NCBI GenBank assembly: GCA_029931535.1
Contig: JAQPZY010001579.1
Span: 2,160,501-2,224,500 of the forward strand
Source: Margaritifera margaritifera
Taxonomy: Eukaryota; Mollusca; Bivalvia; Unionida; Margaritiferidae
Reading direction: 5' to 3'
Length of the DNA: 64,000 bases
Within the stretch, counting starts at the first letter, position 1; every line of letters begins with the position of its first letter. The notes under the pieces are model-generated. The model did no database searches. It had not been told where the DNA came from and saw only the letters and a list, made by a program, of their open reading frames with translations. A program made the position numbers and the translations under genes. Shown one piece after another: positions 1 to 64,000 of this stretch.

Positions 1-651
<651 letters not shown>

Positions 652-826
652 GGGTAAAGTTGTTCCCTTAATGATGATGTTTCCATTGAAAAGCATTACA
701 GACTAAATATTGTATTACCATAAATACTATCTTTTATACATTTATTCAAAAGGCTAGAATATCAAAACAATAACAACAACCCCCGAACACGAACACATAT
801 TTTAGTTAAGTCAATACTACACATTT

Positions 827-903
827 ATTTATTGCCCTTGTGATAAGAAGATATGTTCACCCAAGGCCATACCCCCCCCACACACACACAAGGGCAATAA
901 ATT
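827..903. repeat. Short inverted repeat
   Basis: Arms ATTTATTGCCCTTGTG (827-842) and its reverse complement (888-903) flank a spacer with a C8 and a CA run. It may be a small hairpin element. No target duplication could be fixed. Confidence 0.5.
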
Positions 904-1190
904 GTTGATTATACCGAATCAAACAAGACATGGAAACATGATCGCGTGTGGGAGACACGATCGGTGAGGGAAACACGATGTTTTGTCCCATGACACGTGA
1001 TATCCTACGCGGCAGTCATTGACACTGTTATTTCATGAGGTATATTAAATATTTGTTGTTTTGGTTTTCAGAGTAATATCATATTTTCATGGAAGTTACA
1101 TTGTTTGGTTATTATAGATTTGCAAAGATTTTTTTTGCTGTTGTTTGTTTTTACAGATAAGAAATATTACACAAATATATACATGGACTA
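904..1190. other. Intergenic DNA, nothing recognised
   Basis: Contains several ACACGAT-like words near 945-980 but no gene signal. Confidence 0.35.
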
Positions 1191-1194
1191 AATT

Positions 1195-1965
1195 AAGATG
1201 GCTGCCATGGCGACCATACTGGATGTCAGATTGGCACAGCTTTCATTAGGAACAAGTAGACATCATGAAAGATATTTTAGCGAAAACCCCATGTCGATAT
1301 GACAATCCATTTAGGAGAAGTAGCTAAAAAATATTTTCAATATGGCCACTATGGCGGCCATATTGGAGGTCAGGGCGGCACAGTTTTCAAGTATAATCAA
1401 TCACACTATATAAGAAGTCTTCTGGTGAAAACTCCATGTCGATATGACTTTTCGTTTGTGAGGAATAGCGATTAAACGATTTTCAACCTGGCTGCCATAG
1501 GGCCATATTGCTTGTCAGATCTGCACCATTTTTATTTTAAAACTAACAAGACATCATAAGAAGTCTTTTGGTGAAAACCCTATGTCGAAATGACCATCTA
1601 TTCAAGAGGATTAGTAATGAAAAGATTTTCAAGATGGCCATTTTATCGGCCATATTGGATGTAATATCGGTACCATTTTCATTCAGGACCAACTAAATAT
1701 TATTTGAAGTCTTTTGGTGTAAAACCCATGTCAGTATGACCATCCATTTAGGAGGTGTATTAATAACAAGACTTTCAAGATGGCCGCCATAGTTGCCATA
1801 TTGGATGTCAGATCGGCACGTTTTTCATTTATGACCAATTAGACAACATACGAAGTCTTTTAGTAAAAATCCCACGTTGAAATGACCTGTTCAAGACTGA
1901 CACTGTGGCGGCCATATTGGATGTTCGAACGGCACTATTTACATTCAGGACCAACTAGACCTTGG
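1195..1965. repeat. Degenerate tandem repeat, about 145-bp unit, six copies
   Basis: Each unit carries a block like AAGATGGCCGCCATATTGGA followed by a GTCAGATCGGCAC-type block and a CATGTCGATATGACCATCC-type block. Copies start near 1195, 1337, 1487, 1634, 1778 and 1900. They have diverged by substitutions and small indels and keep no common reading frame, so this looks like an old satellite-like array or an expanded transposon segment. The array ends in a GACGAACGACGAAACGGACG tract followed by a segment ending in AATAAAAAAGG (about 2010-2100), as dispersed repeat copies often do. Confidence 0.75.
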
Positions 1966-2100
1966 AAGGAATATAGTAGGAGAAGTGATAACAAACTTGT
2001 GCTATCAGACGGAATGGACGAACGACGAAACGGACGACCGACAAAAGCTATCCCATAAGCTCTCTTGGTGTATGACATAGTAGAGCTCAATAAAAAAGGA

Positions 2101-2750
2101 GGAGCAGACAGATTAGTCTCTCTTTTGTCTTAAGATGCTGGTTACTGAAAAATGTTCCGAATAACTATTACGTCCATTAATATATGTTAGTAGGGAAGAA
2201 GGAGTGAGCATTCGCTGCATTGTAACAATGTCAGATCTGGGACTGCATCTTTTTTAATAATCCGTACAACCAAAGAACATGACAAACAATGATTCCTTTA
2301 GCTTGTATTATTATCTGGAGATTATCTGTGAGGAAAATAAATTTGTTAAAGTCTTGTAGTTTCAAAATTCACATATATTAATTATCATCATCAGAACTAT
2401 TTGTAGATAAATAGGTGACGGACATTTCATATCGCAAACTATCTATTAATATAAAACTGCCATGAACAATATGTGGGTCCATAAAATAAAATTTCTATGG
2501 TTAGAACAGCCACTAAAAAAAGAATAATATTCCGAGTACAATATAAATACCACGTAATGTTCAGATAAATCCATATACAGTGAAGTATATGCTGTGTTTT
2601 TACTATCTGAATTAGCATACATATTTTAAAATGCTGTAGTCTTTGAAAGGTTACTATTGGAAAATAAGCGGCCAAGTTGGGTAAGCATTGGAAGGAATGG
2701 TATCAGGGTATGTACCTAGTGTACTATGGGTAAGGGTTTTAGCACTGCTA
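2101..2750. other. Intergenic DNA, nothing recognised
   Basis: AT-rich, with only short open frames that lack coding character. Confidence 0.35.
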
Positions 2751-2812
2751 ATGGTGGTTGGTGATGGTGGTTGGTGATGTTTGTTGGTGATGGTGGTTGG
2801 TGATGGTGATGG
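2751..2812. repeat. Short minisatellite TGGTTGGTGATGG
   Basis: About five imperfect copies of a 13-bp TGGTGGTTGGTGA unit. The plus-strand frame through it is repeat-driven. Confidence 0.85.
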
Positions 2813-3441
2813 CAGTTGCAAAAGTGGTGCTTTTGCTCATCACTAAATCCCTGTCCTTAATTGTAATCCGAGTGGAACTAACGTCAATCCAGGCCCTTCC
2901 CGTCATCTCAGTTGTGACACTGAATATTTCAAGATATGCAGAAGTGTTTATGAGATTTACAATTACTGAGTTTTACTAAAGGCCATAGACAAGTACCACA
3001 TTAATTACATTATTGATCAATTTATTATCCATGTTTGATAGTATTAAAAATACAATAGATTACGGTGTTGGCTATTATTAATACATACTTTAATATGTAC
3101 ATGAAAGATTATTTGGTAAAACGTCTAAAGATACGTAAAAGTATTCATTAGATTTTCAACTATTATTAAGTTCTACTAAGGATCAGAGACCAGCGCCATT
3201 ATAATTACTTTATGAATCCATAAATCACCCATGTTTACAGTATTAATATTACAATATACAACAGAGGCTGCATAGATATTATTAATACATAGCTTAGTAT
3301 GTTTACTTGGTAAAGACACTATACAACCTCACAAGTTTATTGATATAAAACTCAGCTGACAATTATGTAAATACAAATAAGAACGTATTCTTGCTATTAT
3401 TATAAGAGTGCAATAAGTTTTATCCAAACCATTCCACTTAC

Positions 3442-3613
3442 ACGCTGAATATTCTGCGACAGAACTGTGAACTTTCCACTGAAATCTAGACAGTTCATGG
3501 CGATGTCATCGGTACTCAATAATTGAATATTAGCTAGGTTATCCAAGTTTAGAGCGAAAACACATAAGCGGCCAAAGGTGACTCTGGTGATGTCATGGAG
3601 GGTACGTAGCACT
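3442..3613 (-). CDS. Possible orphan coding exon, unknown product
   Basis: A minus-strand open frame encodes about 57 residues with normal-looking composition, including LDNLANIQLLSTDD and MNCLDFSGKFTVL. It ends at a good splice donor, CAGCGT followed by GTAAGTGG, and a possible weak acceptor (AAACAG) precedes it near 3614. I see no partner exons and recognise no family. It could be an exon of a gene outside the window, a relic, or chance. Confidence 0.22.
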
Positions 3614-3978
3614 GTTTACACTTCTCGGCCGTTGAACACGCATGACAATCTATTTTCAGTTAATTGTTATAAATACACCTCCCAGGCATCATATTGTTCA
3701 GCTGAGGCATGCTTTGACTGGCACAGATAAAAACACAGAACACAAACAAAATCACATCTTTACAATCCTTACACAAAACGTAACTACGTAGTTGTCAAGC
3801 ATACCGAGTTCAAGATGTTGGCATTATGGTTAGGACCCATGACCCGAGGCCTGTGAACTAATCGTATAGTTCCCTCAATTATTATTATGCTGATATTCAA
3901 TCTGTTAATTGTTCACTCTGTAAGTGCGTGTAATGGACATTAACAGTGATTGATACCAAGTTACCGTGACAAACATGT

Positions 3979-4201
3979 TTAACGTGCAAAGACATTGTTA
4001 ACGTGCAAAGACATTGTTAACGCGCAAAGACATTGTTAACGTGCAAAGACATTGTTAACGTGCAAAGACATTGTTAACGCGCAAAGACATTATTAACGTG
4101 CAAAGGCATTGTTAACGCGCAAGAAAATTTTTAACGTGCAAAGACATTGTTATCGCGCAAACATATTGTTAACGTGCAAAGACATTGTTAACGTGCAAAG
4201 A
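3979..4201. repeat. 19-bp minisatellite, about 11.6 copies
   Basis: Unit AACGTGCAAAGACATTGTT. Each joint makes a GTTAAC palindrome. Units alternate between ACGTGCAAA and ACGCGCAAA variants, so the array carries a higher-order CpG pattern. Confidence 0.93.
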
Positions 4202-6750
4202 CTCTAACAAAGTAGAATAGTTAGCATCCAAATAATTGTATATCTCATTCATTTTGTCGAGATAAATGTATACATGTTAGGTTTAGCAGATGCTTGTATA
4301 TTTCTCTGGTTATTTAATTCTAATAATTTAGGATTGTAGTTTGTGATATACACTGTGCAATTGCAGTTTGTGATATACACTGTAATTATTACTCGGACTT
4401 ATTTTAACTTTTGAGTTGTTTAAAAAATTATTCAATATCAATACTTTCTTCGTTGTCATCATTTGCGGTAATTTCGTCTTTGACTTTATTCATGTATGTC
4501 TCAAGGTTGTATAATCTATCAGGTTGTATAATCTATCAGAGTTTAAAACAGCTCTTGTTTCATTCTTGTCGTTTTTATAATAAAATATATTTATTTTAGT
4601 TCATCAGAAATATCTTGCAAACCAACAACAAAAGGTATTCTCTGTAATAAAAAAGGCATAGTTTACCATATATTCAATAGGGCAGGTTACGAATTAGCCA
4701 AATGTGACGCAACGCGTAATGACCTCATGCCTAAAAATAGCCCGCGCGGACAGTGTCAGATACCCTACGGACAAATTAAGTTTCAATATGTTGAGTTGAC
4801 TGAAAGACAATGTCCCCGGGGATAAATTACCATACAGCCTAATAGAAAGTCACTATGTTATACAAGTGAAAGGTGGTTACAATGTCATCTCCTTACAAGT
4901 GGATATCGAAGAAAATATATTCTTTATTTCAGTAATTTAGGCCACTATTCTATAATACATCCAAATCAGATATTAAGTATAGGTTTTTGTCTAGCTAATA
5001 AATGGTATATAAACTGTGGACTTTGAGATGAAATCAAGCTATAGAATTTTTCTAAAGATGGATGAGCACACCAACATTTATCTTAATATTTTTTCCTCTA
5101 GTATCTTGGAAATTTTTTAAATTGCATATTGTTCGTCATGAACTAATAATATATTATTTCTGGACCAAAAGTTGTAAAAAAAAAAACTCTCTGAAGCAAT
5201 TTCATCTTTATATCTACCTGCCTCAATATTAAATTTATGGTTAGAACATCTGAATATAGAAGTATCCAGACAAAAGTAACAAGGTAATCATCTGTATAGA
5301 TATTTCTCAACATTCCGTAATGACTTGTATTCTTTATAATATATAGATTTTGTTGACTGATTTTCCTTTTCATGACAATTTTAATACATTCAATCTTTTT
5401 CATGTCGGAAAAAGTTAGTGATTGAAATTTTTTAAATCGCCCATATTTTTTCGCTCGATCAAAATTTAAGTAATCTTCAGGAATTATAACCGTGTGCCTT
5501 AAGATTGTTCTGACGAATTTTTCTTCTGAATAATTATTATTGAGATGGTCATTAATAATCTAATTTTCATTTGGTTTTCGATTTCATCAGTCAGTCTTAT
5601 AATTAAAACGAATGTACAATGAAACAGACGAACAAACAGAGGTAGGTACATATAAGTTGGTAAGTAAAATAATAGACGTAAGAATAAAATGAATGAAAGA
5701 ATGAACAAACTAACAAAAAATTAATTTAAGAAATATATGAATTTACACACGAATGAGAATAAACAAGAGGATAATATAGGACCATAACATTTCGCAAAAC
5801 GGACATTATAATTTTACTGAAACCAGGAATGGAAATACAAGATGCAAATTACAGCAATGAACGGAGGTTATTATTGAATGGGATTTTTATTTACTCTTTT
5901 ATTAGACCGAACAATAAAATAACTATCTTCTTAGCCGATAAATCACTAATCTCTCCAAATTAGAGGACTTAAAGACTTTAAATCAAGTCTTTATTTGTTT
6001 TATCTAATAAATCTGGTTAATATTTTATCTTTGTGTGTTATTTTGTTCACCTTGATATTAGCAGAGCAACATAGCTCACAGAGTATAAGACATAGTTCAT
6101 CGTAAGCATTACATTGTGTACACTACAATTTTGTTCTGTTTGTCCGAAAGTAATATGACGGTGTACGCCAGGTCTTGTGGGTAAATGACATCAAATTCTA
6201 TTTATAGCAACAAGGTGGATTCGTAACTTGCCCTATTAGATTGTTGAGAGACCGTCGTCATCGTAGTTGAGGTCTTTCTTCGAAAGATCGATTGTAATAT
6301 AAAGTTCCATTTGTATAGGGAAAAATGTAACATCCCATACCTAATTTTTGAGCTCGCGCGTGCGTGTGTGTGTGTGTTCAATTTGTATCCTGTGCAGTCA
6401 CTCCTTGATCCTCTCCTGTAAGTTTCTATAGTATCTCTTCTCTCTTATAATCTCTTCCCTTCTTCCAAACAAATTTGTTTAATTTCTCTATATCTGCATT
6501 TAACAGAGTTGCAGTCTCTGACGTTTCTAGTTTGCTCTGTGTTTTCTCGTCGCGTTTTTTCTAAAACAAAGTATGATGGTATCTGTTATAGTCAATAATG
6601 ATTCAAATACATTCTTCTTTATTGAGTTAATTATCACTGATACGCTTTTATACAAAATCGTCAATACCGTTCAACTTGCTAATAACAGACATATCTTTAG
6701 CATCATGTTTTTATACCTAATTGTAAATACAAAATTAAATAGCTTTTGCG
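4202..6750. other. Intergenic DNA without recognised genes
   Basis: AT-rich sequence with a few small direct repeats, such as TTGTGATATACACTG near 4340-4385 and AGGTTGTATAATCTATCAG near 4504-4540. A short GT run sits near 6363. No gene, RNA or complete transposon is visible. Confidence 0.4.
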
Positions 6751-7086
6751 GCAATACCTAAAAATGTTGTACTAAGACCAAGCTGGCCGTGTCACGATAT
6801 GGGACAATACCTAAAGTGTTGTACTGTCACGATATGGGACAATACCTAAAAGTGTTGTACTAAAACCCTGCTGGTCGTGTCAAGATATGGGACAATACCT
6901 AAAAGTGTTGTACTGTCACGATATGGGACAAAAGCTAAAAGTGTTGTACTAAATTCCTGCTGTCCGTGTCACGATATGGGACAATACCTAAAAGTGTTGT
7001 ATTAAATCCCTGCTCTCCATGTCACGATATGGGACAATACCTAAATGTGTTGTACTAAAACCCTGCTGGCCGTATCACAATATGGG
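6751..7086. repeat. Tandem repeat with two unit lengths (about 38 and 58 bp)
   Basis: The core CACGATATGGGACAATACC recurs seven times. Some units have an extra segment resembling AAACCCTGCTGGCCGTGT and others lack it, giving short and long repeats. Confidence 0.88.
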
Positions 7087-7429
7087 GAAAGCTATTCCGC
7101 ACTGTCAATAATTGTAGCGCAGTACATTTTTCTGCAAACTCGTGAAAATCCTCTTTATAACTTTATCTAAATTCATTTTTGCGACATTTTCGATCCATTC
7201 TGATAGCGCTACACTCACTGAATTTATTATAGTTACTACACATTTATGCAATGAAAGCGCTTCTCGGTCTTGTCTTCTCCACATACCATATTTATATTTT
7301 CAGTTTACTTCGAGACACCGACATGTAAACATTGCAAGCTGTATTTATTCCTTTTTAACTTATTTTCAACATGTAAAAAGAAATAATTTTAAATTTGTGA
7401 AAAGGATTTATGAAAATTAAATATAAAGG

Positions 7430-7750
7430 CTTATTTTACATATGTGAAATTCTTTTTTAAACATATTTGAGATCTAAACCATTTATTTCACGCATGTTAA
7501 ATAATACCAAAAGTGAAAAAGAATTGTGCATATATATAAAGGACTGTATTCCACATATGCAAATGTTTTTGCACAAATGTGAAATAAATTAATTATTTCA
7601 TATTTTTCAACAGGAATTTAACACATGTGAAAAAATAATTGTACATATGTGAAACAAAATTTCACATATGTAAATGATGACATCTTTATGAAATACTTCT
7701 GACTTTTTTTACTTATGTGAAATTCTTTTTCATATATGAAAAAAATATTT
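7430..7750. repeat. Cluster of CACATATGTGAA palindromic words
   Basis: TTCACATATGTGAA-like palindromes and half-copies (for example near 7440, 7620, 7650, 7665 and 7720) recur at irregular spacing in an AT-rich stretch. This does not look like a simple tandem array and no function is evident. Confidence 0.45.
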
Positions 7751-7867
7751 TTAAAAAATTCACCTATTTGTAATAAATCAGTTATTTTGTATATGTACAA
7801 ATATTTGCAAACTGCCAGCACAGACCGTGTGACCAAAGAATCAGCATCGTTTTCAGTCATAATCCTC

Positions 7868-8165
7868 AGGTTCCGCTCTACAGTTATTATGTACTTCTGA
7901 AACCAGGACTGGTATAAGGTGAAGTTGTGTTCATTTGCAACAAGCACAGTTGAAAGAACATTGGCATACCTCTATGCTACTTTCATGTACTGTGACTGAA
8001 ATTTCTTTTTATGTGGTATTAGGGAAACAACGCGCTGCCTAAAGCAGACAGATGATCGAAATGGTTGATCCCATGTGCTCGATAAATGAACTTGAAATAG
8101 TCCAAAGTACACTAATTTTAACAGATATTAAAATAGGAAAATTAATTTTCCCAGAGTAGACAATA
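7868..8165. mobile_element. Partial third copy of the 649-bp dispersed element
   Basis: Starts with CCGCTCTACAGTTATTATG and carries the block GGCATACCTCTATGCTACTT, which is shared with copies at 36841-37489 and 56591-57226. The right half is missing or unrecognisable. No transposase is encoded. Confidence 0.7.
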
Positions 8166-9060
8166 TTAATGTTTGTCCAAATATAATGGCACGAGATTAA
8201 CGGTAAAATTGAACTGTGATCCCGGTTGAAAACATGGTCAAGGTTCATTTTTCAACAGATGGCGGTCACTTTTCAATTATTGAACACTAAACCAACCACC
8301 CAGAAATGACCAGTTGTACAATGAACCATCTACAGGTTGAAAATTGAACCCGTTGAAACTGACTCTCCCATTCGCACAACTGCACTATCATCCCTTGTAA
8401 ACTGGTTAACCGAGCCTAGATTTACTACGTTTGGGTACGAATGTGTACTATTTGGATAGATGATACTGTTGGAAACTTACGAGGATCTTTCGGTAAAAAA
8501 AACAACCCCTTCTTGATCAGCAATTGCGGCAATGAGAGGGGAGTGATTGTAGAACTAATTAAAGAAGGAATATACTCCTGACATATAAAATTCGCACAGC
8601 AATTAAGATTTGTAAAAACTTTCATTATATTAATAAGAAAAGTTAAAAAACTAGAAACAATATGTCACCATTCTCATATATGTTTTATACTAAGTACATT
8701 TTTGTCAAGAAAATTTACAAAATTACTTTGTATTCATAAAACATCAAATTTACCTTTTTACTGTACTTTATATGGGACAACTCTTAAACTTTCTTTTTGT
8801 GTATATTATCTTATGTCCATTGTATACTATTCGTAAAATACTTATAGATGTTTTAATGTTCCCGTTTAGATAAGTAAGATGATGTATATATGTAGTAGTG
8901 TTCAGCACAAAAGTGGCTATGCAATGCCAACAAAAGATTCAGTTGCAAAAATTTAAACATGAAATGCACAAAAATTAAGCAAGTTAACCCCTCCCCAAAA
9001 ATGTAAAACTTCAGTACAACAGGATAAAATATGAAACCTAAATTTGCTAAATTCCGGTAC
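8166..9060. other. Intergenic DNA, nothing recognised
   Basis: No coding or RNA signal. A short inverted pair, GTTGAAAA and TTTTTCAAC, lies near 8226-8260. Confidence 0.35.

Positions 9061-9061
<1 letters not shown>

Positions 9062-9140
<79 letters not shown>
9062..9140. repeat. Microsatellite (AT)n
   Basis: About 38 uninterrupted AT units after a short imperfect start. Confidence 0.97.
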
Positions 9141-9143
<3 letters not shown>

Positions 9144-9539
9144 TCTTAAGAATGGAAAACATATGCCGAATATCAGTCCTTTCAAGTGCTCTGGTCATTA
9201 CTCGCATTACAGAAACAATGAAATATCAGGAATACAATTTACGGTTACACCACTTTACATTAAAACACAGATGGCGCTATAGATCCTTCCTTTGTAGGTC
9301 AATACCAACTAGTTTACCACATCATCAGTCAAGTTGAAGTCAACTAGCCAAAACATCAAACATTTCAAGCTTTAATTCCATTAGAAATAGTCATGCAAAC
9401 TTTGGTAATTTGAATGCTTTTTGTGTTTATTGTTTGTCTTGTCTCTGTTTTGTGTTTGCCTTTGTCAAAGACTCAATGAGAGTCGAAGCGCTTAGGCTAG
9501 TTAAAAACTGGTTATGTACTGTTGGGTGTTAGTTTGTTG

Positions 9540-9644
<105 letters not shown>

Positions 9645-9710
9645 CACAGAAAAAGACAACACATGTCAAATCCTTGAAACAAGATTAAAAGTTGTTGTAT
9701 AAATCGCATT

Positions 9711-12700
9711 CCCTTAAAAAGTCCAAGATTTCAAGATTTTCGTTGGTGGTACGTCCTCATACAGTTTCTTCAAGCAGTTCATGCAAAATACTTCTGTCTC
9801 ACAGGGTGGAAATCGACACACTCAACAAGAATGTGCTCCACTGTCAGTGGACACTGGCAGGATAAACATTCCGGTCGAGGTTCACCCTTCAGGAGGTATG
9901 CATGAGACAGGCATGTTTGTCCGAGTCGCGATCGGCACAATGCCATCTCATCTCTCCGATTTGTTCTGTACGAAGGATACCAATCACCAATAGTGAGTTT
10001 GATGTTCTGAAGTTTGTTTGTGGAGTTTTCATTCCACATATTTTGCAAAGTATGACGCACATGATGATTTATACAATACTTGAAGTCAGTATATGGATCT
10101 TCCATTCGGAAACAGGCGACTGCAGGGCAGCTTTGGCTGCTTTATTTGCCCTCTCATTACCCTTTATGCCAATGTGACAACAGTACAGAATATTTTTCTC
10201 AGACTGTATGAGGACATCATGTTTCTGTAATATCTTGGATATTAACGCCTTGTCAGATTTAAGATTCTGCAATGTTTTCAACGTGGAAAGGAAATCTGAA
10301 AAGATGATGTAATTTTGTTATTTTTTAAGACGTTTCAATGGAGTTCAAAGTTTTGATCATGGCTGTAATTTCTGCAGAAAAAATGCGGCTCTATCTGGTA
10401 ACCGGCTCGAGATGATGCTATGGGTTGTTGCAATGGCAGCTCCAACTTTGTTTCTATCTTTCGAACCGTTTGTATAGAAGGATGTATGGCTACGATATGA
10501 ATCTCTGATTTCATTGAATTTACTCTGAAAAAGGAGGGGATCTTTTGAAGACTTATTGAATTCACAAAGGTCAAACATTATTTTAGGAGGTTTTGATAAC
10601 CATGGTGGTGATTTGGGAATACGGAATTTTGCAATATTTCCAACATTGATTTTTGCTATTTCTAAGTGAGGACGAATTAGTATGCCAAAATGTGGAATGA
10701 AGTTTGGTTTCTGGACGTACAAAGTTTGGTATTTGGGCCTTAACACCACGTCATGTGCGGGGTTAGATGGATTAGGAGATTGTTTGGTATAATACAGAAG
10801 AGTCAATTTCGATCGTCTGAAATAACGTAATGGTTCATTTGTCTCAGCATAGAGGCTTTCTGAAGGGGAAGTTCTAAATGTACTCATGGATAGTCTAAGT
10901 CCCTGGTTGTGTATCGAATTCAGCATATGCATGTAAGATTTACAAGCTGATACGTACACAATCGAGCCATAGTCAAGTTTCGATCTTACAAATAACCTAT
11001 ATAACTGAAGCAAGACTTTCCGATCTGCTCCCCAATCTGTGTTTGCCACGACTCATATTAAATGCAGGGCTTTTTGACATTTCTCCCTGAGGTATCTAAT
11101 ATGTGGAAGAAAAGTAAGTTTACGGTCAAAAATAAGCTCTAAAAATGTGCTCTCAACAACAGGATAAAGACAACCGTCAAGTTGAGCTTTGGGTCATCAT
11201 GAATACGATGTAATTGGCAGAAATGTATGCAGTTAGTTTTTGATTTCGAGAATTGATTTCTGCCCACTTCTGAACTTTGTCTATGCTCATCTGTAGTTTA
11301 TGTTCAATAGAATGCATACTCGTTGATCCATAGCATATCAAAAAGTCGTCAACACGTAATGAGCAGTCAGTTCCTGGAATAAGGCATTTCACTATGCTGT
11401 TAATTTTGATGTTGAATAGGGTGACTGACAATATGTTGCCCTAAGGTAGACCCATCTCATGAGAAAGGGTGCTGCCTACCTTAACTTTGTGAAATTTATA
11501 TATTTAAAAATATTGGAGATAAAGTTATGTAGGTGAGTGGCCCCTTAGACCTGGGTTGAATAGGTCATGATCTATTGTGCTTCTATGGAGTCTGTATCTA
11601 CACTGAACGTCAGATAGTAGGGTGTTGGGTTCTAGATACTAGAGTAATCTTTCATTTATCATCCGTTCCATAGATTTGCGGAAGTCACCTGTGTGTGTCC
11701 AAATTTTATTGCAAATGTTTAGTAGTGTATTTAGAGCTGTGTCAGGTAAGTGTTTCAGAAGTTGATAGTGGATATCATCTGGTCCTGCTGAAGTGTCATG
11801 GGCTCGATCAAGAGAGTCATATAACTCTCTGAGTGTAAAAGGTTTATTGTAATTTTCAGCATTAGTAGATTTGAAATTTAGAGGAACATAAGTTTTTGAC
11901 ACGGCGGAAGTTTTCATAATAATTTTCTTGTCAGGAGATCTTTGAGAATGTTTCGGCCAATGTATCTGAGATTTCTGGAACGGTTGTGGCCATTTCATCG
12001 CATTTTTGTAAATGCTTGATACAGCTGTTTGTATTTTTGACAATGAGTTTTCGTACCATAATCCATACCGATTTAATAGTGGAGACCGGGTTCAATCTAT
12101 AAACATAGGATCCCCACGTTTTCCTATTGCTCCCTCTATAATGGCACGATGAGCTTTAGCTCAGTATATACGGTAATTATTCAGATTTTCAGTTGTTGGA
12201 TTGGCATTGAAATGTTTAAGGACCTTTTTCGTTTCCTGATGGCGTCTTTGCATGCATCATCAAACCATGGTTTGTTGACACATTGAGGAATCCCCGAAGT
12301 TTTTGGTATTGTATCACCACAACATCCTGGAGTATCTTTGTAAATATGAGTATTTGATCTACTACGTTGTCAAAACGATCACCTGTCACTTTTTATTCGC
12401 AGAGGGATTGAAACATTTCCCAATCTGCCTTGTTCAATATCCATCTCTCCCCGAGTCCACGAGGTTTGGGAATATTGTTTCTTAAATATATTAGAAAGTG
12501 GTCACTACGACATAGGTCGTCACCAACTTCCCAAGAAATATCCAGTAAAAGAGATGGACTGTAGATGTGGCAGGATGCAGGTAAGCGTACGATTTATCAT
12601 TAAAATGGCAAAGATTGTGTTTTGAAACAAAATCTTCTATCTTCTTAACTCTCGTTGATATATGTACAACCCCAACTTGTATGGGGGCTATTAAAGTCGT

Positions 12701-13090
12701 CAAGCAAAGCAAAATGCGCTGGCGACTGTTCAATAAGATGGTCAAGATCAGATTAATTGATTGGAGTGCTTGGAGTGAGATATATCGAACAAAGTGCAAG
12801 AGTTTTATGTAACGACACGCGAACGGCTATGGCTTGTAAAGTAGTACTGAGATTAATTTGGCTGTGATGAGTTTCATTATTTATGATGAAGGACACTCCT
12901 CCTCCAGCAGCCTTGTCAGTATTTCTTGAAAAGCTGCTGTTCGTGGCGAAGTTTTTAAGATTAACTCTATCGTTATATTTTAAAAAGGTTTCCTGAAGAC
13001 AACAGCTATTGGGTCATGTTCTTGAAGTAGAAGACTAATTTCATCAATATTTACCTTTAAGCCTCGGCAATTTGATTGCATCATGGTGTC
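9711..13090 (-). pseudogene. LINE ORF2 relic: endonuclease, reverse transcriptase, RNase H
   Basis: Minus-strand ORF2 of a non-LTR retrotransposon, broken by stops and frameshifts. In order: an apurinic endonuclease start block QSNCRGLKVNIDEISLLLQ (about 13075-13015) and a later block HNLCHFNDKSY near 12600; RT fragments with TSAGPDDIHYQLLKHL (about 11770) and the catalytic LRVDDFLICYGS (about 11350); the thumb block RSKLDYGSIVY (about 10980); RNase H blocks FYTNGSKDRNKVG (about 10475) and HIGIKGNERANKAAKAAL (about 10170); and a C-terminal CLSCQCPLTVEHILVEC zinc-knuckle-like motif (about 9860). EN, RT and RNase H with this thumb sequence fit the I/Nimb-like or Jockey-related groups. The first RNase H aspartate (usual TDGS) is Asn here. 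It is an immobile copy. Confidence 0.9.
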
Positions 13091-13098
13091 AGACATAT

Positions 13099-13745
13099 TT
13101 ATGAAAGTGGTGAAAGTATTGGACTTCTGGGAGGTTTCCCTGGTGCGATATCAGGGGGCTCTCCAGTGTCCTTACTGTCTAGACTCCCAAATTTATTAAA
13201 GGGCTTTATAGGATCGTCAGATCCTTTGGGAAGTCTAGTAGATTCCTTAATTCTCTCCTTGTTTGGTTTAGAGTACGCATTACAACCTGCGCCAGCCGCA
13301 CTGCTGCTCTTTTGGTTGACCGGATTTAACCGGTTTCTCGGTAGGAGAGTTTGGGATCTTCTGTGGGTTGCTGCTCTTCTCGTGGGCTTGATTTTTTTAC
13401 TTTTTTCGTTTGAAGCATTCGATGTCCTAATTGGTACATTGTCACACTGACTATTTGACTTATCTACTTTGTTGTCGGTTTGAGTAGCTGCTAGCACGGG
13501 TTTTGGTGGTGTCAGGACTATGAATTTGATTTAACCTTGTGGCAATGTAATGTCTGTCTGGGTACAGACAGTATTTGTGGAAGTTTTCGTCACCACTTTA
13601 GCTGCGCTGGCGTAGGATTTGCCAGCTGTATTAAGTGGAGTTGTGGCTGTGTAACATGACATAATGGCCTTAGCCCATTACAAGCACAGCTCCATTGCCA
13701 TAATATTGTTACTGCATATTGTCCGATTTGCTCAGTCTGTCAAGG
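13099..13745 (-). pseudogene. LINE ORF1 relic, C-terminal part
   Basis: Directly upstream of ORF2 on the same strand. An open stretch of 132 codons is rich in Ser, Lys, Arg and Pro and ends 9-10 bp from the ORF2 start block. Upstream, in a shifted frame, GKSYASAAKVVTKTSTN resembles the linker seen in ORF1 proteins of I/Jockey-type LINEs. The nucleic-acid-binding N-terminus and any CCHC fingers are not visible. The copy is probably truncated or interrupted by the foldback element that starts near 13783. Confidence 0.6.
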
Positions 13746-13782
13746 CGGTGAGCATGTAAGTTCAGTGTTCATTGTAGGCACC

Positions 13783-14056
13783 TCCGTATGGTGGCCGATA
13801 TTTTCGGGTTGTCGCATTGTCGAGCGACAAAGCAACAAAGTGCCAACGCTACAAAGCAACAACCGGAAACAAATTCCGTAACATCCCCACAAAACCAGGC
13901 GACAAAGCAACAGTGTTATTTTGTCGTTTTCTCGCCTTATTTCGTCGAACTGTCGCCTGGAGTTTGTTTGGTTCTCACGTTGTTGCTTCGTCAAGTTGTA
14001 GCTTTTTTTACTTTGCGGCCCTGTCGCATTGTCGGGTTATCGTCTTCCGGTTGACA
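13783..14056. mobile_element. Left arm of outer foldback-type element
   Basis: Begins near CTCCGTATGGTGGCCGATAT and is packed with CGACAAAGCAACAAAG words and their complements. Its sequence runs colinearly with the reverse complement of 22960-23325: both contain GGCGACAAAGC(A/G)ACAGT followed by ATTTTGTC. The arms are therefore inverted repeats around a centre that now holds a SINE and a Polinton. Because each arm holds both word orientations, each can also fold on itself. No transposase is visible. Confidence 0.65.
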
Positions 14057-14302
14057 TGCGTAATGTAAGTAATTTTGGATTGCCATTTACAATTCGCTGG
14101 TATGCTCCCTTTGTACTCAACTTTGGCCGGAGCAGGAAGTGAAGCAAACTAATAATATAGCATTATTGTTTGTTCTTCTTTTCATAGAAACACTTTCATG
14201 CCCTTTCTATATGAAAGTAAATACAAAGAATGTTCCCTTAACTAATAATAAAGACATTATTTTATACCGGAGTACTTTTGCCGGTATTCCTATAGAGAGG
14301 GA

Positions 14303-14404
14303 GACGCGTCAGCGCAGTTGGTAGACCGTCGGACTCGTAATCCAACGGGTTCGATACCCGTCCAGGCCAGCCCAGGTGTGTTCTTGAAAGGCACTTAGCT
14401 CCCA
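14303..14404 (+). mobile_element. tRNA-Thr-like SINE, 5' part (split)
   Basis: A pol III A box (GTCAGCGCAGTTGGTAGA, about 14308-14325) and B box (GGTTCGATACC, 14348-14358) frame an anticodon-like loop CTCGTAA, as in tRNA-Thr(CGU). The acceptor stem does not pair, so this is a SINE head and not a tRNA gene. A TTCTTGAAAGGCACTTAG body follows. At 14404 the SINE is cut by the Polinton; its 3' tail continues at 22857. A related tail occurs in the SINE at 60040. Confidence 0.85.
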
Positions 14405-14817
14405 AGTAGTAGTATGGGGCGATATGGGTTAATGGGAATTAACATTACAGATCAAACGGGAATTTAACAGTGTCGGCGGTTAAAGGGTCAAACGGAAATG
14501 TAATGTTAAAAATGTTCATAGGTTTAACATCGTGGGCGGTTATGGGGTCAAACTGGAAATGTAATGTTAAAAATAACACTTACTATCCAATACGCCGTTT
14601 TGAGTCACCATTACCCAGTTATCTACTATCCAACACCTAGTTATCTAGTATCCAATACCCCACATTACACTATCCAAGAAGTCGTTTATAGTGACCAACA
14701 CTTAGTCGTCTACTAACCAATACCCCGCACTATACCATGAACACGCTTTTGGGAGTGACCAAGACCCCTACACTTACTAACCAACGAAAAGGGTAGGAGT
14801 GCTTACACACATTATAC

Positions 14818-14881
<64 letters not shown>

Positions 14882-15115
14882 TCATACAAGAGTATTATGA
14901 TGTTAAAAAAGGGGGATGAAAAATCACATACAAGCAAGAGTAGGAGTGTTTACATACACACTATACCCACAAACATAAGAGGGGTAAGAGGTTTAACTTT
15001 GTTTTTTTTTTTTTGTTTTTTTTTTTGCCAACTGACAAGGATATACACAAACATACAAAGACATATATTGGCGATGATTGAGTAGTATCTCTGTTTCTAA
15101 GAGAATTGGGTGGTC
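14405..15115 (+). repeat. Polinton left terminal inverted repeat
   Basis: Matches the reverse complement of 22175-22856 over about 700 bp with indels. It contains CTATCCAACAC-type subrepeats and a long CA microsatellite (14823-14878). The inner end is the shared block GTAGTATCTCTGTTTCTAAG (15081-15100). Confidence 0.9.
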
Positions 15116-16650
15116 ATGAAAAGGGCTGTTGGGTGTTGTCCTGGATCGTTGATGTTTATCTATATCCAGAACAACTACACTTCATGGGCCCGGCTCAGCA
15201 GCAAGGGCACATCTTATTCCAGTAGTCCTTTGTTCGGCGGACGGATACATTTAGCCCAAAATTATGCTCATCTGCATCCATGTCCTAATCCTCCTCTTCG
15301 GGAATCAGGGGTTGTACTGGCTATTGTTGCTGCTGCTCTTCCTGTCATACTTCTTCTGCTTCCCTTTGTCGCAGCCTCTCTTGCACCCTTTCTCATCTTC
15401 TGTTCATTAGGCACATGGCGTTGCTTAATTTTCCCGCTTGGCAGTACTAGGTTGTCAATCTTTTTTTTTTCTTAACTCTTTACAGGATCGACGATGAATC
15501 GCAAGACTGTTTGTTTGTTTGTATGAACAACGTGTTCGGCCAGTTGGCCATGTACGGCTAAACACCCTAAATGGGGATTAAGTGTGCACAGCACACTATT
15601 TGATTATTCGTCGAATGGGTTGCCGGCCTGCAACCCCATTCGACGCATTACTGCATGCACGGCATGCTTCTTAATTACATGTCAGGAGAGGCAGGCTGCA
15701 CGGACTCGGCAAGGGAGGCGCGAAGCGGAACAGAAGTACTGAAACGCCACGAACTTACATAATCAAATTCTGCCCAGTTAACTAAATGGGGCTGTCCTAA
15801 CAACCAATTATGTGTTAACCACATATTTAATTATGTCAATCCTATCAGTTCCAAATTTGCAAATTTCTTTATTTATTTTGTCATCTGAGTATACATTTTG
15901 CGTACATAGTGTACATAATTTTCCCCCCAAAAATGCGAGTCCGTGAGTACAAGTTACTCATTTCAATTTTGTATCAGGCAAACATTACTTAACTCAATGT
16001 TATATGTTTTAGACGGTGGTTCAAAACCGGTCAAATTTGTATTTTAAAAGAGTATAATCAAAAGGGGTTTTCAAAACTCCAAACGGAAAACTCTAAGCAG
16101 CCAGGAAATTTTGATCAGCTGGTCCCTGGAGACTCTCATTGGGGTGGGTCCAGTGCGACCGAAGGGTTCGACTCTCTTCATGGATCATACTGCACTCTGG
16201 GATTCAGTGTTGTCGCCAGTTTCCGCTGATCTTTTCCATCCCTCCTTCTACTCTCTTTCTCTCTCTCTCTCTCTATCTGGCCCCCGTGCTCGGTAGCTCG
16301 CCAAAGCTCGCAAGTATGGCTGCTCTTACTTGTTAATTACTTCAGGTAGCTTAATGGGGGGGGGGGGTGACTGACCACAGTCCAGCTGAAAGCACGGCAG
16401 AATAGCTTTCCTGATTTGCAGTCACCTCCACTTATTAGTTATTTATGTATGGAAGCGGAAACGGCAGATGTGTGTTCTTTGCTTCTTTTCCGTACGTCAA
16501 GAGAGTTTCCAGGTAAACTCGGTAAGGGTAAGTGTCCATGCTGCTGCTAACCAATTTGTTATTAAAGTACAAAATCAACTTCGCTGAACAACGAATGAAT
16601 GCAATTGTTAACAGAAGCTAGTCTAGAATCGGCCACTGGATTGGTGTTGT
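15116..16650. other. Polinton interior without recognisable genes
   Basis: Holds a proline/lysine-rich minus-strand stretch at 15110-15475 with stops, a GC-rich hairpin at 15610-15644, a CT run (16258-16273), a G run (about 16356) and a splice-less open stretch near 16110-16336. Probably eroded Polinton genes; none can be named. Confidence 0.4.
15610..15644. repeat. Stable GC-rich hairpin
   Basis: GTCGAATGGGTTGC and GCAACCCCATTCGAC form a 14-bp stem with one bulge around GCCGGCCT-like sequence. A smaller palindrome GCATGCACGGCATGC follows at 15652-15666. Could be a transcript end or chance within the Polinton. Confidence 0.6.
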
Positions 16651-16899
16651 CCGTTTTGAGACTTTCAGGTACAAGTAACTGTTATTCAGATCGATGTAAT
16701 ATCCGGTCTGTCCTTTGATTTCAAACTCGATAGGAGCTAAAGTGGTCAAAGACGACACGGGATGAAATTCTACCTATTGGGATTCTTGCATCGTCATCAT
16801 CGTCGATGGCATGGCAAACATATCGAGTTCTGACTTGGCACATGCATAAAAATCTCGGTGCATCATTTTTCTTTTCCTTAGTAATCAAAAACGTCAAAA

Positions 16900-17832
16900 T
16901 CTCGTTGTCGAGCTACTCTTCGGTACACAGGATACAAATATGACAATTCAGTCGAAAATCGTTTTCGAAAATGTTGTTTCACGGTGACTTTTCCTTTAGA
17001 GAATAGACTATTTAGTCCAAGATCTCCTTTTGGACTAATATTCAAACTGTCATAATACGGTTTACGATAATGAGAATGTACAAATTCTCGGTGAACGTGA
17101 TACGTGTTTCCTCCATATCGTAAGCGGCTATGGCAGAATCCACTTTGGAAGAAATGAGTCTCAGCAACGGAACAGCTGTGTTTCCTACGACGTTGTACTC
17201 GACGACATCAGAGAACACAAACATCAAATTCAGTCCCTCATTCAATTTGATAGGTTAACGAAAATACATGAAGAGTCAGTCGTTGATGTCTTTGGTGGGA
17301 ACGATAGATGTGTTTCCACCCAGAATAGCAAAAAAACTGGGATAAAAAGTGATGGATAGCGTTTTGGCCGTCGGAAAAATCCAATTTCAGACGTTAAGAA
17401 GGTGGATAGTACTCGACCAGTACACTTTGGTGGAGTTTATCCAATGCTTACCAAACTGATCGTTCAATATAGCTAAAATGGTTTCGACTCGAAATGTCGA
17501 GCATTAAAATAATATCCTGTATGAATTTTCATGGTATAGATATTCATTAGGAGATTCGCTGGTGCTATCTTGCTTGGTTTCGTAATAGAAAGGATCATTG
17601 TTATCCAAGTATTCTTGAACTTGTTCGTTGAATATTTCCACGACGAAAGTGGTTTTATATCCAACCATATTCCAGACTTGAGTGAGATGAATGATTTCTA
17701 CCAATGCCACTTTCCAATGAGCTTCGTGATCCAGTTGTATGGATTGATGTAATTTGGCTGTGAAACAACATAATTCGTTTTGGGGAAAAATATCCATATA
17801 GAACTGTCACTAGGTAATGTTAAATAAAATTG
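16900..17832 (-). pseudogene. Polinton capsid-like (minor capsid/penton type) protein relic
   Basis: The N-terminal block FYLTLPSDSS (about 17830) is followed, in a shifted frame, by FPQNELCCFTAKLHQSIQLD and WKVALVEI. A later block NLMFVFSDVVEYNVVG with TAVPLLRLI lies near 17230-17150, and KGKVTVKQHFRK near 16970. From memory these blocks match a Polinton structural protein (start FYLTLPS, then FP.NT..F.T.L, then W.VGL.EI; late VVG...VPLLR and a C-terminal V..HFR). I infer the single-jelly-roll minor capsid/penton class, but the exact class is uncertain. At least three frameshifts and several stops make it non-functional. Confidence 0.6.
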
Positions 17833-17983
17833 ATTATTCGTAGTTCGATGGTTATGGTCTCTGAGGAGTCATTCGATCTTAAAGTATGATTTTCCAAGGA
17901 GGATTCCAGAGGAATGTTGTTGTGATTGGAAGAGTTGTGACTGGCTTTGGTCAGGCTACCGTTGTTGTTACTGTTAGCTTATT

Positions 17984-18136
17984 TCAACGAAGGACTGGGA
18001 AGAAGATAACCAATACAACTGCTAAGTAAATAGTCCACAATTGTTTATCCCCTTCTTGACAACTCAAATTTCTTATAGCTGATCCAATAACACAATTCAC
18101 CACACAGATTTGCAGAAAAAGACTAATTAATTTTTA
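17984..18136 (-). CDS. Small hydrophobic ORF fragment in Polinton
   Basis: A minus-strand frame without an obvious ATG ends in a predicted membrane helix, LWTIYLAVVLVIFFPVL, followed by Arg and a stop. It lies between the integrase tail and the capsid-like relic. Polintons often carry small membrane proteins, but I cannot assign this one. Confidence 0.3.
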
Positions 18137-18242
18137 GGAACACGTTCTCCACACCACACTTACAGTGATTATTTTAGTACTTCTTGGAGAGATGAACTCT
18201 GAGAATGAGATGTAGTAGTGTTTAACGGCATGTTGGTGACTT

Positions 18243-18480
18243 CTATTTCTTTATATAGTCGATGACTTGTGACGATGCAATCAAAGAATCGAAACTGAGT
18301 GGATATCCTTTCCAATGGACTTTGACTTCTTGGAGTTGACGTTTGCTCACTTTACATGTTCTTCGACCACAAATGATTTCGATATCGTACACGTCGTCTT
18401 CTTTCTTAGTCACTTGTAACTCAGGCAAGTAAAAAGTTGCTTTTAACACTTCTCTGTTCATGTCTTCCAATTTTGACAGG
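18243..18480 (-). pseudogene. Polinton integrase C-terminus with chromodomain (fragment)
   Basis: Encodes VLKATFYLPELQ, then VYDIEIICGRR, then EVKVHWKGYPLSFDSLI. The run GTFY..ELQ...DDVY.IEK...R, then V.WKGYP..F.SW, is the tail and chromodomain typical of Polinton/Maverick integrases (family knowledge). The chromodomain normally guides integration by binding chromatin. The catalytic rve core is absent; the sequence upstream is polymerase B instead, so the gene was cut by a deletion. The usual final Trp of SW is Leu here. Confidence 0.7.
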
Positions 18481-18484
18481 TGAG

Positions 18485-20890
18485 TCTTGACTTTCTAAAC
18501 TCTGGTGTCGTTGGTAGGTTTTTGTCGTACGACTCTTCCATGCTGGACACTGTGAAAGGATTTTCAGATCTTGTTGAGGAAAACAAGCAAGGCATCCATG
18601 AAATAAACATCCCTGAAATTCGTACACGATCTGTGGGTTTTCTAAATCTCAGCCATTCACGGAATAAGATTCAATCTTCTTTTCTCCACTGTTTCTTGTA
18701 TGTTGTATCCACTGGTCTTGAGTTTCACACAAGTAATGTAACCAACGCACAGCTTTGGGTGAATATTGACGCCTGACAGATTGACAGGATTGAGATGGTA
18801 TGATGGCTAGTTTGTTTTTAAGCATACACTTCTTTCGGAACACTAATCCGCACACTTTGGCAACGGTAGAAGCTTCCTTAAAGGGATCGAGACCTACGTG
18901 ATGCATAAATAATTGTAGAAATTTTCCACAACAACGTCGTAAAATGTCCACATCTGATCGACAATATTTTAACATTTCTCTTTGAAAATCAAAAGGGTCT
19001 GAGGAGTGAACTGGGTACCAAGTGTAGAAAGCTTCTCGTTGTTCTGTTCGCATAGCGTCGGGGTCGTAGTCATGGGCTTCAGGCACCACGTGTTGCTTTG
19101 TTTCGGTATTGAAAAAGTGTAGAAAACACCTTTAGCCATTTCTGTCATTCCAAACGTTTTAGACATTCTACTCAAAGGCATAGCCAAATAAATCATGGAA
19201 TCTTTGAATTGTACGTTTCCTATTTTCATGTAAATGTTTTAGCTCTGTTTATGGTGACTGTTGGAAATTCTGTTTCTTGTTCTGAATAATATTTCAAAAG
19301 AAACTGTCTGTCGTATCCTGAGAAATTGTGAGCAATGACTAGCGTATTCATGACAATTCCCGTAACCATGCACCTCCTCTTCGCTCTAAGTGTCGTCAAT
19401 GGTGTCTAAAATCCACTCAGCAAAATCTGAAAGAGTACAAAAGCCACGAAATATCTTGTCACATCCTCCTGGAATCACGTCTAAATTCCGACAGTGATAA
19501 AATAAACGTTCTTGAATACATTCGTTGCAAGCGCGATGAACCGCACAAACATTTGGAATGTGAATTCCAGTGCCTTGAGAACATTCAAAAAAGATAAAAA
19601 TCCACACATTTCTTTTTCTTGTTCTTGTCGTCATTCAATAATTCCTCGGGTTCGTTGTCATATCTCTGAATGCAACATTGATGATCTAACTTGACGACTT
19701 AGTCACAAAAAAGAAATATTTTCTTTCCTGCACACACATTCAATTTTTTATTATTCGTATGAACAAGAGATCCGCAAGTGGAACACACTGCCAATAATTC
19801 GCAAGCACTTTTCTGTTGTTGGAGTTGTTTCATGAGATGTCGTTACTAACATGCTGAACTGACGAATGTTCTCTTGCAAGTAGAGCATTAATCTTTTCTT
19901 GTCCTTCAGGAATGCAAGGTCTGGATGCTAAACAGACACATCTCTCTCCACAACTAATATGTTGCTTGCGACTGTTAAATTCTTGGTCACATTTGTCGCA
20001 ATGCTAACTGTATTCGAGAAATCCTGTGATAGTAGTAATAGCATCGAATGATCTTGGTGATGATAAATATGAATGTATTTTCCGTCTGGAATATTAGGTC
20101 CTCAAAAACACGAGATCACCACGAACGACTTGAGGGTACAACTTTCAACGTATAACGAGGAGCCAACGCGTCTTTAGGGTTTGCATTTCAGGAACTTTAC
20201 ACACGGTTTCTTTCGAAATGCCTGCCTGTTCCAAAAGGAGTTCTGCTTCTCTTCGTTTTTTGGTTATGTCCGATTGTCTAATGCTATCCTGTTATCGTTT
20301 CTATTCTGCTGTATCGTTTATATCTGCGTTACTTCAAGCCATCACGATAGTACAGGCTAATTATATTTGATCTTGATGGTTGTTAATCTGGACGATACGA
20401 AGTTTGGTACGAGGAAATTAATCCACTGATAAAATATTTTTGCGTTTTCCACTTACCCTTGATGGTGAAATGTGTGTCATGTGAAGAGTGGCTTTTCCAT
20501 CGATCATGTCAAACTCATCATTGGATTGTTGGAAGCTTTGAATTTTGTCTATGATTTTTGAAGAAATAAACTAGATCCACATAGGAGATTTCAAACTGTC
20601 GTGGGTGATCAATAATCTCATATGATCTTGATCTTTAGCTTGGCACTACCGTTTCCTATAACATTGACTCCAATACATCTGTAATGAAGACATCTGCTTT
20701 CTCTGCTGGAACTTGAGACTTTAACTCTTTAAAGACTATATTGAATAAGGGCTAATTTCTGCTCCCGTTTTTATGGAGAAAAAAAATACTGATAAAGTTC
20801 ATGTCTATTTGTCTCAATGTATTATTCCAGGTACAAATTACGTCGTTGTCGCTTGGCTTCTGGTTTCTCCTTGGAAATGTGATTTTTTCA
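18485..20890 (-). pseudogene. Polinton DNA polymerase B relic (N-terminal and exonuclease region)
   Basis: Minus-strand blocks in order: an N-terminal block with FKELKSQVPAEKADVFITD (about 20720) and a later FTIKG; paired-Cys segments with HCDKCDQEFNSRKQH (about 20000) and CSTCGSLVH (about 19780); an Exo I-like FFECSQGTGIHIPNVC (about 19595), where the expected first Asp of D-x-E is missing; an Exo II-like FKDSMIYLAMPLSRMSKTFG (about 19205); an Exo III-like YCRSDVDILRRCC (about 18960); then YEFQGCLFHGC (about 18625). These are protein-primed family B polymerase blocks of Polinton type. The polymerase palm/fingers half is absent, deleted at about 18.48 kb. Several stops and frameshifts. Confidence 0.8.
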
Positions 20891-20933
20891 TGATGATTCA
20901 ACATTAAATTTGACTAGAGTACACACTCTCTCC

Positions 20934-20968
20934 CTATATATAGAGCACCACTTCTACCTAAGAGAATA
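20934..20968. promoter_or_regulatory. TATA box between divergent Polinton genes
   Basis: CCCTATATATAGAGC at 20933-20947 lies about 60 bp upstream of the plus-strand ATG at 20995 and about 45 bp upstream of the polymerase B start region on the minus strand. The palindromic core could serve both directions. Inference from position only. Confidence 0.4.
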
Positions 20969-20994
20969 CACTCATTCAGTTTCAATCTGTGAAG

Positions 20995-21309
20995 ATGGAA
21001 GAGTCACAACAGATCACACTATCACACTTCTCGTCAGAGATTTACAAAGAGTCATTCAAAAATACACTTCCAGTAAGACTTCCGACTACTCCTGTCGAGA
21101 TAAAAGTCAAGATACCTGTTAGTTCTGTTAAGAGAAAGGACATTGGGCTCCAGACTGTCCATAACATCAAAGAAAAGGAACTCCTAAGACAGGACAAAAG
21201 ATATACAAAAGTAAAACTACCTGTTATCGATGTCAAGAAAAAGGACATTGGTCTTCATAGTGTCCTAAAAAAAAAAAAAAAAAAAAGGAGGAGCGTTCAG
21301 AAGAAATAG
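20995..21309 (+). CDS. Lysine-rich Polinton ORF, unknown function
   Basis: Start chosen at the ATG after CTGTGAAG; the longer frame would need GTG. The product of about 104 residues has imperfect internal repeats: VSSVKRKDIGLQTV and VIDVKKKDIGLHSV. It ends in poly-Lys from an A20 run, which may have shifted the frame; downstream the words PVKKFKKA and PVKKFQK recur in another frame. It may be a basic DNA-binding virion-type protein, but I recognise no family. Confidence 0.35.
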   Translation: MEESQQITLSHFSSEIYKESFKNTLPVRLPTTPVEIKVKIPVSSVKRKDIGLQTVHNIKEKELLRQDKRYTKVKLPVIDVKKKDIGLHSVLKKKKKKRRSVQKK

Positions 21310-21470
21310 AATAAGAACCCATTCCAGTAAAGAAATTCAAAAAAGCAAGACAAGCAGAAGAAACAGCGGAAGAATCCATGCCAGTTAAGAAATTCCAAAA
21401 ATAAAGTTGGTAAAAGAATAAGAATAACAAAATAGACTTTCGTGATGTGTTTTAAAATTTTATTGTGATT

Positions 21471-21794
21471 CTATTCGCAAGTATATACCAAAAACGTAAA
21501 TGTCTCTTTGTCTTGATTTTGTTTTAAAGTATGGATAATATAACATGTACACGCATATTTTATAATAGAAGGATTTGCTTTATCTTTGATTTGGTAATCA
21601 TTAAATACTATTAGTATCTCTTTTCTAAGATAATTCGGCGATGGAAAAGGAGAAAGTGGTACAGGCCAAAACTCTTGCGAAGAAGATAAGAAATCGCAAA
21701 TTGCCAAATTGAAGTCATTCTCCTCTGGAATAATAGTTGCTACAGCAGCAGTAGTCATACTATCACTCCGAGCATGCGCACCCCATTGCAACAT
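21471..21794 (-). CDS. Unassigned Polinton ORF
   Basis: A 107-codon minus-strand open frame begins MLQWGAHARSDSMTTAAVAT and has an acidic/hydrophobic middle. No recognised domain or membrane helix. Position near the right TIR suggests a Polinton gene; it may be truncated. Confidence 0.3.
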   Translation of the reverse strand: MLQWGAHARSDSMTTAAVATIIPEENDFNLAICDFLSSSQEFWPVPLSPFPSPNYLRKEILIVFNDYQIKDKANPSIIKYACTCYIIHTLKQNQDKETFTFLVYTCE

Positions 21795-22174
21795 TTATTC
21801 AGCCATGTGTATTGTACTTGAGCAATGGTAAATCAGTTATTCAACCATGCGTAGTGTACTTGAGCTATCGAAATCGTAGGAACGCTCGTGTTCTGATTGT
21901 TGGAATCTCCCAATCAGTTTCAATCCGGTCCTAGATTATATCTAAAGGCGCGTTGGCCTATTGTGTCGCCTATTCTCAAGCGTGGAGTAATCGACTATTG
22001 TTTCAAGTATGCTCTTCAATCCAGACTACCCAGTGTATGTCAAGGCAAATTGGGCGATCACGAAGATTACAGACACGGCTATTTGGAAGAGAAAGGATGC
22101 CTCAAGAGAGTATTTAGTCTATGAACCGGCCGTAAGGAGAAGTTTGCAGAGAAAAACGGTGAAGCGGTGCCATT

Positions 22175-22856
22175 CAGGGCTACCCAATTCTCTTAGAAAC
22201 AGAGATACTACTCAGTCATTGGCTATATGTGTGTTTGTATGTTTGTGTGTCTTTGTCTGTTCAAATTTTTTTTTTTAACTCTTTACCCATTTTGTGTTTG
22301 TGGATATAGTGTGCATATGAACACTACTACCCTTCTTGCTTGTGTGTGACAGTGTGCGATTTCATCCCCCTTTAAACATCCTACCCCTCTTGTGTGTGTG
22401 TGTGTGTGTGTGTGTAAGTATAATGTGTGTATGCACTCCGACCCTTTTCGTTGGTTATTAAGTGTAGGGGTCTTGGTCACACCCAACGGCGTGCTGATTG
22501 TATAGTGTGGGGTATTGGATAGTAGATTACTAAAGTGTTGGTCACTACGAACGACGTTTTGGATAGTACAATCTGGGTGTTGGATTGTAGATAACTAAGT
22601 GTTGGATAGGAGATAACTAACTTTTGGATAGTAGAAAACAAAGTGTTGGATAGTAGATATATAGTAGATAACTGGGTAAAGGTCACTCTAAACAGCATAC
22701 TGGATAGCAAGTGTTGTTTTAGCATTACATTTCCCGTTCGACCACTTAACGGCCCACAATGTTAAATTCCCGTTTGATCCTATAACGGCCCCCACATGTT
22801 AATCTACGGCGTAATGTTAATTCCCGTGAGACCCCATATCGTCCGATACCACTACA
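22175..22856 (-). repeat. Polinton right terminal inverted repeat
   Basis: Reverse complement of the left TIR. It shares the inner block (22195-22214), the GT microsatellite (22391-22415), the TTGGATAGTAGATAAC subrepeats (22510-22680) and the outer GGGAATTAACATTA block. Confidence 0.9.
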
Positions 22857-22910
22857 CTCCCATTTTCTTGGCACGATATAGCCAATAATGTAAAAACCAA
22901 CAAAACCAGT
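22857..22910 (+). mobile_element. SINE 3' tail beyond the Polinton
   Basis: After the duplicated CTCCCA the SINE resumes with TTTTCTTGGCACGATATAGC and then CCAATAATGTAAAAACCAAC. The uninterrupted relative at 60071-60145 shows the same order: CCCATATTCTCAGCATGATA followed by TTGCCAATAATGT. Confidence 0.8.
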
Positions 22911-22959
22911 CATACAGGGAAATACATTGTAATAACGATTTGGTTAAACCATGACAGGT

Positions 22960-23325
22960 TATATGAAATGCGCAGGTCAAAAAAAGACGACGCAACAAAG
23001 CGCCAACGCAACAAAGCAAAAAAGCGTCAAGACAACAAAGCGCCAATGCGACAAAGGGTCAACGCCGCGACAACCCGATAAAATCAAGGCGCGAAAGCAG
23101 GAACACAACAAGGTGTCAGATCAACAACGCGCAAAACGACAGCCCGACAAGATCAAGGCATGAAAGCGACAAAATAGAGCACCAACGTGACAAAATTATA
23201 CTGTCGCTTTGTCGCCCAAGTTTAGTTAGGGTCTCGCTTTGACGCGTTATTTTGTTTGGTTGTCGATTTCTCGCCACGACAGTTCGATAATGCGACATGG
23301 CAGATACCAGCCACCATATTACGGG
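22960..23325. mobile_element. Right arm of outer foldback-type element
   Basis: CGACAAAG/CAACAAAGCGCCAACG words on both strands. The outer end reads CCACCATATTACGGGGG, which mirrors the left end CTCCGTATGGTGGC. Somewhat longer than the left arm because of extra subrepeats. Target duplication not resolved. Confidence 0.62.
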
Positions 23326-23344
23326 GGTGGGGGTGGAGTGGAGC

Positions 23345-23715
23345 GCCCCACTGGCCGAGTGGTTAGCGCGTCCCGCTACTAAGCCACACAGACATCTGCG
23401 GGCGTGGATTCGAACCCGCCAACGGCATGTCTGCAGGACCATCATCAATTATCTCATTGCCTTTCGAGGTCGCTCGGCTCAAATGACCCTTTATGTTGAC
23501 AGTCCGCAAAACGCCATCACCACCACTACCACATCACATACGTCTGGTAATGGATGTGGATTCGATCCCGGCCAAGGCCGTGTCTGTAGAAAAATCATAT
23601 ATTTATCGTTTCATTACATTCAGAGCTCGTCTGTCCCAAAATGTCCTAATATATTTGCTGACGAGACGTAAAACACCATTCATTCAATCACTCATTTATT
23701 TATTCATTAATTCAG
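23345..23715 (+). mobile_element. tRNA-Ser-like SINE
   Basis: A box TGGCCGAGTGGTTAGCGC (23352-23369) and B box GGATTCGAACCC (23406-23417) resemble tRNA-Ser. A second B-box-like GGATTCGATCCCGG follows near 23558, then a body ending CTGACGAGACGTAAAACACC and an ATTCATTC-type repeat tail. The head-to-body length of about 370 bp and the tail mark a SINE. Not a functional tRNA. Confidence 0.8.
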
Positions 23716-24060
23716 TGTAGAGCGTACCAGCGTTTTCCGAGTTTGAGCAAGTACTTGTATAATGTATAAACAGCATAAATCAGAAATCTACAAACAAAGT
23801 GTTTGACCATGCTCATTTATTTTTATATTGCGTAATCGTATATTTTCAAAATAAAAATGACAAAATAATGACACTTTAAAAAATTACTATATAACATACT
23901 TGGAGAAACTCGAAATTTTTGTGTTTATTTTCTTTTTGTTTTAAAATGAAGAGAAGATTTGCTAGTGTTGCTTTCCTAGATTCTGTACAAAATGGTCAAC
24001 ATACCATCTGCGGTCTTTCGTACCTAATACAACTCGAATGAAAACATACATCACATGTAT
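23716..24060. other. Intergenic DNA, nothing recognised
   Basis: No gene signal. Confidence 0.35.
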
Positions 24061-24066
24061 CTTATT

Positions 24067-24477
24067 CTGTTCAGATCGATTGAAAGAATGGGCCTTATTA
24101 ATAAGCACTGTTCAGATCGATTGAAAGAATGGGCCTTATTAATAAGCACTGTTCATATCGATTGAAAGAATGGGCCTTATTAATAAGCACTGTTCAGATC
24201 GATTGAAAGAATGGGCTTTATTAATAAGCACTGTTCAGATTAATTGAAAGAATGGGCCTTATTAATAAGCACTGTTCAGATCGATTAAAAGAATGGGCCT
24301 TATTAATAAGCACTGTTTAGATCGATTGAAAGAATGGGCCTTATTAATAAGCACTGTTCAGGTCGATTGAAAGAATGGGCCTTATTAATAAGCACTGTTC
24401 AGATTAATTGAAAGAATGGGCCTTATTAATAAGCACTGTTCAGATTAATTGAAAGAATGGGCCTTATTAATAAATAA
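24067..24477. repeat. 41-bp minisatellite, about 10 copies
   Basis: The unit starts CTGTTCAGATCGATTGAAAG and ends ATGGGCCTTATTAATAAGCA. Copies are nearly identical, with GATCGA/GATTAA variants, and each carries the palindrome CTTATTAATAAG. Confidence 0.97.
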
Positions 24478-25125
24478 ACTATCTTAAAGATTTCTATACA
24501 AGAATTCATGAATTCTCTTATTCACATCAAGAGCTCACAGATTATATTATACTGCGCTTTGAAGAGCTTTCGAAAATGAATGCATGTTAAAACGGCATTC
24601 AATACTAACGATCGAATATTTTTTTTTTCACACGCGAGGTAATTTTAATGACAATGCTTGAATTTCTTTCAAACAACAAAAAATAGGAATGAAGTAAATG
24701 AAACCTCTCAGTAATACAAGCACGCGTGTGACTATTGGCCATCTCAGGCATATTTCGATTTTGGCAAGAGATGTTCAGCAAAGTTCTCTTCATCACACAA
24801 TAAGTTTAAAACATTCTGATCGATTTAAAAAAAAAAATGTGCATACGTCTCAATCCCATTAATGAACATTAAATGAAACATTAACATTCATTTACAATGG
24901 ACATCTTTGAAGTTTTTAACGAGTATAGTGTCACAGTGATCTCTTAATGACGATTGTAGAATGGCTTCATCTTCGTAGTTATCCACAAGTGCCGCATCCA
25001 ATGTTGTTTCAGACATAAATCTGTAGTATATATATACAAGGCAGGTGGTTTCTAAACTCAAGTATGGGTTTTACTTTTAAAGAGATATTTATTATTGTCA
25101 TCGCCTGCCAAGCTGGTGTACTCTA
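24478..25125. other. Intergenic DNA, nothing recognised
   Basis: AT-rich, no recognised feature. Confidence 0.35.
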
Positions 25126-25129
25126 TGTC

Positions 25130-25520
25130 AAGCATGGAAAGTTTGAATGTACAGCCTGATATCCGATACTGAACTATTATATGTACGTAGAGAAGAATAA
25201 GTCCGCCAGGCGAAATTGGTTTTGCCATATATTTTCCCAGGTTCACAATACGCGCACACTTTTGTTTTAAGCATAGCTGAGAAGGCCATTATTTTCAGCT
25301 CTGTACCCCAGGTCCCAGGATCAGATATCCCCAATTTACTAATATATGTACTTATTGGCCGTGATTCTGTTGTTTCGAACACTTCATTGTTGTTTTTTCA
25401 TGAAATTTATGACAAAGTCTCTGACTAACATATGATATGACTGAACACGAAAAACAAAAAGTAGCTGAATGTTTTGAAAAGAAAGTTACCATGCATGGGT
25501 TTGGCTGTGATAGCTTTCAC
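25130..25520 (-). pseudogene. OTU-like cysteine protease domain relic
   Basis: Two blocks on the minus strand fit the OTU fold of deubiquitinase-like proteases: GNFLFKTFSYFLF (about 25490-25450), where the family has DGNCLFR, and PGTWGTELKIMAFSAMLKT with VCAYC (about 25320-25255), where the family has G.WG...E..A.A..L...I.VY. The catalytic Cys is Phe (codon TTT at about 25482-25484 on the plus strand) and the preceding Asp is His. Frames shift between blocks. It lies just downstream of a Gypsy integrase relic on the same strand and could be that element's extra domain, or a separate transposon piece. Confidence 0.5.
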
Positions 25521-25757
25521 TTTTATTCGAAACATCTGTCATTTGTCTTGTTCCCATTCTTTGTCAACGGGTTTGTAGAATATTGTATGAATCATATCCG
25601 TACGCAAATATTCTATGTCAGTATGGTCCTGTTGGTTAGACTTGTCTGGATTTGTGTACTATGGTTCCAAATATCTCACTGATTGAGGTTTTATCGAAGG
25701 CAAACGGTCTTCGAATTTACTCCCATTTTTATCTTTTTATCTGTCTTGTTGTTACGT

Positions 25758-26336
25758 TTAGTGTTTTTCTTCCTCAGGTTTTGATTCAGTTTCAGCCGCT
25801 TTCCTCTTGTAAGCTTTCAGTCTGTTACCATTAACATTATCCCAGTAAACGGTAAGATCGTTTTTTCGGCACTGCTTCAACAATATATGGTCTAGTAGAC
25901 AAGACACTGAATTTTCATCGTTCTCTGGTTGTTTTTCTTCTATTGTGAAGATATAATTCATCTCCTTTCTCGAAAGTAATGTATTTCACTTTGGCATCGT
26001 GGTTATGATTTTGTTTCTTCTTTCTGTGCAGTACGTATATTCTCTGAAGCTCTGTTACGTAACAGATACATTCGGAAATGAATGCACCCTCGGTTACGTT
26101 GCTTCAGTGTATGTAAGGGCATGGCCTTCTGAAGATGGATTTCAATCTCGACCGGTAACCTCGCCTTTCCTCTATAAACAAGAGAAAATGGATCTTTCTT
26201 TGTAGATTTATGCTCCGGAGTCCGGTAAGCAAATAAAAGATAGTGAAACTTTGCATTCCAGTCATTGCATTTTTTCCTTCTCGAAAACGGGTCAGCGCTG
26301 AACAAAGCGTGCAATTAAATCTTTCTGTCAGACCCC
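25758..26336 (-). pseudogene. Gypsy/Ty3-type integrase C-terminal relic
   Basis: Minus-strand blocks: TERFN.TL near 26325 (third catalytic region ERFNRTL), WNAKFHYLLFAYRTPEHKST (about 26240), FSLVYRGKARLPVE (about 26180), then in shifted frames KFSVLSTRPYIVEAV and a final VNGNRLK (about 25810). This is the end of an rve integrase and the GPY/F-like tail of a Ty3/Gypsy retrotransposon. The upstream pol genes are missing; the copy is cut at a C/G-rich run near 26340-26375. At least two frameshifts. No LTRs were identified around it. Confidence 0.82.
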
Positions 26337-26355
26337 CTGTTTGCGGGGTGATAAG

Positions 26356-26375
26356 TGGGGGGGGGGGGGGGGGGG
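26356..26375. repeat. Poly-G tract
   Basis: About 19 consecutive G, at the truncated edge of the Gypsy relic. Another G13 run lies near 26919-26931 after a GT run. Confidence 0.9.
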
Positions 26376-28080
26376 TGGCGGGGCAGTTTTATTCTGGCCG
26401 TATTATGGGCTAATTCAGACAAAAAAGAAACAGACTGATTCGGATCATATTACCAGCTGATTTGGACCATGTGAAATATTATTAAATTTCGTCTTAGACT
26501 TAAATGTGACATTTACAATTGTTTCAAATATGATATTTTTCATTATTTCCAAAGTACGTTGAGCAGTTCAAAGGAAATAAAACCATGATTCTACATGAAA
26601 TAATGGCGTTGTTCTGAATAAACTGTGAATAAATTTGACGGGCAGAAGGACAGAGTTACAGACTGTCATGGTCTATATTACCCATTTCTTTTAACAGTAG
26701 TTAAAAAGTAAGCTTACCATTGCATGTCTCTTATAAATGTGCAACAATGTCCATCCCAATCTACCAGAATGCCGACTCTGGCACAAGAATGGGATGCATA
26801 GTTTTCTTGGCTTTTTGCAGTGGTAGTTTCCTCTCACATTTGTCACATTCCAATATGTACTGTCGCATGTCTTCAAATGATCTATTCCATTTGTCCACAT
26901 TTCTTTGTGTGTGTGTGTGGGGGGGGGGGGGGAGGCAAGACCCAGAGGCAAATAGTTTCCAGGTTACAGTAAGTGTATATAGTTATAGGGTAGGGATCTC
27001 AATAGTTCCACAGTTGTGACCCAGGGACCACATACAGGTAGGCCTGTGGGGTTATACAAGACCTTGGTGCAGAAGTTGTCTGTGCGAATGTTCTTGTCAC
27101 TTCATGAATACTACGTGTATAATGGTTATAGGGTGGGGATCTCAATAGTTTCCAAGCTGATCTTTGTGCTTTATATTTCCTTGGTTAAATACTAATGTTC
27201 AATTAAGAGACTCTTTAACTGGACTATTCAACAATTTAAAGTTTTTGTCTTCCAAAAAAAGCTTCTGTATCATCTGCCATATATTCACATACATTCACTC
27301 ATACTTGTATTTTTAAAAAAATTATCTTCAAAGGAGAAGAACATTATAAGCCATTGGCTTTCATTCTAATCCTTTACCTTCTATATTGTACCTCTTATAA
27401 TCTCCAAATACAAATTTATGAAATTAAATACATTTAAACTAAACTCAAGCTCAGAATCCCCCATCTGAATCCTGGGCTGAGAATAAAGCACAAGTAATAT
27501 ACAACTTATAGTACTGTCTTGACAATTTGATTATCTGTGGCCGGATATTTTTCACTCATTTTGAAACTTTACCCTGTTTCACTCCATCACTATCGAGTAC
27601 TACATGATCCTACAGAACAGGTAATTGCTCTCATCATTTCAGTTTTGAGGATTCTCCCCCCCCCAAAAAAAAAAAAAAAACATCATGGGTCAATCCTCCT
27701 TGTTTGACTATAATTAACCCAGATGAATGAAAACTTTCTTGCTCACAATTTACTGGAATGAATTACATGTAAAGAGACAAAAATCAAGGTTTCCTACTTA
27801 GTTTGGAACACTGACAAGAAATCAATATCATACACATAGATCAGTACGTGTGCACATGTATATTTGTGTATACATGATGTTTTTCCTCACCTCCCACACC
27901 GTTTGAGTTGAAAACTTTGAATATAATTGTGCTCAGCTATCAAAGGACTTGATTCAACCACCTGGAATGAGGCTGGAGTAATTGATGTTGCCAGTAATGA
28001 ATGGGCATGGGTGGGTTGAAGAGAGAGAGAGAGAGAATTTCATGTAAATGATTTGCATGCAAGCATTGCAAGTTGTATGT
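26376..28080. other. Intergenic DNA with no recognised gene
   Basis: Includes two related segments with TTATAGGGT(A/G)GGGATCTCAA near 26983 and 27127, a C/A homopolymer junction near 27656-27680 and a GA run near 28020-28036. No exon or transposon could be defined. Confidence 0.35.
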
Positions 28081-28085
28081 TTAAC

Positions 28086-29616
28086 CCTTTTCATACTGAA
28101 GCCCAATCAGACAGGCAGTTGTGTAGGACTGAAAATATTTTCAGTCAGTGGTGTAGCAGATTGAGAGAATGCAGTGACGTTGGTCAATCTGGGATTACAG
28201 GACAATTTTTTAAAATTATCTGTCAATGTTGTATACCATTTTAAAAAGCATTCAATTTTCTTTAAGGTCATATATTTTTTCACTTAAAATTTTCAGACGT
28301 AAAAACTTCAGTTGAAAGTAAAGTTATGTAAGCAAAATAACATGTTTGCCATTTTTTTTTCTAACTTACTTTCAATGCAATTTTTCTATCTGCAATATTC
28401 ATTTTGCCTCCTATATGTAAGTGTTTGAAATGTGGGGAATTTTACACCATTTGAGAAGATGACAAAATAATAAAAATCCATCAAGAATGTCAAAAGTTAT
28501 TACAATTTTATTAAATTTACTTGCATGCGAATTGGAGAGCAAACAATAATCCTTACTGGTAAGTTGACAAAGCTTTTCATTTTGGTTTCCACAATAAATT
28601 CTAATGTAATAACATCAGAGTTCTGTTGGGTTTATTTTGGTCCATTTCCAGGAATGCAGTAAAATTTCATAATATTATGCACACACCCAGCATCTTTATG
28701 TGTGTGAATTTTATGAAAAGTGAAGTTCTCAAAATGTCCAGTTAGTTTGAAAAGCATCCACGTCTTCATCATCATCAATATCCGAGTCAAAAATACCAAT
28801 TAACTATTTATCATCTGCTCAGTTCATTCAAAGCAAACAAGAACACGATCTCCACTGCCTACAATATCAATTTCCCCCACAAAATTGTCTATATTTTCAT
28901 CAAAATTGGCATCCACATCCTGGCTGCTTCAGTACTGTCCACCATTTTGAATTACACACGTTAAAATTCAGTTTTGAAATAAAATTTTCTACTAACCAGT
29001 TATCATTATTTCTGTTCATATTGTCGAAGTCAAGCTCACAATCTGCACTGCCTAAAACATCAATTTTTCCCACAAAATTGTCTATATTTTCATCAAAATC
29101 GGCATCCACATCACTGCCGTAACTTGCTGTTTCTGTGCTGTCCACCATGTTGATCTCCACACGTTAAAACTCGTGTTTGAAATCAAATGTTCAAATAACC
29201 AGTTATCATCAGCTCCGTTCATTTTGAAGTAGTAAAGATAATGATCCCCACTGCCTAGAATGTCAGTTTTCCACATGAAATGGTCTTTATTTTCAACTAA
29301 TTTAGCAAGCACATAACTGTCTTCACCTCCCTCTTTAGTATATGACCACCAATTTTTATCTCTGCATGTTAAAACACGATTTTGAAATCAAATTTTTACC
29401 AGTTTGGGGGTCTTTTAAACACATTCTTTTAATTATTTGTGTACCTTCTACCTTTATTTCCTTCTTTTCAAAAGAGTTCACGTAAATCGACGACGTATTA
29501 TACAGTTAAAAACATGCTTCTGCAAACTGGTCGATGGAATGTAGTGAACATACGACCGGAGTCGTATCCCACTGGCAAAGGTAAAGTACGACTGGGTCGT
29601 ATCCTGCTGAAAAGGG
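28086..29616. mobile_element. piggyBac-like element with TTAA target duplication
   Basis: Ends CCCTTTTCA (28086-28094) and TGAAAAGGG (29608-29616) are perfect 9-bp inverted repeats flanked on both sides by TTAA (28082-28085 and 29617-29620). TTAA duplication with CCC-starting termini is the signature of piggyBac (family knowledge). The right subterminal region has two palindromes, TACGACCGGAGTCGTA and TACGACTGGGTCGTA. The 1531-bp length and lack of a catalytic DDD domain make it non-autonomous. Confidence 0.85.
28780..29390 (-). repeat. Tandem repeat (about 195-200 bp) with acidic coding remnant
   Basis: Three to four copies inside the piggyBac-like element. On the minus strand the units read through in part, for example GSDVDADFDENIDNFVGKID and DILGSGDHYLYYFKMNGADD. 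piggyBac transposases often have an Asp/Glu-rich N-terminus, so this may be a duplicated N-terminal piece. That origin is inference. Confidence 0.6.
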
Positions 29617-29620
29617 TTAA

Positions 29621-30228
29621 AGATTGAGTGGTTCCGCAGGTGTTGATACAGTGTGCTTAGTAGATGTATCGGTTCTGCATGATTGTGTATTATTTCCAAA
29701 TGATTTGTAAATATGGTAAAAGGATTCAAGAGAATTTTTTTTGTACACCTCTTTACACAAAGCTACATATGTGCTTTGTTCCCAGTCATTGGAAAGAAAA
29801 AGTTTGATATGGTGTATGAATTGATTGAGGCCGCCTGGCAGAGATGTATTTACACACCACAGCAAATGCGTTCTTTCCTCCAACTTGGAACAAAACACAA
29901 ATGTGATTTTTTATTTATTACATATTACATATTTCCCTCTTTTAAGCTTTCCAAATAAATTTAGCTACACTGTGAATGGAAATGAAAACAATGTGTATTA
30001 TATAAAAGTTTGATTTGGTGCATCAAAGAAAATCAATTCAAGGACATCAGTGAAAACACAAAAATGGTTCTAGTCTGGGTGTGTCATGCAAAAATGCAAA
30101 CTGAACATCCATATTGAACACCAGATCAACCATATTAGATTAAAAGGGAATGTAATAAAATCAGGTAAACTACTGTAAACCAAAATATTTTAAAATTATT
30201 TATCTATAAACTACTACTATTAGTTATA
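29621..30228. other. Intergenic DNA, nothing recognised
   Basis: Overlapping short open frames on both strands without coding signal. Confidence 0.35.
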
Positions 30229-30409
30229 CTAATACAACCTGTCTTAAAAGACCATCCCTTCTGTCAAAATATCATGGTCTCTCTAGACAAGTGGTCTCTC
30301 ATGACAGGTCATAACAATTTGTAATTAATAAATCTATGCAATGAGAATCTGGTCTCTCAAGACAGGTAGTCTCTCAAAGCAGTGGTCCTTCAAGACAGGT
30401 TTAACTGTA
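30229..30409. mobile_element. Mariner-like MITE, copy 1
   Basis: Inverted ends AACCTGTCTTAAAAGACCA (left) and TCAAGACAGGTTTAACTGTA (right). Same family as 53372-53553 and a half copy at 49136-49262. Repeated GGTCTCTC(A/T)AGACA words inside. The left end is damaged. Confidence 0.65.
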
Positions 30410-30534
30410 CTACTACCAAGAATAGTATATTATCCACCCATATGGCAATGGACTGATGGAAAGCTCGACTTATAATCCTACCAAAATCTGCAGGGAGGCA
30501 AAAATCTAATAACATTAAGTTGGTGCAAAAGCAC

Positions 30535-30540
30535 TTTATT
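30535..30540 (-). terminator. Candidate poly(A) signal
   Basis: AATAAA on the minus strand (TTTATT on plus) about 535 bp beyond the stop codon. Other A-rich sites exist in between, so this is only a candidate. Confidence 0.3.
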
Positions 30541-31074
30541 CTAAAATGATCAGCATCAGAAACAAGTAACAGTGAAAAAAATAACAGCAGAAACATTGAA
30601 AAGTTATATACTGAAAACAGCATATGCAATGCACAAGTTTCAATAAAAACAGCACAGAAGTGCAGTTGTTTTAGAGTAAAGGTTCAGATATAATAAGTGA
30701 GTATATCTGGTTATGGGATTTCTTTTAGACAAAAATCTAAAAACAACCCATGTAATATACAAACATTTAAAGGACAACAGTTTAATAATGCCAAAAATAA
30801 AAATTTACATAATGCATTTCTCAAAAAGTCTCATAAAAAGGTATAAAAAAACTAAAACAAATAGAATATACTGTTAAAAGTTTCTAAAACATATACAAAT
30901 TTTTTTTAGTTTTAAATAGACAAAAGCATGTATATTCATTTAAAAGTCAGTAAATAGCTGAGCCTTGCTGGTGAATCAACAACACAGAAATGTCACCGTA
31001 TTGAGCGGTTTTTGATACAAGTTAGGTTATGCTTGACTAAAAAAAACGTAAGGAGTGTTACAGAATCAATCAAT

Positions 31075-31350
31075 TCATTTTTTGCTGTATTTCTCATGAA
31101 AAACCAGATGCTCCTCAATAACACGTGGATCAGTTTTGGCAGGGAACCTCAATTTACATGTTGGACAAGTTTCGACATGAGATGTTTCCTTGTGTAGTTT
31201 GGAACAATGCTGCCGTCTTTCAGAATTTAGGATTTGGGAAAACCGGCACTTGCGTAGTTGGTTTCTCTCCTGCTTTGTGGCCTTAGTTTTTGATTTCACT
31301 GTGGGACTCTTGTCTCTGGATGTGGTACCATCAACATCGCTGCTGGTTGA
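31075..31350 (-). CDS. Terminal coding exon: basic linker and C2H2 zinc finger
   Basis: Acceptor TTTTTCTCATTGGCAG, stop TAA at 31075. Ser/Lys-rich linker, then ETCPTCKLRFPAK...VIEEHLVFHEKYSKK. Spacing C-x2-C and H-x3-H matches the autophagy-receptor ubiquitin-binding finger; only one finger is present. Confidence 0.88.
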   Translation of the reverse strand, partial: STSSDVDGTTSRDKSPTVKSKTKATKQERNQLRKCRFSQILNSERRQHCSKLHKETSHVETCPTCKLRFPAKTDPRVIEEHLVFHEKYSKK

Positions 31351-34300
31351 CTGCCAATGAGAAAAATATAAAATAATTTAAATGTATAAATCACAAGACT
31401 GATAGACATAGGATGAGCTGTGAGCAAATACACAAATATTTTGTAAGAATGTAGAATTCTGACAGTTTTTGGGGGTTTTCAAGAAAAAAGACTTTTTGGA
31501 GGATTTACCTGAAAAAGAGAGAGCAATTAAGTTTTACACTGGAAATTCTGTGAAAGATATAGCAAATTTCCAACATAAAAAAATTAATTTTCAGATAGAA
31601 AAAAACCCCATTAAAAATGTACTTTATTTAAAGAAAGAAAGAAAGTACATTTATGCAAACCATAGAAGGTTTAAGTCCAAATTAAAAATTAAAAATTTAG
31701 AAAATTAAAAAAGTTGTTATAATGGCATGAATTATATAACTGAATAATACATACAAACATGCCTAACAAATTTCATTTCTATAGCCCAGGTGGTTTTTGC
31801 ATAATTGTTTTACCAATCAATTTGAAAAATTGGCTATAATGGCATGATAGGCCTCAATTTCACAAACATAAGATTTAAGTCAAGACATAAGACATCTGGC
31901 CTGAATTTCACTGACGGAATCTAAACTGAAATTTAAGTTTAGAAGTGTGACTTAAAATTCACCAATCATATGTCTTAGGCCTAAGGCTTAAGACATTTGT
32001 TGGTGAAACTGAGGTTTGGTCATATACATACAAATCAAAATATGCCCATCTAATTTCATTAGTTTACCCCACATTGATTTTGCCTAATTGTGCTCAAAAA
32101 CAAGTGTCCAAAAAAAGTCTAACAGTTAAAATGTGTAAAAAAAAATTTAACAACTGCTGTAAAGGCCTGAAAATCTATTCAAGTCATTTACTTGTGACAA
32201 TGATAAAATGTGTACAATTTCATGGCTCCAAGTTTAATATTTTTTTTGAACTACTGCACTTAAACAGATTCAGGATGCACATACAGACATACAGACATAG
32301 AGGACTGCCAATGGACAGCAGCAAAACAAGATGTCCCCTTCTGCTACTGCAGTGGGGGAATAAAAACTTGCTTGTCCTAGCAAACAATTTTTTGCCAAGT
32401 TGGAAAAAGTTTTTCTGGGAGAAATTTCAAATATATATTTCCATGCATGCCTGAGTTCTTCAAGGAATATGAAATTCCAGGTAGATTCCTTCCAGTGTCC
32501 AGATGGGTTCCTGCTAGAAGTTTAATACTGTATGGGTAAAAATAGAAATTAACCAGTTGTATTGAGGTGTGTCAGTGATCAGGACATAAAATCTAATGAC
32601 CTTAAAATCTAATAAGATCATCTACCTATGACCATGAGAAAGTGTGTAAAATTGAATGGTTCAAAGTTTAATTATTTTATCATGAAGTGTGTCAATGGTC
32701 AGGAGAAAGATGTAGAGGGGAACAGATGAGGGGCATCCCTCTAAATCTGTATAGCTGATGCAATGATTGATGTCCTGGTACAGTTACAAGTAAATATAAC
32801 ACTGGACAAAAAGTCCTCATAACAATAACCTGTGCAGTAGAGTTGCTCAATTTATGGGTATATTGTCTCCACTCATTGGTCAGACCTTTAGCTCTGTTCT
32901 GCAAGATGCTCTTCAGTTGGACATTCAATTGCTCAATCTGCTTGACACATTTGGTTGTGTTTTCACGCTCATCCTGCAGTAAAGGACACAGAGGATCTCA
33001 CATGAGTCTTCAGTGCATACAAAATTAAGAAAAAGTGTTGAATAACATAATATGTTATGGGAGTTATGATAGTACAATACTCCCTCACTGTGAGTCTCTT
33101 CATTATAACATGGTTCCTGTTATAAGGCTCTTCATTATAACATGGTTCCTGTTACAATGCTAGTATGGTCATAGATCCCATTTCATTATTCAGTAGTAAA
33201 ACTATAGATATCATGTACTTCATTTTAACACTGTTTCACTATAAGACAGCATACTCTATGGTTCCTATGGACAGTGTTACAATGAAGAAGTAATGTACCA
33301 TGTTAAGTGCTGGGGTTAGGTTGGAAATTAGGGGATAAGGCTAATCATTGGACCAAGCTTCCTTAATTATAAAAACTTGGCAAAACTTTTGTATGAATGG
33401 GCAATGGTCTTATCATTAACCATAGACTTACAGTAGACACAAAGTGTATTAATCATTTCCCACTCATGTCTGTGTAGTATCCACTGAAGTACACCTCACT
33501 ACATAGTGAAATCTCCAGGTTTTATGTCCCATGATGTTACCACCTGCATTAAGTCCTATAGAGATATTGAGGTTATCCACACACTGGTCAGGGAGAATCC
33601 ACTCTTAAAGTGGAGGTGAGTGAAAGTTACACCTAGTGAAAGAAGTACTGCTAGCAGCAGGAGATTTTACAGGCACAGTTCCCTGAACTACACTCAACAG
33701 CACCCCCCACCAGTACAAGTGAAATATGGTCAATACTACTTTGTGTGTATTGTACAGTGGGAGAACATTATCAGAACTTGACAGGAAGAGGGGTGGAACG
33801 GGGAAGGCAACACATTTTTCATGGAAAAAAGTATTAAAGATTGATTATCTTGCTGTTCCTAACACATAAAGCCCAGAACTCTGCTGTCAAGCAGCTTCAT
33901 CCCTTCTTCGTCCCTCACCCCCACCCAATTCTGCCATCCCCAATCACAGGAACAATTCTGCCATCCCCAATCACAGGGACAGGGACTTGATCATGATTAT
34001 ATTACAACTGTAAAACATCACAAGCATTGATAACTCTATCTTATATGATGTCAGATGTGTTGCCTGACACTATCATTTATATGCATGTGAATGCATATAT
34101 GCATCCTGTAACACAGGCACTTGGGATAGTGAAGTTTATTCTCACAATGTCCTTAAAAGTGTGAGAATAGATGACAGATATTATTCTCCCCGCCCCCAAA
34201 AGCCCCATGCTTGCTCTTCCACTAGAAAACAGTGGATTTTGATGATGGTAACAATGTGCTTATCAGTACCCAGGATTTATTCTATAATGTGTTTTTAAAA

Positions 34301-37300
34301 TATTACACTGAAAAATCAACTGAATGCATGAAACTTGTGCATTATATTTTCAAACTCTATCTTTATTTCTTCATTAACTCCCTCCAATATTCAGAAATAT
34401 CTTTGTATCAACTGGAGGGAGGAATGAATGAATGTCTCCACTTCATTTTCAGTTCTAGAATATATACCCACAGCACCAATATTGTCCCAGCTGTTCCACC
34501 TCTGTTTTTAACACCTGCACAAGTTATTGGTCACTTGGCAAAGGTAGGTGGTTTCCCAAGTCTTTCCACCTTCCTGGTCATATTGTCCTCAAAGTGATAT
34601 AAAGTACAAATTAAAGTGGTCCTGCATTACAAATCCCTCTAATTAACCACTGCTTCTCCTACAACATGGAGATAAGAACCAAATATAATGTGGTTTCACA
34701 TCACTAAATGCACTATGCTGTTGTTGTTTTGTGTACAACATGCTCTGTTATGACACAACTGTACTGGAAAATACCTCAGTATAATGTGACTTCAGTTATA
34801 ATGAGGGTCACTTCTTTGGCTCCATTGAACAGCATAATTATAAAGAGATGGCAGTGTTACAGTATTATTAAAGTTGTTATAACTTCTAGTACATTAAATG
34901 TGGAAAAAAAACTTGAACTTTTTAGCTTTAGCAGATTTAAAATGCATAAAACGCACACATACCTGCAGCTGTTTTCGAAGTTTGTCAGCCTGGCCCTTGT
35001 AGTGGGTCAGCTGTGTCTCCTGATTCTTCAGATTTTGCCTCAGACTGTCAATGAGCCGACCCTGATTGGCCAGACTGCTCAAGAGACGATCTGGAATGTC
35101 GTGAATGTTGGACAAATCAATGTTGCTGCTTTTTTCCTTTTAAACTAAGAAAATCTATTTAATTCCATTTAAAACTATGACAGCTGTATGAAAAGATTAC
35201 AGTACTGAATTCAACATAATACCTGAGTTGTGGGGTGAAAAGATTATTATCTGTGTAAATTCCATGCAATTAAAGCTTATCCTAAGAGATGCACACTGGC
35301 AATTTCATAAACAGTGTCATGGGTATGTATATACTAAAAGAGTTAGCTTTCTTTGTCTATTTTGGGAACTTTCTGCTTTGAAGGTTCATTCTCTATCTCC
35401 CAACATGGTTATGCACATTAAAACACATCATATATGATATGATATGTTTCTGAGACTGATTTAATCCACAAGGGTAAGTGGCAATCATATCCAGGCAAAT
35501 TTTGAAGAAATCAAAATGATCAAGGTGAATTTTAGTAGATGGTCCTCTTCCATGAGGAATGCCAGGATTGAGAGATGTTCACTTATAAGTGGCTATTTTA
35601 ATAAAGTTATGACCAAAAGCATGGAAGGTGCTTAGGAACTGACCATTTCATTTTCAGGGGGTATGCCTGGGATTGTATTTTCTGTTGTCTCATGATTTTT
35701 AAAAAAAAAATTAAAACTAATATAATGGATATAATTATTTCTCTTTTACCACATATCAGAGGAATAATATTTTTTTCAAGCTATTTGGAGCCAGAACTTT
35801 TTACCCCCCAAAATCAACCCCCCCCCCCAAATTAAATTGTCAGTCCCTTATTGAGGCATGTGAGTGTGTATTAAATCAAATATGGTACATTTTACTAAGA
35901 TTTATCTCCACATTCACAACAAGTATAAATAAGAAGGCCATGGTCTGCATGTCAAACACATGATCAAAGCATTGATGCACAATGTGTGAGCTTGTCCCCA
36001 AGATCAAAAGGTTGAACAAGCATGCCACAATGAAAACTGTCTTAGCTTCATAATGATAACCCAATGTATGAACAAAATCCATCAAGTGATTTAGGAAATA
36101 TAAGCAAATGAAACAACTTTAGCCACGACCGTAAAGCAAATTTCTTGGACTGTGACCCTAATCCCAAGGTTAAAGGGGTAAGTATGCATGTCACTAAATA
36201 ATTGTTTTAGCTTCATAATGATTCATTCCAAATAGTCAGAAAATGCATCAAAGGGTTTAGGAAATATAGGCAAATTAAAAAAACTGTAATCAAAACCTTA
36301 ATGCACATTTTCTAGGACTGTGACCTTAATCCCCAAGGTCATAAAGCAAGTAAGCATGTCACTGAATGAATTGTCTTTGCTTCATGATGATTAATGCCAA
36401 GTACAATGAGACTCTATAAAGTGGTTTAAGAAACATTAGCAAATGAAATAACTTCAACCAAGTTTTCAATGACTAACAATGATGGGTAAAAGGGCAAGCG
36501 AAACATGTCATGAATTGTCTTAGCTTCATAGTGATTCATACCAAAGATGATGAGCATCTATCAATGGGTTTAGGAAATATATGCAAATGAAAAATGTTCA
36601 TCAAAACCATAACAAACTGTTGACAACGACAAAGCCATTGCTGCTGTTGGAAAAGTGACTGCTATGTATTGCTTCTCACTAATGTGGGCTCAACAAAAAT
36701 TAGTGGATACAAAATTTTACAGACATTATGGTAGATGTAAAATATATATCATATATACTCACGTATAAGTCGATACCAACTGCAAACTGCATAGACCCAG
36801 ATCTGCCATCGCATAATGTGCCGGCAGATCTGGGTCTATGGGGGCGCTCTACAGATAATACATGCTTCTGAGAGAGTGACAGGTGTAAGATGAAGTATTT
36901 TGCATTTGCAACATGCACAATGGAGAGAATGTTGGCATACCTCTATGTTACTTTCATGTACTGTGGCTGAAATGTCTTTACATATTGTACTTGTGGACAC
37001 TGGACATGATCTAAGCACACGGCAGACAAAATGGCCGCTCTAAAGTACTCGAAAAATCAGCCTGAATTAGTCAAAAGTGCACTATTTTCATCAGTTATTA
37101 AAATAGGGAAACGAATTTTGCCAGAGCAGACAATACCAGCCTCTGAAAGTACTATGAATAAATTACAAAATATCTAAAAAGTGAAAAAAGTTATCGGCTC
37201 TTTTTTTTTATTATTTACCTTTGAAGTCCAGGAAGTGAAAATGACTAAGCGGAGCTAGCAGGTTTTTGAGAGGTGCACATCTTAAGTAAGACCAAGCTGT

Positions 37301-40300
37301 ATACTCTATAACCCAAATTTCACCCATCAATCATACACCAAAATAAAGGGAATTCAAAGTTCTTTTAACAATGCCTAAGATATACAAGGTCTTTTTTAAA
37401 TAGCCAGAACAGCCAGTGAGGAAACCCTGGGTAATTCTTTTTCTTTAAATTTCTAACCCTATGCAAAGTACGAAACTGGAGAGCGCCACCTATGCAGTTT
37501 GTAAGGATTAATCAGTAGAACAAACAACATAGACCCTGATCTGCTGGCGCATTATGCAATGGCATATCAGGGTCTATGTTGTTTGCATTTGGAATCGAGT
37601 TATACGCGAGTATTTACGGTATTGTAAGCTGGATTCTAGTATATTATATTTTTTGTAAAGAGTGTAGTGAATTCAATAATTACTGAGACTCTGCCCTATT
37701 TCATGAAATTGTTTGTTATTGTTTTTAGATTGACAAATACAGTTATGCAAATATAATCTAATTCAAAGATTTTGGTCATTCCACCTTTTTTCTTATTTTA
37801 AGTCAATGAAAATCAAAGCTTTGGATCTTTTAGTCTCTGCTCAAATTTTGTACTGAAGACGTTTTGTGACTATTTAGCACCAGTGTTGTTTCTAAAAGAG
37901 TTGATGAGAGACGTTCAAACAAATTACACAAATAATATTGAAAAGGATAATAAAAATGTATACCTGTTCTTTTGGATTCCTTTGTGAACCAGCCATCCTT
38001 TTCTGACAGTTTTCGAACAGCATCGTACAGCTTGATTTGCTCTTTGCCTGTAACAAGAAAACAATTATATCCATATTTAATCAAATAGTGATTTGATTAA
38101 TTAATTTATTTGTCTGATATTTAATTTAATGGTATACTTGCAATATGATATCTTTCTCTCAAGTTTAATTATCATTAAACTGTAATATTTCCATGGATGA
38201 TTACCTGAAACCCTGACTCTTAGTTTTCAAGGAATGTGTAAATGTGCTCTTCGTATTGTGCTTTATTTTGTGTTTGTGTGCATGTGTTTCAGTGAGAGAG
38301 ATCCAAATAGACTGGGTGAAATATAGAAAAACATGAAACTCAGCTTTAAATGCATCATCACGTCTAAGTGCAAAGACATGAAAGTTAAAACCAGAGAGCA
38401 AACTGAGTATGCTACCCTATCCTGCCTCTAATTATTATGCAAGTAGGGTTTATCCGTATACTACCACGGTGAAAATTCTTACCAACTCTTGATAACAATA
38501 TGTCTTAAGTTGAAATGTTGAAAAGCACATAACATTATAGGCTAATTGCTGATTTTGTAATGACTCTTAAACTTCATATCCATCATTTTTTGTTTTTTAC
38601 TTTTTGAGTAGTGCAGCTCCTTTGTGGGTACATAAGGGGAATTTCATTATTAGTTGTATGGCAGCCATCAATCTATAAATCTATAATTTCCACAAAATAT
38701 GAGGTAGTCACAACCGCATCAGTTTCCCCCTATTCTGACACCCTTGTTCATTTCACATCTGTTAGTTCACAAATTCTAAAAGTTAACTGAATGCTCTCCA
38801 GCGTCAATTTCAGAACTGAAAATTTATGGGGGGGGGGGGAAATCCCATCTATTTGAATAAAAGTGGACAATTTAATAAATATATAGGAGATTTTATGAAG
38901 TTACAAAGGTAGCACAGCTTTCAAAATATGATGCACGACTTTCAGCACATCAGCTGATTTTTTTTTTTATTTTTAAAATCTGCATGAGTCCTACAACAGT
39001 ATATATAGTCTACCAAAGTCCTGGAGACAAATGTATTTCATACTATCTTCATATCATTCTTCAGGCAGTTTAGTCTACCAACTACCAAATTAAGTCCTGG
39101 AGACAAATAAACATTCTCTTCAAAACAGTGTTTTGGACTCTTTGTGATTTGTCTCAATTGTACAGTCAAATTATGTCTTTTTTAACTTAAATTATATGTA
39201 ACAATTTTCTACCCATGAAAAAAATGTTTATCTTAAGTACTAAAAATCAGTCATGATGATGATGATGATGTTGATGATAATGATAATAATAACAACACAA
39301 TAGTGAAAACAATAACAATGATAATAGTAATAATTATTACAATAGAAATAATAATCATCATCTCCATTTACAATTACAATTGATGATGAAAGTAAAACAT
39401 GAGTTGAACATCATGCAATGATCTTTGTAAAAAATGCAACAAATCCATTCAAACAATATATAGAACATGCCCAAACCAAGCAACAATTGAATAGCAGTGT
39501 TTGCAGAACTTTCTTGATGAATGAACATACAAATATGTTTGTTATACTGTTAACTAATTTATTAGTCAAAATGTGTTTGTGACCAATCGTATCCACCAAA
39601 AGGGACCTCTATAATTTACATAGCTGGGAAATTAAAGATTTGTTTATATCTGGTAAATTTATAATGCTACTAATAGTGATGTACCATGCCACACAAGGTC
39701 CCAAGGAACCACCCAATCATATGCATCTGTAATTATTTAATTCATATACCAAAGATTAAAACTAGTTTGGTGTATTATAGTGTTTATTTCACTTATTGTA
39801 TATACTTGTGTATAAGCCAGGTCCAAATGTGACAACATAGACCCTGATCTGCCATTGCATAATGCTCCAGCAGATCAGGGGCTATGTTGTTTGTTCTACT
39901 GATTAGTCCTTACAAACTGCATACACCCAGATCTGCCAGCGCATTATGCAACAGCAGATCTGGGTCTATGCAGTTTGCAGTTGGTATCGGCTTATACACG
40001 GTATATGTTAACACACCCATGACAAGGCAAATCTGCAACTTCTGATTTTACCTTAAGGTTTTGAGTCAAATGAAAATTAACTTTGAGTAGATGAACCCTA
40101 GATGACCAATTATGCAGCTATTCATAATTCATGATATGAAGTCAAAATAATAATATTGTAAATTATCAATATATGCATGACACATAATCCAATGGTCAAA
40201 ACACTTCTTGTTCTTGGCCAGTTTAAATGTAACATTCCTTGATTTCACATCCCATTCTCTCATTTTATATTTGAAAAGGATCAGAGATGCTTTTTCAGCT

Positions 40301-43300
40301 TTGTTAGATTTAGATAGATTTGTAAATAACAATGAAGTGCTCCAGTGACCATCTAGCAATCTTTTAATTTTGTTGCTTCTTTTGTTTAACCTAAAAGATG
40401 AGCTCAACAATACTGCCATAAATTTGAACATTTTAAAATAATGACACATATCAGTTGATGAATATTCATTTAATTGTTGGATTTGTAATAAAACCAATAT
40501 TGGATACCACTTAAAGATGAATGAAGGATAGCTGAGATAGAGATTTAGTTGATGCCATCTGTAAATATTCTGCAAATGTTAATTTCTCAATTGTATCTCC
40601 CTAAATAAGACTCAAAAGGATAATGTAAATCATGAACTGTGCAACTTTTCTCTCTTGTCTGCAGATTCCTTGCATGGTTTGAGAACTAATCACTGAATTC
40701 TGTGAAGACAGAGATTGCACATGACATCCTCAGCTTACTGTGTAAAATGGAAACGGAAAAGGACCAGCTGTATCGTATATGTAGGAGATTACATATGACA
40801 TCCTCAGCTTACAGTGTAAAATAGAAAATGGAAAAGGACCAGCTGTCACTTACATGTAGGAAATTACACATGACATCTTCAGCTTAAAATGGAAACAGAA
40901 AAGGACCAGCTGTCACATGTAGAAGATTACACATGACATCCTCAACTTACAGTGTAAAATGGAAATGGAAAAGGACCAGCTATCCCTTACATGTAGGAGA
41001 TTACACATGACATCTTCAGCTTACAGTGTAAAATGGAAATGGAAAAGGACCAGCTGTATCGTATATGTAGGAGATTACACATGACATCCTCAGCTTACTG
41101 TGTAAAATGGAAAATGGAAAAGGACCAGCTGTCACCTACATGTAGGAAATTACATATGACATCTTCAGCTTACAGTATAAAATGGAAACAGAAAAGGTCC
41201 AGCTGTCACATGTAGGAGATTACACATGACATCCTCAACTTACAGTGTAAAATGGAAATGGAAAAAGACCAGCTATCACTTACATGTAGGAGATTACACA
41301 TGACATCTTCAGCTTACAGTGTAAAATGGAAATGGAAAAAGACCAGCTATCACTTACATGTAGGAGATTACACATGATATCCTCAGCTTACAGTGTAAAA
41401 TGGAAATGGAAAAAGACCAGCTATCACTTACATGTAGGAGATTACACATGACATCTTCAGCTTACAGTGTAAAATCAAAACGGAAAAGGACCAGCTGTCA
41501 CATGTAGAAGATTACACATGACATCCTCAACTTAAAGTGTAAAATGGAAATGGAAAAGGATCAGCTATCACTTACATGTAGGAGATTACACATGACATCT
41601 TCAGCTTACAGTGTAAAATGGAAATGGAAAAGGACCAGCTGTCACTGACATGTAGGAGATTACACTTGACATCTTCAGCTTACAGTGTAAAATGGAAATG
41701 GAAAAGGACCAGCTGTCACTGACATGTAGGAGATTACACATGACATCCTCAACTTAAAGTGTAAAATGGAAATGGAAAAGGATCAGCTGTCCTTGACATG
41801 TAGGGGATTACACATGACATCTTCAGCTTACAGTGTAAAATGGAAATGGAAAAGGACCAGCTGTCACTGACATGTAGGAGATTACACATGACATCCTCAT
41901 CTTACAGTGTAAAATGGAAATGGAAAAAGACCAGCTATCACTTACATGTAGGAGATTACACATGATATCCTCAGCTAACAGTGTAAAATGGAAATGGAAA
42001 AAGACCAGCTATCACTTACATGTAGGAGATTACACAAGACATCCTCAGCTTACAGTGTAAAATGGAAATGGAAAAGGACCAGCTGTCACTGACATGTAGT
42101 AGATTACACAGGACATCTTCAGCTTACAGTGTAAAATGGAAATGGAGAAGGATCAGCTATCACTTACATGTAGGAGATTACACATGACATCTTCAGCTTA
42201 CAGTGTAAAATGGAAATGTAAAAAGACCAGCTGTCACTGACATGTAGGAGATTACACATGACATCTTCAGCTTACAGTGTAAAATGGAAATGGAAAAGGA
42301 CCAGCTGTCACGCGCAGAAGATTACACATGACATCCTCAACTTACAGTGTAAAATGGAAACGGAAAAGGATCAGCAATCACTAACATGTAGGAGATTACA
42401 CATGACATCTTCAGCTTACAGAGTAAAATGGAAACAGAAAAGGACCAGCTGTCACATGTAGGAGATTACACATGACATCCTAGGCTTACAGTGTAAAATG
42501 GAAATGGAAAAGGACCAGCTATCACTTACATGTAGGAGATTACACATGACATCTTCAGCTTACAGTGTAAAATAGAAATGGAAAAGGACCAGCTATCACT
42601 TACATGTAGGAGATTGCACATGACATCCTCAGCTTACAGTGTAAAATGGAAATGGAAAAGGACCAGCTATCACTTACATGTAGGAGATTGCACATTGCAG
42701 CCTCAGCTTACAGTGAAAAATGGAAAAGGACCAGCTGTCACTTCGGAGTCTATAATCTACTAGGGAAGAAAATCCTTACGATTAAGCAACATATTGGGAT
42801 GACTGTGGAAGTCTCATGATTGTTCACAAGCTTTTACTTTTATTTATGATATTTTCAACTGTTCAATGGACTAGAATCAAGTGGAAGCTAACTTTATAGT
42901 GAAGAGTAAATTAGAATGAAGGATTTATGGCATAAAAATAGACATGTTTTCTTTTCAATATATTCACTAATCAATATCAGGTTATTGGTAATGTTGTATA
43001 CCATGGAGATTTCCTTTTTTAAATTGGAGAGCACAATGTTTTGTATTAGTGTAATGTGAAAAAAGGTCCACAGATTTGTAATTCTATATACATTCCTGCT
43101 TGATTTTTCCTGGCAGATTTCTGCTAAATTCCAGGTGAATTCCACCTGAAATTTATTATCAGGCATACAGTTCCTACTAGATTTTACATTTTTCCTACTC
43201 GGAATTTTTCTTTATATTCCGGATGAATTTTTTTTGCATATTCCACCTCATTTTCGAGGCTGATCCCTGCCACATTCCAGCTTGATCCCACCTAGAATTT

Positions 43301-46300
43301 ATTCTGGTTGGAAATTTCTAAATTATTCCTGCATTGAATTTCACAGTATATTCCCCCTGGGCCCCTCTGTCATCAAACTTTGCTTGACTCCAAATCTATT
43401 CTGGCCAATCAAAATGCTGCATTAATGTTGATTTGGAGTAAGATTTATAAGTTTCGAGTAACATTTATTACTCCAAATCTTCAATAAAGTTTTATGATGG
43501 AGGAGCCTGATTGAAGTGTGAACCACTTAGTCAACTCACCATCCTCTTTGACGAGAGCAGTGAAACCTCGCTCCTGGAAAGAAAAGATAATGCTCTCAAT
43601 GTCAGGTGCATTGACTGCTACGTCAACTTGTTTACAGGCCAGATCTTTGGCTGTCTGCACCTTCTCCTGAAATAACATAAAATTTGATTTGGACAGCTGT
43701 CAAACATATTACAGTAAATGCTAATTACTCTGATTATTTGCTTGTAAAGTCTCTCCCACTGTGTTCCCTGAAAATTTAAATCCTCGATTGATTTAATACT
43801 AATTATCCAGACGATCAATTTTCCAGAAAAACTCATGGTCTCCAGGTAGGTCTTGATGATGGACAATTTACTGAATTGTTAAAAACAAGGTTTTCAAAAA
43901 TATTCACCACTTAAAGAGGTAATTTAGTCAAATGATAACAGGATACATGTTGTACCTACAATGACACAAATCAAATGGTACCAGTTTTGGAGGGCTATTA
44001 TATTATGTAGAGTTTACAGTTGTCTGCAGCAAGTTTTCAAAATCTACATTCAAATTTCTTCACTGGTGAGAAATAACTGAATGCTACCTTTTTTAAATTC
44101 AATAGTAAATTTAATATTTTGTAATTATTATCTTTACTTTGTTCATTCAAATGCATCAGAAAATTAGAAATACACAAAATAAGCATGAAATTGGTCCCAT
44201 TTTACAGTCAACAGAAATTTTTACAAAACATATAACTATAACATTCTTCTTATTTTAATGTGTAGTTGCCAAAATTACTTCTAAATGTAAACTGTTTTTT
44301 TCCCCTGGTGACCTCTGACCTATTGCATAGGGACTTAACTCTTACATCTCTTTGGAGAATGTGTAGTTAGTCTATTGTGAGGATTCTCAATCCATGAATG
44401 AACATATACAGTGTGACTTTAATGCCATTTAGAGGAGTCATAAAAATGCAACATGTTCAGACTGCCTGCCTACTTATACTATCCATAATAATGGATTCTA
44501 TTTTATGTGAAATCACAATGGATTATAATTATTGTTTTGCTGAACCTAGTGTCTTACCTCAGTCCATGCATTTATGTATCACCACCATTATCAGATGTGT
44601 AACAAGTCTAACACAAAATTTTAACAATGTCGACACCACTGCCAACAGAAGAGTGACACCTATATATATCACAATGCTAATGCAGGTCAGACAATAAGCC
44701 ACTAATTAAGATTAAGGGAAATAAATAAATAATCATTTTTAAAGTTAAAATTGACTCCATATGACAGGATTCATAAGTTTCAGTAAAATAAAATAAATAA
44801 CCATTTTCAAAATTAAATTCACTCTGTATAATTGTTCCATCAGAGACCGTGTTGTACGAGGCAACTTACAGTGAAGGACGAATGTAACCTGTATTGTAAT
44901 TAAAATCATACCTGTTTGTGTATTGATTGAGCAACAGCAGTTGCCTCCAATTTGGAGATTTTTGTTTGGAGCATCATGTTGTCCATATGGGACTGGCAGA
45001 GACAGCTTTCAAGAAAAGTCATTTCCGTGTTGACCTCTTTGCTCTCCTCCTGCTAGTAAACATACATGTATAGGTTACTATAGTCCCTAATAAAATCATT
45101 ATTATATATTATAGAGTGAAACCCCTAAAAAATGAACCCAAAAAATACAGAAATTCCCTCAAAACTGAAACTTGTGTTTGCTCCCAAATTTTTCCTTCTT
45201 AAATATCATCATTTTTCCCCAGTAAACCAAAACTCCTCTGCTCTGAAAACCAATAAAAATATTGATTCCCAAATTATAATTTTACACTTTAAACAAAACC
45301 ATAAAATCAAAACCCACTTCAAACTTGGAAATATATTTTAGCTAGTAAATTCCATAAAACTTTGATATTTGTAGTCCAGAAATAGCATGTGGTCATGAGT
45401 TAGTAAAGTTAGTAAAACACACACCTGACATGCTGGGCCAGATTAATTTACCATCAGCAAATACTGTAGTAGGCTTACTGGTGAGTCAAAATGTCTAAAG
45501 TGCACGGAAGGTAGAAACAATATTTGACATGCAAGCTGACAAAGATTAGGGGTGACAATATGCAAATCCAAAGTCTTTGTACCTTAAAGAAAGGCCCGCT
45601 TTTAATGCAAATTGTTAATAACTAAATGTATGTAGATATAAGCCAATTAAGAAAGATTATATTTTATATGCATATGTTCTTATCATGATTGATGCTGTTC
45701 ATTTGTTCAAATGATCAATAGAATTATTTTTTTATAAATTAAATACCTGGGCTTTAATAATCAGGCCTGCAGTCTTGCCGTTGATACTTTGCCAGTGGCC
45801 ACTGACAAAAGAGTATTCTAAAAGTCAGATTCACTCAACTGATTTTCAAAGGAGACAAATCATTAAATACCTGTATTTAAGTGACCAAGACAGTTGCTTG
45901 TCTTCACTCACATGTCAAGATGTCAGAATGACCAGTAAAGTGTCATAGGACTGAACTATATTTACAGGATGAAATTACTCAGATCAAAGAGGATGAATAG
46001 ATGACAAAACCTATCTTGTAGAACTAGGGGAAAAATCTGATGATGAATCCTTCACAGTACATCTACTTATACATGTATGTAGAAAATACATATTTTTTCA
46101 CATTTGCAATACCCTCAGTAAACTGAAAACCTCTCAAAACCAAAAATTAAATTTGGTCCCAAGAGCTTTTGGTTTTGATGGGTTTCACTGTCCTAAGTTG
46201 GCAAAGTTCAAGCATTTGCCTGAATACATGGAATGATTTTGAAACCAAATGCAAAGCCCGAGGGCTCAAATTTTTATCAGGGCTTTTCCAGAAATGTGGT

Positions 46301-49300
46301 GGGGGTCTTTGGAAGCCTAAACTTTTCAATAACTCAATCAACTACATTCAAAATTATTAAAGATGGCACCGCTGGCATACAAAGGGTTATGTCAGGACTA
46401 TGGGTAATACATTATAGTCCCTCCATAACAAATGGCACAGCTGGCGCAAAAAGGGTTACATCAGGACTATGGGTAATACATTATTGCCCTCCATAAAAGA
46501 TGGCTCAGCTGGCATAAAAAAGGTTATGTCCGGACTATGGGTAACACATTATTGCCCCTCCATACAAAAGATGACACAGCTGGCATAAAAAGGGGTATGT
46601 CTGGACTATGGGTAGTACAATATTGCCTCCCCATAAAAGATGGCACAGTTGGCATAAAAAGGGTTATGTCAGGACTATGGGTAATACATCATTGCCCTTC
46701 CATAAAAGATGGCACAGCTGGCATAAAAAGGGTTATGCTAGGACTATGGGTAACACATCATTACCCTTTCATAGAAGATGGCACAGCTGGCATAAAAAGG
46801 GTTATATCAAGGCTATGGGTAATACATTATTGCCCCTCCATTAAAGATGGCACAGGCAAAAAAAGGGATATGTCAGGACCATAAAATATCTGCTTTGCAA
46901 GTATGTTTAAATATACATGTAATGCAACTAATTTCTTATTTATGTTTTTTACAAAACTACCTGATTAGTTTTATCCAATGTACTCAGGTCTTTCTCTGCA
47001 GTATGAATTTTTCTGTGGGTCTCTTCCAAATGCCGCAGAAGAAGCTGTACAAGAGATTTGGCCATGTTACAGTTGGGGCAGATAGTATTGGAGTGAGTAA
47101 TGCCAAGCAGGAAAGATTCTGGAGCTGGAAGGATGGACAGTTTTGTGGGGTACTCAATGGCTTGCACTTTGGAACTGGTCCTGACTGCACTGCTGTCCTG
47201 GATCATTTGGATCTAAGTGAGACAAAATGAATATGATACACTCATATAATGCAATAAATCTAGACTGCAGGTTTTGATTGGCTACTCTCAAAGCAATGAT
47301 CAATCAGATGTCAGAATGTTGCGTTTAGTCTAAGTTTGAGCAAGAGGATCTTTTTATAACTTCCAGACCAGGTTGACAGTTTGTGTTTCAGACAAACAAT
47401 GAAATTTAAAAAATGTGACTTATGCATTGATATGTGCGAAATGTGAAGCATTTTTCCTCTGACCAATAAAACGCTTCACATTTCGCACATATCAATGCAT
47501 AAGTCATATTTTTTGAATTGCAATCCATGTCCTGTTTAACTTTAAATAACTTACTATTTTTAAATTTAATCATGCTTTCTTCTATTATATTAGAATATGT
47601 TTTGCATCTACTTGTACCACATTTTGTTACCTAGGCCTCTCTTTCAATGAAGTTAAATTTAGACCTGGTAAGATTTTGTTTCAAATTTTTTGGTTGTCTC
47701 TTACTATTAAAAATTTTCATTCTTTCAAAAACTTTCTCTTGTTATCACTACGTCAAAGTGACTGTTCACATATTTGTACCATCGGGAAGATATTAGTGTT
47801 CTGTGGGTTGTAAGTTGTAATTAAAGGAATTCTATTTGATGATAGGTTAATCTTTTCGTGATTATCTGCCTTGATCCATTCATTTCTTTTTGCTCTCAGT
47901 ATTTCCTGAATGATAATTTCCTCTGGGATGTTTATGTATTTAAGCAAACAATAAATACTGATAATGTATGCATGAAAATCATCTATATTAATTAACATCA
48001 TAAACTATGAAACTGGACTTAGAATAACAGCAAAATATAATTCATTTCTGAAAAAAATCTGAAGAAAAAAAACATGCATTATTGCTGGAATCTGCACAAG
48101 CATTTCACACTTTGCAGAAAACCCTGAGTGTGTTGTCCAGCCTGATTACGTATTAAAGGATGAAAATAAGTACCAAAACTTTCAGAATTAATGATGGATT
48201 GACTGATATAACCAATTAATAAAAAAGAAAACTTGTTTTCTAGGTAGTTTTTATCATCCACACTTTTGCAGATATATTATAATAGATGATGTCTGTCCAA
48301 CAATCCATCACAATATTTTCCTTGTAACCGAAACTCCATCTACACCTATTGAGGGAGTGATCATATTTGGTATGATGTTTTAGAAGGATGATTAGATGAC
48401 AACAAAGGTCTCAGATCCTAGATGCAGCAACAATGGGAAAACTGGAGACTGGAAGTCACAGGTTATATTCATAGGTAATATGGACTCTTCTTTGTAACTT
48501 GAACTCCACCTACACTAGGGGTGATAATATTTGGTAGGATATTTCATGAGGGCGAAGAGATGACAAAGATTTCAAATCCTTAATGCAACCTGAGGGAGAA
48601 AGGAGGTGGTGTACAAGAGGATAACAAATAAGCTTCAAATGTATACAACACATAGATGCCCCCCTCCCTCATTTGAAAGAGTGGTGTAAGTAAAAGAGAC
48701 CAATAACTCTGGCAGAATGCCTACATGTATGTATGTCAAAACAAACAAACATTTAAATTGGATTTTTTTTAAAAAGAAAAGGGCAAAACTTAATAACCCT
48801 AAAATATCACTGGAACATAATGACATGATGTCATTAATGTGTGCAAAGTTTCAGGGCAATTCATCTAAAACTGTGGGGCTAGTTGCCCACAAAAGAAAAT
48901 TTATCATATATATCAGTATATACATTTACACCTAAAGAGGCACAACTCTGGAAAAATGCATCAGAGCATGACTACATACATCTTTGCTAGCTAATGGTTG
49001 CCAATCCACTTTGATCCAAATTATTGATATAGAACAAAGTGGATCATGCCAACAACGTCTGTCAAGTTTCAGGTCAATTCATCAAAAGCTGAAGGGCCCG
49101 AAAAAGTTGCACACAAAAGAATGATCACATATTAAATAAAACCTGTCTTGAAAGACCACTGCTCTGAGAGACCACCTGTCTTGAGACCAGATTCTCACTG
49201 CACATATTTATTAACATTGTTATGACCTGTAATAAAAGACCACATGTCTTGAGAGAGCATGATTTTGTGGCATATAGCATGTGCAGTTTAATCTTTTTGA

Positions 49301-52300
49301 TATGTCAACATGATAACATATCACTTTATGTGAATCTGATTGGTCCAAAAATGCCCATGAAATTCTTGCGCAGTATTCTAATTACTGATTGACTGCAACT
49401 GTGGGAAGTTTCCTTGCCTCACCTTCTGGAATGGTCAATGGATAGAGGGCTGAGGGGGTCCAAACCTGTTACTCGCACCCCACCCCATAACAAGGGTGGT
49501 TTAAATGTCAACCTATAGGAGTAACTAAACTCACCTCTCTTTTGAAAAGAATTTTGATAAATGACGGTCTCCCAACTGACAGAAAGATTTTTAACTACAG
49601 CATTCTGTACAGCATGCTGAAAAAGATGTGTTCTACTTTCTCTTTCTTTCCAATCTAAATAAAAACTGTGATAAACAGAATCTCAAATGGGTGTAATGGG
49701 AATGACCCAGTTATCGAGTATCATGTAACTAACTTACCCATAGTAAATTTGACTCACCTCATAAATCATGTAGTGAAATTTATACAGTCCTCTTTTAATG
49801 GTTTAGCATGTATTTGTCATTACCATTACATTATAAAGTTAAAGATCAGAAACCAGATGCTTCACACAGTCGATTTTTGCTTCTGTGTTTGCCATATTGG
49901 AATCTTTACTTCTTTTTTGATTTGTAATTCCCTTGTGTTCTGTAAGCCGCTTTCTGATTGGTTTGTGCAGAAGGTGTGTCAATTCTACTGCTCCGGGTGG
50001 GTATAAAAGCCGCACCAGCGGTCAGCTTGGTCAGCTTGCTTGCTGAAGGTGAATCTCTCTTCACCTGAGCAGCCCTGGCCTAGGTTATAGGATAATTTAG
50101 TCCTTCCATCCCTAGTTTTTGGCCCTTACACCAAAAATGGAAGGTGGGTTGAATTTTCTTCAGTAGGAATTTTTAGGTCAATAATCGTTCAGATGGTTAA
50201 TCACCTTTTCCCCTATGTAGGAATTTATTCAGGTTTGAGACAGTTTAAGGGGGTGGGGTTCGCAACATATTCTTAATGGAATTCGTTTTTCATTTCTCCT
50301 GATCATATTTAAGCTCATAGTTAGTTCACATTTATAATGTTACAACATACAGCTTAAAATAGATTTCATATGTTTGGTATTTGCAGGTAAGCACTTTCAT
50401 AATAAACAGTAAAACTGTCCTTGTTAGTTGTCTGTTTTTGATCCCATAATTTGGAGTTGACCATCTCTATCCAGATCTAAATTAAAATCGAACTTGTGCC
50501 TTAACAGGAGCCGAAATAAATCCGTCCTGTTACATGGGTAATGATTTAATATTGAATTTATGAAACTTGTTGAATAATTTCCAGCTTTTGCTTGCCTGCT
50601 GGAAATTATTGAACTCGTTTAATAAATTCAGTATTAAATCATTACCCATTTGAGATCCTTTATGTAGTACATACATTTACACCAAGGGAATTAACTCTAG
50701 AAAAACACATCAGAGTATGTCAACAGAATGATAAAGCACATGTTAACCTCATGCCAAAAATATCTGCCAAGTTTCAAGGCCACTGATCAGCAGATGTGGG
50801 ACTAGCTGCATACACATGAATTATCATATATATAGTATCAACATTTAACACCATCTCAGGAAAAATGTGTCAGAGCATGATCACAGAAAGACATTGCACA
50901 TCCTGACCAGTGTCAATAATGTCTGCCAAGTTTAATCACTTTCCATGGAAAGATGTTATAGTAGCTGCACGCACAAGAATTTTGTGATGTACATTCACAA
51001 ATGTATGGAATAGAAAGACAAGCCTAATGCTATATGCCTCTGACATATTTATAGTAAATGCATTAAAAAAGTGAAAATAGTTGTGCATAGCTGTAAATGG
51101 ATTGAAAAAAAAGAGAAGATTCTGTCAACTTGATCCAAGTGGTTGTGATGAATGCAAACAAAAATTTCACACGTAAGGGGTAAAATATTACTTTAAAAAA
51201 AATATGTGTTACCATACAATTATTAAATCCACAAACTGCCATGAACTATTGCTTGATGTAGTTTATAGAGATTAGCACAGCAATTAGTAAACTGTCAATA
51301 TAACTCTGCAGTGATCTCCCCAAAAATTTTCAATAGCATCGGGGTAAGCGCGTTAGGGTCATAAAATGTTTTAAAAAGCGTGCATTAACGTCATAAAAGT
51401 GAAACAAATTAATATCAATGAAATAAAAAAGAAATGCATATATTTACATAGCATTTTTTATTTACCTAGGTTATAACAGTAACAACAATGCATATCTCAT
51501 TTGTTTCTTAATTTAAATAAATGATATAAATCTTTTCTTCTTTTCACCATATATACTGACTGCAACATCAAAATTAAAGTCTTTTAAGGATTGTCCTTCA
51601 GTACTGATTGTCATCAGGTAGTTCAGTACCCTCTGTCAAACTGTTCCTTAAAACACTCTTAATTCTATTCATTGAGGAGAATTACCTTTCACAATCTGAA
51701 AAAAATGGAACATAAAATGTATTAATGGATGTGCAAAAACGCAACAAAACTACCTGAATCCTAATTAAGTGAATTACCAACGACAAATTCTTCAGGAGTC
51801 AAGACAGTGATGTGTTTTCAAATAATCATCACAGAATAAGATAATACATATTCCTTTCCATTAGAAACAATATATCAAAGTGGTTACTACTATATAGAAA
51901 AAAAATAATATTACAACACCCCACCCCCACCCCAGTAGATCTGAACCAAAATTTAGCAATATGGAAAACTTACCATCCGATCAAGCAATTTCCACCCAAG
52001 GGTATAACGTCTTCCATTCATTGGTAAATCCCGTCCTTCGTTTCTTGATATCATTCTTTGTGGAAATCATGCTGACGCTATCGGAATCAGAATCACTGCC
52101 ACTATATGTCACGCCAATTTCTAATTTTCATAACCAGGTCAACATGGGGCTAGCCGGGCGCTGGGTAATTTTTGGTTTCTTGGAAGGTGGTGTGTTCATT
52201 TTTCACAAGAATTTTTAATGTAATCTGTGTAACTGCTTTGGCTGGTAGTGAAAATGACTGAAATATATATAACACAATACCAGTAGACTCCATCGTTGCT

Positions 52301-55300
52301 GGCCAATCATGTGACTATGTGCAGACGAAACCCTCACCAAAGGTCACGCACCGGCAGTCGCGCAAGCCAGGTACAAAAGATAATGGTTAAGTGAGTGAGG
52401 ATTATTATCAAGGATTATCTTAATAAAATACCCCAGAAGTAAGAACAAGTGTCATTTGAGTATTTGGGCTTTGAATTAGGTGACAGGATGTTTGTTTAAC
52501 AGATTAATTTTATAAGGGTAGTGGGAAACATCAAAGCGTAGCGACACAAGAGCATAGCGTAGAGGCAGGTTCTAAAGCATCAGGGGTTATCGGAGTTTGA
52601 AACGATAGCGTAGTGGGCCCACTATGGTAAAAGGCCCTGGGGAGAACACTGCTCTGGTACTGTTATACAATTTTTAAATCATGAGCAAGGTATCAGGCTT
52701 TAGTTTCTGCATGCTGGGATTGAGCAAGTTTATTCAAGTAATGTCACATATCTGAGTGATTCTTATTTGAGTAAGGGGAGTTTCATGTAATTTTCTGATG
52801 AATCAAACTGATTTTATTTGCAAAAACTGCATCATCGTAACAATCAAGTACATGTATCATAATACTGCATTGCCCAGAATTGTTTGTCAACTTTTATTTA
52901 CTAAATGTATAAATAAATCAAAGGTAAAATTCCCATATTTTTTAAGAAAAGGTGGGTATTATGTGATTTGCCTTTCTGGAAATGCATGCATAATGTTCCA
53001 TAACAATTCCTACACCATTCCAGACAGAGATCTGAAACCTTGAGATATGATTAGCTATCATCTGTACACGAGTAGAACAGTCATGGAACTTTGATGCATC
53101 CATCCAGCAGATGCCAGAGCTGGAGGGTGGAGGGGGGTGGTGGTGGTAATGGATGGGCACTTTTGCTTGTGTATAAATGTGTATTCATTTCTGGAGTTTC
53201 AATTGTTGCACACGTCCTTCTACATTATTGAAGACAGTGCCTTGAAACCTTGGGATGTGATTGAAGTGGTCTGCAGATGTGTGCAACAGTCTTAAAATTT
53301 TTGTCTGCCCCCAAGGGGTGGGGAAGTGACCCCTAGATCATAACTTGAAAACTACTGAGATCCCCACCCTGTACAGTCAAACCGGTCTTAAAGGTCACCT
53401 GCATCAAGCAATGACATGTCCTAAACAGCCTCATTTTCAAGGTCCTTTATACCATGTTAATGCAGAAATGAATTTCAATTAAGCAACCATGTGTCTTTTA
53501 GAGGCCACTTTCTCAGTTGCTTGCAGTGGCTACTTAAGACAGGTTTGACTGTAAATAGATATATATTTACCAGCATGAAAAAACTAATTCATATATGCAA
53601 CCAACATTGGCTCCTGGGTCTGTCCTTCCACCCCAGGAGCACTGACTGAGGATGTGGGAGACAATATTAAACAGTCTCTCTAGTCTATTATCAGTTTCAG
53701 CTGATTGTTAAGTTAATAATATTTCAAAGTTTCAGTTTTAACAAAGTTCACTTTAGAAAAAAAGTGCAAAAATAGTTATAGTTTCAGTGGAAGGATGGAG
53801 TCGGAACAATTAGGTAGTATGAAAAATTACAGATAATTATGGTACCTTCTTTTCTCTTGCCACATCAAACACAGGAATGACTTGGTTGCAGACTGGAATG
53901 ACAGCATTTGTCTTGTTTTCTTGGTACTCTTGCATTACAGGGTGAACAAAAATATTCTGCATATCATATGCCCAACTGGAGCTTGCAAGGCAGGCATCAG
54001 TGAGAGAATGATGATCTCTCATCACAGTCAACATTTTATGTTTTATTTTGCAAGCCATACCCCGAGTGTGAAGAGTAAGTTTGGGTTTCTTGAATTTGAT
54101 GCTCTTTGTTTTCATGGCCTTGATTTTTATTGCACGGAAATGGTCTAAAGAAAAAAACATTAAAAAAAATATATCATATTTAATCGTAGTGAAAGTTTTT
54201 CTTAGCTGGATATGTAAATGTGCAATATTCTGCAATAAACCTGTTTTTCTTCAAATGGTATTCCTGCCATCAAAGTTGAATAAAGTATTTTTCATCATAT
54301 TTTTAGCCAAAGGTTTTTTTCAACATGGTGGCCGACCAGGTTGTTTTTGTTCACTACAGATATAAAATATGCACGAGACACTCATGCTGTGTTGTTTATA
54401 AATGCGCTCTCTCTCTCTCTCTCTCTGTGGTAAAGCAATAGCCAATATGAATGATGTAGGAAAGAAAATATAAATATAATCAACAGGGCTTTCCCAAAAC
54501 CAGTACATAGTGAAGTTTGATGCTTGTTTTCGTTGTTTCATTTCAAGAAGGTATGTTTCAGAAAAAATCCCCAGAAACATGAAATTGCACCATTTTTGCC
54601 TCTTTGATTTCAAATTTTTCTGGGGAAGCATGCCCACAGACATCCCTAGCAAACTTGCCATTTTGCATTCATAGTCACCCATTCTTCATGAACAGCCAAC
54701 TGTTCTGAAAATTAGGGAAAGCCCTGTGTCAATATTAATATAATCAATAATCAATTGTTCATTTCATGTTAAGTCAACTCTGCCTTATCGGACCTTTGTT
54801 TAACCAATCATAGCATATATGTATCATGCAGGACTATATCATGAAACAGATCTCTTTGTTGCTAAATTACAATAGCATACATGTCATAAAGATACTATCT
54901 CTGATTTGTGTATTTTTTAGTTTTATCTTCATAATATAAGCACAATTACATAACATACCTCTATATCTCTTCCCCCTGGGTTTAATTTGGTCTGTGGCAT
55001 CCAAAATTGACTCCCTCATCAGGATATCAAGATGAAAATCTCCAATATCATGTTCCACCAGGACACGAAATGGTGTGCTGACTCCCACGATGTTGTCACC
55101 ATCGGAAAGGTACAGAAACTGGTACTGAATCTTTCTATCAGGAGGCACCTAATTTATACAGGGTTACATATAAATTCATTACTTTTATTATTTTATTTTA
55201 TGTCAAATGTACACAAAATTATAACTTATATACCAAGGTAATGGTGTCAAGTGGTTTGTAAAATAAAGGAAACCAGGAACACAGAGAAAACCATCGACCT

Positions 55301-58300
55301 TTGATGAGCCTTATATATGTTAGCTTCAGGATCCAACCTGGAACAACAGAGGTGAATATACACAAACCAGGCCTCAGGAAAAGCACTCATCCACACCGGG
55401 TAAAAATTGGCTGGGTCGAGTAAAACTTTATTAATACTTGTCCCTGGGCTCAGTAGACGCACACCTTGCGAATAAAGTTTAATGCATTTTCTACCCTTAA
55501 CAAGCACCAAAATTCAACATTACTTAGCATTTGGCGTGTGTCAGTTATAAATAACTTATGCCTAATCTGCTTGCTTGTTGTCACTCTAGAACATGTTGCA
55601 AAGAAAATTACTTCGTTTTTTTCTTTCTTGTTTTTTTTTTGTACACAGGTCCATAATGTAAGCGTGATACTAAAATGGGTAAATATTACGAACATATTAT
55701 GTTGCAGTTTTACACTTAGCCTTTGATTTCTTATTGGTGTTTGCATTTACAGTTACACTTTTAAATAATTTAGGTGTCATTTTGATGTGGAGAAAGTTTC
55801 CATTTCAATAAGCTATTACTCATCTTTATGAGTCAGACCTCTTAGAAGCTAAGAGACAAAGAATGTCAAAATTTGTGTCATTTTTCATCTGGTCAGGCAA
55901 TGTTACAGCTGCCGTAGGTCACCAGTATTTTCCAGACAGAAGCTGTATTGATACATTGTCATGCCAAAGCGAAGATGCCAGGAGATATTTCTATAAGCAT
56001 GTGATTACCTTTCACAAGAAAAATTTTGCCAATTTAAATACAAAGTGAGTATTTTTTTACATGTCTCAGCCGATTCCCACCAACTTTCACACAATGCATG
56101 CTGTTGTAATCTATTTATAAAGCAGATAATGTCGTAACAACAGCTGATTGGTTGAAATCTAGTTGGAGTAATGACCTAGAAATGTTCCAGTTCTTTCGGC
56201 CAATCAGCAATCTTCCTTTTTATGGTGCCTGTGTGTAGCTCTCTAGAACTGAGGTTTGACCAAAATGGAATTCTTCTTTCAAATGCAAGTTACTGACATT
56301 TGTGTTGTGAAAAGTAATTGCATACTTACATAAATATATGCTGGCATCTTTCCTTTGGCATGAGAGTGTAGTAATAAAGCCACACAGTTTTGAAAACACT
56401 AGTGATCTGATGCAATCATAACAATGTCTGACCAGATGAAAATCATACAATTTTGACATTGTCTCTTAACTTCTCTGATATATAACTCATAAAGATGTGT
56501 GATAGCTCATTGAAAAGGAAACTTATGACACCTAGAATACTGAAAGATTACACTGTAAATGCGAATACCACTACGAAATCAAGGGCTATAGGCAGCACTC
56601 TCCAGTTTCATACTTTGCAATGGGTTCGATTTTTAAAGAAAAAGAATTTCCATGGGTTTCCTCACTGGCTATTTAAAAAAGACCTTGTATATCTTGGGTA
56701 TTCTTAAAAGAACTTTTAATTCCCTTTATTTTGGTGTATGATTGATGGGTGGAATTTGGGTTATAGAGCATACAGCTTGGTCTTACTTAAGATGTGCACC
56801 TATCAAAAAAACTGCTAGTTCCGCTTAATCATTTTCAATTCCTGGATTTCACTGATAAAAAAAGAGTCGATAACTTTTTTTACTTTTTATATATTTTGTA
56901 ATTCATTCATTGTACTTTCAGAGGCTGGTGTTGCCTACTCTGGACAAAATTTCTTTCGCTATTTTAATAACTGCTGAAAAAAGTATACTTTTCACTAATT
57001 CAGGCTGATTTTTTTTAGTACTTTGGAGTGGCCATTTCTGTCTACTGTGTGCTTAGATCATGTACAATTTCAACAAGTACAATATGTAAAGAAATTTCTG
57101 CTACAGTACATGAAAGTAGCATAGAGGTATGCCAACATTCTCTTCATTGTGCATGTTGCAAATGCAAACAACTTCACCTCACAACTATCACTCTCTCAGA
57201 AGTACATAATATCTGTAGAGTGCCCCCTTATGTGCAACTGCAATTTCTCGAGTTACAAACCTTGTATCTTATTATATGTTTATCTAATGAGCCATGTATT
57301 AGAACATAATATCTTCATGATTTTTACCCATTTTAGTATCAAGCTTGCATCAGGTACCTGTGGTTCTTTAGAAAAACCATAAGCAGTGTAGTGGAGAAGT
57401 GTACTGTGTTGAGTACAGTGAAGACTGGGATGAGTAACTCTTGCAACTCACTCATCCCAGAGATGCATGCTTGGGACATTTTTTCCTAAGCCCTTATAAA
57501 AACTGAATATGTCACCACTTTACAATCCAGGCTCTAAACAGAGTTTAACCTTTCTAATCAGACTGAACTATTTCTGGTTCATTCTAGTTCTGTACTGAAC
57601 TGTAACCCATTTGTTTGGAGAATTGCCTGAGAATTATTGCTGGTACAGTGTAGAGTCAAGTCTTTTTTTAATTAAAACTAAGTCTTAAGCAAGAAATGTC
57701 ATAACCATCCCAACAAGTGCTCCAATTGTTAATAATAAGCTGTCAAGCATTCATTGTTTTGCTTGCATAAATCAATATCACCTTTATGTCTAATCTAGGC
57801 ATGTCATAAGATTTTATTTCTGAGGGTTTATCATTTCTGACTAGCTGTGAGTCAATAGAAATTATCAACATTCCACTATCACAGAAACAAAACTCAGCTC
57901 AACATTTCAAATATGATTTTGTCATACAAAATTCAAGCAGATTTTTTATATGAAAAAAAATGGATCAGCTGCCTCACACCCACCCTCCTTGCAGAACAAT
58001 AAAAAAAGAACTTTCTCTTAAAGATACCTGTCCTTGTCCTGGATGAATAAGAACTCAAGAGATTGATTAAGCTTAGTGCAATTTTTTTTTTTTTATTAAA
58101 CTACTGAAAATGATTATTCTAATAATGAAAAAATGTCTAGAATAGTAAATTTATGGCACATACTGGTATGTCATCAAAAACCTGAGCTTATAGTTATATT
58201 AGTTTCACTCTTGATTATGAACCCTTGATTAATTACCTTGAATTCCACTGCTGTGAACAATACTCCCCTTCTTTTGGGATTCAAGCCATCATGTGGCTTT

Positions 58301-58518
58301 ACATGGGCCCATTTGAAGGTTATGTAGTCTCCAGGGTCACGCCAGCCAGTTTGGAATATGCCAATCCAGTCTCCTTCCAAGGGCATCAAATCCTGCCCGA
58401 GGGTATAGATGGCTGCCACATTCCTTCCCCAGGGGTAAGAGTTTGGTATGTTTTCAAAAAGTACTAGATCAAGCAGTGGATTGATAGCATCAATATCAAA
58501 GTCAAAATTATCGGACAT
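31075..58518 (-). CDS. CALCOCO-like: SKICH/coiled-coil/zinc-finger autophagy receptor of the TAX1BP1-CALCOCO family
   Basis: Minus-strand gene. Coding exons: 58518-58237, 55148-54959, 54144-53846, 47212-46961, 45052-44912, 43666-43540, 38047-37964, 35250-35223 (tentative), 35128-34963, 32973-32830, 31350-31075. The phases join into one frame of about 662 codons. The N-terminal SKICH domain is clear: VLFENIPNSYPWGRNVAAIY, DWIGIFQTGW, DYITFKWA, then YQFLYLSDGDNIVGVSTPFR. The middle is coiled-coil rich. The C-terminus holds one finger, CPTCKLRFPAK ending EEHLVFH (C2H2, UBZ-like). In vertebrates such proteins (TAX1BP1, NDP52, CALCOCO1) bind ubiquitinated cargo and LC3; human lengths are about 790, 446 and 691 residues. 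Which paralogue this is cannot be decided. Function is inferred from architecture. Confidence 0.88.
31852..32014. mobile_element. MITE with CCTCA-TTTCAC ends
   Basis: Left end CCTCAATTTCACAAACATAA pairs with right end TTGTTGGTGAAACTGAGG. TTAAGTC/TTAAGACA words repeat inside in inverted order. About 163 bp, in the 3'-most intron. Confidence 0.65.
32830..32973 (-). CDS. Coiled-coil coding exon
   Basis: Acceptor CTTTACTGCAG, donor ACAG/GTTATTG. 48 codons, phase 0-0. Encodes CVKQIEQLNVQLKSILQNRA with heptad-like hydrophobics. Confidence 0.85.
33098..33165. repeat. Short tandem repeat, about 33-bp unit
   Basis: Two adjacent copies of CTCTTCATTATAACATGGTT followed by CCTGTTA. Another small two-copy repeat, AACAATTCTGCCATCCCCAA, lies near 33950. 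Confidence 0.75.
33330..34960. other. Intron sequence, nothing further recognised
   Basis: Intron between the exons at 34963 and 32973. No transposon boundaries seen. Confidence 0.4.
34963..35128 (-). CDS. Coiled-coil coding exon
   Basis: Donor CTGCAG/GTATGTG. Encodes LLSSLANQGRLIDSLRQNLK and THYKGQADKLRKQLQ. The start is uncertain: acceptor AAAAAAG at 35128 fits the frame if the 28-nt exon below is used; acceptor TTTAAAAG at 35136 would fit only with a phase-0 predecessor. Both acceptors are purine-rich. Confidence 0.75.
35223..35250 (-). CDS. Candidate 28-nt microexon
   Basis: Bounded by AATTTACACAG and CTCAG/GTATTA on the minus strand. Encodes DNNLFTPQL plus part codons. Included because it is the only short segment I found that restores frame between 37964 and 35128. 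Evidence is phase logic only. Confidence 0.35.
35960..36620. repeat. Degenerate tandem repeat, about 170-bp unit, four copies
   Basis: Units share GTCTTAGCTTCATAATGAT and TTTAGGAAATATA(A/T)GCAAAT blocks and a GACTGTGACCTTAATCCC-type block. Old, intronic, non-coding. Confidence 0.75.
36752..37619. mobile_element. Hairpin-ended MITE interrupted by a 649-bp element
   Basis: Outer inverted ends ATACTCACGTATAAGTCGAT and, reversed from the right, ATACTCGCGTATAACTCGAT. Just inside each end is a long hairpin: CATAGACCCAGATCTGCC with GGCAGATCTGGGTCTATG at left, CATAGACCCTGATCTGC with ATATCAGGGTCTATG at right. The intact counterpart at 39798-40007 lacks the central segment 36841-37489. Confidence 0.82.
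36841..37489. mobile_element. 649-bp non-autonomous element with GCGCTCT ends
   Basis: Ends GGGGCGCTCTACAG and, from the right, GTGGCGCTCTCCAG are imperfect 14-bp inverted repeats. Flanked by CTATG at 36836-36840 and 37490-37494; the empty MITE at 39798-40007 has a single copy there. A full copy in opposite orientation lies at 56591-57226 and a partial one at 7868-8165. Carries a short Cys-rich open frame (minus strand, 37018-36836) but no transposase. Confidence 0.8.
37964..38047 (-). CDS. Coding exon, helical segment
   Basis: Acceptor CTTGTTACAG, donor AACAG/GTATAC, phase 1-1. Encodes KEQIKLYDAVRKLSEKDGWF. Confidence 0.82.
38048..39797. other. Intron sequence without defined elements
   Basis: A G9 run (38829-38837), ATG/ATA trinucleotide-rich stretch (39255-39370) and paired CTGGAGACAAAT words near 39020 and 39095 are the only structure seen. 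Confidence 0.4.
39798..40007. mobile_element. Intact hairpin-ended MITE
   Basis: About 210 bp with ends GTATATACTTGTGTATAAGC and GGCTTATACACGGTATATG. It contains two successive hairpins, CATAGACCCTGATCTGCC...AGCAGATCAGGGGCTATG and CACCCAGATCTGCC...CAGATCTGGGTCTATG, joined by ACTGATTAGTCCTTACAAAC. It is the uninterrupted form of 36752-37619, in reverse orientation. Confidence 0.85.
40714..42742. repeat. Intronic 75-bp minisatellite, about 27 copies
   Basis: Unit contains ACATGTAGGAGATTACACAT, GACATCTTCAGCTTACAGTG and TAAAATGGAAATGGAAAAGG then ACCAGCTGTC. Copies vary by substitution and by loss of the ACTTACATGTAGG segment (shorter units with CACATGTAGAAG). Open frames across single units are interrupted, so it is not coding. 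Confidence 0.96.
42743..43358. other. Intron sequence
   Basis: Shows a loose series of ATTCC(A/T)(G/C)-rich words (43085-43350, for example TTCCAGGTGAATTCCACC and TTCCAGCTTGATCCCACC) that suggests an old degenerate repeat with about 25-40 bp spacing. No gene. Confidence 0.45.
43359..43509. mobile_element. MITE, TCATAAAACTTT family, copy 1
   Basis: Left GTCATCAAACTTTGCTTGAC pairs with right TCAATAAAGTTTTATGATGG. Inner arms GACTCCAAATCTATTCTGGC / GATTTGGAGTAA. Related copy at 61706-61867. Confidence 0.65.
43540..43666 (-). CDS. Coding exon
   Basis: Acceptor GTTATTTCAG, donor GGATG/GTGAGTT, phase 0-1. Encodes KVQTAKDLACKQVDVAVNAP and IESIIFSFQERGFTALVKED. Confidence 0.85.
43670..44905. other. 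Intron sequence, nothing recognised
   Basis: No element boundaries or repeats that I can support. Confidence 0.4.
44912..45052 (-). CDS. Coiled-coil coding exon
   Basis: Acceptor TTTACTAGCAG is a NAGNAG site (CTAG or CTAGCAG), so the first Gln may be optional. Donor AACAG/GTATGA. Encodes EVNTEMTFLESCLCQSHMDN and QTKISKLEATAVAQSIHKQ. Phase 0-0. Confidence 0.83.
45056..46355. other. Intron sequence, nothing recognised
   Basis: AT-rich with a proline-free AAAACC-rich stretch near 45117-45330; no element or gene identified. Confidence 0.4.
46362..46885. repeat. Intronic tandem repeat, about 73-bp unit, seven copies
   Basis: Unit has AGATGGCACAGCTGGCATAA, AAAGGGTTATGTCAGGACTA and TGGGTAATACATTATTGCCC then CTCCATAAA. 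Long plus-strand frames through it reflect a unit length near a multiple of three and not a gene. Confidence 0.93.
46961..47212 (-). CDS. Coding exon, coiled-coil start
   Basis: Acceptor GTCTCACTTAG, donor AATCAG/GTAGTT, phase 0-0, 84 codons. Encodes TICPNCNMAKSLVQLLLRHL and EETHRKIHTAEKDLSTLDKT. CPNC is a lone Cys pair with no visible partner. Confidence 0.83.
47406..47516. repeat. Near-perfect palindrome with 44-bp arms
   Basis: Arms AAAAATGTGACTTATGCATT...GAAATGTGAAGC and their complement, with about one mismatch around a 23-bp loop. Young-looking palindromic MITE or a hairpin-forming element, intronic. Confidence 0.88.
47530..48690. other. Intron sequence, nothing recognised
   Basis: Two similar segments near 48320-48410 and 48490-48570 share CTTTGTAACTTGAACTCCACC-like and GATGACAAAGATTTCA-like words. 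No gene. Confidence 0.4.
48700..49130. repeat. Dispersed repeat, about 215-bp units (also 50670-50990)
   Basis: Blocks like CTCTGGAAAAATGCATCAGA, GCCAAGTTTCA(A/G)G(G/T)CA and TGCACACAAAAGAATTATCA recur at about 48700, 48920, 50690 and 50850. Looks like a molluscan-style dispersed/tandem repeat. Confidence 0.65.
49136..49262. mobile_element. Mariner-like MITE, partial copy
   Basis: AAAACCTGTCTTGAAAGACC at left and AGACCACATGTCTTGAGAGA at right; the outer right end is missing. Confidence 0.5.
49671..50662. mobile_element. Palindromic MITE split by a solo LTR
   Basis: The left end ATAAACAGAATCTCAAATGG G resumes after the LTR as TGGGTAATGATTTAATATTG. It then folds onto CAGTATTAAATCATTACCCA followed by TTTGAGATCCTTTAT. 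Without the LTR it is a palindrome of about 145 bp. Confidence 0.85.
49692..50534 (+). mobile_element. Solo LTR (843 bp)
   Basis: Begins TGTAATGGGAATG and ends CCTGTTACA, flanked by the 4-bp duplication TGGG (49688-49691 and 50535-50538). Contains a TATA box TATAAAAG (50002-50009) followed by GGTCAGCTTGGTCAGCTTGC near the expected start, and AATAAA at 50401-50406. It is antisense to the host gene. No internal retroelement genes, so it arose by LTR-LTR recombination; a 4-bp duplication fits many Gypsy elements. Confidence 0.82.
51309..52651 (-). mobile_element. hAT-like element with transposase N-terminal relic
   Basis: Left end CAGTGATCTCCCCA pairs with right end CTGGGGAGAACACTG. Near 52200-51960 on the minus strand are MNTPPSKKPKITQRP, then SGSDSDSDSVSM, then KKRRTGFTNEWKTLYPWVE. 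The last resembles the segment ahead of the BED-type finger in hAT-derived proteins. CAG-type ends also suit hAT. Flanks are CTCTG on both sides (5 bp), shorter than the usual 8-bp hAT duplication, so the superfamily is not certain. Confidence 0.6.
52660..53370. other. Intron sequence, nothing recognised
   Basis: Paired GACAG(A/T)G(A/C).CTGAAACCTTGAGATATGA-like words near 53020 and 53230 hint at an old duplication of about 200 bp. Confidence 0.4.
53372..53553. mobile_element. Mariner-like MITE, copy 2
   Basis: TACAGTCAAACCGGTCTTAA at left and TTAAGACAGGTTTGACTGTA at right form about 20-bp inverted ends including TA, as expected for Tc1/mariner-type insertion. Confidence 0.78.
53846..54144 (-). 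CDS. Coding exon after the SKICH domain
   Basis: Acceptor TGTTTTTTCTTTAG, donor AAGAAG/GTACCA, phase 1-0, 299 nt. Lys-rich start AIKIKAMKTKSIKFKKPKLT, end NQVIPVFDVAREKK. In vertebrate relatives an LC3-binding motif follows SKICH; no canonical W/F/Y-x-x-L/I/V motif with acidic lead is obvious here. Confidence 0.85.
54410..54427. repeat. Microsatellite (CT)n
   Basis: Nine CT units, intronic. Confidence 0.9.
54959..55148 (-). CDS. Coding exon, second half of SKICH domain
   Basis: Acceptor ATAAATTAG, donor ATAGAG/GTATGT, phase 0-1. Encodes PPDRKIQYQFLYLSDGDNIV then GVSTPFRVLVEHD, matching the YYQFCYV...G..ASTPFQF block of the family. Confidence 0.9.
55730..56590. mobile_element. Long imperfect inverted repeat element (arms over 200 bp)
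   Basis: Left arm words TTGATTTCTTATTGGTGTTT, GCATTTACAG, CTATTACTCATCTTTATGAG, AAGAGACAAAGAATGTCAAA and ATCTGGTCAG recur in reverse complement order down to 56590. Both arms read MSK-starting open frames only because they are copies. Probable foldback or MITE-type element. Confidence 0.72.
56591..57226. mobile_element. Second full copy of the 649-bp element, inverted
   Basis: Ends GCAGCACTCTCCAG and CTGTAGAGTGCCCC. Aligns with the reverse complement of 36841-37489 throughout. Keeps the Cys-rich frame (plus, 57055-57234). Abuts the long inverted repeat on its left. No target duplication found. Confidence 0.82.
57230..58170. other. Intron 1 sequence, nothing further recognised
   Basis: Only a short inverted word pair CTGGGATGAGTAACTC / ACTCATCCCAG near 57425-57460. 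Confidence 0.4.
58237..58518 (-). CDS. First coding exon, start of SKICH domain
   Basis: ATG at 58518, ten bases after a good acceptor (TTCTCTGTTTGCAG ends at 58529), so an untranslated exon lies upstream. Acidic leader MSDNFDFDIDAINPLLD, then the SKICH strands VLFENIPNSYP, IYTLGQDL, DWIGIFQTGWRDPGDYITF. Donor TTCAAG/GTAATT. 94 codons. Confidence 0.92.
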
Positions 58519-59042
58519 GCTAGAAGCCCTGCAAACAGAGAAGAATCATAATGTCTTAAATTATATTTTAGAAGAAGAAAAAAAGCAAAAATTTACTGTC
58601 TACAAAATTCTCAAAAGAGTATCCTGAAACAAAACCACTATTACCACAAATCATTATTACAGATTACAAAAACCATACAGACGATAACATTAAGAAAAAT
58701 AAAAAGGCAGGCCTCACCCTGCAATTTAACAGTAACATAAAACCTCATCAACAAAACATTTCTGTCACACATATCCATGTTCACACACGCACACATTACT
58801 GCAATGATATTGGGAAACGCATACTATCGATCTGTTGATTTAACCCCAACCCCACAACTGCTTACATCAAATATGTTGCTCTACCAGAATTACTTCAATT
58901 TATACTCGTTGCTTTAACTCTCTGCTTTTATTTTTAAAAAAATATTTTTTTTTACAAAATATTGCACTTTGAAGTATTTTAAGTAAGAAATGTTTGGTGT
59001 TTTGTGTTAAAAGTACAGGAGGCAACGTCACGCCAATCTTAC

Positions 59043-59110
59043 CTTTTTGGATTTCGCGGCGTCAACGGTTGTCAAACACGTCACGATATTGTTAGAAATG
59101 TTTATATCAA
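59043..59110 (-). promoter_or_regulatory. Candidate untranslated first exon A
   Basis: Consensus donor AAAAAG/GTAAGA at 59043/59042 on the minus strand, in a locally CpG-bearing stretch (CGCGGCGTCAACG, CACGTCACG). Could join the acceptor before the ATG. Upstream limit unknown. Confidence 0.4.
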
Positions 59111-59279
59111 ATTTGTATCTGGTTTACAAATATGAGTTAGAACTGAAAACCAGTCCTGTTTTAATTGATTATTTGTCATTATACCGGTGCCGAGGTCAGA
59201 AATGTGGAAAATACTTTTTTTTTTTTTTAAACTTAGTACAGTCTAAAAATACAATTTTCACAATTTCTGTCCACTAAGA

Positions 59280-59590
59280 CAAAAAAAGAAAAAAAAAAAA
59301 AAAAATGTTACATATTAAGAAATAAAGAGGTAAGTGTGAATGGAACCAAACATGAGAATTGCAATTTGATTGATTATGGAAATTATGGAAAGAGGGCACT
59401 TTATATAGTATTTTTATTTATTTATTTATTTATTTTATAGAAATTAATCCTCTCCCCATTCCTGTTATCAAAAAGAAGTGTATGCCCAGTCCTGAATGTA
59501 CACTAATGACAGCTCTCGACGTACATTCTAGGTACGATCCGTAGGATTAACCTTGAAGTTGCGAATGTATTGTACCCTTCTTTTTCTGCC

Positions 59591-59626
<36 letters not shown>

Positions 59627-59635
59627 ATCCTACAC
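59280..59635. repeat. Homopolymer and TTTA repeats
   Basis: A-rich run 59281-59305, (TTTA)n 59413-59437 and A34 at 59591-59624. The last two bracket a segment that could be a retroposed sequence but has no recognisable head. Confidence 0.8.
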
Positions 59636-59869
59636 TGGTCTCAATGCGTAAAAATCACAACCTACAGTCTCTGTCCCAGCCCCGCCTTAATAAATAGTGA
59701 ACCTTCATGTAGAAATGCATTAAATTATGAACATAATTTAAAATGATAAATCATATGCGACTATATATAATATTATGTCTTGTATTATTGCATAAGCATA
59801 CAAACGCTGCGATATGACGGTACTACTTCTCGAAATTATAAAATTCATGAATATCAGATCTTATTTTAA

Positions 59870-59980
59870 TACAAATTACACCAACATCAATCATTCACGC
59901 TTGAAATTTATATTCAGATCATATCTTATTTTAACACAAATTACACTGACATCAATCATTCGCGCTTGAAATATATATAA
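59870..59980. repeat. Direct repeat
   Basis: CACCAACATCAATCATTCAC plus GCTTGAAATTTATAT recurs about 65 bp later as CACTGACATCAATCATTCGC plus GCTTGAAATATATAT, each followed or preceded by TTATTTTAA(T/C)ACAAATTA. Confidence 0.75.
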
Positions 59981-60039
59981 AACCCGTGTTACCAAAAAAA
60001 AAAAAAAAAAAAGGAAATAGATTTGTTCCTAGGTCTAAA

Positions 60040-60150
60040 GGAAGCCGCGGCAGCTCAGTTCGTAGAGTACATAGCGCCCATATTCTCAGCATGATATTGC
60101 CAATAATGTGTCGAAAATGTCCTTTAATAACCAACCAACAACCAAGTCCT
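60040..60150 (+). mobile_element. tRNA-derived SINE, short or internally deleted
   Basis: A-box-like CGGCAGCTCAGTTCGTAGAG (60048-60067), B box missing, then the tail CCAATAATGTGTCGAAAATG and TTTAATAACCAACC. The tail is shared with the SINE split by the Polinton. Confidence 0.65.
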
Positions 60151-60208
60151 AAACTGTTATATTTGTTTTTATTGCTATTGTTAATGCCTTGAAAAATGTC
60201 TCACTTAC

Positions 60209-60300
60209 CTTGGTCGAATTCACGTGGAATGGTTGGTTGACAACCAAGTGACGTCATTATTAAGTTGGCTGTTTACGTAATATACCTCGTATATTTGAAA
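60209..60300 (-). promoter_or_regulatory. Candidate untranslated first exon B with CRE and E-box
   Basis: Strong donor GACCAAG/GTAAGTGA at 60209/60208. The exon side holds CACGTG (60231-60236, context TTCACGTGG) and a perfect cAMP-response element TGACGTCA (60249-60256). Suggests a promoter or 5' UTR of the SKICH gene; unproven. Confidence 0.42.
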
Positions 60301-60671
60301 TGCATTTTCACTGGAGATTATTGGTTAATCTTACCATGATTGTCAAAACTCCTACTAACCGAATATTAACAGTTATCTTACAATCAATGAAAGTAAGTAA
60401 TATGTTATAATTAAGAATAATATAAGAAAGAAAGTCTATAAGGGGAATGCAACCACCTAAGAAGAAAACTTTAAAAAAATCTTTCTGAAGCTGCAACAGG
60501 TCAAACCTTTGTATCATTTAGAAGTGGTCTTTACGAGCAGATGGTCTTAATACATGTGTAAACATATACTGAATAATTTATAAATGGGACTTACAAAACT
60601 TAGACTTAACGCATAGGTGGCAAATGCAAGGTGGTCGCTATAGCAGGTTCATGTTTTTATACTATCCCCTA

Positions 60672-60820
60672 AGGGGACGGATGGACAAGGGTAACACTAT
60701 ATTCTCTTTCCACATTCGTAATAGGCATACAATGTCTGAGAGATACTTTCGCAATATCCTCGAATCAATATATCTTAACCTGTGACATTTTAGTTATGTA
60801 CCATTTTATAATAATAGTAT
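60672..60820. repeat. Dispersed direct repeat, copy 1
   Basis: Starts AGGGGACGGATGGACAAGGG and ends TACCATTTTATAATAATA. Copy 2 lies at 61134-61282 and is about 95 percent alike by eye. The 310 bp between them is single copy. Confidence 0.88.
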
Positions 60821-61133
60821 AAAAACTGATGTTCTATACTATCCAGTGACACGTGAAGGGAAAAGTAAATACAAACCTTTATGTTTTCAGACACTAAAAT
60901 ATACGATTAAAGTGAATAGCAGATGCTGTACTAAAACACTTCAATCCGAATAGCGGTGTTTATCCCCTAAATTTGATTTTGTTTTTCTGAAAAAAATAAA
61001 AATTAAAGGTGGCTTCATTAGTTTGTGAAAGATACGCAATTCAAAGTTGTCGGAGTAAAAGACTCATCTTTTCAACTAGAAACAGATTCATGGAACACGA
61101 CTGCCCCACCAATGCGACCTAAACGCAAAACTT

Positions 61134-61270
61134 AAGGGGACGGATGGACAAGGGTAACACTATATTCTCTTTCCACATTCGTAATAGGGCATACAATGTC
61201 TGAGATATACTTTCGCAATATCCTCGATTCAATATATCTTTACCTGTGACATTTTAGGTATGTACCATTT

Positions 61271-61307
<37 letters not shown>

Positions 61308-61315
61308 GTAATAAT
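61134..61315. repeat. Dispersed direct repeat, copy 2, with (TAA)n
   Basis: Same sequence as 60672-60820. Its 3' end has expanded into a TAA microsatellite (61277-61312). Confidence 0.9.
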
Positions 61316-61705
61316 AAGTTATTTAAAGTAGTGTTGTGATATATAAGTCCAGTTTAAAGGAACAGTAAAAATAAATGTGGTCAATCGCCTGATTCTAAAG
61401 TCCACATTACTTGCACAATTTTGTTTTGATCATATCATTCACAATTGTAAACATGTTATCTCTTTTGTTCTTTAAAAACATAAAATAAAAAATATATGGA
61501 GTATCTCATCTAATGTGAAGGTATATCTTAATGTATACCAATTATATTTCTTATAATTTATGTTTTTGATCAATGTTGACTTCACTTTTTTCTGTAATTT
61601 TCAGATTAGTCTTTGAACAGAAGTACGGATTCAATGTAAAGTGGAACTTGCCAAGATGAATGGAATATTATAAACTCCGTTTTGCTTCAAGTTTCGTAGC
61701 AAACA

Positions 61706-61867
61706 CCCTGACCCCACCGTCATGAAACTTTACTCAACATTTCGAGTAATATATGTTACTTCAGACTGGAAAATCTTACTCGAAATGTACAAATTCAGCC
61801 TTTTGATTGGTTATAATATTTTTGAGTAATATTTAGATTCCAGTAAAGTTTTATGACCTGGGGTTCT
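61706..61867. mobile_element. MITE, TCATAAAACTTT family, copy 2
   Basis: Left CCCCACCGTCATGAAACTTT pairs with right AAAGTTTTATGACCTGGGG. Inner ACTCGAAATG/CATTTCGAGTAA arms. Same layout as 43359-43509. Confidence 0.68.
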
Positions 61868-62007
61868 GATTTCTGGATTGTTGATTGTGATTGATCTGAA
61901 CTGTTGAAATTGGTTAATAAAGAGTTGTGTGAGAGGGTATGTACACATGTATTGCTAGGTCCACGCCTCCTCATGGAGCTGGAAAGGAATAGCTATAGCG
62001 CCGTGTT

Positions 62008-62142
62008 GGAAATGCGGGGTTAGTGTTGGCGCCGCACACCGCATTTGTCCACGCTGCGGGGGCCTCAACCAAGCAACGAAACTCAAATGGATAGAAGCCT
62101 TAGCGAGGAAACAATTCGCCACGGTTCTTTGTGACTAGCTGG
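62008..62142 (+). pseudogene. Zinc-ribbon-like fragment
   Basis: Frame reads CWKCGVSVGAAHRICPRCGG then LNQATKLKWIEALARKQFAT before a stop. Two C-x2-C pairs about 13 residues apart form a plausible zinc ribbon. Family unknown. Confidence 0.45.
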
Positions 62143-62216
62143 CGCGGAATTAGAGGTGGTGTTTTACCCATGATAGGCACCGGTCAGTTAGAGATAATGT
62201 ATTTCTTGCAATACAA

Positions 62217-62655
62217 TGCCGTCTATTGAGCGAATAAACAAGCTACTCTGGGAGGGGCAGATAACCGAGAACGAATACGATGGTATGCTGGAAGCAATAC
62301 TGACTTCCAGAGTCAGGCAACTAACTCCAAAAAAAAACTAGTCCAGCGCTGCGACGTTTCAACTTGAGAAAGTCGCGTCAGGGCAGCAAGAAGCCGTCCA
62401 AGTCACAGCATATTTCTGGAAACCCACCACCACCGCCGCCATGCGGCCCGACGAGGTCAAGCTGCTGGTCTCCCAAATCAACGCCGCGATCCAAGAGCGC
62501 ATTAAAATTTATATGTGCAAGGGTTCCGACTGGCACTTTGCATGGTTTGTGGAACTAGAACACCACATTTCGTCAGCGCATGGACGAGGTAAAGTTCGAT
62601 GGTATCGACTTTCCAGTTAAAGTGAGTGACATCGGAAAGTCAGCATCTTAAGGTT
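62217..62655 (+). pseudogene. Unassigned Polinton-like ORF remnant
   Basis: Begins MPSIERINKLLWEGQITENE, has a stop after about 41 codons, continues as MRPDEVKLLVSQINAAIQER and KIYMCKGSDWHF. After a frameshift it reads MDEVKFDGIDFPVKVSDIGK and stops. The sequence looks once-coding and I have an impression of similar leading segments on transposon-encoded polymerases, but cannot confirm this. Confidence 0.45.
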
Positions 62656-62689
62656 GGTGAAACGGTCTCTATCCGCTGCACATTAGCTA

Positions 62690-62930
62690 GAACTTGCGCC
62701 CCAAGATGTACTCCACCCTGCGGGCCGACAGCACGGAGATAAAGAAAGCAAAGGCGGTGGGGCCGGCCACGCATAAGGCGGACCTCCGGCACCGCCTATA
62801 TCTCGAGTGTCTCCAAGAGAAAAAAAGTTCCGGCACGCCATGTCAGCCATACTCAGCGACCAGTACAGAATAGGGGTGTACCGCCACACCAAGACGAGCA
62901 TCTCTCCTTTGGACACATCACCTGCAGGAT
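62690..62930 (+). pseudogene. DNA polymerase B C-terminal fragment
   Basis: Reads LRPKMYSTLRADSTEIKKAK, then shifts frame to KKFRHAMSAILSDQYRIGVY and SISPLD. The order LR.KMYS, KKAKG, then a helical tail ending S.S..D matches the far C-terminus of Polinton-type protein-primed polymerases (from memory). Palm and exonuclease parts are missing between this and the upstream remnant. Confidence 0.5.
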
Positions 62931-62984
62931 AACCCAAGAGATGCACGGGGGGTTTGACGAGAACCTCAACGAGATAATGACTGG

Positions 62985-63990
62985 GTGAAAAAAACAGGCG
63001 GTAGCTGGGTATCCGGCTTTACAACTTGCAGCTCCTCGCTGACGAGGTCTCGGCGCGGAGCACCCCTTCCAGAAAAAAGTGACACAGAGGAATGGCCGGG
63101 GATGCCGAAGCGGTCGGCCAGGGTGTATGTTTCGCGCGACCACATAGGTTCGGTATCACGGCGCGTCCCACCGTCGAGCTCTCCAGACGCGTACAAGCAC
63201 CGCACCAGGTCAAGCGCGGCAACGTGTTGCCCTGGCGGCTTCTCAAGGATGGCGTCGACCAGCCTTGTGTCAAAAGGCGGGTAACCTCTCCGTTCACAGC
63301 AGCCACATCGGCAGGCTGACGACAAACCCAATCGACGCTTCGCCCAGCAACCTCGCTCTCAGAAAGCAACAGCTCCTGATCGCACTGGTGCACAAACAGC
63401 CGCTCAGCCAGGGTGCGACTGAACAATGCCATGTGTCCGGTGAACGCCGACCTCACCGCGACGTACACGAACGCCGCGCCTTTCCAGAAGCTGCGATACG
63501 GTGCCCATGAACTCCCGCCTGGGGTAAACTTACAGCAGCTTTGTCCATTTTAACGGCCCTCGCTTGTAGATCTGCGTCAGCGCGTCGGCAACCCCAGAGG
63601 CCTAGTTACTGGTCAAGAGCTCGGCCGCCTTGTAGTGGCTGGCGGCGTCCACCACAGTAAGAGCGTAATGATACGTATGCCGCTCAACCTTACTGTGTGG
63701 CAGAAACAAGACATCGTTCGGGTGCACCTAGTTGGAGGCCAAGGCGGTAAAACGTCGGCGGGCGATTCGCGGAGTCGACGGCAGGTAAATCTGATATACG
63801 GTCTGTTTTCTTAGCCACTCCCTGGTGGCGTCTTGCGGCCGTTGCACGCTTTTTGGCCGCCGCCGCTTCCTTCCAATAACCTCGTGGGCTTTAGTAGACG
63901 GACGCAAGCCGGGCCTCAGTAGCTCCTACTTGTTAGGCCCTCTTTCACATGTCCAGGTATACTGAGCGCAAGCTTTACTTTCATTCCGTC
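62985..63990 (-). pseudogene. Polinton-like rve integrase relic
   Basis: Minus strand. WLRKQTVYQIYLPSTPRIAR (about 63820), DVLFLPHSKVERHTYHYALT then VVDAASHYKAAE (about 63730-63640), REFMGTVSQLLERRGVRVRR (about 63500), RTLAERLFVHQ (about 63410), VCRQPADVAAVNGEVTRL, and a C-terminal WSRETYTLADRFGIPG near 63140. This is the transposon-type integrase fold. The second catalytic Asp (expected VDP.REF) reads VYPRREF, and stops and at least three frameshifts interrupt it. Confidence 0.65.
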
Positions 63991-64000
63991 CGATAGGAGC

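Follow-up and report, generated by a model that had tools for sequence, protein, structure and literature searches.

Results

The window (the whole stretch of DNA analysed, 64,000 nt) contains a decayed and deleted Polinton/Maverick copy, rather than an autonomous element. This copy lies inside a SINE, which in turn lies inside an older dispersed repeat, here called X. The features, in window coordinates, are these:

13648-14298, unstranded: left part of the older dispersed repeat X, which took in the SINE (genome matches, alignment to C331)
14288-14298, unstranded: left copy of the SINE's 11-bp target duplication, TCCTATAGAGA (8/11 against 22910-22920)
14299-14404, plus strand: 5' part of the SINE, ending in CTCCCA, with a head that is tRNA-like by eye (joined-flank matches)
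14399-14404, unstranded: left copy of the target-site duplication (TSD), CTCCCA (exact match to right copy)
14405-15120, plus strand: left terminal inverted repeat, 716 bp, starting AGTAGT (BLASTN, ungapped blocks)
15462-16431, unstranded: stretch present also in C587 and seven further places (80-85%; genome search, query 342-1311)
16465-16773, minus strand: stump of a structural gene in two open pieces, the remainder being lost (homologous to C505)
17045-17868, minus strand: second structural gene, in pieces (open pieces; C505 homology)
18246-18494, minus strand: chromodomain-like open piece, interpreted as the tail of the integrase gene (sub-threshold Pfam Chromo match, E 8.8e-4)
18474-18485, unstranded: scar of a ~4.0-kb deletion with ~11 filler bases (3976 bp at this place in C587)
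18487-19369, minus strand: remnant of the family B DNA polymerase (PolB) with at least two frameshifts and one stop (Pfam, homologues, lesion map)
22173-22856, minus strand: right terminal inverted repeat, 684 bp, ending ACTACA (BLASTN, ungapped blocks)
22857-22862, unstranded: right copy of the TSD, CTCCCA (exact match to left copy)
22863-22909, plus strand: 3' part of the SINE with its CCAATAATGT tail (joined-flank matches)
22910-22985, unstranded: at 22910-22920 the right-hand copy of the 11-bp SINE target duplication, with repeat X continuing (83% to C331 over 76 bases)

Boundaries and empty sites

Both boundaries of the element are fixed because the SINE runs uninterrupted through the joint in other copies. 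A 151-nt query made of the joined flanks matched 39 other genomic places among the 40 scored, marking the SINE as a dispersed short unit with many copies, and every listed range passes the joint. All 29 fetched copies cross it with no gap there, several of them (e.g. L051-L053) being near-identical and so not independent. This continuity alone gives the exact ends and the insertion into a SINE that the sequence-only reading had proposed, and it excludes that the two halves belong to different SINE families. Within the window, the SINE at 60069-60109 shares 34 of 41 bases with the joined flanks; by eye, most of the middle of that copy is missing. In L059 a gap lies about 14 bases past the joint. 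The host SINE resembles tRNA-derived SINEs in being a short dispersed unit with a target duplication of its own, here 11 bp and imperfect. Its head looks tRNA-like by eye, but ARAGORN calls no tRNA there, nor anywhere in the 64,000-nt window.

The element between these boundaries spans 14405-22856 (8452 bp). Immediately outside its two ends CTCCCA is repeated exactly (6/6), as had been claimed, while frames shifted by 1-3 bases mismatch. By our own arithmetic the chance of a 6-base repeat at the joint is ~1/4096, a figure that applies because the SINE defines the joint independently of the TSD. The published end motif of vertebrate Polintons/Mavericks is (AGT)2 // (ACT)2 or (AG)3 // (CT)3; the left end of the element (AGTAGT) fits the first form in 6/6 bases and the right end (ACTACA) in 5/6. 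Copy C464 likewise starts AGTAGT, where its match to element base 1 begins; inspection of the C464 right end and the C966 left end gave no usable duplication pair.

Repeat X matches 12 other places among the 40 scored, from about query position 98-109 to 727-740 of 740, at 71-79%. A copy on contig C331 aligns across the doubly empty site, with repeat X carrying neither SINE nor element, and reads TCCTACAGGGA there. The copies of the 11-bp duplication agree with each other in 8/11 bases and with this empty site in 9/11 and 10/11 (by eye). The comparison took its empty sites from further copies of these repeats within this genome. Such copies, which lack the insert, confirm both insertions, that of the SINE into repeat X and that of the Polinton into the SINE. 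The observation of a Polinton inside a SINE with a 6-bp duplication is confirmed.

Divergence of the terminal repeats

The left arm aligns with the reverse complement of the right at a BLASTN E of 1e-88 (477/687 identities, gaps included), which bears out the inverted termini of about 700 bp and excludes a lack of inverted similarity between the ends. Ungapped blocks of 143, 76, 61 and 60 nt are 91, 88, 79 and 87% identical, respectively. The K2P distance between the arms is 0.132 in three of the five ungapped blocks (239 sites), 0.124-0.159 in single ungapped blocks, and 0.204 over 617 aligned sites. The arm divergence of 12-18%, or 0.066-0.10 per arm, dates the insertion only if both arms were identical on arrival. 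At this divergence, an intact 6-bp duplication is expected with a probability of 0.31-0.46.

Gene remnants and the internal deletion

The genes inside the element are broken, as had been read from the letters: PolB carries its frameshifts and stop, and the others persist as stumps. The PolB piece has 43 homologues at E <= 0.001, the top-scoring one 46% identical across 99% of the piece; 34 of the 43 carry PF03175, and Pfam on the piece itself gives E 0.0055, below cut-off. A weaker alternative match, P0005, makes 19086-19454 readable in one frame with two stops. Relatives of the piece were sought in viral contigs, and none was confirmed. Homologues of a SKICH-domain exon were likewise sought, and none turned up. 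The lesions (at least two frameshifts and one stop in 883 bp) compare with ~6-13 expected for 870 bp at the age estimated here; for 18487-19369, and with the indel rates assumed, the count lies below the neutral-decay expectation. Differences from 23 other copies are spread nearly evenly over codon positions (662:592:673), and states peculiar to the window PolB fall 5:6:7. In a star-like tree the terminal branch of the window copy measures 0.0995, and the closest of the 23 copies lies at K2P 0.19.

The stump at 16465-16773, which by motif we take to be the major capsid protein, is homologous to C505 up to 16465, beyond which C505 continues, so that the window element shows a further loss at its capsid end relative to C505. 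Pfam gave no match on this stump, and no capsid match on the C587 and C505 pieces and the window stumps. The pieces at 17045-17868 are presumably a penton-like PX, again by motif, and 16905-17762 is 79% identical to C505. The stretch at 15462-16431 is probably a separate dispersed repeat adjoining the capsid gene stump: at its seven further places no other element part is among the matches listed. In C587 its counterpart likewise lies beside the capsid stump. The first residues of the chromodomain-like open piece are already on the scar and PolB side, and in C587 the one piece that looks like integrase by eye is without a Pfam match. Intact Polintons carry an adenovirus-like cysteine protease. 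In C505 a region holds a sub-threshold match to it (Peptidase_C5, E 0.0049); blastn found no counterpart of this region in the window element except low-complexity matches, an absence expected because the copy is deleted. Intact copies also carry an FtsK-like packaging ATPase; a general Pfam scan of 18 open pieces of the element gave no ATPase match.

The ~4.0-kb deletion is the derived state: 17 of 20 fetched copies continue, as far as fetched, into the opening 95-398 bases of what the window element lacks. It removed the PolB palm and would also have taken the integrase core. No other match among the best 40 of 19655 candidates crosses the scar. Among the best 40 of 5664, one of 39 other places (C505) crosses the scar place, with different break points; among the best 40 of 1664, from a scan designed to favour scar-crossing copies but without the known crosser C505, none of 39 does. 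C505 was rejected as a sharer of the window scar on its alignment: by eye, it keeps ~30 bp lost in the window and lacks ~25 bp kept there. That its deletion ends only ~25 and 30 bp from the window's end points is an odd coincidence. The PolB tree, with short inner branches, places C505 in a clade neighbouring the window copy. A family sharing the deletion is unsupported, with no scar sharer among the best 40 of each scan (weak negative evidence).

Discussion

The element resembles Polintons/Mavericks (polintoviruses) in its 6-bp duplication, long inverted termini and AGTAGT end, and in having a PolB remnant, next to which lie a chromodomain-like stump and those of putative structural genes; its earlier identification as a Polinton stands. 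Unlike them, it is without part of PolB, its integrase core and protease were not found, and its right end is one base off the motif. PMC8097293 gives 12.7-24.6 kb for intact vertebrate Polintons, against 8.45 kb here, and 46-1447 bp for their inverted termini, a range that includes the 716 and 684 bp found here; degraded copies, by the same paper, are the great majority in vertebrates. Measured against 12-25 kb for an intact copy, the 8452 bp fall short, with ~4 kb lost relative to C587.

We propose, with a probability of about 0.83, that the locus records three nested insertions, and that an old Polinton decayed neutrally where it landed. The old dispersed repeat X received the SINE, with an 11-bp duplication. 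The Polinton next integrated into the SINE and duplicated CTCCCA. Both steps are legible in the sequence itself; from knowledge of the family, a retroviral-like (rve) integrase would have cut with a 6-bp stagger and a protein-primed PolB would have copied the element. Neutral decay in place would have followed, with point lesions and loss of the capsid gene end, and a ~4-kb deletion would have joined mid-PolB to the stump interpreted as the tail of the integrase. The deletions are seen against other copies; their timing we infer. Against in-place decay alone stands the terminal branch (0.0995), which exceeds half the clean-block arm divergence (0.066) and so allows for a degree of drift prior to insertion; a single deletion may have preceded insertion.

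The sequence-only reading suggested that the copy may have come in as a deleted form, moved by proteins supplied in trans. We consider it unlikely that PolB and integrase of other copies carried such a derivative in, even though, after loss of PolB sequence and presumably the integrase core, movement would be possible only with help. The many other copies in the genome, the similar deletion of C505 in a neighbouring clade and the long terminal branch favour this course; against it, the lesions are no more than neutral decay predicts, and no scar sharer appeared among the best 40 of 19655, 5664 or 1664 candidates, a weak negative. More doubtful still is that derivatives without PolB palm and integrase core arise repeatedly at nearly the same place, some moving with help from fuller copies, much like defective interfering genomes. 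The break points of the window copy and C505 lie within ~30 bp of each other at both ends.

The same reading had called the insertion fairly recent from its intact duplication, a view to which we give almost no weight: the 6/6 identity speaks for it, but has a substantial probability even at the observed arm divergence, while the arms are 12-18% apart, the nearest PolB copy is distant and the terminal branch measures 0.0995. We see in it an apparently old copy that decayed at its insertion site. Scarcely credible, too, is an origin of the end segments from two different elements or a rearrangement, with the duplication due to chance. The arms are indeed unequal in length and diverged, but the SINE is continuous over the joint in 29/29 fetched copies, the outer repeat is continuous in C331, and the exact duplication comes with matching end motifs.

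Read in this way, the copy is a genome fossil of the ordinary sort, though its edges are uncommonly sharp, and it leaves the view of how Polintons work unchanged. What the site offers, for one Polinton family, is ends fixed to the base, proof from empty sites and an internal clock. The family has the appearance of an old burst of similar copies, and nested sites of this kind are good material for dating such bursts.

Results

A decayed Polinton lies inside a SINE between two copies of CTCCCA, as the sequence-only reading had proposed. The parts discussed here are:

13648-14298: left neighbour of the SINE, a dispersed repeat
14288-14298: TCCTATAGAGA, preceding the SINE
14405-22856: Polinton, 8452 bp
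14405-15120 and 22173-22856: left and right terminal inverted repeats (arms)
15462-16431: stretch of ~970 bp adjoining the capsid stump
18414-18473: 60 bases of the chromodomain-like stump
18474-18485: scar of the ~4-kb deletion
18487-19369 (minus): PolB remnant
22910-22985: right side, where TCATACAGGGA follows the SINE
58174-58545 (minus): open piece with a SKICH domain

CTCCCA immediately flanks the element at either end, and frames offset by up to 3 bases give mismatches, confirming the 6-bp target duplication. The two termini align in inverted orientation (E 1e-88), the left one starting AGTAGT and the right one finishing ACTACA. Another copy with the same end, as the earlier reading had suggested looking for, was found on contig C464, where the sequence that matches the left terminus from its base 1 onward likewise opens with AGTAGT. 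In vertebrate Mavericks, the commonest end motif is (AGT)2 // (ACT)2 and duplications are 6 bp (PMC8097293); a second source gives 6-bp duplications and long inverted termini for the Maverick/Polinton order (PMC8969392). Elsewhere in the genome, C649 6135612-6152953 matches the left inverted terminus four times at intervals of ~5642 bp, which looks like a tandem array whose units each include a piece resembling a Polinton end.

The flanks had earlier been compared with the SINE at 60040 (34/41 bases match), which by eye is without most of its middle. We joined the two flanks with one CTCCCA into a query of 151 bases and scored the best 40 of 3399 candidate places. Apart from the left part of the window copy itself, which accounts for one, these are 39 other loci whose listed ranges extend beyond the joint. 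All 29 of these that were excised align across the joint, gap-free there, a few being near-identical to one another and hence not independent. Thus SINE continuity alone yields both element boundaries. The nested insertion is real, and the support for its geometry is stronger than anything available to the earlier reader.

The left neighbour of the SINE matches at least 12 other places over nearly all its length (71-79%). With a longer joined query, a copy on contig C331 runs from this neighbour directly into the sequence right of the SINE. This doubly empty site (C331:1325120-1325460; 76% over 275 columns, joint gap-free) reads TCCTACAGGGA. The SINE's own 11-bp duplication survives as two window copies now 8/11 alike. 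The order of insertion is repeat, SINE, Polinton. Farther along the window, the SKICH piece (Pfam E 4.5e-14) is likely a host gene exon; a homologue search with it found none.

Every gene inside the element had been called broken, and this is borne out. On the minus strand the order is a PolB remnant with at least 2 frameshifts and 1 stop, a chromodomain-like stump (Pfam E 8.8e-4, under cut-off), which we read as an integrase tail, and stumps of two structural genes. The PolB remnant has 43 homologues at E <= 0.001 (46% identity for the top-scoring; PF03175 in 34/43), and its own match to DNA_pol_B_2 is under cut-off (E 0.0055). The structural stumps, homologous to genes of another copy, we tentatively take from their motifs to be penton (PX) and major capsid protein; a Pfam search of them gave no match supporting either name. 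The rest of the capsid gene is missing, and a counterpart of the C505 region holding a protease piece was sought in the window element and none found. The ~970-bp stretch beside the capsid stump also lies beside that of the C587 copy, where fragments of it are repeated. The 60 chromodomain-stump bases are 91-97% identical at 39 other places (best of 1664 candidates); identity in the PolB part is lower, ~80%.

The two halves of the element that abut at 18473/18485 in the window, with ~11 bases of filler by eye, are 3976 bp apart in the C587 copy. That stretch holds the next PolB part (Pfam E 4.1e-5, just under cut-off), presumably the palm from its motifs, and a piece that we took by eye for integrase, for which Pfam gives no match. 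The window copy therefore lost a central part of PolB and presumably also the core of the integrase. Among 20 fetched copies (L021-L040), 17 extend 95-398 bases into the start of the missing sequence, as far as fetched; two have no match there, and one (C188) matches only the far end, which is another deletion. The C464 copy matches pieces as far as ~base 3139 of 3976. The deletion in the window copy is derived.

Discussion

The intact duplication had been taken to suggest a fairly recent insertion. The arms differ by 12.1% (29/239 sites) when three of five ungapped blocks are pooled (11.4-14.3% in the five singly) and by 17.8% when all 617 aligned sites are counted, of which some near gaps are of doubtful alignment. 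The corresponding K2P values are 0.132 and 0.204. Provided that the two arms matched exactly when the element inserted, the change in each amounts to 0.066-0.10 per site. The chance that a 6-bp duplication is still unaltered at these divergences is 46% and 31%, so the intact CTCCCA is no argument for recency.

The proposal that the copy may have arrived already deleted is not supported. Neutral change at the arm rate predicts 2.5-3.9 stops and, with indels assumed at 0.10-0.15 per substitution, ~4-9 frameshifts in 870 bp; the PolB lesions thus show no excess that needs breakage before insertion. Among the other matches listed, none crossed the scar in a first scan (best 40 of 19655), one of 39 other places did in a second (C505; best 40 of 5664), and none of 39 did in a third (best 40 of 1664), in which C505 was absent. 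The C505 copy (C505:579574-579951, L014) has different break points from window 18300-18680: on the right it retains ~30 bp that are deleted from the window copy, and on the left it is missing ~25 bp that the window copy still has. The region is possibly a deletion hot spot. A copy sharing the window's scar may have been missed by the scans.

In a PolB-region tree of the window and 23 other copies (20 fetched, plus C505, C464 and C587), terminal branches are 0.07-0.17 and inner branches at most 0.026. The window's terminal branch is 0.0995 and the nearest copy lies at K2P 0.19; the nearest neighbour of the window copy is C464 (support 0.76), with C505 in the adjoining clade and short inner branches between. 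Differences between the window and the 23 copies fall 662:592:673 by codon position, and window-only states 5:6:7, a pattern close to neutral. Pairs without the window show a position-2 deficit (7296:5811:7596). Differences between the window and C505 (34:25:51) or C587 (30:27:40) fall mainly at position 3, indicating that part of the divergence is older than the decay and arguing against a strictly neutral history.

The earlier interpretation needs revising: the element is an old Polinton that most likely decayed at its landing site, and it looks like one of a burst of similar copies. Among vertebrate copies the vast majority are degraded, according to PMC8097293. The kind is already known, and this element is an ordinary, well-documented member of it.
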